The translations under genes were made by a program, and so were the position numbers. A DNA stretch of 50,806 bases from an uncultured Chlorobiaceae bacterium. Lineage in GTDB: Bacteria > Bacteroidota > Chlorobiia > Chlorobiales > Chlorobiaceae. The DNA is taken from NCBI GenBank assembly GCA_903887845.1, contig CAISRC010000084.1, positions 1 through 50,806 of the forward strand, given 5' to 3'. The notes under the pieces are model-generated. The model had not been told where the DNA came from. It worked only from the letters and a program-made list of their open reading frames with translations, and made no database searches. Shown piece by piece: positions 1 to 50,806 of this stretch; position 1 is the first letter of the stretch, and each line of letters opens with the position of its first letter.

Positions 1-2
1 AG

Positions 3-125
3 GAATTGACCAGGATGATTGCCGCTGTCCTCATGGAACAACGCTTGTTGATCGATATTTTATCTCTGAACGAACATTCTCTCAAAAAGGTAAGGGAGCC
101 GGTATCTCAACTCGCTTTATTTTAA
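3..125 (+). CDS. Possible C-terminal end of a gene cut by the window edge
   Basis: An open frame enters from the left edge and stops at a TAA at 123-125, giving about 40 residues of mixed helical character that end in QLALF. Another frame is also open from the edge to a TGA at 137-139, so the choice rests only on the more protein-like composition of this frame. I do not recognise the product. It would be read in the same direction as the polysaccharide cassette that starts at 636, about 510 bases away. Confidence 0.3.
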   Translation, partial: ELTRMIAAVLMEQRLLIDILSLNEHSLKKVREPVSQLALF

Positions 126-635
126 CCGGACACTACTGATTCATAGATGATCTGTATTTTAAGAAGCTGGATTGTTACTCATAGTAATTATAAGAGTATC
201 TAAGTGTCGTTTTGGTTGTGTATTTTGTAGTACTGTCATGCCATCAATAGCGAGACCTATCTCAACAAAATTGCTGACAACAAGTAATCTTACTAAACAA
301 ACTTCGAGTGAATGGCTTTTTAAATTATCGCGATAGTTATGCCTGATATGAATCCAAAAAAAATACATGCCAAGTAGAGTAGATAACAAAATAGCATATA
401 CTTTTGAGGGGCTGGGAACTGTCCTATAATAGAGTCTTTTTTTAAATTAAAGCAAGAAATACTTTATAAATAACGGCTTGTAACAAGCAAATTCGAAATG
501 AACGTTTTTTTAGGTATATTTGGAGTAGTCAAAGTCTGCTTTGTATAAAGTTATTTGTGAATGTGATTAAACTGAACAAGAAAAATACTATAGTACGGTC
601 GAGCTGGTTTTCCTGTTAAATTTCTGCTCAAAATT
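126..635. other. Long AT-rich intergenic region upstream of the polysaccharide cassette
   Basis: About 510 bases without a convincing gene. A 76-codon minus-strand frame (159-389) exists but has no recognisable domain and no clear ribosome binding site, so I treat it as chance. The region is AT-rich with several A/T runs and probably carries the promoter and leader of the cassette at 636. I could not pick out a clear promoter, terminator or riboswitch. Confidence 0.5.
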
Positions 636-2858
636 ATGAAATCACGTAGCATTATATTTATCGCTCTGGCAAGTATAGTCTTTATGGCGGTCCCTTCAAA
701 AAGTCATGCTGTCTCACCAAATTCTGATATCCTTCATTCGACTGCGGTCACCACAATTTCAATGGAAGCATTCAGGGCGGGCATTCTTGACCGGCAAGGA
801 ACTCTTGATCTTGCTGCGACTTGCTTGGCTGCGGGGCAAAACCAGAATGAGACTGAAATTGCCAACAAAATCGTTGTATTATACCCGAGTGATGATGAGA
901 TTCTGAAAATCGCGATTCTGCTATTTGAGAATACATCGCAATCGGAAAAGGCGCTGCCCTTATATGAACAGTTACGTAAACGTCACCCGGACGACACAAA
1001 ACTGACCGCTGATGCCGCCAGGGCATATTCCTGGGCCGGAAGATTAACAGAGTCTTTGAATCTTTACGATTTGGTCATCAATTCAGGGAACAGGAATGAT
1101 CTGATCCTCTCACAATATGCTGACGTTCTTTATGAAAATAAAGAGTATGTAAAAGCTGTTGTGCAATACCGCGAACTTTGGAAAAAAGGAAGCCTGCAAA
1201 AAAAACAGGCTATCAATTTTGTTCATGCTCTTATGGCAGCAGGCGAGCATGCAGAAAGTAACAAACTGCTCAATTCACTGGCGAAGCTTTATCCAGGAGA
1301 TACCGAGGTGCTTAAAGCAACGGCTGATGTCTCTTTCGCTATGAAGGATTATGGACGAGCCGCAAAGATTTATAGCGATCTGAATGTCAAACGACCCGAT
1401 GACCTTAGATTTTACACATGGCTCTCAGATGTTGCTATGGTAAGCAATGACTATCCTGAGGCCATTAAAATCAACAAACAGATCCTTGGACTTTCCCCGG
1501 AAAACCATCAGGCCATGTTGACAATCGCAAGGGCTTCAAGCTGGAGTGGAGATTATTCCACTGCGCTTTTTTATTATGATAAATTAATTGCATCAAGCAA
1601 TCCTGATCCAGTTTATTACCGCGAAAAGGCTCGTGTACTCGGATGGATGGGTAACCAGAGTGGTTCTGTTTCTCTGTATGATGGAGCTTTGCGCGCATAC
1701 CCCCAGAACAAAGCGCTGAAAGCTGAAGCTGAGGCTAAAAAAAACTATTACAGCAACACTTACCGGCCAGCCGTCAGGGCATACAAAGAATGGCTTGTTG
1801 CAGAACCAAAGCAGCCGGAAGCGCTTTTTGACCTCGGCCAGTTCTACCTACAAAATGGCAGATGGAAAGAGGCCATTGAAACCTATGATGAGCTTCTCAC
1901 TGAGATCCCGGATCATCGGCTGGCCGCATTGGCAAGACAAAAAGCAATAGTCACCTCGTCTATGATGACTATTAATAGCTGTGCGGAATATTTCAGTGCT
2001 CAAAGTGGCGGACGAGAAACTGATGTCAGCTTTTCTGGCTTTTATACTTCTCTTTCTTACCCGTTTCAAGACAGGCTAACTGGTTTTGTGAACCTTAACA
2101 GTAAATCTTACCGTTTTAAGCATGACCCGCAGACTCCATTAAGTAAGGGCATAACGCTCGGTTTCGAGTATCATAATCTCCCTGATATTCTGTTTCGCGG
2201 AGCTTACGGCTTTCATCAGAACCCAAGCTACCTGAGAGACAGTCGTACTGGCTTTCTAGAAACCGAAAGCCAGCCTCTCGACAATCTGCATCTCGGCCTT
2301 TCGTTCCATAAAGAAGATGTAATCTCAAATTACACGACACTCCAGAACAATCTGCAGACCAACCATTGGCAGGGACGGATAGTTTACGATGGATACCGCA
2401 GATGGCATGCAGGAATTGATTATGCCATAGATCACTATACCGATAATAAGAGGAAAAGCAGTCTAACCACCGGTATGGATATTACAGCGAACCTTCTTTA
2501 TGATCCGCAGCGCCTGAGTATTACCTATCGATTGCAGGATTATGGATTCGGTGCTGATTCCGAAGCTGGTTACTCTTTCTGGACGCCCTCATCATTCACT
2601 ACCCATACTGCAGGTATCGAATGGCAGCACGACCTCAATAAAGAACGTTTTCAGGGTGCAAATGCCGCATATTACACTGCTGCATTCCGTTTCAGTCTTG
2701 AGCCTAAAGGTAATGTCTCCCACCAGATTCATGCCGGTTTGCACCGTGACTGGAGCAACCGGTTTGCCACCTCGGTAGAGGCTCAATATACCTGGGACAC
2801 CAAGTCATCTATATACGAGGATAAACTGTTAAAAGCAGAATTTAAGTGGTTTTTTTAG
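636..2858 (+). CDS. TPR-repeat outer-membrane beta-barrel protein, likely polysaccharide export (BcsC/PgaA-like architecture)
   Basis: The 740-residue protein starts with a Sec signal peptide (hydrophobic core in residues 5-20, likely cleavage after SHA at about 25). Residues ~30-430 are built of degenerate tetratricopeptide repeats, with recurring A..Y...G.Y..A...Y patterns. From ~450 to the end the sequence alternates polar and aromatic residues in short strands and finishes KWFF, the aromatic C-terminus usual for an outer-membrane barrel. TPR plus C-terminal barrel is the layout of BcsC and PgaA, which carry a polymer from the inner membrane out of the cell. The next two genes, a processive GT2 synthase (27-base gap) and a GH8 hydrolase, support an export role. 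It is shorter than BcsC (over 1100 residues), so the exact polymer cannot be told. No clear Shine-Dalgarno precedes the ATG. Confidence 0.75.
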   Translation: MKSRSIIFIALASIVFMAVPSKSHAVSPNSDILHSTAVTTISMEAFRAGILDRQGTLDLAATCLAAGQNQNETEIANKIVVLYPSDDEILKIAILLFENTSQSEKALPLYEQLRKRHPDDTKLTADAARAYSWAGRLTESLNLYDLVINSGNRNDLILSQYADVLYENKEYVKAVVQYRELWKKGSLQKKQAINFVHALMAAGEHAESNKLLNSLAKLYPGDTEVLKATADVSFAMKDYGRAAKIYSDLNVKRPDDLRFYTWLSDVAMVSNDYPEAIKINKQILGLSPENHQAMLTIARASSWSGDYSTALFYYDKLIASSNPDPVYYREKARVLGWMGNQSGSVSLYDGALRAYPQNKALKAEAEAKKNYYSNTYRPAVRAYKEWLVAEPKQPEALFDLGQFYLQNGRWKEAIETYDELLTEIPDHRLAALARQKAIVTSSMMTINSCAEYFSAQSGGRETDVSFSGFYTSLSYPFQDRLTGFVNLNSKSYRFKHDPQTPLSKGITLGFEYHNLPDILFRGAYGFHQNPSYLRDSRTGFLETESQPLDNLHLGLSFHKEDVISNYTTLQNNLQTNHWQGRIVYDGYRRWHAGIDYAIDHYTDNKRKSSLTTGMDITANLLYDPQRLSITYRLQDYGFGADSEAGYSFWTPSSFTTHTAGIEWQHDLNKERFQGANAAYYTAAFRFSLEPKGNVSHQIHAGLHRDWSNRFATSVEAQYTWDTKSSIYEDKLLKAEFKWFF

Positions 2859-2885
2859 GCGCAAAATACCTTAGCTCCTTTACAG

Positions 2886-4394
2886 ATGCAGGATAAGAAA
2901 CTATCTCGGTATCTTTTGGTTCAGGTCACTGTACTTTTGTTAGTGCTTGTAATATATATATTTGTACGCATATATTACATAGCGGTAGCTCCCTTTACTT
3001 TGTTGGAGCAGGTGTTTAGCACTATGTTTTTTCTTGCAGAAACGTTTATTCTTTTTCATTCTTTCTTCTTTTTTTTAGACGTCCTCCGTGAAGACATGCC
3101 TCGGGAGGGTCCCCCGCAGGCAAAGCCTGGCAAAGATGCTTCTATTGCAATTCTGGTACCTGCCCGACATGAACCAAGAGAAGTTGTTGAAAATACCCTT
3201 TTGACCTGTCTCAACATGGCCTACGACAACAAAAAGGTTTATCTGCTTGATGATTCCTCGATAGAAAGTTACAAACAGGAATCAAGAGAAATTGCTAATG
3301 CCTTGGGGGCTGAAATTTTTACACGTATTGGCAACCGGGGAGCCAAGGCTGGTATGGTTAATGAAGTACTGAAGATTCTTACTGAAAAATATATTGCTAT
3401 TTTTGATGCCGACCAGAATCCTATGCCAAGTTTTCTTACAACACTTCTTCCTTTTATGGAGGGTGACGATCGGCTTGCCTTTATCCAGACACCGCAATTT
3501 TACTCCAACGGGGATATAAGCCCCGTTGCGATGGCTGCCCATAACCAGCAGGCAATTTTTTATGAGTACATCTGCCTTGGTAAATCAATGAATGAGGCGA
3601 TGTTCTGTTGCGGCACTAATGTAATATTTCGACGCGAAGCGATTGAAGAGGTGGGTAGATTTGACGAAGATACCGTTACCGAGGATATTGCAACATCTTT
3701 AAGACTACACTCGAAAGGCTGGAAATCGTTGTTCATGTACAAGGCCTATACCTTTGGTATGGCTCCAGAGGATCTGGGCTCCTACTTCAAGCAGCAGCAC
3801 CGCTGGGCACTGGGAACGTCCCAGTTATTCCGAAAACTGGTCGTCTTGTTTTTTACAAATATTAAAGCGCTTAAACCAATACAGTGGCTCGAATACATCA
3901 TATCAACAACTTATTATTTTATCGGATGGTCTTATTTGTTCCTCATGGCTGGCCCTATCCTGTATATCTTTTTCAATATTAACTCGTATAACATTGATCC
4001 ATGGGCTTATACGATGACTTTTGTTCCGTTTTTTATTCTATCAAATGTGATTTTTTACTCAAGTATGGTAAAGAAAAAATATACACGCCTCAATATGCTC
4101 TTTGTTCAGATGCTGACGGCTCTCTCCATGCCTGTATATTTAAGTGCAACAATAATTGGATTGTTTAATCTGGATAAAAAAGGGTTTCAGGTAACTCCAA
4201 AGGGTGGAGCTACGAATGTTCCCCTGAAAGACATCTGGCCTCAGTTACTTTTATTCGGTGTGGTTGTCGTGACACTGCTATGGGGTTTATTCAGACTTTC
4301 TCACGGATGGGATTATGTACTTGTGATCAATGTTTTCTGGACAGCGTTTCAGTGCGTTATGCTTTGTGGAATTTTTTATTTTAACAAAAAATGA
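2886..4394 (+). CDS. Processive family 2 glycosyltransferase (cellulose synthase-like)
   Basis: An inner-membrane polysaccharide synthase of 502 residues. Two N-terminal membrane segments (about 10-32 and 42-64) precede the GT-A domain, and several more follow it. All the signature motifs of processive GT2 enzymes are visible: DD at 122-123, DAD at 174-176 (UDP-sugar and metal), TED at 265-267 (catalytic base) and QQHRW at 303-307 (holds the growing chain). This set is typical of cellulose, hyaluronan and similar synthases. It ends soon after the last membrane segments, so the PilZ domain that lets BcsA respond to cyclic-di-GMP is missing. It sits between an outer-membrane export protein and a GH8 lipoprotein, and its TGA overlaps an ATG at 4391, which suggests translational coupling. 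The sugar used cannot be decided from sequence. Confidence 0.85.
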   Translation: MQDKKLSRYLLVQVTVLLLVLVIYIFVRIYYIAVAPFTLLEQVFSTMFFLAETFILFHSFFFFLDVLREDMPREGPPQAKPGKDASIAILVPARHEPREVVENTLLTCLNMAYDNKKVYLLDDSSIESYKQESREIANALGAEIFTRIGNRGAKAGMVNEVLKILTEKYIAIFDADQNPMPSFLTTLLPFMEGDDRLAFIQTPQFYSNGDISPVAMAAHNQQAIFYEYICLGKSMNEAMFCCGTNVIFRREAIEEVGRFDEDTVTEDIATSLRLHSKGWKSLFMYKAYTFGMAPEDLGSYFKQQHRWALGTSQLFRKLVVLFFTNIKALKPIQWLEYIISTTYYFIGWSYLFLMAGPILYIFFNINSYNIDPWAYTMTFVPFFILSNVIFYSSMVKKKYTRLNMLFVQMLTALSMPVYLSATIIGLFNLDKKGFQVTPKGGATNVPLKDIWPQLLLFGVVVVTLLWGLFRLSHGWDYVLVINVFWTAFQCVMLCGIFYFNKK

Positions 4395-5568
4395 AAACTT
4401 TTTTTTTCGGTTTTTATTCCTTGCTGTTCTGCCGTTCTTGCTGATTAGTTGTTCAACCGTGCCCCAGAATTCTGAAGAGATTTCTCTTAGATCCTGGTCA
4501 CACTTCAAGCATACGTTCCTTCGATCAGGAAGAGTTATTCGTCCAACAAACAACAACGATACTGTTTCCGAAGGAGAGGCTTACGTCATGCTTCGTGCTG
4601 TACTCATGAATGACCGGAAAACCTTTAATGAGTGTCTTGCCTGGACTGAAGCAGTGCTTTCACGCAAGAAATCGCATGGCGACCGGTTGCTTGCCTGGCA
4701 TTTTGAAAATGGACAGGTCAGCGATACAGCCGCAGCATCCGATGCCGATATCGATTATGCATTCAGCCTTATTCTGGCTTATCGTACATGGCATGATAAA
4801 CAGTATCTTCAAATTGCCCGGGAAGTACTAAAAAGTGTGCTTGACCACGAAACTGCAGTAATAAATGGAAGGCTCTATTTTCTTCCATGGCCAGGCAGAA
4901 AAAACGGAACAGATGAACTCGTAGCACTGAATCCGTCATACTATGCACCATCGCATTTCAAACTTTTTTATGAGGTCAGTGCCGACAATCGCTGGATTCA
5001 GCTTTCCGATACAACGTATGATCTGCTTGGACAGCTTCTTGTTTCATCCGGCAAATCGAAAGAAGGGGGATTGGTTCCTGACTGGATTGCAGTTGACAAG
5101 CAGGGGAAAATAAGAACTCTGCCAGGAAAACCTTTTGTTTATGGATGGGATGCTGTAAGAGTTCCACTAAGAATAGCCGCTGATTATTACCTCTATGACG
5201 ACCAGCGTGCACTCAGCATACTTCGCTGGTTTTCAGGATCTTTTGAAAAAGAATTCAGAAGCAACTTCAGCATCTATTCCTGTAAGGACTCAACAAAAAG
5301 AAGCTATGAAAACGCGCTTTTCTATAGTGCGGCCTATGCTGCAACTGAGGCGGCAGGATCTTCAATCGCTCCAGATATTCTTCGACGCCTTAGACAATGT
5401 ATTCGACGGAACGGGAACAGCTTCTATTACAACTCCCCTGACGACTACTATATCAATAGTCTTTCCTGGCTGCCAGAATATTATCTGATAAATAAAACAA
5501 CAATCAAAGATAAATCAAGACCACTTGATTCAGAAAAAAAGCTCTCTTTCCAATGGATGCATCTTTAA
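4330..5568 (+). CDS. GH8-family glycoside hydrolase lipoprotein (BcsZ-like); start codon uncertain
   Basis: The body matches glycoside hydrolase family 8, the family of the endoglucanase BcsZ that trims nascent cellulose. SEGEAY carries the likely general acid (Glu81 from the first ATG) and ASDADIDYAF the family's conserved acidic residues (138-142). LISC is a lipobox, with Cys41 the probable lipid anchor. The in-frame ATG at 4330 lies deep inside the synthase gene, has no ribosome binding site and gives an odd N-terminus. A GTG at 4366 is another option. An ATG at 4391, in the classic ATGA overlap with the synthase stop, reads MKTFFF but is out of frame. It would enter this frame if the run of nine T at 4399-4407 were ten. 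Length and fold otherwise look intact. The product probably acts in the periplasm on the polymer of this cassette. Confidence 0.75.
   Translation: MFSGQRFSALCFVEFFILTKNENFFFRFLFLAVLPFLLISCSTVPQNSEEISLRSWSHFKHTFLRSGRVIRPTNNNDTVSEGEAYVMLRAVLMNDRKTFNECLAWTEAVLSRKKSHGDRLLAWHFENGQVSDTAAASDADIDYAFSLILAYRTWHDKQYLQIAREVLKSVLDHETAVINGRLYFLPWPGRKNGTDELVALNPSYYAPSHFKLFYEVSADNRWIQLSDTTYDLLGQLLVSSGKSKEGGLVPDWIAVDKQGKIRTLPGKPFVYGWDAVRVPLRIAADYYLYDDQRALSILRWFSGSFEKEFRSNFSIYSCKDSTKRSYENALFYSAAYAATEAAGSSIAPDILRRLRQCIRRNGNSFYYNSPDDYYINSLSWLPEYYLINKTTIKDKSRPLDSEKKLSFQWMHL
4399..4407 (+). repeat. Nine-T homopolymer at the 5' end of the GH8 gene
   Basis: Nine consecutive T follow the coupled ATG at 4391. With nine T the frame from that ATG ends at a TGA after 17 codons. 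With ten it would run into the GH8 lipoprotein with a textbook signal peptide (MKTFFFRFLF, then lipobox LISC). The tract may therefore be a slippage or phase-variation site, or a sequencing error. Confidence 0.6.
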
Positions 5569-5653
5569 AGCAAACGGTCTGCTGGCTTGTAAAAAATTAT
5601 TTCGGATTGAGACTGTTTATTATTTTTAAACTCTAAATATGATTGTCACAGGT

Positions 5654-5682
5654 TTTCCGATAGTCTTATTTTTCGTTATACT
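5654..5682 (+). promoter_or_regulatory. Possible sigma-70-type promoter for sucC
   Basis: TTTCCG, a 17-base spacer and TATACT lie about 75 bases before the sucC start. The -10 is good and the -35 is weak. The same -35-like hexamer and spacer occur before rpmB. Confidence 0.35.
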
Positions 5683-5756
5683 AATACCTTTTCCCGAACC
5701 ATATTTTCGCAGCATTATATGGGCAAAGTATCGTCAGTAACCCAAGACCCAAAAAA

Positions 5757-6935
5757 ATGAACATTCATGAATATCAAGGCAAGGATATCCTGAGAAAATT
5801 CGGGGTTGCCGTGCCAAAAGGAATTGTGGCCTATTCGCCTGAAGAGGCAAAACAGGCGGCCAAGGAGCTCTTTGACGAACTCTGTTGTCCGGTTGTTGTT
5901 GTAAAAGCTCAGATTCATGCTGGCGGCAGAGGAAAAGCCGGAGGTGTGAAACTCGCCAAATCACCTCAAGAGGCTTTCGATATCGCCCAGCAATTAATCG
6001 GTCTCACCCTGGTTACCCACCAGACTGGCCCGGAAGGCAAAGAGATCGGAAGACTGCTCATAGAAGAGGGGATGAATATTGAAAAAGAGTTTTATGTCGG
6101 CGTCACCCTTGACCGGTCAACCTCAAAAAATGTTCTGATGGTTTCGACCGAGGGTGGAATGGAGATTGAAAAAGTTGCCGAAGAGACCCCTGACAGACTT
6201 CTGAAAATCCAGATTGATCCTCTCTTTGGCATACAGGGTTTTCAGGCTCGCGAAGCGGCGTTCTTTCTTGGACTTCATGGAGAACAATTCCGCAACGCGG
6301 TTCACTTCATAACCGCACTGTACAACACCTATATATCAATTGATGCCGCCATCGCAGAAATCAATCCGCTGGTAGTCACCAAAGAGGGAAAAGTACTGGC
6401 ACTTGACGCCAAGATCAATTTTGACGACAACGCACTCTTCCGCCACCATAAGTTTCTTGAACTTCGGGATACCAACGAAGAGGATCCATTGGAAGTTGAA
6501 GCATCAAAATCCAACCTGAACTATGTCCGCCTTGACGGTAATGTCGGGTGTATGGTCAACGGCGCTGGCCTGGCTATGGGCACCATGGACATGATCCAGC
6601 TTGCTGGTGGAAAACCTGCAAACTTTCTTGACGTCGGCGGTACAGCCAGTCCCCAAACAGTAGAAGAAGGCTTTAAAATCATCTTGAGCGACAAAAATGT
6701 CAAAGCCATTCTTGTGAACATTTTTGGAGGCATTGTCCGTTGCGACCGTGTCGCCGCAGGCATTATCGAAGCAGCAAAAAAGATCGGCCTTAATTTGCCA
6801 GTCATTGTCAGGCTTGAAGGAACCAATGCTCCCCTGGCTCAAAAAATGCTTGATGAGTCAGGTTTGAACCTTATTCCCGCCAAAGGACTCCGGGATGCCG
6901 CACAGAAGGTGCATGAGGCTCTGGCTTTATCCTGA
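5757..6935 (+). CDS. sucC: Succinyl-CoA synthetase (ADP-forming) beta subunit
   Basis: The beta subunit of succinyl-CoA ligase, which joins succinate and CoA at the expense of ATP. In green sulfur bacteria this step belongs to the reductive TCA cycle used for CO2 fixation. The 392 residues match the usual length (~388). The N-terminal ATP-grasp domain starts with the family opening [17 protein letters not shown] and contains [15 protein letters not shown] (51-65). The C-terminal ligase domain has [11 protein letters not shown] and ANFLDVGG. The alpha subunit gene (sucD) is not adjacent, so the two are encoded apart, and the gene looks monocistronic. Downstream is a GC-rich hairpin before the convergent exporter operon. 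Confidence 0.95.
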
Positions 6936-6969
6936 GCAGACACTTCAGACGAGAGCTCCAATAACTTCA

Positions 6970-6997
6970 CACCCCGCAATTATTTTCATGCGGGGTG
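6970..6997. terminator. Hairpin between convergent sucC and macB
   Basis: A perfect 9-bp GC-rich stem (CACCCCGCA at 6970-6978 with TGCGGGGTG at 6989-6997) and a 10-base loop lie between two convergent genes. There is no T run on either side, so it is not a textbook intrinsic terminator. Position and strength suggest it ends or protects both transcripts. Confidence 0.5.
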
Positions 6998-7047
6998 CTG
7001 AATGTTCACCAACATTTGCGTAAGGTATTTTTTTGCTTTTCCCGTCT

Positions 7048-9021
7048 CTACTCATAACGGAGGGCTTCTACCGGTTTCAGTTCTGCTGCTTTTCTGGCTG
7101 GCCAGAGGCCAAAAAAGATACCGATTGCCGCTGAAAAAGCTGTTGCAAGAACCACAGAAATAAGTGATGTCTTTACAGCCCACCCCGCAAAAAAGGAGAG
7201 AATGAGGGAAATACCAATACCGGCGAGTATCCCGATAAAACCTCCGCTAATGGTCATACCGACCGATTCAACAAGAAATTGAAGCATGATATCGCTTTTT
7301 CTTGCCCCGATAGCCTTGCGCAATCCTATCTCTCTGGTCCGTTCAGTTACTGAAACAAGCATAATGTTCATGATACCAATTCCTCCCACCACAAGCGAGA
7401 TAGCTGCTATCGAGCCCAGCAGAAGGCTCATGGTCTGGGTGGTGCTGCTGAGCATCTGCTGAATTTCAGTCATGTCCCTGATATTGAAAGTATCATCATC
7501 ATCTTTCAAGCGATGCCGTTTACGAATCAGCTCGCTTATCGCGATTTTTGCCTGGTCAATAAGGGTTGGGGAAATGACTTCAACAAAAATTCCACTGAGA
7601 TAATCCTTGCCAAGCACACGGTACATAGCCGTCGTGACAGGAATAATCACCATGTCATCCTCATCCTGGGGCCCGGAAAAACCTTTTGCCGGGGCGATCC
7701 CGATAACCGTGAAATTAATCCGGTTGATTTTTATGGTCTTGCCCAGCGGATTGCTGTTACCAAAAAGCTCCTTGACAACTGTCACACCAACGATGGCTAC
7801 CTTTTCCCGCCTTTGAATATCATCCTGAGTAAACCACCTCCCAACCAACGGCACCGACGCCCTCATGGTGCCATAATCAAACCCTGCGCCGGTAAGGCTT
7901 GTGCTCCAGTTTTTGTTACCGTAAACAATCCGTCCACCTCCATTGACCACCCCGGTCGCATTTTTCACCAGCGTTCGAAGCCCTGCAATATCGTCCACAT
8001 CAGTAAAGGTAAAACGGGCAACAGCTCCGGCACCCTGAGCCGCACCTCTTATCTTTGCTGATCCTCCCCTGATTGAGAGCATGTTGGAACCCATTGATTT
8101 CAATTGTTCCTGCATGGCCGCTTTTGCACCCTCACCAAGCGCCATCATGGCAATCACCGATGCAACCCCGACAAATATCCCGAGAACGGAAAGAAAGGAG
8201 CGCAGCTTATTTGCAAGAATAGCCTGAAGAGCTTGAAAGATAAATCCAGTAAACCGCCCATCCTGCCATAACGAAACCTTCTTTGCAGCTTGCGCTTCAA
8301 AATTAAGACCTCCTGCAACTGTCGCTGAAGGCCCCATCCCGCTCTTGCGTTCATCAGAGACTATGATACCGTCCCGCATGGTAATAATACGACCAGCATA
8401 GGCTGCGATCTCGGTTTCATGAGTTACCATAATGATGGTTTTACCCTCATCATGAAGTCCCTTGAGAATCTTCATGATTTCTGCTGAATTTTTCGTATCG
8501 AGATTACCGGTCGGTTCATCTGCAAAAATAATCATCGGATCGCGGATGAGAGCCCTCGCTATAGCTACACGCTGCTGCTCGCCACCTGATAGCTGGTTTG
8601 GTGTATGATCAATTCTATGTTCAAGTCCAACCAGCTTAAGGCGTTCTATTGCTTCCTTGCGAAAATCCCCCTTGATGCCGCTATAGATATGAGGAAGACG
8701 TACGTTATCGACAATGTTCATTCGCTTGAGCAAATGAAACTGCTGAAAGACAAATCCGGCAACCGTATTGCGCAATCCAGCCTGCTCATCTTCCGTCATA
8801 GTGTTAACATTATGACCAAGCAGCAGGTAGTTACCCTTGTCGGGGGTATCAAGAAGTCCGAGAATCTGAAGCAGAGAGGATTTGCCTGATCCCGAAGGCC
8901 CCATAATCGCAACAAACTCACCCTGCTCAATCGTCACTGAAACACCCCGCAAAGCTTGCACAGTGCTTTCGCCAATAAGGTATGTCCGGTGGACATCAAC
9001 AAGTTCAAGCATGGCACTCAT
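7048..9021 (-). CDS. macB: MacB-type ABC exporter: fused ATPase and FtsX-like permease
   Basis: Inner-membrane motor of a tripartite exporter, 657 residues (E. coli MacB 648). The N-terminal nucleotide-binding domain has Walker [10 protein letters not shown] (41-49), signature [15 protein letters not shown] and Walker [12 protein letters not shown] linker leads to the first membrane segment near 265-295, then a large periplasmic domain, then three C-terminal membrane segments with the FtsX-family motif [18 protein letters not shown]. It is the last gene of a minus-strand operon, and its ATG overlaps the stop of the adaptor gene by four bases. MacB systems export macrolides, peptides or lipid-like compounds, and the substrate here is unknown. 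A downstream ATG (residue 4) is an alternative start. Confidence 0.9.
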
Positions 9022-9989
9022 TGTTTCTTCCTGCTCCGTTGGGGCGTAAAGGGATTGGAGCCTCCATTGTTTTTCGGTAAAACAAACGAAGTATCAGGAA
9101 GCAATACAATCGAGTTATCCGTCAGTCCAGTAATAATCTCGATATTCCGGTCATCCTGTATACCGGTCTGCACCAACCTGTAGTGATGCGCAGAAGCTGT
9201 TTCGTCGCTTTTCTGGAGTACCATACTTTTGCCATTTTTACTCTGAACAGCTCCAAGCGGCAACAGCAGCACATCACTCTTTTCCTGAACAATAATCCTG
9301 ATATTGGCGCTCATGCCCGAACGAAAAACATCGGGAATTCGCTCAGGAAGAACATCGACGTTATAGATATTGACATTATTCTGCAAATGCGACTCATAGT
9401 AGATATGCCCAACAACCCCGTTTACCCTGATTTCAGGATATGCATCAAGCCCTATCACCGCCTTCTGGCCTGCCTTTACCCTTCCGATATCGGTTTCATC
9501 GACATAAGCTTTCACAATGAGACGATCGGAAAGCACAAAAAGTGAGTCGCTCGCAGTCACCGTTTGTCCGGGGTCGACACTTCGAACAATAACCTGCCCC
9601 TCCATCGGGGCCATGACCGCAGTTTCTTTGTAAACCTTCTGCCAGTACTCCTGCTCACTCTTCCCTTGCAGCTTGGCTGCATCAAGCAATGCCGCCCGCT
9701 CGGTCGAACTCAGCATAGCAAGCACTTCTCCTTTTTTCACCATTTGCCCCTCTTCAACAAGAATCTCCTCTATCCTGCCTCCAACCGATGACTGAATTTT
9801 CACACGGTTTTGAGGTTCAACCGCACCAGTAGTCGATACTGATGAACTGATGGTTCCTCTTGAAGGACGAATTTCATCAAAACGCTTTTCGGAACCCCGG
9901 TTTCCCCTGAATACAAAGAATAATGCAACCCCTAAAACAAAAAGCGTCCCCACAATACCCCATACAAGCTTACTCCTGCTGATCATCAA
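9018..9989 (-). CDS. macA: MacA/HlyD-family periplasmic adaptor of the exporter
   Basis: Membrane-fusion protein that links the MacB-like motor to the outer-membrane channel. An N-terminal membrane anchor spans about residues 8-27. It is followed by a lipoyl-like half ([19 protein letters not shown] and, past a hairpin, [18 protein letters not shown]), a beta-barrel domain ([18 protein letters not shown]) and a membrane-proximal domain. At 323 residues it is shorter than E. coli MacA (371), because the alpha-helical hairpin is unusually short. That implies a different reach to the outer-membrane channel. It overlaps the TolC-like gene by 20 bases and macB by 4 bases, so the three are surely one transcript. 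Confidence 0.88.
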
Positions 9990-11241
9990 GCCCTCCTCCT
10001 TTTACCTGTATCCATTGAGCCTCAGCAATCAGCAGATTAGCCTCGGCATTAAGAAAATTCTTTTTAGCGCCAACAAGATTGTTTTCTATAATTACCCAGT
10101 CATTGAATTTAACAAGGCCATTCGAATATTGGGCATTGGCAATGGCGGATCGATCGATTGCCGCATCAAGCTGCTTTTTTTGAACAACAACCATCCGCCT
10201 GGCATCCTGAAAATTCTTCCAGTTTTGCTCAAGAGTATCAAAAATCTGGAGATAACCGCTTCGTTCCTGTGCATTCTGCTGGCTCAGAACAGCTCTTGCT
10301 TTGGAAACCCTCCCTCGACCGCTGCCTCCTTCATAGATCGGCACTGAAAGCGTAAAACCCGCTCTCCAATCCACGGCATTGAAAGGCCAATGATCAGGAG
10401 CACTTCGTCCGATCGATGATGTCAGGGAGAGCTGCGGTGAAAAGGCACTATTGGCAGCATCAAAAGCATAACGAGCTGCCTTTGTTTTAGCATCAAGCTG
10501 CTGAAAGAGAGGATTATTTTTAGCCAGCAAGGCGAGATCAGGTTTTTCAGCGGAAAGATCACTTGCACGGTAGGAGCCCTGCACCCTGAGAGGTTTATGG
10601 ATATCACGTCCAAGAGCTGACGCAAGTCTTGTCTGGGCCAGCGCAAAACCTCGTTCGGCCTGAGAGACTTCAAACTCCGCCTGGGCAAGATCGGCCTGGG
10701 CTTGATGAAGCGAACCGATATGTTCCTTTCCTCCCTGATAATAGAGGTTGATCAGCCGTACATTCTTCTGTCGTCGTTCGGCAATCTCAACAGTAAGACC
10801 GACAAGATCCTGCGCGAGAAGCAATTGGGTAAATGCTGACCGAAGGGCAAAACGGACATTGGCAGAAACCGCATTGAAATTATATTTCGCCGCCTTGATT
10901 GCCTCTTCGTTGCTTGCAACCTGATTAGAGGTTTTGTGACCATCAAAGAGAAGCTGCTCTGCCGACAGCGCATAAGAGCTAGAAGATGCCGCGATCCCCT
11001 GTTCTGTCGTACCGCCCTGCTGAAAGCTTGCGCCAAGACTAAGCTGTGGAAGAAGCGATCCTTCCGTTATGCGCTTGTCGGCTTCAGCCTGCTGCAAGAA
11101 TGCAAGAGCCGAAGAGAGATCGGGATGAGCTCGCCGTGTCTCGCTGACACACTGCTGCCAGGTCAGAGACTCTTCAGCCTGCAGAGGCAAAACAGCGACA
11201 AAAATAAACAGCGCCAGAAACAAATAAATTCTTGCTTTCAT
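9970..11241 (-). CDS. TolC-family outer-membrane efflux protein
   Basis: Outer-membrane channel of the exporter, 423 residues. The signal peptide ends near LQA at residue 22. Two related halves follow, each with long helices of the TolC fold (for example the stretch around RRQKNVRLINLYYQGGKEH and its counterpart around SAIANAQYSNGLVKFNDW). It is the first gene of the minus-strand operon tolC-like, macA-like, macB-like, so all three parts of a complete tripartite pump are encoded together. The upstream region is shared with the divergent ABC-F gene (230 bases). Confidence 0.88.
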   Translation of the reverse strand: MKARIYLFLALFIFVAVLPLQAEESLTWQQCVSETRRAHPDLSSALAFLQQAEADKRITEGSLLPQLSLGASFQQGGTTEQGIAASSSSYALSAEQLLFDGHKTSNQVASNEEAIKAAKYNFNAVSANVRFALRSAFTQLLLAQDLVGLTVEIAERRQKNVRLINLYYQGGKEHIGSLHQAQADLAQAEFEVSQAERGFALAQTRLASALGRDIHKPLRVQGSYRASDLSAEKPDLALLAKNNPLFQQLDAKTKAARYAFDAANSAFSPQLSLTSSIGRSAPDHWPFNAVDWRAGFTLSVPIYEGGSGRGRVSKARAVLSQQNAQERSGYLQIFDTLEQNWKNFQDARRMVVVQKKQLDAAIDRSAIANAQYSNGLVKFNDWVIIENNLVGAKKNFLNAEANLLIAEAQWIQVKGGGLDDQQE

Positions 11242-11472
11242 TGCAGAAATGTCAAGTCAGCACCATGAAGTAACCATACCTCACCATTTTAATAAATCTT
11301 ACATAAGTAGGACGTTCTTTTCCATATAACCTTGCACTTTATGAAAGAATTAATAACACCTGAGAATAGCCGCCGATTCATCTCATAAAGCTTTCATGAA
11401 AAATCGTATCTTTTCCCCCGTGTTATAGAATTATTTCAATGATGACGATTATTTCTACAAGGCCTTTTTATC

Positions 11473-13431
11473 ATGCTCGAAGCCAGAAACCTTTCCCTCA
11501 GCGTGGGAACAAAACAACTCCTGACCGATACCTCATTCCGCATTGGAGATAAAGACCATGTCAGTCTTGTCGGTCTTAACGGAACGGGAAAAACAACACT
11601 CCTGCGCCTCATAAGCGGCCCAACAACCGATTCAGCCCTGATAACCAATGGGCAGTTTCTCAAATCGGCAGACACAACCATTGGTTATCTCCCCCAGGAA
11701 ATATCTTTTGAGGCCGATCTGGAGAAAACTGCTCTGCAGTATGCTCTTCAGGCAAACGCCCGACTGTTCGAACTCTCGGAAAAAATAACCCGGATGGAAC
11801 ACGAACTGGCGCTTCCGGAACAGGATTATGAAAGCGAAGCCTATCACCTCCTGATTGAGCGTTTTTCTGATGCAATGCACGAATTTGAACATCTCGGCGG
11901 CTACACTATGCAGTCAGATGCTGAAAAAGTTCTTGCTGGACTTGGTTTCAGTGAAATAGATTTTCATAAAAAGGTTAAGGCTTTTTCAGGAGGCTGGCAG
12001 ATGCGTCTTCATATAACCAAGCTCCTTCTGCAGAATCCAACACTTTTGTTGCTTGATGAGCCAACAAACCATCTTGACATCGATTCGCTCCGATGGCTTG
12101 AAAATTATCTTCTTAATTATGAGCACAGCTATGTCATTGTCTCACACGATCGATTTTTTCTTGACAAGCTTACAACAAAAACGCTTGAAATTGCTTTTGA
12201 GCGTATCAACGAATACAAGGGAAACTACTCCTACTATGAAACGGAGAAGGCTGAACGATATGAATTGATGATGGGCAAATATGAGAATGACCTGAAAAAA
12301 ATGGAGGAGCTGAAAGCATTTGTTGACCGGTTCCGCTATAAAGCCACAAAAGCAAGGCAGGCGCAGAGTCGCCTCAGGCAGATGGAGAAAATGGAAAAAA
12401 ACCTCCAGTCACCCGAAGAGGATCTCTCCCGAATTTCCTTCCGATTTCCTAAAGCAAATCCTTCCGGACGGGAAGTGATGCGCCTTGAAGGGGTTAAAAA
12501 AGCCTATCTGCTCCCCGATGGAACAAAAAAGCAGGTATTGAACGGTATTGATCTCGAGGTCATGCGCGGTGACCGTATCGCTATAGTCGGATCGAACGGT
12601 GCAGGAAAAACAACCTTCTGTAAAATTCTTGCCGGAGAGATTGATTTTGACGGCAAACTGACTATGGGTCACAATGTTACCCTGAATTACTTTGCACAGC
12701 ATCAGACAGAAAACCTCTCCCCCGACAAAAGCATCTACCTGGAGATGATGGATTCCGCGCCTTCATCAGAAGCCCAGAAAAAGGTGCGGGACATTCTCGG
12801 CTGTTTTCTCTTCAGCGGTGACGCTGTCAACAAAAAAATAAGAGTACTCTCAGGAGGAGAGAAATCAAGGGTCGCCCTCGCTAAAATCCTGCTGCAGGCA
12901 TCGAATCTCTTGATTATGGATGAACCAACCAATCATCTCGACATGCGCTCAAAAGAGATGTTGATCGACTCCCTTGAATACTACGACGGCACACTGCTGA
13001 TTGTCAGCCATGATCGCTATTTTCTCGACAGCCTTGTAAACAAGGTAGTTGAAATAAAGGGGGGCTCATTGCAGCTCCACCTCGGGACTTATGCCGAATA
13101 TCTCGAAAAAGCAGAGAAAGCCATTGAAGCCGAGCGCCAGCAAGAGATCGCAGCAAAACAGAAAAACCAGAGTACCGCAGCAAAAACAACCGAAAAAGAA
13201 AAAGAACAGGCAAAGAAGAGCGCAGCATCCAAAAAGAACAAGAAAAAAATTGATGAAATCGAACAGAAAATAAACCGACTTGAGCAAAAGAAAGAGTCGA
13301 TTGAAACCATAATGGCAACAGAAGATTTCTACAAAAAAAGCAAGGAAGAAAACGCAAAAGTCCTTGATGGATATCATGCACTGTGCAACGAGCTGAATGC
13401 GCTCTTTGCTGAATGGGAAAAGCTCTCCTGA
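11473..13431 (+). CDS. ABC-F family ATPase (ribosome-associated type)
   Basis: A soluble tandem ABC ATPase of 652 residues with no membrane segments, typical of ABC-F proteins that act on ribosomes (EttA, Uup, YheS, antibiotic-protection types). Domain 1 has Walker [10 protein letters not shown] and Walker [13 protein letters not shown]. Domain 2 has [24 protein letters not shown] and [12 protein letters not shown]. Between them is the charged helical linker ([19 protein letters not shown] onward) that reaches the tRNA site in ABC-F proteins. The C-terminus, from about 540, is a long Lys/Glu-rich coiled coil as in Uup and YheS. It is divergent from the exporter operon. The sequence does not show which ABC-F subgroup it belongs to or whether it gives drug resistance. 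Confidence 0.9.
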
Positions 13432-13451
13432 CAGGGTATTTCACACTTGAG

Positions 13452-14585
13452 TTAAATTTTTGCCCAGCGGTGAAGCTTGTCTGATTTTCTGCCTGCCTGC
13501 AACACTTTCTGGATCATAAGGCCATCAGAAAACCCTGCGGCGTCATGCAGTGTTCTTTCATTGTTCTTGAGCGCCTTGACAATCCGGTTTGCAAGAAAGG
13601 CGAAACCGACAGCAAATATTCCATGCACGGCAAGTGATGACTGCCGGATTTTTTCCTGCAAAACCAGCTCATCCCATGCAAGCATCGGTTCAACCAGCTT
13701 CCAGCGGGGTGCATCAATGAGGCTGCGCCCCCCTTTAGCGTTGTCGTTGTCAACTTCCCAGAGCCTTCCGGCACCATCAAGCCTGATGGTTTTGAGGCTG
13801 CCGACCACTTCAAATGAAAACCAGGTGTAGGCGCCAACGGTTGTAACATGCATCAGCGAGGAGCTGCCAAGGGCTACGGATGAGGCCCCGAACTTCATCA
13901 TCATAGCAAAATGGTCATCCGACGTAACTGCACATGGCTTACCTGACTTGTCGGGTCGAAACGGAATGCTGGTCGCGAGATTACATGATACCCCCGAAAT
14001 TTCTCCAACAAGAAACCGGTTCATATCGATCAAATGAGAACCGATGGCACCGAGAGCTCCCCCGCCTTTTTCAGCATCACACCACCATGACCAGGGCATC
14101 TCGGGTCTGTTGCGACTGGCAAGATTGACCACTGAGCGGACTTCATACACTTTGCCTATTTCACCCCCATCAATCATCTGTTTCATGCAGGATACTGCAG
14201 GATGAAATCTGAGCTGATGGTCAAGAAGTGCAAAACCAGGAGCTGTGGATGCGACATCAACCATGGATGCTGCATCATCTACATTGAGTGCAAAGGGTTT
14301 TTCACAAAGCACACTCTTGCCGCTTTCCAGCACGCCGGTCACCATCTCAGTATGCAGATAAGTCGGCGTCGTGACGCAGATAAGGTCAAGATCACACTGC
14401 AACAAGTCGCGCCAGTCGGCAAAACCCTTGCTGATATCAAACATCTTCATGAACTTAAGGCGGTGCTGCTCAGTAGGACTTGCCACGGCTGAAAGCTCAA
14501 CATTGTCCATCAGTGAAAATGCCGGTGCCTGAGCCACCTTTGCCCAGCCGCTTCCGATAAACCCTATTTTTATCTTTTTTGTCAT
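13452..14585 (-). CDS. Gfo/Idh/MocA family NAD(P)-dependent oxidoreductase
   Basis: A 377-residue protein with an N-terminal Rossmann fold ([13 protein letters not shown], residues 7-19) and the family signature CEKPFALN that holds the catalytic lysine. The C-terminal alpha/beta domain includes [18 protein letters not shown], where the His lies in the usual active-site position. Family members oxidise or reduce sugars, inositols or tetrapyrrole-like compounds, and the substrate cannot be deduced here. The gene is convergent with the ABC-F gene (20-base gap) and lies downstream of hemN on the same strand, separated by a terminator-like hairpin. It is therefore probably transcribed separately. 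Confidence 0.85.
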
Positions 14586-14596
14586 AAAACGGACAT

Positions 14597-14624
14597 AAAA
14601 AAAGGGCGACCAAGATCACCCTTT
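14597..14624 (-). terminator. Intrinsic terminator of hemN
   Basis: Read on the minus strand after hemN, AAAGGGTGA (14624-14616) pairs with TCGCCCTTT (14609-14601) with one mismatch, followed by a run of T. It lies directly downstream of the hemN stop. Confidence 0.7.
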
Positions 14625-14647
14625 ATAGTTACAGAGCACCCTTACGG

Positions 14648-16066
14648 TCAGCTACTCGTTTGTAATTTTGCAAGGCGAGCTTTTTCGATATAAGTCTTCT
14701 GGATATCACGCGACACATTGTAAGCCTTCGAAAGGCTGTCGGAGCTCCACAACCTTGCGTCAAAAGCCATACAGATATTTCTGAGAAAAGGAATACCAAC
14801 CTCCGTGACACGAACACTCTTGTCACCCAAAATAACCAGCCCGTCGTTCTCCATGTCTTCAAGGCGGTAGAGAGCAATATCAAGTTCTTCAGTATAGAGC
14901 TTCGGATCTGCCCAGGAGGTCTCCTGTTTGCACATCAGGTTGAGAATGTGACGGCGGAGCACAAGATCTTCATCAGTCAACAGGTGTCCACGGTGCAGCG
15001 GAAAACGGCCTTCGTTCACCACTTTGATATAGTCTGCATCATCGCGTTCATTCTGTGCAAAAGCGTACCAGGTATCGCTGATAGAGGATGAACCAAGCGC
15101 GAGCATCATCTGTGTGGTATTTTCGGTATAACCCATGAAGTTGCGATGCAGTGTCCCGTTTTTTGCAGCAATATAAAGAGCGTCTCCCTCTATAGCGAAA
15201 TGATCCATGCCAATTTCGTGATAGCCTATAGATTCAAGCATGGCACTGCCTTTGTCGTAGAGTTCCTGCTTTACGTCTCCGACCGGCAAATCTTCTTCTT
15301 TAAACTTTCGTTGCCCTTCGTACATGTGAGGGTTGTGCCCATAAGCATAAAAGGCGAGGCGATCGGGCTTCAGCTCCATCACCTTCTGAATGGTATCGGT
15401 AATCGTAGCCATCGTCTGCTTTGGCAGTCCATAGACAAGGTCAAAATTGATTGAAGTAAAGCCTATTTCACGGGCCAGATCGATCTTCTCCTTGACCAGC
15501 TCGAATGACTGGAGACGATTAATCTCCTGCTGAACCACCGGGTCAAAATCCTGGATTCCAAAACTCATGCGCCGGAAACCAACACTGTACAGCGCTTCAA
15601 GGTGCGCTTTTGAGGTTGACTTGGGATTGGTCTCAAAGCTGAACATGTAGTTGTCCATCTTGTTGACATTCTTGCAGATACCTTCAACAAGCCTGACAAG
15701 ATTTTCAGGACTGAAAAAAGTTGGTGTACCGCCGCCAATGTGCAGCTCCTTGACATTGAGCCTGCCGGGAAAAACATCAGTGTACATCTTCCACTCTTTG
15801 AGCAAAGCCTCAAGGTAGGGTGTCTCAAAGGAGTGATCAAGGGTACGGTGAGCATTACAACCGCAGAAGTAGCAGTGATTCTCACAGTAGGGAATATGAA
15901 TATACAGACTGATGCCGGTGGTCTCGTTACTGTCGTTAAAGCCTTTAACCATCGCCTCTTTCCATTGCTCCTGGGTAACACCATCAGTGCTCCATGAAGG
16001 AATGGTAGGATAACTGGTGTATCGGGGACCGGGATTACTGTACTTTACTGCGAGATTGGTTGCCAT
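14648..16066 (-). CDS. hemN: Oxygen-independent coproporphyrinogen III oxidase
   Basis: Radical SAM enzyme that converts coproporphyrinogen III to protoporphyrinogen IX without oxygen, needed for haem and bacteriochlorophyll in an anaerobe. From the chosen start the iron-sulfur motif [11 protein letters not shown] lies at residues 61-71, and GGGTPTFF follows. The length of about 472 residues fits HemN (E. coli 457). An alternative TTG start six codons upstream (16084) is less likely: the sequence GAGGAAGAG just before the ATG at 16066 is a good ribosome binding site and would fall inside the longer frame. It is divergent from purE. Confidence 0.93.
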
Positions 16067-16254
16067 TGTTCTCTTCCTCAACAAGGATTATTTTTTTAAA
16101 TTCATTCTCGTGAAAATACATAAAACTCGGCAATTTCATAAATCATTAGCCCATACCCGGCTTGAAATCATTGTTTCCCTGAGCTGCCAATATGTCGCCC
16201 CGCTGTGCTTGCCAGAGGACTCGAACAAAAATAATTAATCAGAAGTGCCATTAT

Positions 16255-16779
16255 ATGAGACAGAAAACAGATAAAAACAGGCCGGTTGTCGGCATCATTA
16301 TGGGTTCAGACTCGGATTTCGATATCATGAGGGAGGCCGCAGATACTCTTGATGATTTTCATATTGCCTCAGAGATCTCGGTTATTTCAGCCCATCGGAC
16401 ACCACAAGATCTTGAACAATATGCCTCTTCGGCCATCGAACGCGGACTGAAGGTAATTATTGCCGGAGCTGGAGGCGCGGCGCACCTTCCCGGTGTTACG
16501 GCCGCCATGACGGTACTGCCGGTTATCGGTGTTCCGATTTTCAGCAAGAAACTCAACGGGCAGGACTCGCTCTACTCTATTGTGCAAATGCCGGCAGGTA
16601 TACCTGTGGCCACCGTCGGGATAGACAATGCCCGCAATGCAGCACTGCTTGCTGTTCAGATTCTTGCCCTGTCCGATGACGTTCTGATGGCGGACCTGCT
16701 TGAGTTCCGGAAGAAACTTGCCGAGGCATCGCGCCAGAAAACAGGAAAAATCAGAGAAAAGCTCAATGCAAAAAGCTGA
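16255..16779 (+). CDS. purE: N5-carboxyaminoimidazole ribonucleotide mutase
   Basis: Purine pathway enzyme that rearranges N5-CAIR to CAIR. The 174 residues contain the PurE signatures [10 protein letters not shown] (15-24) and SAHRTP (45-50), and the substrate loop [11 protein letters not shown]. The frame is open further upstream to 16192, but those codons look non-coding, and the ATG at 16255 gives the normal family N-terminus. purK is not adjacent. The 3' end overlaps the start of the cupin gene by 14 bases. Confidence 0.92.
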
Positions 16780-17269
16780 ATTCTGGATAGAGAGCCTGAA
16801 GCTTGCACCCCATCCTGAAGGTGGCTTTTATCGTGAAACCTGGCGGAGCAGCGGATCGTATTCCTTTGCCAAAAACAGCAGTTTCAACGGCGTGCGTTCT
16901 TATGCGACAGCCATCTATTACCTGCTGAAAGGCGCTGAGTACTCCAGACTGCACAAGATTAAATCCGATGAACTCTGGTTTTTCCATGCAGGTGATCCAC
17001 TAACGGTGCATGTTTTTCCCGAAACAGGGCAACCTGCTTTATTTATTCTTGGGCATTCACCTGAAAAGGAGCAAGTACTACAAGCATGGGTGCCCGCCGG
17101 GGCATCGTTTGGAGCCTGTCTGGATGATGCCGCTAAGGCTGATCATTACGCTCTGGTCAGTTGTGTTGTGGCGCCCGGGTTTGATTTCAGTGACTTTATC
17201 TTTGCCGACAGAGATGTCCTTCTCAAAACATTTCCGCAGCACGCCTCCATTATCGAACGCCTCACCTGA
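16766..17269 (+). CDS. DUF985 cupin protein
   Basis: A 167-residue single-domain cupin of the DUF985 family. It shows the typical opening [18 protein letters not shown], then [20 protein letters not shown], where the His and Glu sit in the cupin metal-binding positions. PAGASFGAC and [10 protein letters not shown] follow near the end. Its reaction is not established. The open frame starts at 16700, but [11 protein letters not shown] at 16766 gives the family start. It overlaps purE by 14 bases and is probably co-transcribed with it. A link to purine synthesis is not otherwise evident. Confidence 0.82.
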
Positions 17270-17411
17270 TTGCCTTAATCAAATCCGGAAGAGATGCGGA
17301 AATTTCTTTCTTTTTTTTACTTTAAGCCATTTTCTGTTGGTATCACGTTATCTTGCGATACAAGTAAATGCAGAAAGAGTTCAAGTATTCTATTAAACGG
17401 TAACACGGGAA

Positions 17412-18719
17412 ATGAAAAAGAGGGTTGTAATTGTAGGCGGTGGATTTGCAGGGCTCAATGCCGCCAGGGTTTTGGGAAATAAACCCGATATCGAGGTTAC
17501 CCTCATCGACAGAAAAAACTACCATCTGTTTCAGCCGCTCCTTTATCAGGTGGCTATGGCCGCTCTGGGAGAGGGCGATATTGCCGCACCGTTGAGAAAT
17601 ATGCTGGCAAACGACCAGAACATAACCGTCTTCAAGGGTGCTGTGGAGCGCGTTGATATTGAAAACAGAATTGTTGTTACCGATTTCAGCGATCTTCCTT
17701 ACGATTACCTTATTCTGGCCTGCGGGGTTCAACACCACTATTTCGGCCACAACGAGTGGGAAGAGTTTGCTCCAGGCCTTAAAACTCTTGCCCAGGCAAA
17801 AGAGATCCGCCGCCGGGTTATGGAAGCCTATGAATGCGCTGAAAGGACAAACGATTTCGTTGAACGCAAGAAGCTCCTTACTTTTGTCATTGTAGGCGGA
17901 GGGCCGACCGGTGTGGAGCTTGCTGGATCAATTGGAGAAATGAGCCGGTACACGCTTTCAAAATTTTACAGGAATATCGACCCGAAACTGACCAGAATTT
18001 TTATTGTTGAAGCTGCACCGCGCATTCTCGGTTCATTTTCACCTGATCTGGCCAGCAAAGCCACACGTTCGCTTGAGAAACTCGGTGTGCAAGTCTGGAC
18101 AAACAGCATGGTCAGCGATGTTGATGCTGATGGAGTGCAAATCGGTAATGAACGCATTGAGGCTGCAACGGTACTTTGGGCGGCTGGCGTTACCGCTATT
18201 GGAATTGGCAAAACCATGACCGGAGTGGAGACCGATCAGATAGGTCGAATCGTTGTCGGTGAAGATCTCAGTATTCCAGGGCATCCCGAAATATTTGTCG
18301 GAGGCGACCTTGCTCACTTTGTTGCTCAAAACGGAAACCCCTTGCCCGGACTTGCTCCGGTTGCTTTTCAGCAGGGAAGATTCATTGGAAGAAATATTCT
18401 GCTTGATCTCAAAACCAAGTCAAGAAAAGCATTCCGATACAGGGATAAAGGACAAATGGCAACCATCGGAAAAAACAAGGCCATTGTTGAGTTCGGCAGT
18501 CTGAAGTTTGATGGTATATTGGCATGGTTCACCTGGCTGCTGGTGCATATTTATTTTCTGACAAGCTTCCGCCATAAAGTTTTTGTGTTACTGCAGTGGG
18601 GATGGTCATATTTCACGTTCAGTTATGGTGCTCGCCTGATAGTCAACCGGGAATGGAGATTCTATCCTGATGCAGACCTGTTTGCACATCGTACTGAAAA
18701 AAAGGAGAAGAGGTGCTGA
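17412..18719 (+). CDS. ndh: Type II NADH:quinone oxidoreductase (NDH-2)
   Basis: A 435-residue flavoprotein expected to pass electrons from NADH to quinone without pumping protons. The FAD site is VVIVGGGFAGLNAA (5-18). The NAD site is FVIVGGGPTGVELAGSIGE, and the second FAD motif is IFVGGDLAH. The C-terminal region (about 355-410) has hydrophobic, Trp-rich helices suited to membrane attachment. A possible ribosome binding site (CGGGAA) precedes the ATG. The 3' end overlaps a small membrane-protein gene by seven bases. In a photosynthetic anaerobe it may balance NAD(H) with the menaquinone pool; that is inference. Confidence 0.9.
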   Translation: MKKRVVIVGGGFAGLNAARVLGNKPDIEVTLIDRKNYHLFQPLLYQVAMAALGEGDIAAPLRNMLANDQNITVFKGAVERVDIENRIVVTDFSDLPYDYLILACGVQHHYFGHNEWEEFAPGLKTLAQAKEIRRRVMEAYECAERTNDFVERKKLLTFVIVGGGPTGVELAGSIGEMSRYTLSKFYRNIDPKLTRIFIVEAAPRILGSFSPDLASKATRSLEKLGVQVWTNSMVSDVDADGVQIGNERIEAATVLWAAGVTAIGIGKTMTGVETDQIGRIVVGEDLSIPGHPEIFVGGDLAHFVAQNGNPLPGLAPVAFQQGRFIGRNILLDLKTKSRKAFRYRDKGQMATIGKNKAIVEFGSLKFDGILAWFTWLLVHIYFLTSFRHKVFVLLQWGWSYFTFSYGARLIVNREWRFYPDADLFAHRTEKKEKRC

Positions 18720-18922
18720 AAAACATTTCTGCCGCAAAAATCACTGGCTTGTTACTTGGAATAACATTTATCGGCATAGCTCTTTATCTTTTCTTGTTCC
18801 CTCATGCAGCACCTGCTGTAGCAAGAAAAGATCTTAACCATTATGTACTCCTTACAGGTTCTTATGGGATATGGAGGATCATTCGCGTCTCCATGACCTG
18901 GAAAAATGCACAATCATTATAA
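18713..18922 (+). CDS. Small membrane protein coupled to NDH-2
   Basis: A 69-residue protein with one strong membrane segment (about residues 10-29) and a second, weaker hydrophobic stretch near 44-55. The GTG start at 18713 is preceded by AAAGGAGAAGAG, a strong ribosome binding site placed inside the end of the NDH-2 gene, and the two reading frames overlap by seven bases. Such coupling suggests that it is made with NDH-2 in fixed proportion. I do not recognise a family. Confidence 0.7.
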   Translation: MLKNISAAKITGLLLGITFIGIALYLFLFPHAAPAVARKDLNHYVLLTGSYGIWRIIRVSMTWKNAQSL

Positions 18923-18957
18923 TTATAATCAAATGTTAATAACGGTTAGAACACAGC

Positions 18958-20160
18958 ATGAAACCACTACCCGTAACACAGGAAACTGAACAGAAGCTTT
19001 TTTTTCATAATTATGCCCGCCTCCCCATAGCAGTGACGCATGGCGAAGGAGTCTGGCTCGTCAGCGACAAAGGAATCCGCTATCTCGACATGATTGCAGG
19101 CATTGGTGTCAATGCCCTTGGATATGGCGACAACCGTCTTGTTGAGGCAATCAGCAACCAGGCAGCAAAGCTCATTCACGCATCGAACCTTTTTATGATG
19201 CATCCGCAGTTTGAACTGGCTGAAAAGCTGCTCGAGCTATCGGGCTTATCGAAGGTCTTTTTTGCCAACAGCGGGACTGAGGCCATTGAAGCTGCCATAA
19301 AAATGGCAAGAAAATGGGCGGGTCAGTTTAGAGTACCAGAAAAAAAAAAGGTGCTGTCACTGAGCAACTGCTTCCATGGCAGAACGTACGGAGCCATGTC
19401 GCTGACCGCAAAAGCAAAATATGTCGACGGATTTGAACCGCTGCTTCCGGAGACAGGCATGATTGGTTTTAACGATATTGCTGACCTTGAAGCGAAGGTG
19501 TCCGACAAAACTGCCGCTGTTTTTGTTGAAGTGATACAGGGCGAGGGTGGCATTCACCGGATTTCACAACCATTTATTGACCGGTTAAAAGAGCTTCGTG
19601 AGCAATACAACTTCCTGATTGTCGCTGATGAAATTCAGGCTGGCTGCGGAAGAACCGGGACATTCTTCAGCTATACGCCGCTCAATGCCGAGCCTGATCT
19701 TGTCTGTCTTGCCAAACCGCTTGGCGGCGGCCTGCCCTTGTCAGCCGTTATCGGCAGTGAGAAAGTGGCGGATGTGCTGAGTTATGGCAACCACGGCACC
19801 ACCTTTGGCGGCAACCCTGTTGCATGCGCAGCAGGAATTGCCATGATCAACGCCATCCGGGAAGACAACCTGATGGAAAATGCCAAAACCATTGGTAAAT
19901 ACATGAATGATGAGCTGCAGAAGCTGGCAGCGAAACACTCCCGGATTCTTGAAATCCGTCAGTATGGCCTGATGATAGGTATCACGGTCAACAAGGAGGC
20001 AAAATATTATGTCGGCAAAGCACTGGAAAAACAGGTGCTCGTCAACGCCACCAGCGTTAACGTTATCAGACTTCTTCCTCCCCTGACCATCAGCCGGGAA
20101 GATGCTCAACACTGTATCACAACACTCGATGAAATCTTCACTGAAGAAGACGCAGAATAA
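18958..20160 (+). CDS. argD: Acetylornithine aminotransferase (class III PLP)
   Basis: A 400-residue class III aminotransferase that makes N-acetylornithine in arginine synthesis, and possibly succinyl-diaminopimelate for lysine synthesis. Motifs include the substrate/PLP region [16 protein letters not shown], the glycine-rich [12 protein letters not shown], the PLP aspartate in [13 protein letters not shown] and the Schiff-base lysine in [15 protein letters not shown]. Length and motifs fit ArgD better than the GABA or ornithine aminotransferases, which are longer. It overlaps the next small gene by 32 bases. Confidence 0.88.
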
Positions 20161-20389
20161 ACCTGCTGAAAAAAAGGCAACCGCAATGCCCCTTGAAGCC
20201 ATTAACTATCTCATGATTGCTCTTGGGGCGCTGGTAATTGCCGGAAGCTACTGGGGAATGTACCTGGAAAAATCAGTTGATGGCTTGTTCGCCCTTTTTA
20301 TCAGTCCAGTTACCCTTGTCGGGGCCTATGTCTGGATTATCTTTGCGGTGCTCTATAGGCCAAAAGCACAAAAAACGCGGCAGGGTTAA
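20129..20389 (+). CDS. Two-helix membrane protein resembling DUF3098
   Basis: About 86 residues: a Lys-rich N-terminal tail, then two membrane segments ([20 protein letters not shown], and from about 51 [19 protein letters not shown]) and a basic C-terminus. The arrangement resembles DUF3098 proteins of the Bacteroidetes/Chlorobi group, whose role is unknown. Three starts are possible: ATG 20102, ATG 20129, or ATG 20186, which has an AAGG just upstream and removes the overlap with argD. The C-terminal end overlaps the convergent tonB gene by four bases. Confidence 0.65.
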
Positions 20390-21195
20390 TCGAGCTCGAA
20401 CCGGATCGGCACAGTAAACCACACTTTTATGGGACTGCCGTTCTGTATCCCTGGATAGTATTTCGATTCCATCACGGACTTGATGGCTACGGCATCAAAC
20501 ACTTCGCAGTCGGCAGGGATACGTTTCATGACCTTTGCCTTGAGTGCCCGACCATCTTCAGAAATAAGAACACTGACAAAAACCTTTCCTTTAATGCCAG
20601 CGATTCTTGCCATCTCGGGGTAAAGCGGTTTTTTCTGCTCAAGAAAGCCCGGCATTTTTTCGCAGGGAACAAACATCGGAACTTCATCGCCTGATGCCGC
20701 GCCACCAGATCCCGACCCTTGGGTCTGAATAGCCTGTTTCAGCTCTTTCTGGGTTGCAATGGTCTGTTCCGGAGGAACCTCATCCTGACTGACCTTTTTA
20801 ATTTTGCCAACGCTCGGTGGAACAGGAACTGCAGGAGATGAAGGAGTCACAGGAACGGGCTCAGGGATATTAAGCGGCGGAGGGGGTGGAAGCTGCGTCA
20901 CACTGGTAACAACTTCATAACACTCAACCATTGGCTTATCATCCTTGCCAAACAATCCGGTCAATGAGACCAGACGCTGCCAATTGGCGGTAACCAGCCA
21001 GAACACTCCAAGAATAGCGATGGCAACAAGAACTCCGTGAGTAAGAAAAAGATGGGCTTGACGCCTCAACACAAGGTTGCCATAAGGCAACTTGCGCAAA
21101 CGGTCGGTATCAAGAAACTGCTCCCCGAATGACCATGACGACAGGGCTTTTTTGCGAAACGTTTCCTGATGTATTTTTTTTAATGTTGAAGACAC
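20386..21195 (-). CDS. tonB: TonB-family energy transducer
   Basis: Inner-membrane protein that passes proton-motive energy to outer-membrane receptors. The 269 residues have a cytoplasmic N-terminus, one membrane segment near 47-67 (LFLTHGVLVAIAILGVFWLV) and a Pro-rich stretch (QLPPPPPLNIPEPVPV and following). The C-terminal TonB domain contains YPEMARIAGIKGKVFVSVLI and ends IRFELD. The long basic N-terminal tail before the helix is unlike E. coli TonB and more like Bacteroidetes/Chlorobi forms. It is the last gene of an exbB-exbD-exbD-tonB operon. No TonB-dependent receptor lies nearby. Confidence 0.88.
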   Translation of the reverse strand: MSSTLKKIHQETFRKKALSSWSFGEQFLDTDRLRKLPYGNLVLRRQAHLFLTHGVLVAIAILGVFWLVTANWQRLVSLTGLFGKDDKPMVECYEVVTSVTQLPPPPPLNIPEPVPVTPSSPAVPVPPSVGKIKKVSQDEVPPEQTIATQKELKQAIQTQGSGSGGAASGDEVPMFVPCEKMPGFLEQKKPLYPEMARIAGIKGKVFVSVLISEDGRALKAKVMKRIPADCEVFDAVAIKSVMESKYYPGIQNGSPIKVWFTVPIRFELD

Positions 21196-21224
21196 CTGAA
21201 GGAACTCCTTTGCTGATTGCAGCC

Positions 21225-21749
21225 TTAAATAGCTCTTTGTATTTCGAGTGCATCCTGCTCAGTATAATCATCCAGGCTGAACCGGTCTATTTTCATGAGG
21301 TTCAACTCATCAATAATATCGACAAGATGACGGTACTTTGCTTTTTCACTTATTTTAACGACAATCACCAGTTTCTCGTTTGACCTTGTCTGCTGCCTCA
21401 GAAGCTGGCGCAACTCAACACTCAAGGCCAGTCGGCGGGTATCACGACTATCGTAAAGGGAAATTCTTCTTGGCACATTCTCCCCCAGAGAATAATAAGC
21501 CATCGCATCATCAGCAATCCTCAACGTCAGAACATTGTTTTCCGCAACCCTCACTTCGGTTTTTTCCGGCGGAATATTGATCTCCATGGTGTTGGATTTT
21601 GAAAAGGTCGTCGTGAGCATAAAAAAGGTCAGAAGGAGAAATGCCACATCAACCATCGGAGTCATGTCAAGATGAAACCCAATCCTTTTTGACTGCCGTC
21701 TTCCTTTTTTTTTATGGCGTCGCCCAGTGGGAGAATCAACAATACCCAT
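21225..21749 (-). CDS. exbD: ExbD-type proton channel protein, second copy
   Basis: A 174-residue biopolymer-transport protein with a basic N-terminus, a single helix starting [18 protein letters not shown] that holds the proton-binding aspartate, and a periplasmic domain. It shares the helix almost exactly with the preceding exbD, but the periplasmic domains differ, so the two probably form mixed or alternative assemblies. Two bases separate it from the upstream exbD. Confidence 0.88.
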
Positions 21750-21751
21750 AA

Positions 21752-22285
21752 TCAGCGAACCTCCTTTTCAAGAACGGTAATCAGGTTAAAGGTGAGCAAA
21801 TTTGCCTTTTTATAGACCTTGATGACCTGGTTCACGGCGTCAAAACCGGCATCAGCATCGGCCCTGATAACTGGCCGGAGCTTTTGATTGGCAAAGCGCG
21901 CCATAACGACAAATTTGTCAAGTTCACCTGGCTCAACCCGAAAATTTTCTGCCAGTTTAAAGCTCTTCAGAGAGTCAGCAATCGCAACTGCAGAAAAGCC
22001 CGCAGCCTGAAGTTTCGATTTTACAACGGCGTTGAAAATTTTCTCCCTTGATTGCTGCGAGGAAACACCCATAAAAAAAGTATTGTTTCGACTCACCGTC
22101 ACCGTCAGAACATCTGATTCAGGAAGCTTGAGCTGCGAATGAGATGAAGGAAGATCAATCTTCACCACCTCAGGAGGACGAAACTTGGTGGTCAGCATGA
22201 AAAAGGTCAAAAGAAGAAATGCAACATCCACCATCGGCGTCATATCGATCCGGAAGCCTACCCGTTTAGCCTTGATTCTCGACAT
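21752..22285 (-). CDS. exbD: ExbD-type proton channel protein, first copy
   Basis: A 177-residue ExbD-family protein with the helix [18 protein letters not shown], including the conserved Asp, and a periplasmic part distinct from the following paralogue. The start codon touches the stop of exbB (one-base overlap), so translation is coupled. Two ExbDs with one ExbB and one TonB is an arrangement also found in other Bacteroidetes/Chlorobi genomes. Confidence 0.88.
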
Positions 22286-23034
22286 CAGCGATCCGATTTA
22301 CCGGTTCCAAGAGTCTGTATGATGTAGAATGCTGCCTCATCAATCATATAGCTGAAGCGGTCGACCCTGCTGGTAAAAACGTTATAGGCAATGATACCTG
22401 TAATACCACCAAAAATACCAAGAGCTGTATTAAACAAAGCCTCAGAGATCCCAAGCGAGAGCTGAACTGCATCAGGCGCACCGCTTGTCGCCATTGCTGC
22501 AAATGCCCGAATCATGCCCAGCGTTGTTCCAAGCAATCCGACCATGGTGGAAATGGATGCAATGGTAGAAATTGCCACAAGATTATTTTCAAGAAGGGGC
22601 ATTTCCATGATGGTGGCCTCCTCAACCGCCTTTTCCATCTCACTGATCTTTTTCTCCCGATCCGTGACATTATAATCAGAGAGTTTTTTATAACGGTCAA
22701 GAACCGCACGAAGCACTGCAGCAAGCGAGCTTTGATGGTCGTCACATTTTGCAATAGCCTGATCTATTGATCCGTTATCGATATCCTGTTTGAGACTGTG
22801 AACAAATTCAGGAATATTGCCCTTTCCCGAAGCCTTATTCAGGGCGATGATACGTTCCACAGTATAGGCAATCACCATCAGGATCAATGACATAAGGACG
22901 GAAACAACCGGACCTCCCTTCCAGATTGCGTGAAAAATTGACTCCGGCGGAGTCGTGCCCATCCATACATAGAACCCCAGAGAAACCGCGTAGGTTACAA
23001 CAATGAGCAGACCGGTAAAAAAACCCTGTTTCAT
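22285..23034 (-). CDS. exbB: MotA/TolQ/ExbB proton channel protein
   Basis: A 249-residue inner-membrane protein. The first membrane segment is near residues 6-24, a second near 41-62, and the two conserved channel helices follow (NNLVAISTIASISTMVGLLG with TTLGMIRAFAAMA, then SEALFNTALGIFGGITGIIA). This is the ExbB/TolQ fold, which with ExbD forms the proton channel driving TonB. First gene of the operon, divergent from dnaG across 272 bases. Confidence 0.9.
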   Translation of the reverse strand: MKQGFFTGLLIVVTYAVSLGFYVWMGTTPPESIFHAIWKGGPVVSVLMSLILMVIAYTVERIIALNKASGKGNIPEFVHSLKQDIDNGSIDQAIAKCDDHQSSLAAVLRAVLDRYKKLSDYNVTDREKKISEMEKAVEEATIMEMPLLENNLVAISTIASISTMVGLLGTTLGMIRAFAAMATSGAPDAVQLSLGISEALFNTALGIFGGITGIIAYNVFTSRVDRFSYMIDEAAFYIIQTLGTGKSDR

Positions 23035-23306
23035 AGACTCTTGATTGTTTTGACTATCCTGAAGATAAACGAAGCATTATGAACCACGATGTAATTTGCT
23101 ATACTATAGCTCATCGTTGAAAGTCACCGCAAACCGCTCTGCCTGAACCCCATCAGAGTCTGAAAAGAGAGCTGATCGCCAACTCTGGCTATAAAGCGAT
23201 ACTATATGGTGTTCAATTTAGTAAATAAGCTTGTTATTTTTTAACCGTAATCATTGATCAAAAGAAAAAAGAACGTGTTCAGCCAACAATTTCACAGACA
23301 GCGAAG

Positions 23307-25208
23307 ATGCGCATGATCCCTCCTGCGACTATCGATGAAGTCCGGCAAGCGGCAGACATTGTTGATATTATCTCTGATTATGTGACGCTTCAGCCTTCAG
23401 GACGCAACTTTAAAGCCCTCTCTCCTTTTACTGTTGAGAAAACCCCTTCATTTATTGTTTCGCCTGAAAAACAGCTCTACAAATGTTTTTCAACGGGCAA
23501 AGGTGGCAATGTTTTTTCCTTTGTTATGGAGATGGAAAAGGTATCCTTTCCTGAAGCACTCGAACTGGTGGCAAAGCGAACGGGTATCGATATCAGCCAA
23601 TATACCAAAAAAAAGGAGCCGCAATCAGCGCATGAAGAGAGCCTGACCGATATCCTCCGCTGGGCAGCCAGGTTCTATCATGAAACACTGAAGCGCCAGG
23701 CGGGCAAGACAGGGCACACCTATCTTGCCACTGAACGGGCTCTTTCGGAACAAACCATCCAGACTTTTGGTCTCGGCTATGCTCCTGACGCATGGGACAA
23801 TCTCTTCATTGAGGCACAACGGACCGGAATTGCACAGAAGCACCTGCTTGATCTTGGCCTTATAACCGCCAATAAGCAGAAAAACTCCTGTTATGACACC
23901 TTTCGCAACAGGGTGATCTTTCCAATTTTTTCAGTCGGAGGACAGGTTGTCGGTTTTGGAGGACGCACCCTGCTGAGTGACCCTCAGACGCCGAAATACC
24001 TGAATTCCTCAGAGAGCAAGCTGTTTGAAAAATCAAAACTTCTTTACGGACTTCATGCCGCCAAAAATGAAATCCGGCGACTGGAAACCGCAATACTTGT
24101 TGAAGGGTACATGGATGTTCTTGCCCTGCACCAGGCAGGAATGACCAATGCTGTAGCCTCATGCGGCACATCGCTGACACGCTATCAGGCAAAGGTGCTT
24201 CATCATTACACAAAACGTGTCTTGTTTATGTACGACGCTGACAGGGCCGGTCAAAAATCAATGATGAGCGGCATTGACACGTTGCTTTCCGAAAACATCA
24301 CTCCCTATGTGATTATTCTTCCTGAGGGTGACGACCCTGATAGTTTTGTGCGTCGTGAAGGGAGGAAAAATTTCCTGCAGTTTACCGAAAAAAACATGCT
24401 TTCGTTTCAGGATTTTCAAATCCGATTTTTCATGGAATCGGGAAATTTCGCACAGCCTGATCTGAAATCGAAAGTGATACGGGCAATGGCGCACACCATT
24501 TCACTGGTTCCCGACCGTATCCGGCGGGAGTTGTATCTCCAGGATCTCTCAAAAAAACTTGCGCTCAGCCTGCCAGCTCTCCAGGAACTGCTCGACAGAG
24601 AAGAGAGTGCGACCGATAAAAAAAGAGTGTCATTCGAAAACCGTCAGGAGGTTCAGCCGCACCGCAAACCTGCGTCGAAGATTTCAGTGCCGGAAAAAAC
24701 TTTTTTAAAAGCCCTGCTGGAAAGCACCAGCTACGGAAATGCTGTTCTTGAATTTGCAGCATCACATGAAAAGATGCTGGAGCTGCCGCACAAAGAGGCT
24801 CAAGAAATATTTACCCATCTGATCCACCGTTACCACGAGATTGCTGACAATCCGGAAGAACGGATTGACATTACCTCTGAAATAAGCTCTTTCCACAATC
24901 CTGAATCACGGGATCTTGCATCCGGCCTGCTGATTGACCCTCCGGTCAGCAATAAATGGCTTGAGCAATCCGACGTCCACGCCGATAACGCAAAACGCTG
25001 CCTTGCGATGTTCCTTGACGCGTTTAAAAACCTTATTCTTGAACCGCTTGTCCATCAGAAAAACGTACTCACTGAAAAGATACGTCTTGAAAACGATACC
25101 GATCGTGAGATTGAACTGTCAAGGGAAAAGATCATCCTTGATAAAAAAATCAGGAAAACCTCTCATGAGCTCAAACGTATGATCACAAGCATTCTCGAAA
25201 AAAGTTAG
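23307..25208 (+). CDS. dnaG: DNA primase DnaG with degenerate zinc site
   Basis: Makes RNA primers at the replication fork. Of 633 residues, the N-terminal domain has the family core (EKTPSFIVSPEKQLYKCF). However, the four zinc ligands Cys-His-Cys-Cys are replaced: Ser39, Thr42, Cys60 and Thr63, so only Cys60 remains. The TOPRIM catalytic core is intact (VEGYMDVLALHQAG with Glu, and MYDADRAGQ with the metal-binding aspartates). The C-terminal part should bind the DnaB helicase. ATG at 23307 or the next ATG two codons on could be the start. It is a single gene, convergent with glyA. Confidence 0.93.
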   Translation: MRMIPPATIDEVRQAADIVDIISDYVTLQPSGRNFKALSPFTVEKTPSFIVSPEKQLYKCFSTGKGGNVFSFVMEMEKVSFPEALELVAKRTGIDISQYTKKKEPQSAHEESLTDILRWAARFYHETLKRQAGKTGHTYLATERALSEQTIQTFGLGYAPDAWDNLFIEAQRTGIAQKHLLDLGLITANKQKNSCYDTFRNRVIFPIFSVGGQVVGFGGRTLLSDPQTPKYLNSSESKLFEKSKLLYGLHAAKNEIRRLETAILVEGYMDVLALHQAGMTNAVASCGTSLTRYQAKVLHHYTKRVLFMYDADRAGQKSMMSGIDTLLSENITPYVIILPEGDDPDSFVRREGRKNFLQFTEKNMLSFQDFQIRFFMESGNFAQPDLKSKVIRAMAHTISLVPDRIRRELYLQDLSKKLALSLPALQELLDREESATDKKRVSFENRQEVQPHRKPASKISVPEKTFLKALLESTSYGNAVLEFAASHEKMLELPHKEAQEIFTHLIHRYHEIADNPEERIDITSEISSFHNPESRDLASGLLIDPPVSNKWLEQSDVHADNAKRCLAMFLDAFKNLILEPLVHQKNVLTEKIRLENDTDREIELSREKIILDKKIRKTSHELKRMITSILEKS

Positions 25209-25238
25209 CCTCCCCTTACCCAAAGTATGGGGAGGCTA
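25206..25238. terminator. Hairpin between convergent dnaG and glyA
   Basis: A perfect 10-bp stem (TAGCCTCCCC at 25206-25215 with GGGGAGGCTA at 25229-25238) overlaps the dnaG stop codon and lies before the glyA stop on the other strand. No T run follows. It probably acts as a shared transcript end. Confidence 0.5.
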
Positions 25239-25256
25239 TAACCCCTGTTACTCACC

Positions 25257-26573
25257 TTACACGCTGTATCCCTCAATAGGATGACTCAGGCAGAGTTCCC
25301 TTATTTCCTGTCTGACTGTGCGACAGATATCCGCGATATCCGGCTTGGCTGCAGAAGCGATCACCCTGTCGATAAGGCTGGCAATCGTCTTGCACTCCTC
25401 TTCCTTCATACCCCGAGTGGTCATGGCGGGAGTACCTATCCGGATGCCGCTGGTGACAAAGGGAGACTTGTCATCAAAAGGAACCATATTCTTGTTAACA
25501 GTAATACCTGCTTCATGCAGAAGGTTTTCGGTAACTTTGCCGGTAACATTCTTGCTGCGCAGATCAAGCAGCATAAGATGGTTTTTGGTTCCGCCGCTCA
25601 CGATATTGTAACCGAGGCCAAGAAACTTGTCAGCCATCACTGAGGCGTTTTTTATGACTTGGGCTGCATATTCCCGGAAGGCCGGCTGCAATGCTTCACC
25701 AAAAGCAACAGCCTTGCCTGCAATAATATGCATCAGCGGCCCACCCTGAATACCCGGCATCACTTCAGCATCCATCACCTCAGACATCATTTTCAGGCGT
25801 GAGCCGCTCTTGGTCTTGATGGTAATGCCCATAGGATTCTCAAAGTCGCTGCCCATCATAATCATGCCTCCCCGCGGACCACGAAGAGTCTTGTGGGTGG
25901 TGGTGGTCACAAAATGACAATGCGGCATAGGGTCGCCCAGAAAACCTGCCGCAATAAGGCCGGCAGGATGAGCGATATCTGCCATCAAAAACGCACCAAT
26001 CCTGTCGGCAATAGCTCTGAATGCCTTCACATCAAAACCCTGGGAATAAGCGCTTGCACCACAGATAATCAGTTTTGGACGAACCTGCAAGGCAAGCTCT
26101 TCAACTTTATTCATATCAATGCGGCCAGTCTCGGGATCGACACCGTAAGAGTGCGCATCGAACATCTGGCCAGAAAAATTTACTGAACTGCCGTGGGTCA
26201 GATGCCCTCCGTGAGAGAGATCAAGTCCCATGATCCGGTCACCGGGTTTCAAAACCGAAAAGAGTACTGCCATGTTGGCGCTTGAACCAGAGTGCGGCTG
26301 CACATTGACATATTCACAGCCAAACAATTTTTTGGCACGGTCACGGGCAAGATTTTCAGCCACATCAACATATTCACAGCCACCGTAATAGCGTTTACCG
26401 GGATAGCCCTCTGCATATTTATTAGTCATTACTGATCCACAGGCCTGCATCACAGCACGGCTGGTGAAGTTTTCCGAAGCGATAAGCTCAAGTGTTTCAG
26501 TCTGCCGCGTCATTTCACTGGCAATCGAGTCAAAGAGCTCTTTATCCTGCCTCTGAAGGATATCTGTATCCAT
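25257..26573 (-). CDS. glyA: Serine hydroxymethyltransferase
   Basis: PLP enzyme that interconverts serine and glycine and loads tetrahydrofolate with one-carbon units. The 438 residues are close to the usual ~417 plus a short C-terminal extension. Motifs are [34 protein letters not shown], and [16 protein letters not shown] with the Schiff-base lysine. It lies directly downstream of ribBA on the minus strand (29-base gap), so the two may be co-transcribed. Confidence 0.95.
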
Positions 26574-26602
26574 CGTTTCTCAGTCCTTTTCCTGACGGAA
26601 TT

Positions 26603-27862
26603 TTACGTGTTGGGATTTGCTTTTTCAAAATAACGACTTTCGGCGCCGCATGAACAACCAATCATATGGCCAAGCTTATCACGTTTTGTGTCCAGATAGC
26701 TTTGATTCATGGGATTTGGTGCAATTTCAAGAGAAATTCGTTCAACAATCTCCAGACCATAGCCCTCAAGACCGACCACTTTTTTAGGATTATTGGTCAT
26801 GAGCTTCATTTTCCTGACACCAAGATCCTTGAGAATCTGGGCGCCGATACCGTAGTCGCGAAGATCAGCCTTGAAACCGAGCTTTTCATTGGCCTCAACA
26901 GTATCGAACCCCTCATCCTGAAGGTTATAGGCCTTGAGTTTATTGATCAGACCAATGCCCCGGCCCTCCTGCATGAGATAAATCAATACGCCCCGGCCCT
27001 CCTTTTCTATCATGCTGAGTGCTGAAGCAAGCTGGTTGCCGCAATCACAACGCAATGACGCAAAGGTATCGCCGGTGGCACACTGCGAGTGAACCCTTAC
27101 AAGAACCGGCTCATCAGTGGTAACATCACCCTTCACAAAAGCAATATGGTTCTGCTGATCGGTGAACGATTCGTAGGCAATAAGCCTGAACTCACCATAA
27201 GCAGTCGGCAGCCTTGATTCAACAGCCCGGTTGACGAGTTTGTTGCGCTTCATCTGATAGGCAACAAGTTCCTTGATGGTGATAAGCTTCAGTCCGAATT
27301 TCGCTTTAAGTTTGATAAGTTCAGGAAGCCTGGCCATACTGCCATCGTCATTCAGGATCTCACAGAGCAGCCCGACCGGACTGCAGCCGGCAAGACGGGC
27401 CAGATCAACAGCAGCTTCAGTATGCCCCACGCGCCTGAGAACGCCGCCATCCATTGCCCGGAGAGGAAAAATATGGCCCGGACGGGAAAAATCGTCTGCC
27501 TTCGACAACGGATCACCAAGCATCTTGATCGTCATGGTGCGGTCATAGACTGAAATACCTGTGGTGACACCCTCAGCAATCGCATCCACAGAAACCGTAA
27601 AGTTAGTTTCATGCTGGGAGGTGTTTCTCTGCACCATCGGATCAAGCTGCAGCTCTTTTGCTCGCTTCATGGTTACTGCCACGCAAAGAAGACCTCGCGC
27701 CTCCCTGGTAATAAAATTGATCATTTCATTGGTCACCAGTTCTGCGGCACCGATAAAATCACCTTCATCCTCACGATCCTCATCATCGATGACAATAACA
27801 AGCTTGCCCTGCCGAATATCTTCGAGAGCGGCATCTATTGAATCAAAATTTTTTTTATACAT
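26603..27862 (-). CDS. ribBA: Bifunctional DHBP synthase / GTP cyclohydrolase II
   Basis: Provides both precursors of riboflavin. The N-terminal half is 3,4-dihydroxy-2-butanone-4-phosphate synthase, with the acidic loop [16 protein letters not shown]. The C-terminal half is GTP cyclohydrolase II, with the zinc cysteines in [10 protein letters not shown] and LRCDCGNQL and the GTP site [14 protein letters not shown]. The open frame extends upstream to 27997, but ATG 27862 ([17 protein letters not shown]) gives the normal family start and a 419-residue protein. No FMN riboswitch is recognisable in the 226-base divergent gap to carB. Confidence 0.93.
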
Positions 27863-27980
27863 ACGTCTTATTACACCTTTTTTCGAACCTGACAGCATAC
27901 GATGAACAGGTAATGTAAAAAAATCCTGACCTATTTTCAGAGAGTGAAAAAAGAAGATAGAGAAGGGGGAACCGGCAACT

Positions 27981-28008
27981 TTGAGAAGGATATGCATTTT
28001 TGTATAAT
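27981..28008 (+). promoter_or_regulatory. Sigma-70-type promoter for the carB C-half gene
   Basis: TTGAGA (27981-27986), a 16-base spacer and a perfect TATAAT (28003-28008) lie 80 bases upstream of the ATG at 28089. This is the best match to a vegetative promoter seen in the window. It supports independent expression of the half-length carB gene. Confidence 0.55.
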
Positions 28009-28088
28009 GCTCCGGCTTTTATATCAAGAGGTGAATTATTACCTTTACACAACTCTTTCCTGAAGCATCTTAAAACTATTGAGATTGC

Positions 28089-29948
28089 ATGACCATTCAA
28101 GCTTCCGACCTTACGCAGGATGTTATAGACCTTTCCCGGAAATTTCCTGAAGAGTGGCTTCTGAAAGCCAAACAAAACGGATTTTCTGATTTTCAGCTTG
28201 CTAATATTTTCAATACTGTAGAACCCTCCATTCGAGCACTCAGAAAACATTATGGCATTGAATCCGTCTTCAAGACAGTCGACACCTGTGCAGCGGAATT
28301 TGACGCTAAAACACCTTACCATTATTCAACCTACGAAGAGGAAAACGAATCCGTTTCATCTGATCGCAAAAAAGTCATCATCCTTGGCGGAGGTCCCAAC
28401 CGGATAGGTCAGGGAATCGAATTTGACTACTGTTGTGTTCAGGCCGTTTTCGCACTCAGAGAGGCGGGCTATGAGACAATTATGGTCAACTGTAATCCTG
28501 AAACCGTTTCGACAGACTACGATATTGCAGACAAGCTCTACTTTGAACCGCTCACTTTTGAAGACACCATCCGCATCATTGAACATGAAAAGCCTCTCGG
28601 AGTTATCGTCAGCTTTGGAGGCCAGACGCCCCTGAAGCTCTCGACCAAACTTCATGAAGCAGGTGTCACCATTCTCGGCACTTCATCAAAAGGCATTGAC
28701 CTTGCAGAAGACCGCAAAAAATTTGGCGCTCTTCTTGAACAGCTTGCTATTCCCCATCCTGAGTACGGAACCGCCGTAAGCTTTGAGGAAGCCAAGGAGA
28801 TCACCCGGAGAATCGGCTACCCTGCACTGGTCAGGCCAAGTTACGTACTGGGCGGACGGGCAATGAAAATTGTCTACAATGATGACTCTCTCAAAGAATA
28901 TGTCGATCAGGCGCTTTTCATTACCGAAAAGTATCCGCTGCTGGTAGACCGTTTTCTTGAAACCGCAGTGGAATTTGATATTGATGCCATTGCCGATACC
29001 ACTGACTGCGTCATCAGCGGTATCATGCAGCATGTTGAGGCAGCAGGCATACACAGCGGTGACTCCACCTCTATTCTGCCCTATCATAACATCAGTCAGA
29101 ATGTTATTGCCACAATGAAGGCATATACCAAAACCCTTGCAACAAATCTTAAGGTCGTAGGGTTAATGAATATCCAGTATGCCGTCCAGAACGAAAGTGT
29201 CTATGTGATTGAGGTCAATCCGAGAGCAAGTCGGACAGTTCCTTTTGTCGGCAAGGCAACCGCCATTCCGGTCGTCAAAATAGCCACCCGCGTTATGCTT
29301 GGCGAAAAGCTCAGCGATCTGCGCAAAGAGTATGACCTGAAAGATTGTGATGAGCTCGGCATGAAGCATCTGGCCATTAAGGAGCCTGTCTTCCCATTCT
29401 CAAAATTTGTCAAATCCGGTGTTTATCTCGGCCCTGAAATGCGCTCGACCGGTGAAGCAATGAGCCTTGCTGAAGAGTTTCCAGAGGCCTTTGCCAAAGC
29501 CTATCAGGCAGCAAGCATGCAGCTCCCTCTCTCCGGCGCAGTCTTCATCAGTGTTAACGACCAGGACAAAAACCAGCGCATTATCGCCATTGCAAAGGCG
29601 CTGTTCCGCATGGACTTTGATCTGGTGGCAACCGCTGGCACACACCAGTTCCTGACTGACAACGGAATCGAATGCAAAAAAGTCTTCAAGGTCGGGGAAG
29701 AGGGACGGCCCAACATCTTTGACATTATCAAGCACGGAAAAATCAACTTTGTCATCAACACACCGAGAGGCGAAAAAGCGCTGCACGACGAAGAGGCTAT
29801 CGGCGCAGCATCGGTGCTGAGCAATGTACCGTTTGTGACCACCATCGAGGCTGCAGAGGCATCAGTACAGGCTATTGACTGTATCCGCCACCAGGAGTTC
29901 GGTGTTAAAAGTCTTCAGGAGTACGCATCCTACCGCAACAAAGCCTAA
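28089..29948 (+). CDS. carB: Carbamoyl-phosphate synthase large subunit, C-terminal half as a separate gene
   Basis: CarB is normally ~1070 residues with two ATP-grasp halves. This 619-residue protein matches only the second part. It begins in the oligomerisation domain (KQNGFSDFQLANIF, VDTCAAEFDAKTPY) and continues through the carbamate-phosphorylating ATP-grasp domain (GGGPNRIGQGIEFDYCC, VNCNPETVSTDYD, RPSYVLGGRAM, VIEVNPRASRT). It ends with the MGS-like allosteric domain. Upstream is the divergent ribBA gene, so the N-terminal half must lie elsewhere. An ATG, a good promoter and an intact frame argue for a true split gene, as known for some other prokaryotes, not a truncation. It serves arginine and pyrimidine synthesis. 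Confidence 0.9.
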   Translation: MTIQASDLTQDVIDLSRKFPEEWLLKAKQNGFSDFQLANIFNTVEPSIRALRKHYGIESVFKTVDTCAAEFDAKTPYHYSTYEEENESVSSDRKKVIILGGGPNRIGQGIEFDYCCVQAVFALREAGYETIMVNCNPETVSTDYDIADKLYFEPLTFEDTIRIIEHEKPLGVIVSFGGQTPLKLSTKLHEAGVTILGTSSKGIDLAEDRKKFGALLEQLAIPHPEYGTAVSFEEAKEITRRIGYPALVRPSYVLGGRAMKIVYNDDSLKEYVDQALFITEKYPLLVDRFLETAVEFDIDAIADTTDCVISGIMQHVEAAGIHSGDSTSILPYHNISQNVIATMKAYTKTLATNLKVVGLMNIQYAVQNESVYVIEVNPRASRTVPFVGKATAIPVVKIATRVMLGEKLSDLRKEYDLKDCDELGMKHLAIKEPVFPFSKFVKSGVYLGPEMRSTGEAMSLAEEFPEAFAKAYQAASMQLPLSGAVFISVNDQDKNQRIIAIAKALFRMDFDLVATAGTHQFLTDNGIECKKVFKVGEEGRPNIFDIIKHGKINFVINTPRGEKALHDEEAIGAASVLSNVPFVTTIEAAEASVQAIDCIRHQEFGVKSLQEYASYRNKA

Positions 29949-29955
29949 CACATCC

Positions 29956-30438
29956 ATGATCATGCCTGAACAAATTCAGCAACATCTCGAAGAGTCCATA
30001 CAGCTTGAATTGAACCTCGCAAAACTCTACACCATCTTCAGTGACTGTTTGTCGGATGATGAGGATTTCTGGTGGGATCTTGCTATGGAAGAACAAGGCC
30101 ACGCCTCCCTTCTGCAGCAGGAGAAAAAGCAACCCCAGCAAAAAGAGTTCTTTCCGGAAAATCTTCTGGCCAAAGATCTGCAATCCCTTATCGATACCAA
30201 TACAAAAATTTCAGCACTGATCGATACCTGCTCGTCCAAGCCTCCATTAAGAGCGGACGCATTCAATATCGCATACGATCTTGAAATGGCTGCAGGAGAA
30301 TCGCATTTTCAGCAATTTCTCGATAGCCCGACAAGCTCATTTTCTGCCAATATTTTTAAACAACTGAATCAGGAAGACCGCGATCATGCCGAAAGAATCC
30401 TTCAGTACATGAAAGAAAATAAAATTAACAAACAGTAA
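29956..30438 (+). CDS. Ferritin-like (rubrerythrin-type) four-helix protein
   Basis: A ~160-residue helical protein with the spacing of iron ligands seen in rubrerythrin/ferritin-like domains: an early Glu in ESIQLELNLAKLY, then EEQGHASLL (ExxH), a Glu in NIAYDLEMAAGESHF, and QEDRDHAERIL near the end. There is no rubredoxin-like Cys4 tail. It probably binds a di-iron centre for oxidative-stress or iron handling, but that is inference. The frame is open from 29875 inside carB. ATG 29956 (or 29962) gives the sensible start eight bases after the carB stop, so it is likely co-transcribed. Confidence 0.7.
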   Translation: MIMPEQIQQHLEESIQLELNLAKLYTIFSDCLSDDEDFWWDLAMEEQGHASLLQQEKKQPQQKEFFPENLLAKDLQSLIDTNTKISALIDTCSSKPPLRADAFNIAYDLEMAAGESHFQQFLDSPTSSFSANIFKQLNQEDRDHAERILQYMKENKINKQ

Positions 30439-30447
30439 ACCCGCCTT

Positions 30448-31314
30448 TCAGGGAAGCAGCACAAACTTCTGTTTGCAGCCCCCTATGCCATCGACAAGCA
30501 GTTCACTATAGCAGAGTGGATTGTAGCGAAAACTTCCCCCATTGATAAAAGTTATTCCATCGACTGTGTAGCTCTGAAATCGGTGAAAATGGCCATGCAG
30601 CACCAATTTTGCATGCATATTTTTCATAAGACCAAGAAACTCTTCACGGTTTTTCAGCTCCATTGTCCAGTCAAAAGCCTGATCGATCAACGAATCGGTT
30701 CCATAAACTTTATATGCATGATGGCAAAGCCCGATCACAAAACACTCTTTCACAGAGGAAAGAACACGTTCCATACTCAAAGCGCGCAATTGCCCCGGAC
30801 TAATAGATCCTCTCGCTCCGAGAGGATTATCGGCCGGGTACCATGGATAAACTGAGTTAAGAGCCGCGAAGGCAATCTTCACCGATGGATAGTTTATGAT
30901 CTTGATAAAAGGGAATGCGTTATCGCCCCGGTCCTCACCGGTTATAAGCTCCTGAAAAAAAACACAAAACGCTTTCAATTTGCGGTCAAAAGCTTTTTTT
31001 CTTGCTAAAGGAAGAGGATTCAGAGCATTATAAAACCGCATCTCTTCTTCAAGATGGATCAAATCATGATTACCGGCAATAACAGTCGTTTTGTCCCAGT
31101 GGTAAAAACCATGACTTACCAGTTTTTCCCTGACAAGATTCCAGTCATCCGGATCAGCGCTATTGCTCAGATCACCTGAAATGACAAGATGATCAAAACC
31201 TTCGGTATTGAAATGATCAAACAGGCGATCAAGGCAACCAAGTTGACGACGATCCTGAGTACCGGAAATATGAAGATCCGATATATGCGCTATTTTTGCT
31301 GTCTCTGAAATCAA
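30448..31314 (-). CDS. Calcineurin-like metallophosphoesterase (CpdA-like)
   Basis: A 288-residue metallophosphoesterase with all the classic metal motifs in order: AHISDLHISG (DxH, residues 9-18), VISGDLSNSAD (GDxx), VIAGNHDL (GNHD), LCHHAYKV and HGHFHR (GHxH). Relatives hydrolyse cyclic nucleotides, phosphodiesters or phosphoproteins. The substrate is unknown. It is convergent with the ferritin-like gene, nine bases apart. Confidence 0.85.
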   Translation of the reverse strand: MISETAKIAHISDLHISGTQDRRQLGCLDRLFDHFNTEGFDHLVISGDLSNSADPDDWNLVREKLVSHGFYHWDKTTVIAGNHDLIHLEEEMRFYNALNPLPLARKKAFDRKLKAFCVFFQELITGEDRGDNAFPFIKIINYPSVKIAFAALNSVYPWYPADNPLGARGSISPGQLRALSMERVLSSVKECFVIGLCHHAYKVYGTDSLIDQAFDWTMELKNREEFLGLMKNMHAKLVLHGHFHRFQSYTVDGITFINGGSFRYNPLCYSELLVDGIGGCKQKFVLLP

Positions 31315-31468
31315 TTTAAATAAGACTTGCGGTTTTCAATTCTAAAACTGTAAATTGAGCACTATTTTATTCATCAGGCATTAACCAAAAGCCGAAAAAG
31401 CTACAATGCTGTAAGATACCGACTTTCTTTCAACAGCGGCTTAAATGCAATTATTATACAGATCAATT

Positions 31469-33595
31469 ATGCAAAAAAAAATCATTGCGCTTCAAGAACT
31501 GTCAAAAAACCTCTGGTGGTCATGGGATACAGAAGCAAAACAGATTTTCGAAGAACTCTCCCCTCTCCTCTGGGAGCGAAACAATCATAATCCAATTGAA
31601 CTTTTACGGCAGATATCTGATGATGAACTGGTAGCCCGCTGCAATTTCATATTTGGCGAAAAAATAGACAGTGTCTATTCCCGCTTTACCGCCTACCTCA
31701 ACGAGAAAAATACCTGGGTTGCAAACAACACTCCTGAACTTGTCAAGAATCCGGTTGCCTATTTCAGTGCGGAATTCGGTATTCATGAAAGCGTGAGAAT
31801 ATATTCCGGCGGACTCGGCGTCCTTGCCGGAGACCACCTGAAATCAGCCAGCGATCTGGGTATCAACTTTGTAGGTATCACCCTCTTTTACAGAGAAGGA
31901 TACTTCCGCCAGCATCTTAATCACGAAGGGTGGCAAACTGAAGACTATCCCCTGCAGCACCCTGAAAACCTTCCTCTGGAAAAAGTTACCCGCGCTGACG
32001 GCAAGGATGTGATTATCTCCGTAAATATCGCGCAAAGTGAAGTTTTTGCACAAATTTGGAAGCTGAAGGTAGGCCGGGCAACACTCTACCTCCTTGACAC
32101 CAATATTAATGCCAATGAATCGCACTATCGCGACATCTGTTGCCGAGTGTATGGCGGTGACCAGAATATGCGTATCAATCAGGAGATACTCCTTGGTATA
32201 GGAGGGGTAAAACTGCTTGACCAGCTTAAGATAGAGCCTGCGGTCTATCACATGAACGAAGGACATTCAGCATTTCTCACCCTTGAGCTGCTCGCCCAGG
32301 AACATTCCAAAGGAGTCGCCAAAGAAGAGGCAATAGACAACGTAAAGTCACGCTGCGTCTTCACAACGCACACACCGGTTCCTGCAGGTCATGACCGCTT
32401 CTCAAGAGACATGATGCACTACACCTTTGACAAGTACCTTGCCAAAATAGACATGAGCTTCAATGACATGATGTTGCTCGGAAGCGAAGACAAGGAGGAT
32501 ACACATGGATTGTTCACCATGACCGTCCTTGCGCTTAACCTGTCACGATCGGCCAACGGCGTCTCAAAACTGCACGGAGAAGTATCCCGCAATATGTGGC
32601 AGCATCTCTATCCGGAAAAAACTGTTGCAGAGGTACCCATCGGACATATCACTAACGGTGTGCACGGCAGTACCTGGGCATGCGGATATACTGAACAGTT
32701 CTGGAAAAACTTCACCGATGACATTGATGAAATGACTTTTTCGCGCGAAGCCACTGAAGCTGTTCTTGCAACAATCACCGATGAAGAGCTCTGGGCGCTA
32801 CGTTACAACCTGAAGCGTAATCTTATCGACTTCATCGACCGGTATCTCGCCAACCAGCTTTTTCACCAGCACCAGCATGTCGGGTTTCTCCAGAACGATT
32901 ATTATGCCATGCAATCAGGAACAAACACACTCTCACCTGACGTGCTGACCATAGGGTTTGCCAGACGTTTCGCTACCTACAAGCGTGCTCCGCTGATTTT
33001 CAGAGATCTTGACCGTCTTGACAGAATCATCAATCATCCGATCAGGCCGATGCAGCTCGTTTTTGCCGGAAAAGCCCATCCTCATGATGATGCAGGAAAA
33101 GACTATATCCGTCAAATCATTGACCACTCCCGCAGGCCCCAATTTGCCGGAAAGGTTATTTTCCTTGAAAACTACAACCTCGGCGTCGCAAAACGGATGG
33201 TCTCTGGCGTTGACGTCTGGCTGAACACCCCCGTAAGACCAATGGAAGCAAGCGGAACATCAGGCGAAAAAACCGTCTTGCATGGTGGACTGAATTTCAG
33301 TGTTCTTGACGGCTGGTGGCCGGAAGCGTATAACGGCGAAAACGGTTTTTCTATAGGCAACGGTGAGTCTTTTGAAAACCATGAGGAGCAGGATAGTTTC
33401 GATGCCGAAAAAATGTACACGACACTGGAAAACCAGATCGTTCCATCATTCTACGATCGCAACGAGAACAACATTCCTGTTAAATGGATAAAAAAAATCC
33501 GGAACGCCATTGCAACCATAGCGCCGGAATACAACACCCATCGCATGGTACGCGACTATGCAACACGCTACTATCTGAACAGGAAAGAGAACTAA
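31469..33595 (+). CDS. glgP: Alpha-glucan (glycogen) phosphorylase, GT35
   Basis: Releases glucose-1-phosphate from stored glycogen. The 708 residues show the short type of GT35 phosphorylase, with N-terminal LSKNLWWSWD, VAYFSAEFGIHES, then GLGVLAGDHLKSASDLG. MNEGHSAF and TTHTPVPAGHDRF follow, and the PLP site is EASGTSGEKTVLHGG, where the Lys is the expected cofactor anchor. ATG 31469 fits the family N-terminus better than ATG 31445. Green sulfur bacteria store glycogen, and the nearby PPi-type phosphofructokinase gene could take the sugar onward. A clear terminator follows. Confidence 0.9.
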   Translation: MQKKIIALQELSKNLWWSWDTEAKQIFEELSPLLWERNNHNPIELLRQISDDELVARCNFIFGEKIDSVYSRFTAYLNEKNTWVANNTPELVKNPVAYFSAEFGIHESVRIYSGGLGVLAGDHLKSASDLGINFVGITLFYREGYFRQHLNHEGWQTEDYPLQHPENLPLEKVTRADGKDVIISVNIAQSEVFAQIWKLKVGRATLYLLDTNINANESHYRDICCRVYGGDQNMRINQEILLGIGGVKLLDQLKIEPAVYHMNEGHSAFLTLELLAQEHSKGVAKEEAIDNVKSRCVFTTHTPVPAGHDRFSRDMMHYTFDKYLAKIDMSFNDMMLLGSEDKEDTHGLFTMTVLALNLSRSANGVSKLHGEVSRNMWQHLYPEKTVAEVPIGHITNGVHGSTWACGYTEQFWKNFTDDIDEMTFSREATEAVLATITDEELWALRYNLKRNLIDFIDRYLANQLFHQHQHVGFLQNDYYAMQSGTNTLSPDVLTIGFARRFATYKRAPLIFRDLDRLDRIINHPIRPMQLVFAGKAHPHDDAGKDYIRQIIDHSRRPQFAGKVIFLENYNLGVAKRMVSGVDVWLNTPVRPMEASGTSGEKTVLHGGLNFSVLDGWWPEAYNGENGFSIGNGESFENHEEQDSFDAEKMYTTLENQIVPSFYDRNENNIPVKWIKKIRNAIATIAPEYNTHRMVRDYATRYYLNRKEN

Positions 33596-33621
33596 ACTGA
33601 ACAGCAACGCTGTGTGCGATT

Positions 33622-33656
33622 ATTCCTGACTGGACAAAGCAGTCAGGAATACTTTT
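33622..33656 (+). terminator. Intrinsic terminator after glgP
   Basis: A perfect 11-bp stem (ATTCCTGACTG at 33622-33632, CAGTCAGGAAT at 33640-33650) with a 7-base loop is followed by AC and six T. It separates glgP from pyrD. Confidence 0.85.
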
Positions 33657-33688
33657 TTGCTTTCACCTCTGTCAAGCACCACAAGAAG

Positions 33689-34633
33689 ATGAGTATTTAC
33701 GAAACCGCCAAATCAACAACCAGCGCGGCAGTATCTCTTGGCCGTGGACTTGATTTAAAATCACCTGTACTCCTTGCGTCAGGCACCGTCTCTTATGGGG
33801 AAGAACTGAGCCAACTCTGCGATCTATCCAAAATCGGTGGTCTGGTAACCAAAGCAATTTCCCTCGAACCGAGAACAGGCAATCCCCCCCAGCGTCTTGC
33901 CGAAACACCCTCAGGAGTGCTCAATGCCATCGGGCTGGCCAATGTCGGGCTTGATCGGTTTATAGCAGAAAAAGTCCCGTTTCTCCGTCATCTCGATACC
34001 GCAGTCATTGTCAATATTGCAGGACGCTCAATCGACGACTATTGCGAGGTCGTCTCAAGGCTTAATGGCGTTGAGGGTCTCAACGGCTACGAAATTAACC
34101 TCTCCTGCCCAAATGTCAAGGGTGAGGGCATGATTATGGGAGTAAATCGGGATGCTACCTTTGAAATTGTTTCGGAATTGCGCAAGATAACTGCCCGGCA
34201 CCTCATGATCAAGCTGACTCCAAACGTCACCTCTATAAGCTCAATTGCCCTGGCAGCCGAAGAGGCTGGCGCTGATTCTGTTTCCCTCATCAACACAGTG
34301 GTCGGCATGGCAATTAACTATAAAACACGCAGGCCTGTATTGAAAAATATTACCGGAGGATTGTCCGGACCGGCTATCAAGCCGATTGCCTTGGCAAAAG
34401 TATGGGAAGTATACAATGCTGTAAAAATTCCGGTGGTCGGCATGGGCGGTATTGCAGGATTTGAAGATGCTATGGAGTTTATCCTTGCCGGATCACAAGC
34501 GATACAGATCGGCACCATGAACTTTATCTATCCAGATATCGGCGAAAAAGTTGCCACTGACATTGAAAAGTTCTTCTCGGCTTCCGGAGCCCCCTCGTTC
34601 TCTGAATACTGGGGAAGTCTGTTAACCGGCTAA
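33689..34633 (+). CDS. pyrD: Dihydroorotate dehydrogenase, class 1B catalytic subunit
   Basis: Oxidises dihydroorotate to orotate in pyrimidine synthesis. The ~314-residue TIM barrel has LLASGTVSYGEE, NAIGLANVGLD, and INLSCPNVKGEG with the catalytic Cys that marks class 1 enzymes. LMIKLTPNV, the FMN-binding GGLSGPAIKPIAL and VVGMGGIAG follow. Class 1B enzymes work with an iron-sulfur/FAD partner (PyrK) that uses NAD, and pyrK is not adjacent here. The frame is open from 33614, but that start lies inside the glgP terminator, so ATG 33689 (MSIYETAKS) was chosen. It is convergent with the DUF4407 gene, two bases apart. Confidence 0.92.
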   Translation: MSIYETAKSTTSAAVSLGRGLDLKSPVLLASGTVSYGEELSQLCDLSKIGGLVTKAISLEPRTGNPPQRLAETPSGVLNAIGLANVGLDRFIAEKVPFLRHLDTAVIVNIAGRSIDDYCEVVSRLNGVEGLNGYEINLSCPNVKGEGMIMGVNRDATFEIVSELRKITARHLMIKLTPNVTSISSIALAAEEAGADSVSLINTVVGMAINYKTRRPVLKNITGGLSGPAIKPIALAKVWEVYNAVKIPVVGMGGIAGFEDAMEFILAGSQAIQIGTMNFIYPDIGEKVATDIEKFFSASGAPSFSEYWGSLLTG

Positions 34634-34635
34634 CA

Positions 34636-35754
34636 CTAACGACCACCTGTCCTTTTGTTCGAAAGATATTTCCTTGCACGACGTCCACCAATTTTAACGC
34701 CGGGACGGCGATATTCACGTGTAAGGCGGTTGCGCGACAGAAATGAGGTATTGGTCAGCCAGGAAAAAATTCGGGATTCCGACTCCCTGATATCAACATC
34801 TGATGGACCAATATCAGAGAGCAGCTTGACAATGAGCGGAGCGCATTCGAATGCAATAAAAAGCAGAGTAATAAAATAGACAGCATTCGCAGAAGAGCGG
34901 CTTATATCATTTTGTGAATGAGTCAGTTCTCCCAATGCCCAGTTTCTGTCTGCAAAACCTGCATGTACCGCCTTTTCATCAAGCATTGCATCGGTCAGCA
35001 TCATCTGATTGTTAATTCCCTCCGTGCTTTTCTGCCGATTCATATACTCCTGCTGCGCGGCAAGCTGAGCAGCAAGAAATTCAAGCCGGGCCTGCTTGGC
35101 CGACACAACCAGTTCCTTGTTCCTTGCATAGAGACCATATCCCTGTACTCCGGAAGTTGTTGATGTACGGGAACCAAACACTTCTGCTTTCAGCTCTTCG
35201 CGCAGCCGGTTCACCTCATTGCTCAAAGCATCATACTCTTTCTGATAGGTCGTAATCTGGCCAAGCTCAAGGGCATATTTTTCCTTGAATGACGCTTGAA
35301 CCTTGACGATGCGTTGCTGTTGGTCCAACAAATAGCGAGTCCGGAGCTGTTCACGAATCTCCTTGTCAAATATTTTCAGTTCAAGAGGACGAGCAATAAC
35401 CACTGCAATCAAAACTGCAAAAATAAGCCGTGGTGAGGCCTGGTAGAATTGTTTCAGTCCTTTAGAGCTTTTTTTGATGCTTGAAACAATATAACGGTCG
35501 AGATTAAAAATCGCGATACCCCAGATCAACCCGAAGAGCAAAGCCCATAATTCTGCAAAAGCGCTCCCTGAAAAAACAAAATAAAGCGCATAGCCGCCAG
35601 ACAAGCCAGCAAAAAGCGCCGTAAAAAAAATTGTCGCTCCGATTCCAAGATACTTGCTATGCTCTGTAGGATACTTTTCAATCACTGATACCGGTGTACC
35701 GGCACAAATCCAGAAAAAACGCTGTACCTGAGAAAAGGTCATAGGACTGCCCAT
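34636..35754 (-). CDS. DUF4407 membrane protein with central coiled coil
   Basis: A 372-residue protein of the DUF4407 type. The N-terminal FFWICAGTPVSVIEKYPTEH is followed by two close membrane segments (about 36-58 and 66-84), then IFNLDRYIVSSIKK, a third segment near 109-122 and RPLELKIFDKEI. A long charged helical region (about 130-260) comes next, then one more membrane segment near 287-305 and a basic tail. Function is unknown. The architecture suggests a membrane-anchored periplasmic or cytoplasmic coiled-coil scaffold. It is a single gene, convergent with pyrD. Confidence 0.75.
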   Translation of the reverse strand: MGSPMTFSQVQRFFWICAGTPVSVIEKYPTEHSKYLGIGATIFFTALFAGLSGGYALYFVFSGSAFAELWALLFGLIWGIAIFNLDRYIVSSIKKSSKGLKQFYQASPRLIFAVLIAVVIARPLELKIFDKEIREQLRTRYLLDQQQRIVKVQASFKEKYALELGQITTYQKEYDALSNEVNRLREELKAEVFGSRTSTTSGVQGYGLYARNKELVVSAKQARLEFLAAQLAAQQEYMNRQKSTEGINNQMMLTDAMLDEKAVHAGFADRNWALGELTHSQNDISRSSANAVYFITLLFIAFECAPLIVKLLSDIGPSDVDIRESESRIFSWLTNTSFLSRNRLTREYRRPGVKIGGRRARKYLSNKRTGGR

Positions 35755-35926
35755 TACTCACTGTTATCACGAAAACATCAAACACCCTCTAACTCTCAGT
35801 GTTGTTTAGGCAAAGTTAGTGCTTTTTTAATTATTTTTCACCAGCAAGCAAATCAGCAGGTGCTGAATATTCACAATTTATTCTATCTTTGATGCCTGCG
35901 GTTATAACCCTTAAACCTCTTTTGTC

Positions 35927-36400
35927 ATGCGTATTGGAATTGGTATCGATGTTCACCCTTTTGCAGAAGGCCGGAAGCTTGTGATCGGTGGTGTTTATAT
36001 CCCTGAACACAACGGACTTGACGGCCACAGTGATGCCGATGTTCTGCTGCATGCAATCAGTGACGCCCTTCTTGGTGCAGCGGCACTTGGAGACATTGGT
36101 TTGCACTTTCCGAATACAAGCATGGAATTCAAGGATATCGACAGCATGATCCTGCTCAAGCAGGTCAGAAAACTACTTGAAAAGCACGGCTATGAAACCG
36201 TCAATGTCGATGCCATGCTTCTTCTTGAAGCACCTAAAATCGCCTCCTACATTACCGGGATGCGTAAAAACATTGCACACTGTCTCGGCATTGAGATCGG
36301 CGCAGTCTCGGTCAAGGCAACAACCAACGAAAAACTTGGTTACATAGGGCGGGAAGAGGGTGCCGCAGCCCATGCGGTATGCATTATCCAGCCAATCTAA
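35927..36400 (+). CDS. ispF: 2-C-methyl-D-erythritol 2,4-cyclodiphosphate synthase
   Basis: Isoprenoid (MEP pathway) enzyme that cyclises CDP-ME phosphate; it feeds carotenoids, quinones and the chlorophyll tail. The 157 residues equal the family's length. The metal site GIDVHPF (6-12) and [19 protein letters not shown] with GDIGLHFPN are intact, and the C-terminal [16 protein letters not shown] is standard. Its stop codon overlaps the stop of the convergent permease gene. Confidence 0.95.
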
Positions 36401-37671
36401 GCTCCGACTTCACCCCTGAGAATACTGACTGGCACATAGCGAGCCGCCTTTCTTGCCGGGCTCCAGGAAGAGAGTACGGCAATCAGGATGCCGAAAACAA
36501 TCACAATCAGATGAGCGTCCGGCAGTTCAATGATGTTGATCCGGTCACTCTTCAGCACACCTGCGGTACTTGCCTCAAAACGGATAGATGCTACTAAATG
36601 GCAAATCAGATGCCCCAGCGGACTGCCGATAAGCACTCCGAGAATACCTATCATCAGTCCTTCAAGCATAAATATACTGCTGATGTTGCTGCCCGGCATA
36701 CCCATTGAACGCATGATGGCTATGTCTTTCACCTTTTGCAGAATCACCGTGGTCATCACCGATGAAACACCGAGACCTGCAACAACAAAAACAAATCCCA
36801 CCAGCACAAGCGTAATAAGCGCATTACGGTTATAAAACTCAATGACATTGCGGTTCGTTTCATCCCAGCTTTCACTTTTATAGCCACTGAGTGCTTCAAC
36901 CTGAGCAGCGGTCTGACGAGCACGCTCAACATAAGCTGTCCTCAAACCAATACCGGTTACAGAATTCGAAGCAATTCCTTCCATCCTCTGGGCAAGAGAG
37001 AGATTAACATAGGCCTCTCGCTCGTCCTTTGCATTAAAACCGCTGCTGAAGCGCCCCACTACCGTTACAGGAAACTCTTCACTTTTTTTGGTCACCAGTA
37101 CGATCCTGCCGCGATAGCTGACGTTAAGTTTTTTAGCCAGAAGATCTCCAACAAGAATGCCATTTGGAGTTGCTGCCAACTCTTCGATGGCATTTTTTTC
37201 AATCAGGTTCTTTTTCAACCCTGCAATATCGGCTTCAAGATGAGGAATAACACCACGAGCCACGCAGGGTGTAAAACGAGTTTTGTTGCGTGCAATCAGT
37301 TTACTGAGCACAAAGGGCGAAATACTGCGAAGCTCCTCAACAGGCCGGATGCTCTGGACAACCTCAGTATAGTTCTTGATAACCTCCTGTTCATCAAGAT
37401 TGATATTTTTGGTCACCATTGCCACCCTCCCCCCGATCGGCACTACAATATTATCGGGTACCAGAGGAACAATCCTTTCGGCACTGATCAGAACATGAGG
37501 CGCTGTGTCGATTACCTTGGCTATAACATTTGATGATGAACCACGAGAAATGGAAATAGTCGTCACCAGCATGGCTGAACCAACGGCCACCCCAAGTGCT
37601 GTGAGGAAGGTTTGACGTTTTCTCTCCCTGAGATGCACAAAAGCGATCCTCGCCTGATCTTTGTAGTTCAT
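36397..37671 (-). CDS. FtsX/LolE-like ABC transporter permease
   Basis: A 424-residue membrane protein with one N-terminal helix after [20 protein letters not shown], a large periplasmic domain and three C-terminal helices (about 280-305, 334-360 and 390-408). The motif [20 protein letters not shown] is typical of the MacB/LolC/FtsX permease family. No ATPase gene is adjacent, so it must pair with a subunit made elsewhere. The substrate is unknown; lipoprotein or lipid handling would be the family's usual theme. Confidence 0.8.
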
Positions 37672-37854
37672 GAAAAATTCTGTTGTTCAATCATCTTCTG
37701 ATGCGTGTGCAGTTATTTAAATTTTGAGACTTATCGTTGAAAAATCACACAAAAAATCTATCTTAATTTCCAGAAGCGGGAAATATTATTTCCTGACAAA
37801 TAAATAAATTCAGCCATTATATACTAACCTTGGCATTGAAAGGAGAACATAACT

Positions 37855-39060
37855 GTGAAAAAAATTGGTATCCTTACCAGCGGCGGGGATTGCGGCGGGC
37901 TTAATGCAGTGCTGAAAGGCGCCGCAATGATGGCTCTGTCAAAAAACCTTGAACTTTATATTATTCCGAACGGCTATGCCGGTTTATACAACCTTGTGGA
38001 TCAGGAACATATTGTCAGGCTTGACCTGGTTCGTCTTGACCGGTTTGACGCAAGTTTTGCCGGTTCCGAAGCTGGCCATTCAAGAGTTAAAATCAAGGCC
38101 ATAAGCAATCCTGAAAAGTATAACCGCATCAAGGCTGGTATGAAAAAATTCGGCATTGATGCACTCATTATCAGCGGAGGTGACGATTCAGGCAGTGTTA
38201 TGGTTGATCTGAACCAGCAAGGGATTCAGTGCATCCACGCTCCAAAAACCATGGATCTTGACCTGCAGACATATTCGGTCGGCGGCGACTCGACCATCAA
38301 CCGCATCGCGCAGTTTGTCCACGATCTGAAAACAACCGGCAAAACCCACAACAGGGTGCTCGTCACCGAAGTATTCGGGCGTTATGCCGGCCATACAGCT
38401 TTCCGCAGCGGCATTGCCGCAGAGGCAGATTGTATACTTATACCTGAAATTCCGGCAGACTGGAATGTTGTTTATGAACACCTTGCAGAACGCTTTACCC
38501 GAAGGATCAGGGAGAGCGACGTGCATAGCGGCACCTATACCATTGTTGTTGCTGAAGGACTGAAAAACGCCGATGGCAGTGATATTGTTGATGAATCGGC
38601 CGGCATTGACGCCTTCGGTCATAAAAAGCTTGCCGGTGCCGGAAAATTCACCTGCCAGCAGATTCAGAAAAGAATGAAAGCCGACCCGGCAATGCCTTTA
38701 TTTATGAAAGAGACAGGCATGTTCGTCGAAGGAGTGTATGAAATTCCTGAGGTCCGCGAAATCCATCCCGGCCATCTTGTCCGTTCAGGAAACTCATCGG
38801 CTTATGACATCAATTTCGGCTTTGAAGCCGGGGCTGCAGCTATACTGCTTCTGCTCGACGGCAAAACCGGCGTTACCATCTCCAAAGTCAAGGGACGCAA
38901 GATAGAGTTCATTGAATCAGGCAAAGCGATTGTACAACGCCATGTCGATCTTGACCATGTCGCCATGTATGAATCTCTCGGGATCTGCTTCGGTCGCAAA
39001 CCCGCTGTTTATGAACCGATTCTACGCGAAGTAGAAGGTGTTTACGAAAGGATTTACTAA
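37855..39060 (+). CDS. Phosphofructokinase, probably pyrophosphate-dependent
   Basis: Phosphorylates fructose-6-phosphate. The 401 residues have LTSGGDCGGLN (8-17) at the phosphoryl-donor site. In ATP enzymes the next motif is GGDGS, but here it is GGDDS (108-112), and the catalytic motif begins with Lys (PKTMDLD, 130-136) where ATP enzymes have Gly (GTIDND). Asp and Lys at these positions are the established markers of pyrophosphate-using enzymes. The TMDLD version, with Leu replacing Asn, is atypical. PPi use would make the step reversible, fitting an autotroph that both builds and burns glycogen. The GTG start is preceded by a strong AAAGGAG. Confidence 0.85.
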   Translation: MKKIGILTSGGDCGGLNAVLKGAAMMALSKNLELYIIPNGYAGLYNLVDQEHIVRLDLVRLDRFDASFAGSEAGHSRVKIKAISNPEKYNRIKAGMKKFGIDALIISGGDDSGSVMVDLNQQGIQCIHAPKTMDLDLQTYSVGGDSTINRIAQFVHDLKTTGKTHNRVLVTEVFGRYAGHTAFRSGIAAEADCILIPEIPADWNVVYEHLAERFTRRIRESDVHSGTYTIVVAEGLKNADGSDIVDESAGIDAFGHKKLAGAGKFTCQQIQKRMKADPAMPLFMKETGMFVEGVYEIPEVREIHPGHLVRSGNSSAYDINFGFEAGAAAILLLLDGKTGVTISKVKGRKIEFIESGKAIVQRHVDLDHVAMYESLGICFGRKPAVYEPILREVEGVYERIY

Positions 39061-39081
39061 CCTTTTCAATAGTTGGACATA

Positions 39082-39111
39082 AAAAACCCCGCAACAGAAC
39101 ACGGGGTTTTT
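39082..39111. terminator. Intrinsic terminator after the phosphofructokinase gene
   Basis: A perfect 10-bp stem (AAAAACCCCG at 39082-39091, CGGGGTTTTT at 39102-39111) with a 10-base loop. The T-rich right arm and A-rich left arm make it able to act in both directions. Confidence 0.85.
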
Positions 39112-39161
39112 ATATCTTGGAGCTTACGACTGGTAATGTTTTAACACCCAAAGCCTGCATC

Positions 39162-40073
39162 ATGAACAAGTCCGCTAAAATCTGGATGAACGGTGAACTG
39201 ATTGACTGGATTGACGCAAAAATCCACATTCTTTCACATGTTGTCCATTACGGTTCATCTATTTTTGAAGGGATACGCTGTTATGAAACCCTCAAGGGTT
39301 CGGCCGTGCTCTTTCTGGACGAACACATCAAACGCCTCAGAGACTCTTCAAAAATATACCGTATCGAAATTCCTTACTCAGAAAAAGAGCTCAAAGAGGC
39401 AATCATCAGTACTATCCGGGCAAACAATCATAAATCCTGCTATATCCGTCCTCTGGTTTATCGTGGACAGGGAGCCCTGGGAGTCAACCCGCACAGGGCA
39501 TCCATAGAAGTTGCGATTGCGACTTGGGAATGGGGCTCTTACCTGGGTGAAGATGTTCTTGAAAACGGCGTTGACGTCCGCATCTCCTCATGGAACAGGC
39601 CTGCCCCCAATACACTGCCAACTTTGGCAAAAGCTGGCGGGAACTACCTTAACTCACAGCTTATAAAAATGGAAGCCTTGATGGACGACTATGCAGAAGG
39701 CCTTGCGCTTGATGTCAACGGCTATGTCTCTGAAGGAAGCGGTGAGAATATTTTTGTTATCCGCGACGGTGTTATCTACACCCCCATGTCCGCCCAGTCG
39801 ATACTGCCGGGTTTTACACGATACGCTATTATGCACATAGCCAAGCAGCATGGCTATGATGTCCGTGAAACGCTGATTCCCCGCGAAGCGCTTTATATTG
39901 CTGATGAAGTCTTCCTGACCGGCACTGCGGCAGAGATCACTCCGGTTAGAAGCATTGACAAATACCCGATCGGCAATGAAAAACGCGGCCCGATTACCGA
40001 AGTACTGCAACACGAATACCTGAAAATAGTCCAGACTGGCGAAGACCCGTACAACTGGCTAACCTTTATCTGA
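39162..40073 (+). CDS. ilvE: Branched-chain amino acid aminotransferase
   Basis: PLP fold-IV aminotransferase for the last step of valine, leucine and isoleucine synthesis. The 303 residues have MNGELIDWIDAKIHILSH, HYGSSIFEGIRCYET and the Schiff-base lysine in TLAKAGGNYLNS. GYVSEGSGENIFVI and FLTGTAAEITPVRSID complete the set. The frame opens at 39117, close to the terminator, but ATG 39162 gives the standard start. holB follows after 16 bases, so the two are probably co-transcribed. Confidence 0.93.
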   Translation: MNKSAKIWMNGELIDWIDAKIHILSHVVHYGSSIFEGIRCYETLKGSAVLFLDEHIKRLRDSSKIYRIEIPYSEKELKEAIISTIRANNHKSCYIRPLVYRGQGALGVNPHRASIEVAIATWEWGSYLGEDVLENGVDVRISSWNRPAPNTLPTLAKAGGNYLNSQLIKMEALMDDYAEGLALDVNGYVSEGSGENIFVIRDGVIYTPMSAQSILPGFTRYAIMHIAKQHGYDVRETLIPREALYIADEVFLTGTAAEITPVRSIDKYPIGNEKRGPITEVLQHEYLKIVQTGEDPYNWLTFI

Positions 40074-40089
40074 GCACAGCAAGGCAGGC

Positions 40090-41280
40090 ATGAGCTGGAA
40101 AAACATTATCGGCCAAAAACAGCAGATCCGCATTTTACAGAACGCTCTTGAAACAGAGCGTTTTGCTCATGCCTACCTCTTCACCGGCCCTGAAGGATCA
40201 GGAAAAGAATCTGTAGCTTTTGAAATCGCCTCAATTCTCAACTGCCGTAATACACCAACCAACCTTCTGACAGGATCATGCGAATCATGCCCTGACTGTC
40301 TGCAAGTCCACTCGTTCATGCATCCGAACGTAGAGTATATTTTTCCTGTTGAATCAGCTCTGCTTGATACGGGCGACACAGCCAAAAAGGAGAACAAGCG
40401 TTTTACCGAAGCCAGGGAACGCTATAATGCGCTGCTTGAGCAAAAAAAACAGAACCCCTACTTTGCCCCTGCCATGGAACGATCTATGGGCATTCTGACC
40501 GAACAGATCATCACCCTTCAGCATAAAGCCATGTTTATGCCGAATGAGGGAAGTAAAAAAATTTTCATTATTTCACAGGCCGAACGGTTACACCCTGCGG
40601 CGGCAAACAAGCTGCTGAAACTGCTCGAAGAACCGCCACCACATGTGCTTTTTATCCTTGTTTCATCAAGACCCGAAGCGCTACTGCCCACAATCCGTTC
40701 GCGATGCCAGGCTGTAAGGTTTTCACGAGTAACTGCCCAGGAACTTCAACAGTGGCTAAAAGAAAATCGCCCGGAAATCCTGGACAACGAGCGAAGCTTA
40801 ATTGCAAGTTTTTCAAGAGGCAACCTCCGAATGGCATGGGAGCTTATCAACAATCGCGACAGCAACCCATCAGAAACGGCCACTATTGTGCTCCGTGATA
40901 AAGCTCTGGACTACTTGCGTAAAGTGCTCTCACCAAACCGCTTCCAGGAAGCTATAAGCTCATGCGAGCAAAACGCAAAAAACCTTTCACGCGGCGACCT
41001 CACACTTTTTCTTGCCTCACTTCTGCTCTTTTTTCAGGATGCCAACCATCACAGCATCAATCCAGACTTTCAGGAGTTGAATAATCCGGACATTGCCAAT
41101 GCAATAGACCGTTTCACAAAAAACTTCCCCAACCCGGATTTTTTCCAGATCTCAACAGTTACTGAAGATGCTATCCGTGCCATTGATCGCAACGCCAACC
41201 CGCTCCTTGTCATGGCCTCCTTCACGGCCAACATCAAAGCTTTACTTCTGAATAGTTCGACACAGCTCTTGACACGTTAG
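40090..41280 (+). CDS. holB: DNA polymerase III delta-prime subunit
   Basis: A part of the clamp loader that places the sliding clamp on DNA. Of 396 residues, the AAA+ domain has a P-loop (LFTGPEGSGKES, 30-41) and a zinc-binding cysteine cluster (CRN...CESCPDC). The sensor region LLKLLEEPPPHVLFILVSS and the SRC motif (IRSRCQAVRFSRV) follow. The insert after the zinc cluster (about residues 85-130) is longer than in E. coli. It is probably in an operon with ilvE, and it is the last housekeeping gene before the nuclease island. Confidence 0.88.
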   Translation: MSWKNIIGQKQQIRILQNALETERFAHAYLFTGPEGSGKESVAFEIASILNCRNTPTNLLTGSCESCPDCLQVHSFMHPNVEYIFPVESALLDTGDTAKKENKRFTEARERYNALLEQKKQNPYFAPAMERSMGILTEQIITLQHKAMFMPNEGSKKIFIISQAERLHPAAANKLLKLLEEPPPHVLFILVSSRPEALLPTIRSRCQAVRFSRVTAQELQQWLKENRPEILDNERSLIASFSRGNLRMAWELINNRDSNPSETATIVLRDKALDYLRKVLSPNRFQEAISSCEQNAKNLSRGDLTLFLASLLLFFQDANHHSINPDFQELNNPDIANAIDRFTKNFPNPDFFQISTVTEDAIRAIDRNANPLLVMASFTANIKALLLNSSTQLLTR

Positions 41281-41374
41281 GTATTACTGTTCAGACATTA
41301 CATGGAAATGTATTTTATTAATAGTACTATAGATTCCAATTTGGAATAAGAAAAAAGAAATGATAAGTTTTTTT

Positions 41375-41400
41375 AAGTATATACTGGTCAAAATATACTT
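41375..41400. promoter_or_regulatory. 8-bp dyad upstream of the first nuclease gene
   Basis: AAGTATAT (41375-41382) and ATATACTT (41393-41400) form a perfect inverted repeat with a 10-base spacer in the AT-rich gap between holB and the nuclease gene. The form suits an operator for a dimeric regulator, but no regulator gene is present nearby. Confidence 0.25.
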
Positions 41401-41496
41401 ACTTATTTTGATGGTGTACTTTTGGTGAATGATGATGATGGTGGGGGAAATTATTCGGTTTCAAATAACCGACATATTGCCAACATATAAATTCGG

Positions 41497-41571
41497 ATGG
41501 TAACTGACCATACATCCACGACAAAGCAGCTCATTGAATCCATTATAACAAGCGCAAAAGATGTTTATTAA
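41497..41571 (+). pseudogene. Truncated remnant of the small ferritin-like gene
   Basis: Just before and overlapping the first nuclease gene, a 24-codon frame ends TTKQLIESIITSAKDVY. This matches the last residues of the intact small gene at 44597-44836 (TTNQLIESIETSGKNVF), and the overlap with the nuclease start is the same. An in-frame stop at 41488-41490 lies upstream, and nothing like the rest of the small gene is visible. The 5' part was therefore lost when or after the nuclease unit was duplicated. The leftover may still help translation of the nuclease start. Confidence 0.65.
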
Positions 41572-42898
41572 TAAAGATTTGCTCGAATTTTTCGGCTCCA
41601 TGATGGAGATAAAAAAACAGAAGCGTGATATTTTCAATTCTCTTGCGGCTGATGTTGATGATTCAGACATAAAAAAAACTTTGCTTCGTATAGGTATGGA
41701 TGAGCAGCGACACGTTGATCAACTTCAGCAAAGTATTGATCTTGTTAACGGGGTGGAATCCCCCGTACCTGCCAGAGCCGCTCAACCGGCTATCCCGCAA
41801 ACTACCTTGCGGCCCCCGGACATCGAAGAACAGCAACCTGTTGAACACGTTAAGGAAACTCCCCAGTTTGTTAACGAAATCCCTGTTTATGATACAATCG
41901 CTCATTTCCAGCCAGTTATTGCGCCAGCTATTTTACCACGCACAGACATGGATGAGCGGCAACACATTGACCAACTTCAGCCGATTATTACAATTCTTAA
42001 CGATGTTCAAGCTCCCGACTCGATCACTCATCTTCAATCCACCACTTCGCAAACTGTTCACAGTATGAATACGATTAAGAATCCATTAGGAGAGATCTTC
42101 GGCTTTACAGCTACAGACCAGTCACCGAAAGCACAACGGTACCGTTCGCATCGCCATTGTCCTTTCAATAACAAGGTTCCTAACTGTACCAACGACCAGT
42201 TGAAAAATCCTCTCGGTGTATGCAGTGTTTTACACAACGACAAACCGGTCATCACCTGTCCTGTCCGGTTTCGTGAAGACTGGATGATTACCGATGATGC
42301 CGCCGAGTTCTTTTTTGAAGAGGGCACGCGCTGGAGTTCATTAACAGAGGTTCACCTGAATGATGCCAATGGAAAATCAGCCGGGAATATTGATGTTATG
42401 CTCGTCGCCTATGATGATCGGGGCAAAATCATTGACTTCGGTGCCATGGAGGTTCATGCCGCATACATTTCCGGAAATTTACGTGAGCCCTTTGAATATT
42501 ACATGCAGGATCCAAAGTCTAATGCGTTAATGGACTGGACAGCGCAACCGAACTATCCTCAGCCGGATTTTCTTTCAGCGGCAAGAAAAAGTCTTGTTCC
42601 TCAGCTCTTGTTTAAAGGAAATATTCTGCATTCATGGAACAAGAAAATGGCAGTGGCCATTGATAAAAGCTTGTTCGACACTCTGCCTTCATTGAATCGC
42701 GTTGAAAAAGAAGATGCTGATATCGCCTGGTTTATTTACAATCTTGAGCTGATAACTGAAGGAGATAAAGAACGCTATCAGCTTAAAAAAGTTGATGTGG
42801 TATACACGCAATTCCAATCGACGCTGTCGTCCATCACCGCAATATCTGCAGGCAATGTTGGCGATTTTGTGAAATTTATACCCGAACTGGCCAGTTAA
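41561..42898 (+). CDS. NotI-family restriction endonuclease-like protein with N-terminal ferritin-like segment and three 42-residue repeats
   Basis: A 445-residue protein. Residues ~173-445 match the NotI-type restriction endonuclease fold, recognisable from HCPFNNKVPNCTND, NPLGVCSV, ITCPVRFREDW, FFEEGT.WSSLTEV.LNDA and SAGNIDV.LVAYDD. Cys200, Cys209, Cys221 and Cys233 fit the four-cysteine iron site of NotI. The probable catalytic residues are Asp278 (GNID) and Glu297 (MEVHA), with His299 where a Lys or Gln would be expected. Residues 1-45 (NKDLLEFFGSMMEIKKQKRD) with DEQRHVDQL look like a ferritin-like helical domain. Three 42-residue repeats start at 46, 88 and 130. The ATG lies inside the remnant of a small gene. 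Target site and activity are unknown, and no methyltransferase is adjacent. Confidence 0.8.
   Translation: MFINKDLLEFFGSMMEIKKQKRDIFNSLAADVDDSDIKKTLLRIGMDEQRHVDQLQQSIDLVNGVESPVPARAAQPAIPQTTLRPPDIEEQQPVEHVKETPQFVNEIPVYDTIAHFQPVIAPAILPRTDMDERQHIDQLQPIITILNDVQAPDSITHLQSTTSQTVHSMNTIKNPLGEIFGFTATDQSPKAQRYRSHRHCPFNNKVPNCTNDQLKNPLGVCSVLHNDKPVITCPVRFREDWMITDDAAEFFFEEGTRWSSLTEVHLNDANGKSAGNIDVMLVAYDDRGKIIDFGAMEVHAAYISGNLREPFEYYMQDPKSNALMDWTAQPNYPQPDFLSAARKSLVPQLLFKGNILHSWNKKMAVAIDKSLFDTLPSLNRVEKEDADIAWFIYNLELITEGDKERYQLKKVDVVYTQFQSTLSSITAISAGNVGDFVKFIPELAS
41696..42067 (+). repeat. Three tandem 126-bp (42-codon) units in the first nuclease gene
   Basis: Protein repeats begin at Met46, Ile88 and Met130, exactly 42 residues apart, with starts MDEQRHVDQLQ, IEEQQPVEHVK and MDERQHIDQLQ and shared later positions (VNGVESP / VNEIPVY / LNDVQAP; HFQP / HLQS). 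The third unit is slightly short. The units have diverged from each other, so the duplications are not recent. The paralogue at 43525-44607 has one such unit. Confidence 0.8.
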
Positions 42899-43216
42899 TA
42901 CAACAGGTCTTTCGCAGAACCATCATTACGGCTTGTACCCCGTAAAAGACTTCTTAAAAGTTTTTTACGGGGTACAAGCCGTAATGCAATTGGTATTTCC
43001 CACCACGGGCTAATGATGCCAACTGTTTTTTTGATCGAAAGGAAATGGTGTAACCGAAAAAAGAACTTTTATCGAGAAAACATAGTTATTGAAATGTTAA
43101 GCTGTTATTGTATTTGCAAAGCAATGGCAGAGCTCAACTAACGTATTACTGTTGAATAAACGCAAATCAGTAACAAGTTACCCTATTATTACTCTATAAA
43201 ATACAAGGAGCTTATT
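42899..43216. other. AT-rich spacer between the first nuclease gene and the Nif11-like gene
   Basis: About 318 bases without a gene. The first 90 hold the 23-bp inverted repeat described separately. The rest is AT-rich, with a TATAAA-like box near 43195 and the Shine-Dalgarno of the next gene. I see no gene remnant here. Confidence 0.6.
42925..42985. repeat. Perfect 23-bp inverted repeat (long hairpin)
   Basis: Arms 42925-42947 and 42963-42985 are exact reverse complements over 23 bases. The 15-base centre can add a G-T pair and four further pairs (ACTT/AAGT), leaving a 5-base loop and a hairpin of about 28 bp. It starts 26 bases after the nuclease stop and has no trailing T run. It could be a transcript end, a protein-binding palindrome or the end of a lost mobile element. 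Confidence 0.85.
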
Positions 43217-43408
43217 ATGTCAGAAGAGCAAGCAAAAAAGTTCATCGAAAAGTTGCGATCAGATGTTGAGCTTAAGGAGCGCCTGAGTAAATTTATTAAG
43301 GATGAGGGATTTTCATGTACGCTGGGCGAGATCAGAAAGGTAGAGTGGGATTTGATGATGACTCATTATATAGCCGGGCTCCCTGCATCTGAGCACTGGG
43401 AAAGATAA
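43217..43408 (+). CDS. Nif11-like small peptide (RiPP leader-type domain)
   Basis: A 63-residue protein beginning MSEEQAKKFIEKLRSDVELK, which matches the opening helix of the Nif11 domain. A shortened middle follows, then EGFSCTLGEIRKVE, like the second Nif11 helix. In RiPP pathways Nif11 serves as leader peptide, but here there is no double-Gly cleavage site, only one Cys, and no modifying enzyme or peptidase nearby. It is therefore an orphan whose role is unknown. The Shine-Dalgarno AAGGAG (43205-43210) is strong and well spaced, so it is probably expressed. It lies in the spacer between the two inverted nuclease genes. Confidence 0.65.
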   Translation: MSEEQAKKFIEKLRSDVELKERLSKFIKDEGFSCTLGEIRKVEWDLMMTHYIAGLPASEHWER

Positions 43409-43454
43409 GGAGACTTTATCCTGTTTTCACGCCGTCACAGGAAACCTTGCTTGT

Positions 43455-43502
43455 AGAGTCGTGCAAAAGTGGCATGATTGCTTGTCGCTCACGCACGACT
43501 CT
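43455..43502. repeat. Inverted repeat before the second nuclease gene's 3' end
   Basis: AGAGTCGTGC (43455-43464) and GCACGACTCT (43493-43502) pair perfectly over 10 bases with a 28-base loop. Outside them, AAACCT and AGGGTTT extend the symmetry imperfectly. It sits between the Nif11-like gene and the convergent nuclease gene and may end both transcripts. Confidence 0.55.
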
Positions 43503-43524
43503 CGTAGGGTTTGCTATACCATTT

Positions 43525-44607
43525 TTAAACAGCTAATTCCGGAATAAATCTCACAAAATCGCCAACATTACCAGGGGTAATCGCTGTTAAAGCCGAAAGC
43601 GTGGGCTGGAATTGCGTATAAACCACATCCGTCTTTTTAAGCTGATAACGTTCTTTCCCACCATCATTTACCGGTTCAAGATCGTAAATGAGCCATGCAA
43701 TATCGGCCTCTTCCTTTTTAACTCGATTCAAGGAAGGCAGAGTGTCGAACAAGCTTTGATTAATCGCTACTGCCATTTTCTTGTTCCATGAATGCAAAAT
43801 CCTGCCTTTAAACAAGAGCTGAGGAACAAGACTATTCCTTGCCGCTGAAAGAAAATCCGGCTGAGGATAGTTCGGTTGCGCTGTCCAGTCCATTAAAAAA
43901 TTAGAGCTTGGATCCTGCATGTAATATTCAAAAGGCTCACGTAAATTTCCGGTAATGTATGCGGCATGAACCTCCAGTGCTCCAAAGTCAATCATTTTGC
44001 CCCGATCATCATAAGCGACGAGCATAACATCAATATTTCCTGCTGACGTCCCTCCAGCATCATTCAGATGAACCTCTGTTAATGAGCTCCATTGCGTTCC
44101 CTCTTCAAAAAAGAAGGCGGCTGCGTCGTCAGTAATCATCCAGTCTTCACGAAACCGGACAGGACAGGTGATGACCGGTTTATCGTTGTATAAAACACTG
44201 CAGACCCCAAGAGGATTTTTGCTATGGTCATTGGTGCAGTTAGGAACCTTGTTATTGAATGGACAGTGGCGGTGCGAACGGTACCGTTGTGCTTTCGGTG
44301 ACTGGTCAGTGGTCGTAAAACCAAAAACCTCCCCTAATGGATGCTTAAGCATATTCATACTATGAACATTTAGCAAAGTGGTAGATTGAAAATGAGGAGT
44401 AGCATCATGAGCTGGCACGTCTTTAACAAGCTCGGGACGCTGCTGAATCTGATCAACGCGTGGCTCAGCACCCAAACCTGTCAGCGGCAACGTTTCAATG
44501 GCCGTATCAGCAACATCAGCAACGAGCGTGGCAAGAACATCACGCTTCTGTTTTTTAGCTTCTGTCATGGACCCGAAGAATCCAAGGAACTCTTTATTAA
44601 AAAACAT
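43525..44607 (-). CDS. Second NotI-family endonuclease-like protein with N-terminal ferritin-like segment
   Basis: A paralogue of the gene at 41561-42898 on the opposite strand, 360 residues. The NotI-type domain keeps every visible motif: HCPFNNKVPNCTND, Cys115, Cys124, Cys136 and Cys148, GNIDV with Asp193, and LEVHA with Glu212 and His214. The N-terminus (NKEFLGFFGSMTEAKKQKRD) is the same ferritin-like-looking segment, but only one 42-residue repeat follows. The 85-residue size difference is two repeat units plus one residue. ATG 44607 was chosen over ATG 44634 because it aligns with the start of the other copy and overlaps the end of the small upstream gene in the same way. Lower conservation of the linker than of the nuclease core suggests the core is under selection. 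Confidence 0.8.
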   Translation of the reverse strand: MFFNKEFLGFFGSMTEAKKQKRDVLATLVADVADTAIETLPLTGLGAEPRVDQIQQRPELVKDVPAHDATPHFQSTTLLNVHSMNMLKHPLGEVFGFTTTDQSPKAQRYRSHRHCPFNNKVPNCTNDHSKNPLGVCSVLYNDKPVITCPVRFREDWMITDDAAAFFFEEGTQWSSLTEVHLNDAGGTSAGNIDVMLVAYDDRGKMIDFGALEVHAAYITGNLREPFEYYMQDPSSNFLMDWTAQPNYPQPDFLSAARNSLVPQLLFKGRILHSWNKKMAVAINQSLFDTLPSLNRVKKEEADIAWLIYDLEPVNDGGKERYQLKKTDVVYTQFQPTLSALTAITPGNVGDFVRFIPELAV

Positions 44608-44836
44608 TTTTTCCGCTCGTTTCAATGGATTCAATGAGCTGATTTGTCGTTAATTTATGTTCTTGCAGATCCGAATTCAACTTTTGAAGCATGTCCAGTA
44701 TCTTGGCCTGAACGTCCTTTCCAAGTGTTGAATATCTCAGCACATGCTGGATATGGTTCGAGTAAATAGCAATAACAGACTCCTCGCTTTGCTCGATAGC
44801 ACTGATTTTTTTAAGTAATTCTTTTTTTTCAATCAT
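44597..44836 (-). CDS. Small helical protein, ferritin-like in appearance, coupled to the second nuclease
   Basis: A 79-residue all-helical protein (from ATG 44836, KELLKKISAIEQSEESVIA, then IYSNHIQHVLRYSTLG, a long helix and DLQEHKLTTNQLIESI). The Glu and His spacing resembles small ferritin-like proteins in which a first helix with paired Glu and a later His bind metal, but the match is weak. Its 3' end overlaps the nuclease start by 11 bases, so the two are translationally coupled. A truncated copy of its last codons precedes the other nuclease. The longer frame up to 44923 looks non-coding. Possible roles are a partner, chaperone or inhibitor of the nuclease. Confidence 0.6.
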   Translation of the reverse strand: MIEKKELLKKISAIEQSEESVIAIYSNHIQHVLRYSTLGKDVQAKILDMLQKLNSDLQEHKLTTNQLIESIETSGKNVF

Positions 44837-45059
44837 TGTAGCATTTTTTTGCGAGAGCGTATGGCCAATGAAGCAAGGTTTTTTTAGGTATTTTTTCCAG
44901 CAGACTATCAAAAAATCTATCATTTCTTTTGCCCTATTCCAAATAGCAATGCATAATTCCGGTAAAATTCAATCCCATCAAAGAGAGAAGAAATGGGTAA
45001 CTGGTTTCCGCAGTGTACCTGGCCGATAACGGTTGACGGCAAAAATGAGTGTCCCTGAC

Positions 45060-45392
45060 TCATGAGCCATGTGCATGATCAAGCCAGTCAAGATAAGCGG
45101 GCAATCCATCAGTTATTGGCAATTTGATGATTTCGGGCACATCATAGGAGTGATTCTTTTCAAGATAAGCTTCGAGGTTGCTGTAACAGGCCTCTGTGGT
45201 TTTGATATACAGGGCAACTTCATTCTCTTTCCGCAGCAACCCTTCCCAGAGAAAAAAGCTCCGGATATCGGCCATCTGGATACAGGCTGCAAGCTTGTTG
45301 TTGAGAACGCCTTCCGCAAGCTTTTCGGCGACCTCCCGATCGGGAGCTGTAGTAATAACCATGCAATAGCCGCTGTTCATACACTCATTCAT
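45060..45392 (-). CDS. cutA: CutA1 family protein
   Basis: A 110-residue CutA, a trimeric ferredoxin-like protein linked to divalent metal tolerance. It has the signatures ITTAPDREVAEKLAEGVL, LAACIQMADIRSFFLWEG, then ENEVALYIKT and HSYDVPEIIKLPI. The length is normal. It lies six bases after the M24 peptidase gene on the same strand, so the two are likely co-transcribed. It marks the right border of the nuclease island. Confidence 0.93.
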   Translation of the reverse strand: MNECMNSGYCMVITTAPDREVAEKLAEGVLNNKLAACIQMADIRSFFLWEGLLRKENEVALYIKTTEACYSNLEAYLEKNHSYDVPEIIKLPITDGLPAYLDWLDHAHGS

Positions 45393-45398
45393 ATAATG

Positions 45399-46493
45399 TT
45401 ATAACTCAAGAAGCTCTTTGCTGAACCGCTGCAAGGGAGTTGCTCCATGAAGGCCCATCACTACTGTATCCTCAATGCGAACCCCGAATTTACCTGGCAG
45501 ATAAATGCCTGGTTCAATAGTAAAGACCATATTTTCCTGTAACTCGTGTTCTCCTTTCGGACTGATCCGTGGCTCCTCATGCACATCAAGACCAACACCG
45601 TGGCCAAGACCGTGACCAAACTCATCGGCATAACCGTGAGCGGCAATGAAGCGGCGAACCTCGGCATCAAGTTCTTTAGCCATCATACCACACCTCGCCG
45701 AAGAAATACCAAGCTGTTGCGCCTCCTGCACGATGCGGTAGACCTCCCGTGCTTCACTTGAAACATGACCAAATGCGACAGTTCGCGTCTGGTCGGAGGC
45801 ATACCCTTCATAGACACACCCAATATCGATAACAATGAGCTCACCTGCCTTAAAGTGTGCTTTTGACGGAGCTGCATGAGGCATGGCGGAACGTGCCCCT
45901 CCCGCCACAATGGGATCAAAAGAGTCTTTTTCTGCACCAAGTTTTTTTTGCTGGTATGTGATCTCTGCAGCAATATCAAGCTCTGTGACTGATGACGAAA
46001 TCATCGGGAGCACTTTTTCAAGCGCAAGTTCGCTTATTTCTGCCGCACGACGCATCTTCAAATGCTCGATGTCATTCTTCAGCATCCTGAACTCATCAAA
46101 AAATGAATCCACGGGTATCACGCGCTGTTTACCAAGAATCTGTTCGATAAGCCTTGTTGCTTCGTGCCAGGTGACATTATCAGACTGAAGGGCAACTGTT
46201 TCTCCGAGAGAATAACGACCAGAACCAAGCTCGGCAGCAAACCCGTCAGTAGCAATAACCGTTTCAGCCAGTGTTACCTCACCGGCGGCCTGCTCCTTGT
46301 AGCGAAAATCAGTAAACAGCCAGCTTTTTTCTCTGGTAATGAGTACCCTCGCACTTGAACCGCTGAAACCTGTCAACCACCGAATAACAGAGAGGTCAGT
46401 CACAATAATTGCATCTATAGCCAGACACATCATTTTTCTCAAAACCATCATCAAAGACTCTTCCCTGCACAACGTTATCTGTGTTTTATCCAT
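45399..46493 (-). CDS. M24 family peptidase (Xaa-Pro aminopeptidase type)
   Basis: A 364-residue metallopeptidase with a creatinase-like N-terminal domain (LTGFSGSSARVLIT) and a pita-bread catalytic domain. The metal ligands are in place: two Asp in VIDIGCVYEGYASDQTRTV, His in GHGLGHGVGLDVHEEP, Glu in FTIEPGIY and Glu in RIEDTVV. These enzymes remove N-terminal residues next to proline. The frame is open to 46556, but ATG 46493 has GAGGG upstream at good spacing and was chosen. It is divergent from trpD. Confidence 0.9.
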   Translation of the reverse strand: MDKTQITLCREESLMMVLRKMMCLAIDAIIVTDLSVIRWLTGFSGSSARVLITREKSWLFTDFRYKEQAAGEVTLAETVIATDGFAAELGSGRYSLGETVALQSDNVTWHEATRLIEQILGKQRVIPVDSFFDEFRMLKNDIEHLKMRRAAEISELALEKVLPMISSSVTELDIAAEITYQQKKLGAEKDSFDPIVAGGARSAMPHAAPSKAHFKAGELIVIDIGCVYEGYASDQTRTVAFGHVSSEAREVYRIVQEAQQLGISSARCGMMAKELDAEVRRFIAAHGYADEFGHGLGHGVGLDVHEEPRISPKGEHELQENMVFTIEPGIYLPGKFGVRIEDTVVMGLHGATPLQRFSKELLEL

Positions 46494-46646
46494 TAAAAAT
46501 ACCCTCTTATTGATAAACATAACTCCATTGCTCAATGCAGCCACGCTCAATGACAATCAATCCCCATTAGTAGTTACATTTACATCAAATGTTTACTATT
46601 ATTTACATTTACACAATTTGCAATCATTTGCCAACCAATCAGCTTC

Positions 46647-47702
46647 ATGCCACAAAAAAAGTTACTTCAAAAACTACTTGCAGGCGAACATTTTTCACAG
46701 GAAGAGATGATGTTCTGCATGAACAGCATTATGGATGGTCTGTTTTCAGAAATCGTTATTGCAGCAATACTTGCCCTCCTTCAACAAAAAGGAGTTACTC
46801 CTGCAGAAGCAACAGGCGCATATTACAGCCTGATGGAAAAAGCCAACATTATCGCTCTTGATGATGATGCCGTTGATACCTGTGGAACCGGGGGCGACCA
46901 TGCAGGCACCTTTAATATTTCAACGACCGCATCAATTATTGCCAACAGTACCGGCGTCCCGATTGCCAAACATGGAAACCGTTCGGTAACAAGCAGTTGC
47001 GGAAGTGCCGATGTTCTTGAAGCCCTTGGCTTTGCTATTGATCTTCCACCGGAAGCAACAAAAGAGCTGTTTCAGCAGACGGGATTTGCCTTCCTGTTTG
47101 CCCCCCTGTATCATCCGTCCATGAAAAGAGTTGCCAATATTCGCAGAGAACTGGGCATCAGAACGATATTCAACATTCTCGGTCCTCTCATCAATCCTGC
47201 ACGGGCAAAACGACAGCTTGTGGGTGTTTTCAACCGGGAACTGATGGAACTCTATACCGAGGTACTGCTGCAGACAGGAACCCGCCATGCCCTGATTGTT
47301 CATTCGATGACTGAAGAGGGCATAGCTCTTGACGAACCGAGCCTCAACGGCCCAACACATATTATCGAAATTTTGAATGGGTGTGCAACACCTCATACCC
47401 TGTATCCTGAAGAGTTTGGACTGACAAGGCATGCCCTGTCGGAAATCCAGGGGGGAGGAAAAGATGAAAACGCACTTATTATCCGCAGAATCCTTGACGG
47501 AAGTGCTCCGGCAGCTCACCTCGATGCCGCACTGTTCACCTCAGCCATGGCTTGCTACGTTTCAGGAAAAGCTGTCTGTATTAATGATGGGTTTATTATG
47601 GCAAAAAATGCTCTGGAAAGCGGTCATTCTGAGAAAAAATTTAATGAGATTCTGAAAATCAACGCGGAGCTCACTGTGAAGTACAGACCGGTCATTAACT
47701 AA
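46647..47702 (+). CDS. trpD: Anthranilate phosphoribosyltransferase
   Basis: Second step of tryptophan synthesis: joins anthranilate to PRPP. The 351 residues carry [38 protein letters not shown] and [17 protein letters not shown], all diagnostic of TrpD. Other trp genes are not in the window. The upstream region is AT-rich. bchG follows after 73 bases. Confidence 0.95.
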
Positions 47703-47775
47703 ATCCTTATGTTTTTGCCAAAAAACTTGTATACTATTTGCCTTGCTTTAAGCCGAAAGGAGAATTATTATACCC

Positions 47776-48768
47776 ATGAACGGACGCGACACTCTAACCA
47801 CTGAAAAGCAGCAAGGCCTTGCCGAAAAGCTTCTCCAGTCAGGAGTCAGCGATGCAAGGCGCAAAATCATTGAAACGGCTCTTGAAAATGTCAACAAGCC
47901 GGGATTCAGGATAGAGCCATCTGCTATTCTTCCGCTCATGAAACCAGTCACCTGGTTTCCTCCCATGTGGGCCTTTGCCTGTGGCGTTGTATCAACTGGC
48001 GAAAATATTGCAGACAACTGGTCTATTCTCCTGAGAGGCGTCCTTCTTGCAGGGCCGCTCATGTGCGCCATGTCGCAAACCATGAACGACTACTTTGACC
48101 GGGAAGTTGATGCCATCAATGAGCCTGAACGCCCGATTCCTGCAGGTAAAATATCAAAATCTGCCAGTTGGCTGATTACCTTCGGACTTATCGTTACAGG
48201 ATTTCTTGTAGCACTCTCCATTCACCCTTATGTCGTCATCATCGCATTTGTCGGAGTGCTGATGTCACACGCCTACTCCGGCCCGCCGATCAGAGCGAAA
48301 AGAAACGGCTGGTTCGGCAATCTTATTGTTGGGCTTGCCTACGAGGGGGTTGCCTGGCTGACAGGGAGTTTTGCAATCACACAAGGCATTCCTTCAGGCC
48401 AGACCATTGCCCTGGCCATTATTTTTTCACTTGGTGCGCATGGCATCATGACACTGAACGACTTCAAATCGATTGTTGGCGACAATATCCGCAAGGTTGC
48501 TTCAATCCCGGTACAACTCGGTAAACAGAGGGCCGCAATCCTGGCCGCTATTATCATGGATGTCGCGCAGCTTGCCGCTATTTCTATTCTGGTGGTCAAA
48601 GGCTCAATGACGACAACGGTAATCGCAATTCTGCTGCTGATAGCACAACTGCCCATGCAAAAAATTCTGATTGCACATCCAGAGGAAAAAGCTGTCTGGT
48701 ACAACGCCTTCGGAACCCTCCTCTATGTTTTATCAATGATGGTCTGCGCTGTAGGGATACGACCCTGA
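47776..48768 (+). CDS. bchG: Bacteriochlorophyll/chlorophyll synthase (UbiA family)
   Basis: Attaches the isoprenoid alcohol tail to (bacterio)chlorophyllide in the membrane, the last step of pigment synthesis. The 330 residues have about eight membrane segments. The first prenyl-diphosphate motif is [19 protein letters not shown], whose INEPxRPIP part is particular to chlorophyll synthases within the UbiA family. [19 protein letters not shown] is closer to BchG than to cyanobacterial ChlG. Green sulfur bacteria have several paralogues (for BChl a, BChl c and Chl a), so the assignment to BchG is probable but not certain. AAAGGAG lies 13 bases before the ATG. Confidence 0.88.
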
Positions 48769-48777
48769 AACAATGCG

Positions 48778-48806
48778 TTTCCGGATTACAAAACTATTCG
48801 TATATT
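48778..48806 (+). promoter_or_regulatory. Possible promoter for rpmB
   Basis: TTTCCG (48778-48783), a 17-base spacer and TATATT (48801-48806) lie about 30 bases before the rpmB start. They resemble in form the element before sucC. Confidence 0.35.
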
Positions 48807-48838
48807 CCGGTTCATTTTTTAACACAATTGATCGCACC

Positions 48839-49057
48839 ATGTCCAAAGTTTGTTTACTGACCGGCAAAAGACCCAAGTACGGCAATACGGTGTCACATGC
48901 TAATAACCATGTTCGCACCCGTTTTGAGCCAAACCTCCACACAAAAAGAATCTGGATTGAAGAGGAAAAGCGGTTTGTAAAGGTGAAGCTTTCTGCAAAA
49001 GCCATGAAAATTATTGCCAAAACCGGCACAGCCGAACTCGCCAAGCTGGTAAAGTAA
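48839..49057 (+). CDS. rpmB: 50S ribosomal protein L28
   Basis: A 72-residue ribosomal protein with the L28 signature [41 protein letters not shown] and [13 protein letters not shown]. The frame opens at 48773, but ATG 48839 is the family start. It is followed by a strong terminator. Confidence 0.95.
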
Positions 49058-49100
49058 AGCCGGATTTCGCGTTTACAAAAAAGTTTTCAATATGTTGTAG

Positions 49101-49133
49101 AAGCTCAACCCTTGCATGGTTGAGCTTTTTTTG
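49101..49133 (+). terminator. Intrinsic terminator after rpmB
   Basis: A perfect 10-bp stem (AAGCTCAACC at 49101-49110, GGTTGAGCTT at 49118-49127) with a 7-base loop runs into a T tract. It lies directly before the rnhA start. Confidence 0.85.
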
Positions 49134-49145
49134 TCGATGGAGTCG

Positions 49146-49586
49146 ATGGAAAAAAAAGTGATCATTTACACCGACGGCGCATGCAGCGGCAATCCTGGCC
49201 CGGGCGGCTGGGGGGCATTATTGATGTACGGCTCTTCGATCCGTGAAATTTCGGGATATTCTCCAGCCACGACCAATAACCGCATGGAGCTCAGTGCTGC
49301 AATAGAGGCGCTCGACGCACTCAAGGAGAGGTGCATGGTCGACCTGTACAGCGACTCAAGCTACCTGGTCAACGCCATCAACAACGGATGGCTGAAACGC
49401 TGGACCACCAATAACTGGCAAACTGCTGCAAAAAAAAGTGTTGAAAATATCGATCTTTGGCAAAAAATCCTGACGTTGGTTAAATTGCATGATATCACGT
49501 TTCACAAGGTAAAGGGCCACAGCGACAACCCCTACAACAACCGCTGCGACACACTGGCCCGTGAAGCCATCAAAAGAAAATCATAA
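49146..49586 (+). CDS. rnhA: Ribonuclease HI
   Basis: Degrades the RNA strand of RNA-DNA hybrids. The ~146 residues hold the four catalytic acids: Asp in IYTDGACSGNPGPGG, Glu in NNRMELSAAIEAL, Asp in LYSDSSYLVNAI and Asp in NNRCDTLARE, plus the flexible-loop His in VKGHSDN. The frame opens at 49116, inside the rpmB terminator, so ATG 49137 or 49146 is the start. 49146 gives the standard MEKKVIIYTDG opening, although GGAG is only three bases before it. Confidence 0.92.
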   Translation: MEKKVIIYTDGACSGNPGPGGWGALLMYGSSIREISGYSPATTNNRMELSAAIEALDALKERCMVDLYSDSSYLVNAINNGWLKRWTTNNWQTAAKKSVENIDLWQKILTLVKLHDITFHKVKGHSDNPYNNRCDTLAREAIKRKS

Positions 49587-49597
49587 TCCTTTGCTGT

Positions 49598-50641
49598 ATG
49601 GAGAAGAATCCGGGAGCTGACACAACATCCGCAACACCTGAAAAACGCTCCCTTTTAAAAGGAGCCGGGCTTCTCCTCTCTATCAGTGCTATCAGCACGG
49701 TTTGTTTCCTTCTCATTGTACTCTGGGTTAACTGGTCGAAACCACGCCTTCAACCAGAACCGCTGAGCCCTGAGCTTAAAGCGATAGTTGATCGCATTCC
49801 CGGCAAATCCGATGCCCTTATCTACATTGGTCTTAAAGATATCCGCGAAAGCAGGCTCTGGAAGGAAATCATTCCGGACTCACTGAAAAAAGCCCCGCTT
49901 TTTCAGCCAAAAGGGCAGCTTAACGCTCTCATAAAAGCCGCACAAATCAATCCATCTCTCGACATTGACACCCTTTTGGTCAGCTTCAAACGCCATGGCT
50001 ACAAAGAGCAGAACTACCTTGCTCTTGTCTCAGGGCCCTTGTCACAAAAACTTCCGCCTTCGTTTCTCAGAACACACTGCACGACTGCCGAAATAATCGG
50101 CGGTCATCAATGCTACAGCCTCAATGACTCACTCTGGCTCTCTTCGCTCAGCCCCAGACAGTTAGCCCTGACAAACAACAAAAAAATGCTTGCAGAGTTT
50201 CTTGTTCCGAGTGGAAGCTTTTTTAAGAGGGATACACTCTCTGTGGCACTCATCAACAAGGCGATCTATAAATCACACCTCTGGTTTGCTTTACCATCCG
50301 CCGCATGGACCTCGGGTGCCCTGCAAAGCCTTACCTCAACCAACGAGGGAATAAAAACAATGGGTAACCTGAACCGGATACAGAGCCTTGCACTCTCGTT
50401 AAAATTCAAGGATGGCATTGAGGGACAAAGCGAATGGGTCTATAACACCAATCAGGCGGCTTATTTCGCATCAACATTCCTCTGGGGAGCCGTCAAGCTT
50501 TCCGAATACACCGGAACAAAGACAACCGAACAGACAAAAGAGCTGCTCGACAGAATAAAAATCCAGCAAAACCTCAGATCAGTCATTATTCATACTGACC
50601 TGCCCATAGAACTTTTTGTGGCTGCCAAACAGAAAAAATAA
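49598..50641 (+). CDS. Unknown protein with one N-terminal membrane anchor
   Basis: A 347-residue protein with a polar N-terminus, one membrane segment (about 22-46) and a large soluble region, probably periplasmic. It has no motif that I recognise. The soluble part alternates short hydrophobic strands and helices (for example KSDALIYIGLKDIRESRLW). It begins 11 bases after rnhA and is likely co-transcribed with it. A clear terminator follows. Confidence 0.65.
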   Translation: MEKNPGADTTSATPEKRSLLKGAGLLLSISAISTVCFLLIVLWVNWSKPRLQPEPLSPELKAIVDRIPGKSDALIYIGLKDIRESRLWKEIIPDSLKKAPLFQPKGQLNALIKAAQINPSLDIDTLLVSFKRHGYKEQNYLALVSGPLSQKLPPSFLRTHCTTAEIIGGHQCYSLNDSLWLSSLSPRQLALTNNKKMLAEFLVPSGSFFKRDTLSVALINKAIYKSHLWFALPSAAWTSGALQSLTSTNEGIKTMGNLNRIQSLALSLKFKDGIEGQSEWVYNTNQAAYFASTFLWGAVKLSEYTGTKTTEQTKELLDRIKIQQNLRSVIIHTDLPIELFVAAKQKK

Positions 50642-50718
50642 GCCTGACTCAAGCCTCACGCATAAAACCCTGAAAGTAGGATAAAGCGAACACATTAACG
50701 AAAAACATCACCGAGCAG

Positions 50719-50749
50719 GCACGATTTTCAAGCAAAATCGTGCTTTTTT
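50719..50749 (+). terminator. Intrinsic terminator after the last gene
   Basis: A perfect 10-bp stem (GCACGATTTT at 50719-50728, AAAATCGTGC at 50734-50743) with a 5-base loop is followed by six T. It ends the rnhA/unknown-protein transcript. Confidence 0.85.
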
Positions 50750-50806
50750 CTTGCTTTTTAACGTGTACGTATTTATATTAAGGCAGACACGCTAAATAGG
50801 AGCAAA

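What the first reader, a model, noticed from the sequence alone, without database searches (positions are those of the whole stretch)
41518..44836. NotI-family nuclease domain fused to a ferritin-like segment and coupled to a small ferritin-like protein
Seen: two paralogous genes, each with a NotI-type core (four Cys, GNID, EVH) behind ~45 residues that look like a ferritin-like helical domain (ExxH-like DEQRH in one copy). One copy overlaps a 79-residue helical gene by 11 bases. Known: NotI binds iron through four cysteines. Inference: a two-component unit in which metal- or redox-sensing helical proteins control a DNA-cutting enzyme. I know of no described system with this layout.
Basis: partly seen in the sequence, partly recalled or inferred. 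Interest (0 to 1): 0.85.

Follow-up and report, generated by a model that had tools for sequence, protein, structure and literature searches.

The report
NotI nuclease fused to ferritin-like hairpin
In some green sulfur bacteria (Chlorobium), a restriction-enzyme gene has lost its protective methylase and become fused to half of a small ferritin-like protein that still overlaps its old partner gene, giving a conserved DNA-acting protein of unknown trigger, but not the metal sensor first proposed.

Summary
Both NotI-family genes, the helical N-terminus and the 79-aa gene with its 11-base overlap are confirmed. The fusion occurs in 17 of 65 Chlorobium genomes and has one origin (support 99/100 and 100/100). 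The N-terminus (residues 5-62) is a two-helix hairpin like encapsulated ferritin, followed by a disordered linker (66-172) and a NotI core.

Ten further loci carry the same overlapping pair without NotI. There a 79-aa protein overlaps a stand-alone hairpin, usually inside a TPR/GT2/GH8 exopolysaccharide operon. So a NotI gene was captured onto an older pair, and its methylase was left behind.

Metal or redox sensing is not supported. The helix-A metal glutamate (E18) is kept in 11/11 stand-alone hairpins and is lysine in 25/25 fusions. The 79-aa protein shows no detectable ferritin homology. In this window the unit is inverted-duplicated: copy 1 keeps the hairpin but lost the 79-aa gene, and copy 2 keeps the 79-aa gene with a decayed hairpin. 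Both cores are under strong purifying selection but read ExH where NotI has ExQ.

Best reading: a methylase-less NotI core held and controlled by a metal-free ferritin-derived docking domain. Whether it cuts or only binds DNA is open.

The parts
41561..42898 (+). Copy 1: EncFtn-like hairpin (res. 1-64) + disordered linker (66-172) + NotI core (174-445); D278, E297, H299, four Cys
   Evidence: PF12183 201.9 bits; AF2; Foldseek NotI 3c25 E 1.9e-10; hairpin dN/dS 0.04-0.08, core 0.06-0.10 against other species
41561..41752 (+). Intact ferritin-like two-helix hairpin of copy 1 (helices 5-31, 35-62), K18, E48xxH51
   Evidence: 11-sequence alignment A3
41503..41568 (+). Remnant of the lost 79-aa gene in front of copy 1 (last ~22 codons)
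   Evidence: Profile match E 3.3e-4; inverted repeat I2 41506-41675/44493-44662
41328..41373 (+). Sequence matching the region upstream of the 79-aa gene (44910-44955), kept in front of copy 1; possible shared promoter region
   Evidence: Inverted repeat I3, 80%
43217..43408 (+). Nif11-like 63-aa peptide gene, C-terminal tail LPASEHWER
   Evidence: Nif11 PF07862 27.9 bits; present in 15 of 17 fusion loci, not found in stand-alone-pair loci; invariant LPASEHW in 10 aligned
43525..44607 (-). Copy 2: decayed hairpin + short linker + NotI core (ExH)
   Evidence: PF12183 185.5 bits; core dN/dS 0.04-0.09, hairpin 0.25-0.68
44597..44836 (-). 79-aa partner protein (two-helix hairpin), overlaps copy 2 by 11 bases
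   Evidence: AF2 helices 4-34, 40-73, pLDDT 83; family in 26/65 genus genomes; dN/dS 0.09-0.30
636..5568 (+). TPR / GT2 (cellulose-synthase-like) / GH8 operon: in relatives the pair or fusion sits directly at its end or start; here 36 kb away
   Evidence: Pfam; co-occurrence 25/2/2/36 across 65 genomes

Best explanation
Origin (well supported): an older overlapping gene pair in Chlorobium encodes a 79-aa helical hairpin and an EncFtn/DF-type half-ferritin hairpin, and usually sits in a TPR/GT2/GH8 exopolysaccharide operon. Once in the genus, a NotI-type restriction gene was captured onto the end of the hairpin gene through a linker, without its D12 methylase. On that branch the hairpin lost its helix-A metal glutamate (E18K). 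A Nif11-like peptide gene is found with the fusion. In the window's subclade the unit moved to the holB-cutA interval and was duplicated tail to tail. Copy 1 keeps the intact hairpin and lost the 79-aa gene; copy 2 keeps the 79-aa gene and has a decayed hairpin, so each genome keeps one intact set plus two cores. Mechanism (inferred): the metal-free hairpin is a constitutive docking and dimerisation domain, as the metal-free EncFtn E32A mutant still assembles. It holds the NotI core, with the 79-aa protein as its translationally coupled partner, so that a methylase-less DNA-acting protein is controlled by protein assembly rather than by methylation. Whether the core cuts (restrained nuclease) or only binds (regulator) is not decided; I lean slightly to a restrained nuclease.
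For: Stand-alone pairs with the same overlap. Single origin of the fusion in both the pair tree (99/100) and the core tree (100/100). Hairpin fold. E18 in 11/11 stand-alone, K18 in 25/25 fused. EncFtn ligands E32/Y39/E62/H65 have the same spacing as E18/F25/E48/H51, and E32A lost metal at the site yet assembled. D12 methylase next to canonical NotI genes; no close relative of it in 13 of 17 fusion genomes including this one. Strong purifying selection on copy-1 hairpin, 79-aa gene and both cores, weak on the linker. One intact hairpin and one intact 79-aa gene retained per duplicated genome. Co-occurrence with the GH8 operon gene, Fisher p 2e-13 uncorrected for phylogeny.
Against: No complex could be modelled: binding of the 79-aa protein to the hairpin is inferred only from gene overlap and co-retention. 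Copy 2's core has no functional hairpin yet is equally conserved, so the core may act without it. H60 of the 79-aa protein and ExxH of the hairpin vary among fusions. Co-occurrence with the operon is not corrected for phylogeny. ExQ to ExH in the 16 duplicated copies could mean loss of cutting.
Confidence: 0.5

Rival explanations
1. Restrained active nuclease: the core still cuts a specific site and the 79-aa partner (perhaps with the Nif11-like peptide) keeps it off, as in a toxin-antitoxin or abortive defence unit, releasing it on a trigger.
For: Cys4, D278 and a D/E at 297 are kept in all 25 fused cores; all nine single-copy fusions keep the NotI-type Q, several in genomes with no close relative of the methylase; core dN/dS about 0.1; overlapping partner upstream.
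Against: No toxicity data; both duplicated copies carry ExH; PADLOC gives only a generic type II REase match; vertical rather than mobile distribution; no hairpin relative in viral contigs and no relative of the 79-aa gene on plasmids.
Confidence: 0.35
2. DNA-binding regulator: the NotI core has been domesticated as a sequence-specific binder with weak or no cutting, and the hairpin/79-aa part links it to the exopolysaccharide operon it derives from.
For: Q to H in all 16 duplicated copies and E to D in G241, G310 and in copy 2 of G117 and G301, while the rest of the core is strongly conserved; absence of methylase; association with the GT2/GH8 operon.
Against: Catalytic D and acidic residue never lost; single-copy fusions keep a NotI-like active site; no binding site identified.
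Confidence: 0.3
3. Metal/redox-sensing ferritin-like switch controlling a nuclease.
For: Ferritin-like hairpin confirmed; ExxH kept in most intact fusions; NotI core retains Cys4, which binds iron in NotI (PMC4081073).
Against: E18K in all fusions; ExxH lost in G311, H51 to D in G312; 79-aa protein not detectably ferritin-like.
Confidence: 0.07
4. Ordinary type II restriction system whose methylase lies elsewhere in the genome.
For: G241, G310, G311 and G244 have a 63-69% identical methylase elsewhere.
Against: The window genome and seven near-complete fusion genomes in all (97% or more complete) have no close relative of the methylase; none is adjacent to a fusion.
Confidence: 0.1
5. Passenger fusion: only the hairpin/79-aa pair matters and the NotI part is a decaying leftover.
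For: Linker looks like translated former intergenic DNA; an internal Met remains at about the stand-alone start in 24 of 25.
Against: Core dN/dS mostly 0.04-0.12 in both copies; all 25 cores intact in frame.
Confidence: 0.05

Closest known systems
NotI restriction endonuclease (PDB 3bvq/3c25; PF12183)
   Same: Whole PF12183 profile, four-Cys motif, D...E active site, fold (Foldseek E 1.9e-10)
   Different: Fused behind a ferritin-like hairpin and disordered linker; ExH instead of ExQ in the window; no methylase; NotI itself is a stand-alone enzyme
Encapsulated ferritin EncFtn / EncB / EncC (e.g. PDB 5n5e, 7s8t, 7s5c)
   Same: Two-helix half-ferritin, 0.8-1.1 A over 54-58 residues in the best matches; stand-alone relatives share the E/E/H ligand spacing (18/48/51 against 32/62/65)
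   Different: Fused form has K18 in place of the glutamate; attached to a nuclease; no encapsulin gene or cargo peptide noticed in the loci read
PA2169-type DUF2383 (PF09537) and rubrerythrin-like four-helix proteins
   Same: Weak HMM match to the first helix pair in the same register
   Different: Only one helix pair; scores below the curated cut-off
Canonical Chlorobium NotI + D12 methylase restriction-modification units (e.g. L033, L041)
   Same: Core 64-72% identical to copy 1, same genus
   Different: Start directly at the core, no hairpin, methylase immediately downstream, ExQ
Type II toxin-antitoxin pairs
   Same: Small partner gene overlapping and upstream of an effector with a potential DNA-cutting domain
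   Different: No toxicity shown; the 79-aa protein matches no antitoxin family; copy 1 has no partner of its own

Membership tests
NotI family (PF12183) | Profile match over the whole domain above the curated cut-off | tested here: met
   201.9 and 185.5 bits against 22; fold match E 1.9e-10
NotI family (PF12183) | Cys4 metal motif | tested here: met
   C200, C209, C221, C233 kept in all 25 fused cores
NotI family (PF12183) | D...ExQ active site (Q in NotI: PMC4081073) | tested here: not met
   D278 and E297 present but H at 299 in both window copies; Q in all nine single-copy fusions
Type II restriction-modification system | Cognate methyltransferase | tested here: not met
   No close relative of the NotI-linked D12 methylase in the window genome
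Type II restriction-modification system | Site-specific DNA cleavage | not testable with these tools
   Needs purified protein
Encapsulated-ferritin-like hairpin | Two antiparallel helices superposing on EncFtn | tested here: met
   Helices 5-31, 35-62, pLDDT about 90; rmsd 0.8 A to 5n5e, probability 0.99, but E about 1
Encapsulated-ferritin-like hairpin | Ligand triad E, E, H | tested here: not met
   E48 and H51 kept, E18 is K in all fusions; triad complete in most stand-alone relatives, with H51 read as Q in three
Encapsulated-ferritin-like hairpin | Iron binding / ferroxidase activity | not testable with these tools
   Needs purified protein
Ferritin-like fold for the 79-aa protein | Sequence or fold match to ferritin-like proteins | tested here: not met
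   Pfam, PDB sequence and Foldseek searches give no ferritin among the matches listed; hhalign to hairpin probability 2.4
Toxin-antitoxin module | Partner neutralises a toxic effector | not testable with these tools
   Only the gene overlap and co-retention were shown
Nif11 leader family (43217-43408) | Nif11 domain above cut-off | tested here: met
   PF07862 27.9 bits against 23.8; TIGR03798 31.2 just under 32.3

The most novel reading that the evidence does not exclude
A new kind of controlled nuclease: a methylase-less NotI-type enzyme that uses a ferritin-derived hairpin, stripped of its metal site, as a docking switch for a small overlapping partner, recruited from an exopolysaccharide operon and tied to a Nif11-like peptide.
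Probability: 0.3. Interest if true: 0.8.

Novelty: new variant of a known kind. Interest (0 to 1): 0.6.

Why it matters
Restriction enzymes without methylases raise the question of how a cell keeps a sequence-specific nuclease without cutting itself. Here evolution left a readable series: stand-alone ferritin-like pair, single fusion, loss of the metal ligand, duplication with complementary loss. Each step can be tested in vitro. It also reveals an undescribed conserved pair of small helical proteins tied to a cellulose-like exopolysaccharide operon in green sulfur bacteria, and a natural case of a di-iron hairpin turned into what looks like a metal-free assembly domain.

Tried and rejected
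Metal/redox sensing by the fused hairpin: rejected as the main reading because E18 is lysine in every fusion. The 79-aa protein as a second ferritin half: no match by profile, PDB sequence or fold search. Phage or plasmid origin: no hairpin relative in viral contigs, no relative of the 79-aa protein on plasmids, and only a distant NotI-like match in one phage. Nif11 as unique to the unit: rejected, since more distant relatives are scattered in the genus with similar E-H/N/Y/F-W tails; the one at the fusion is a distinct conserved subgroup. PDB sequence search for the core: the single copy-1 sequence found nothing, and the profile found NotI only weakly (E 0.077), so the fold search was used. 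I did not test target-site avoidance, because the methylase of the canonical relatives belongs to an adenine class and the target site is therefore unknown and probably not GCGGCCGC. A literature search for a restriction endonuclease with a ferritin-like domain found no paper describing this; that library is open-access only.
Full report
WHAT IS THERE. The window is one contig (G000:C84) of a Chlorobium-like genome; the nearest named relatives are uncultured Chlorobiaceae and Chlorobium MAGs. Two NotI-family genes lie tail to tail: 41561-42898 (+) and 44607-43525 (-), at 201.9 and 185.5 bits to PF12183. The arms of this inverted duplication are 85% complementary over 905 nt. A 79-aa gene (44836-44597, -) overlaps the ATG of copy 2 by 11 bases, and a Nif11-like 63-aa gene (43217-43408, +) lies between the copies.

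RECURRENCE. A PF12183 search of 296 genomes of the phylum gave long forms (more than 350 aa) only in this genus. The 79-aa family occurs in 26 of 65 genus genomes and the hairpin in 29 of 98 genomes of the order, all in this genus. Combining these with loci read one by one, 17 genomes carry the fusion (8 with two copies, 9 with one). Ten loci carry the same pair without NotI, and an eleventh (G075) has the hairpin with an open 79-aa-like frame upstream. The overlap is 11 bases in 26 of 27 loci and 23 in one.

THE HAIRPIN. AlphaFold2 gives helices 5-31 and 35-62 at pLDDT about 90, a linker 66-172 below 50, and a folded core. Foldseek matches the hairpin to EncC, EncFtn, EncB and PA2169 at 0.8-1.3 A and probability 0.96-0.99; E-values are about 1, as expected for two helices. 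Profiles of the hairpins find designed di-iron hairpins (1mft, E 3.3e-5) and align ungapped to P. furiosus EncFtn 5n5e (E 0.0068). In R. rubrum EncFtn the iron ligands are E32, Y39, E62 and H65, and E32A removes metal yet still forms decamers (PMC5012862). The same spacing here is E18, F25, E48, H51. E18 is present in 11 of 11 stand-alone hairpins and is lysine in 25 of 25 fusions; ExxH is also broken in G311 and G312. So the fused hairpin has very probably lost its di-metal site. Whether it then assembles metal-free, as E32A does, is inference.

THE 79-AA PROTEIN. It is a predicted two-helix hairpin (pLDDT 83). Its best fold match is HP0062 (E 0.37), it has no PDB or Pfam family, and it shows no detectable similarity to the ferritin-like hairpin.

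ORIGIN. Stand-alone pairs mostly lie at the end (L095, L096, L101-L103) or start (L097, L100, L104) of an operon of a TPR protein, a cellulose-synthase-like GT2 and a GH8 glycosidase; exceptions are L098 and L099. All nine single-copy fusions lie beside the same GH8 gene (coordinates). Presence of the pair and of GH8 across 65 genomes: 25 both, 2 pair only, 2 GH8 only, 36 neither, Fisher p 1.7e-13, not corrected for phylogeny. The window carries the operon at 636-5568, 36 kb from the unit. Fused pairs form one side of a branch (99/100), and so do fused NotI cores (100/100), so one capture event is the simplest reading. Canonical NotI genes of the genus begin at about the conserved internal Met of the fusions and are followed by a D12 adenine-class methylase.

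THE CORE. All 25 fused cores keep four Cys, D278 and E or D at 297. The third active-site residue is Q in NotI (PMC4081073), in the methylase-linked relatives and in all nine single-copy fusions, but H in all 16 duplicated copies. Core dN/dS is 0.04-0.14, most often below 0.1, in both copies. The copy-1 hairpin is 0.04-0.08 in comparisons involving the window and up to 0.15 in one other pair; the linker is mostly 0.3-0.6; the copy-2 hairpin is 0.25-0.68. In copy 1 the 79-aa gene is reduced to its last ~22 codons with an upstream match retained. Each duplicated genome thus keeps one intact hairpin and one intact 79-aa gene, which suggests that both are needed, though not necessarily by each other.

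METHYLASE. The NotI-linked methylase has no close relative in the window genome (98.8% complete) or in 12 other fusion genomes. Four fusion genomes have it elsewhere at 63-69% identity.

THE NIF11 GENE. It is present at 15 of 17 fusion loci (absent in G256 and G296) and was not found at stand-alone pairs, always ending LPASEHW in the ten aligned. Haft et al. describe Nif11-derived peptides as natural-product precursors in several phyla including Chlorobi (PMC2887384). No modification enzyme was noticed here; its role is unknown.

CONCLUSION. Shown: the architecture, its recurrence, single origin, selection pattern, loss of the metal glutamate, and absence of a close methylase relative. Inferred: physical pairing of the 79-aa protein with the hairpin, docking as the hairpin's role, and protein-level control of the core. 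Undecided: cutting or binding.

Noticed in passing
window 636-5568 (+): TPR / GT2 / GH8 operon (cellulose-like exopolysaccharide); in relatives it directly adjoins the pair or fusion.
   Followed up: yes
G000:C106 (L159:8782-9039), L160-L169: A scattered family of Nif11-like peptides in Chlorobium with a conserved C-terminal E-[HNYF]-W tail (GYEHWEG, GYENWCG, GYEYWVG); no modification enzyme noticed nearby in the stretches read.
   Followed up: partly
L035 and L110 (G117, G301): NotI cores of the two inverted copies group together within this lineage although their hairpins differ, suggesting gene conversion between the copies (or separate duplication).
   Followed up: partly
window 42927-42990: A long near-perfect inverted repeat (tacggcttgtaccccgtaaaa ... 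ttttacggggtacaagccgta) just after copy 1, possible terminator.
   Followed up: no
window 29875-30438 (+): 187-aa ORF with a weak rubrerythrin match at its C-terminus (E 3.5e-4), unrelated to the finding.
   Followed up: no
PP003920.1:38740-39351: Distant NotI-like match in Pseudomonas phage vB_Pae_U8 under an annotated hypothetical protein and a DNA-cytosine methyltransferase.
   Followed up: no
L031 (G015), 8214-9111: Canonical NotI gene appears split into two frames in this genome, with the methylase intact downstream.
   Followed up: no
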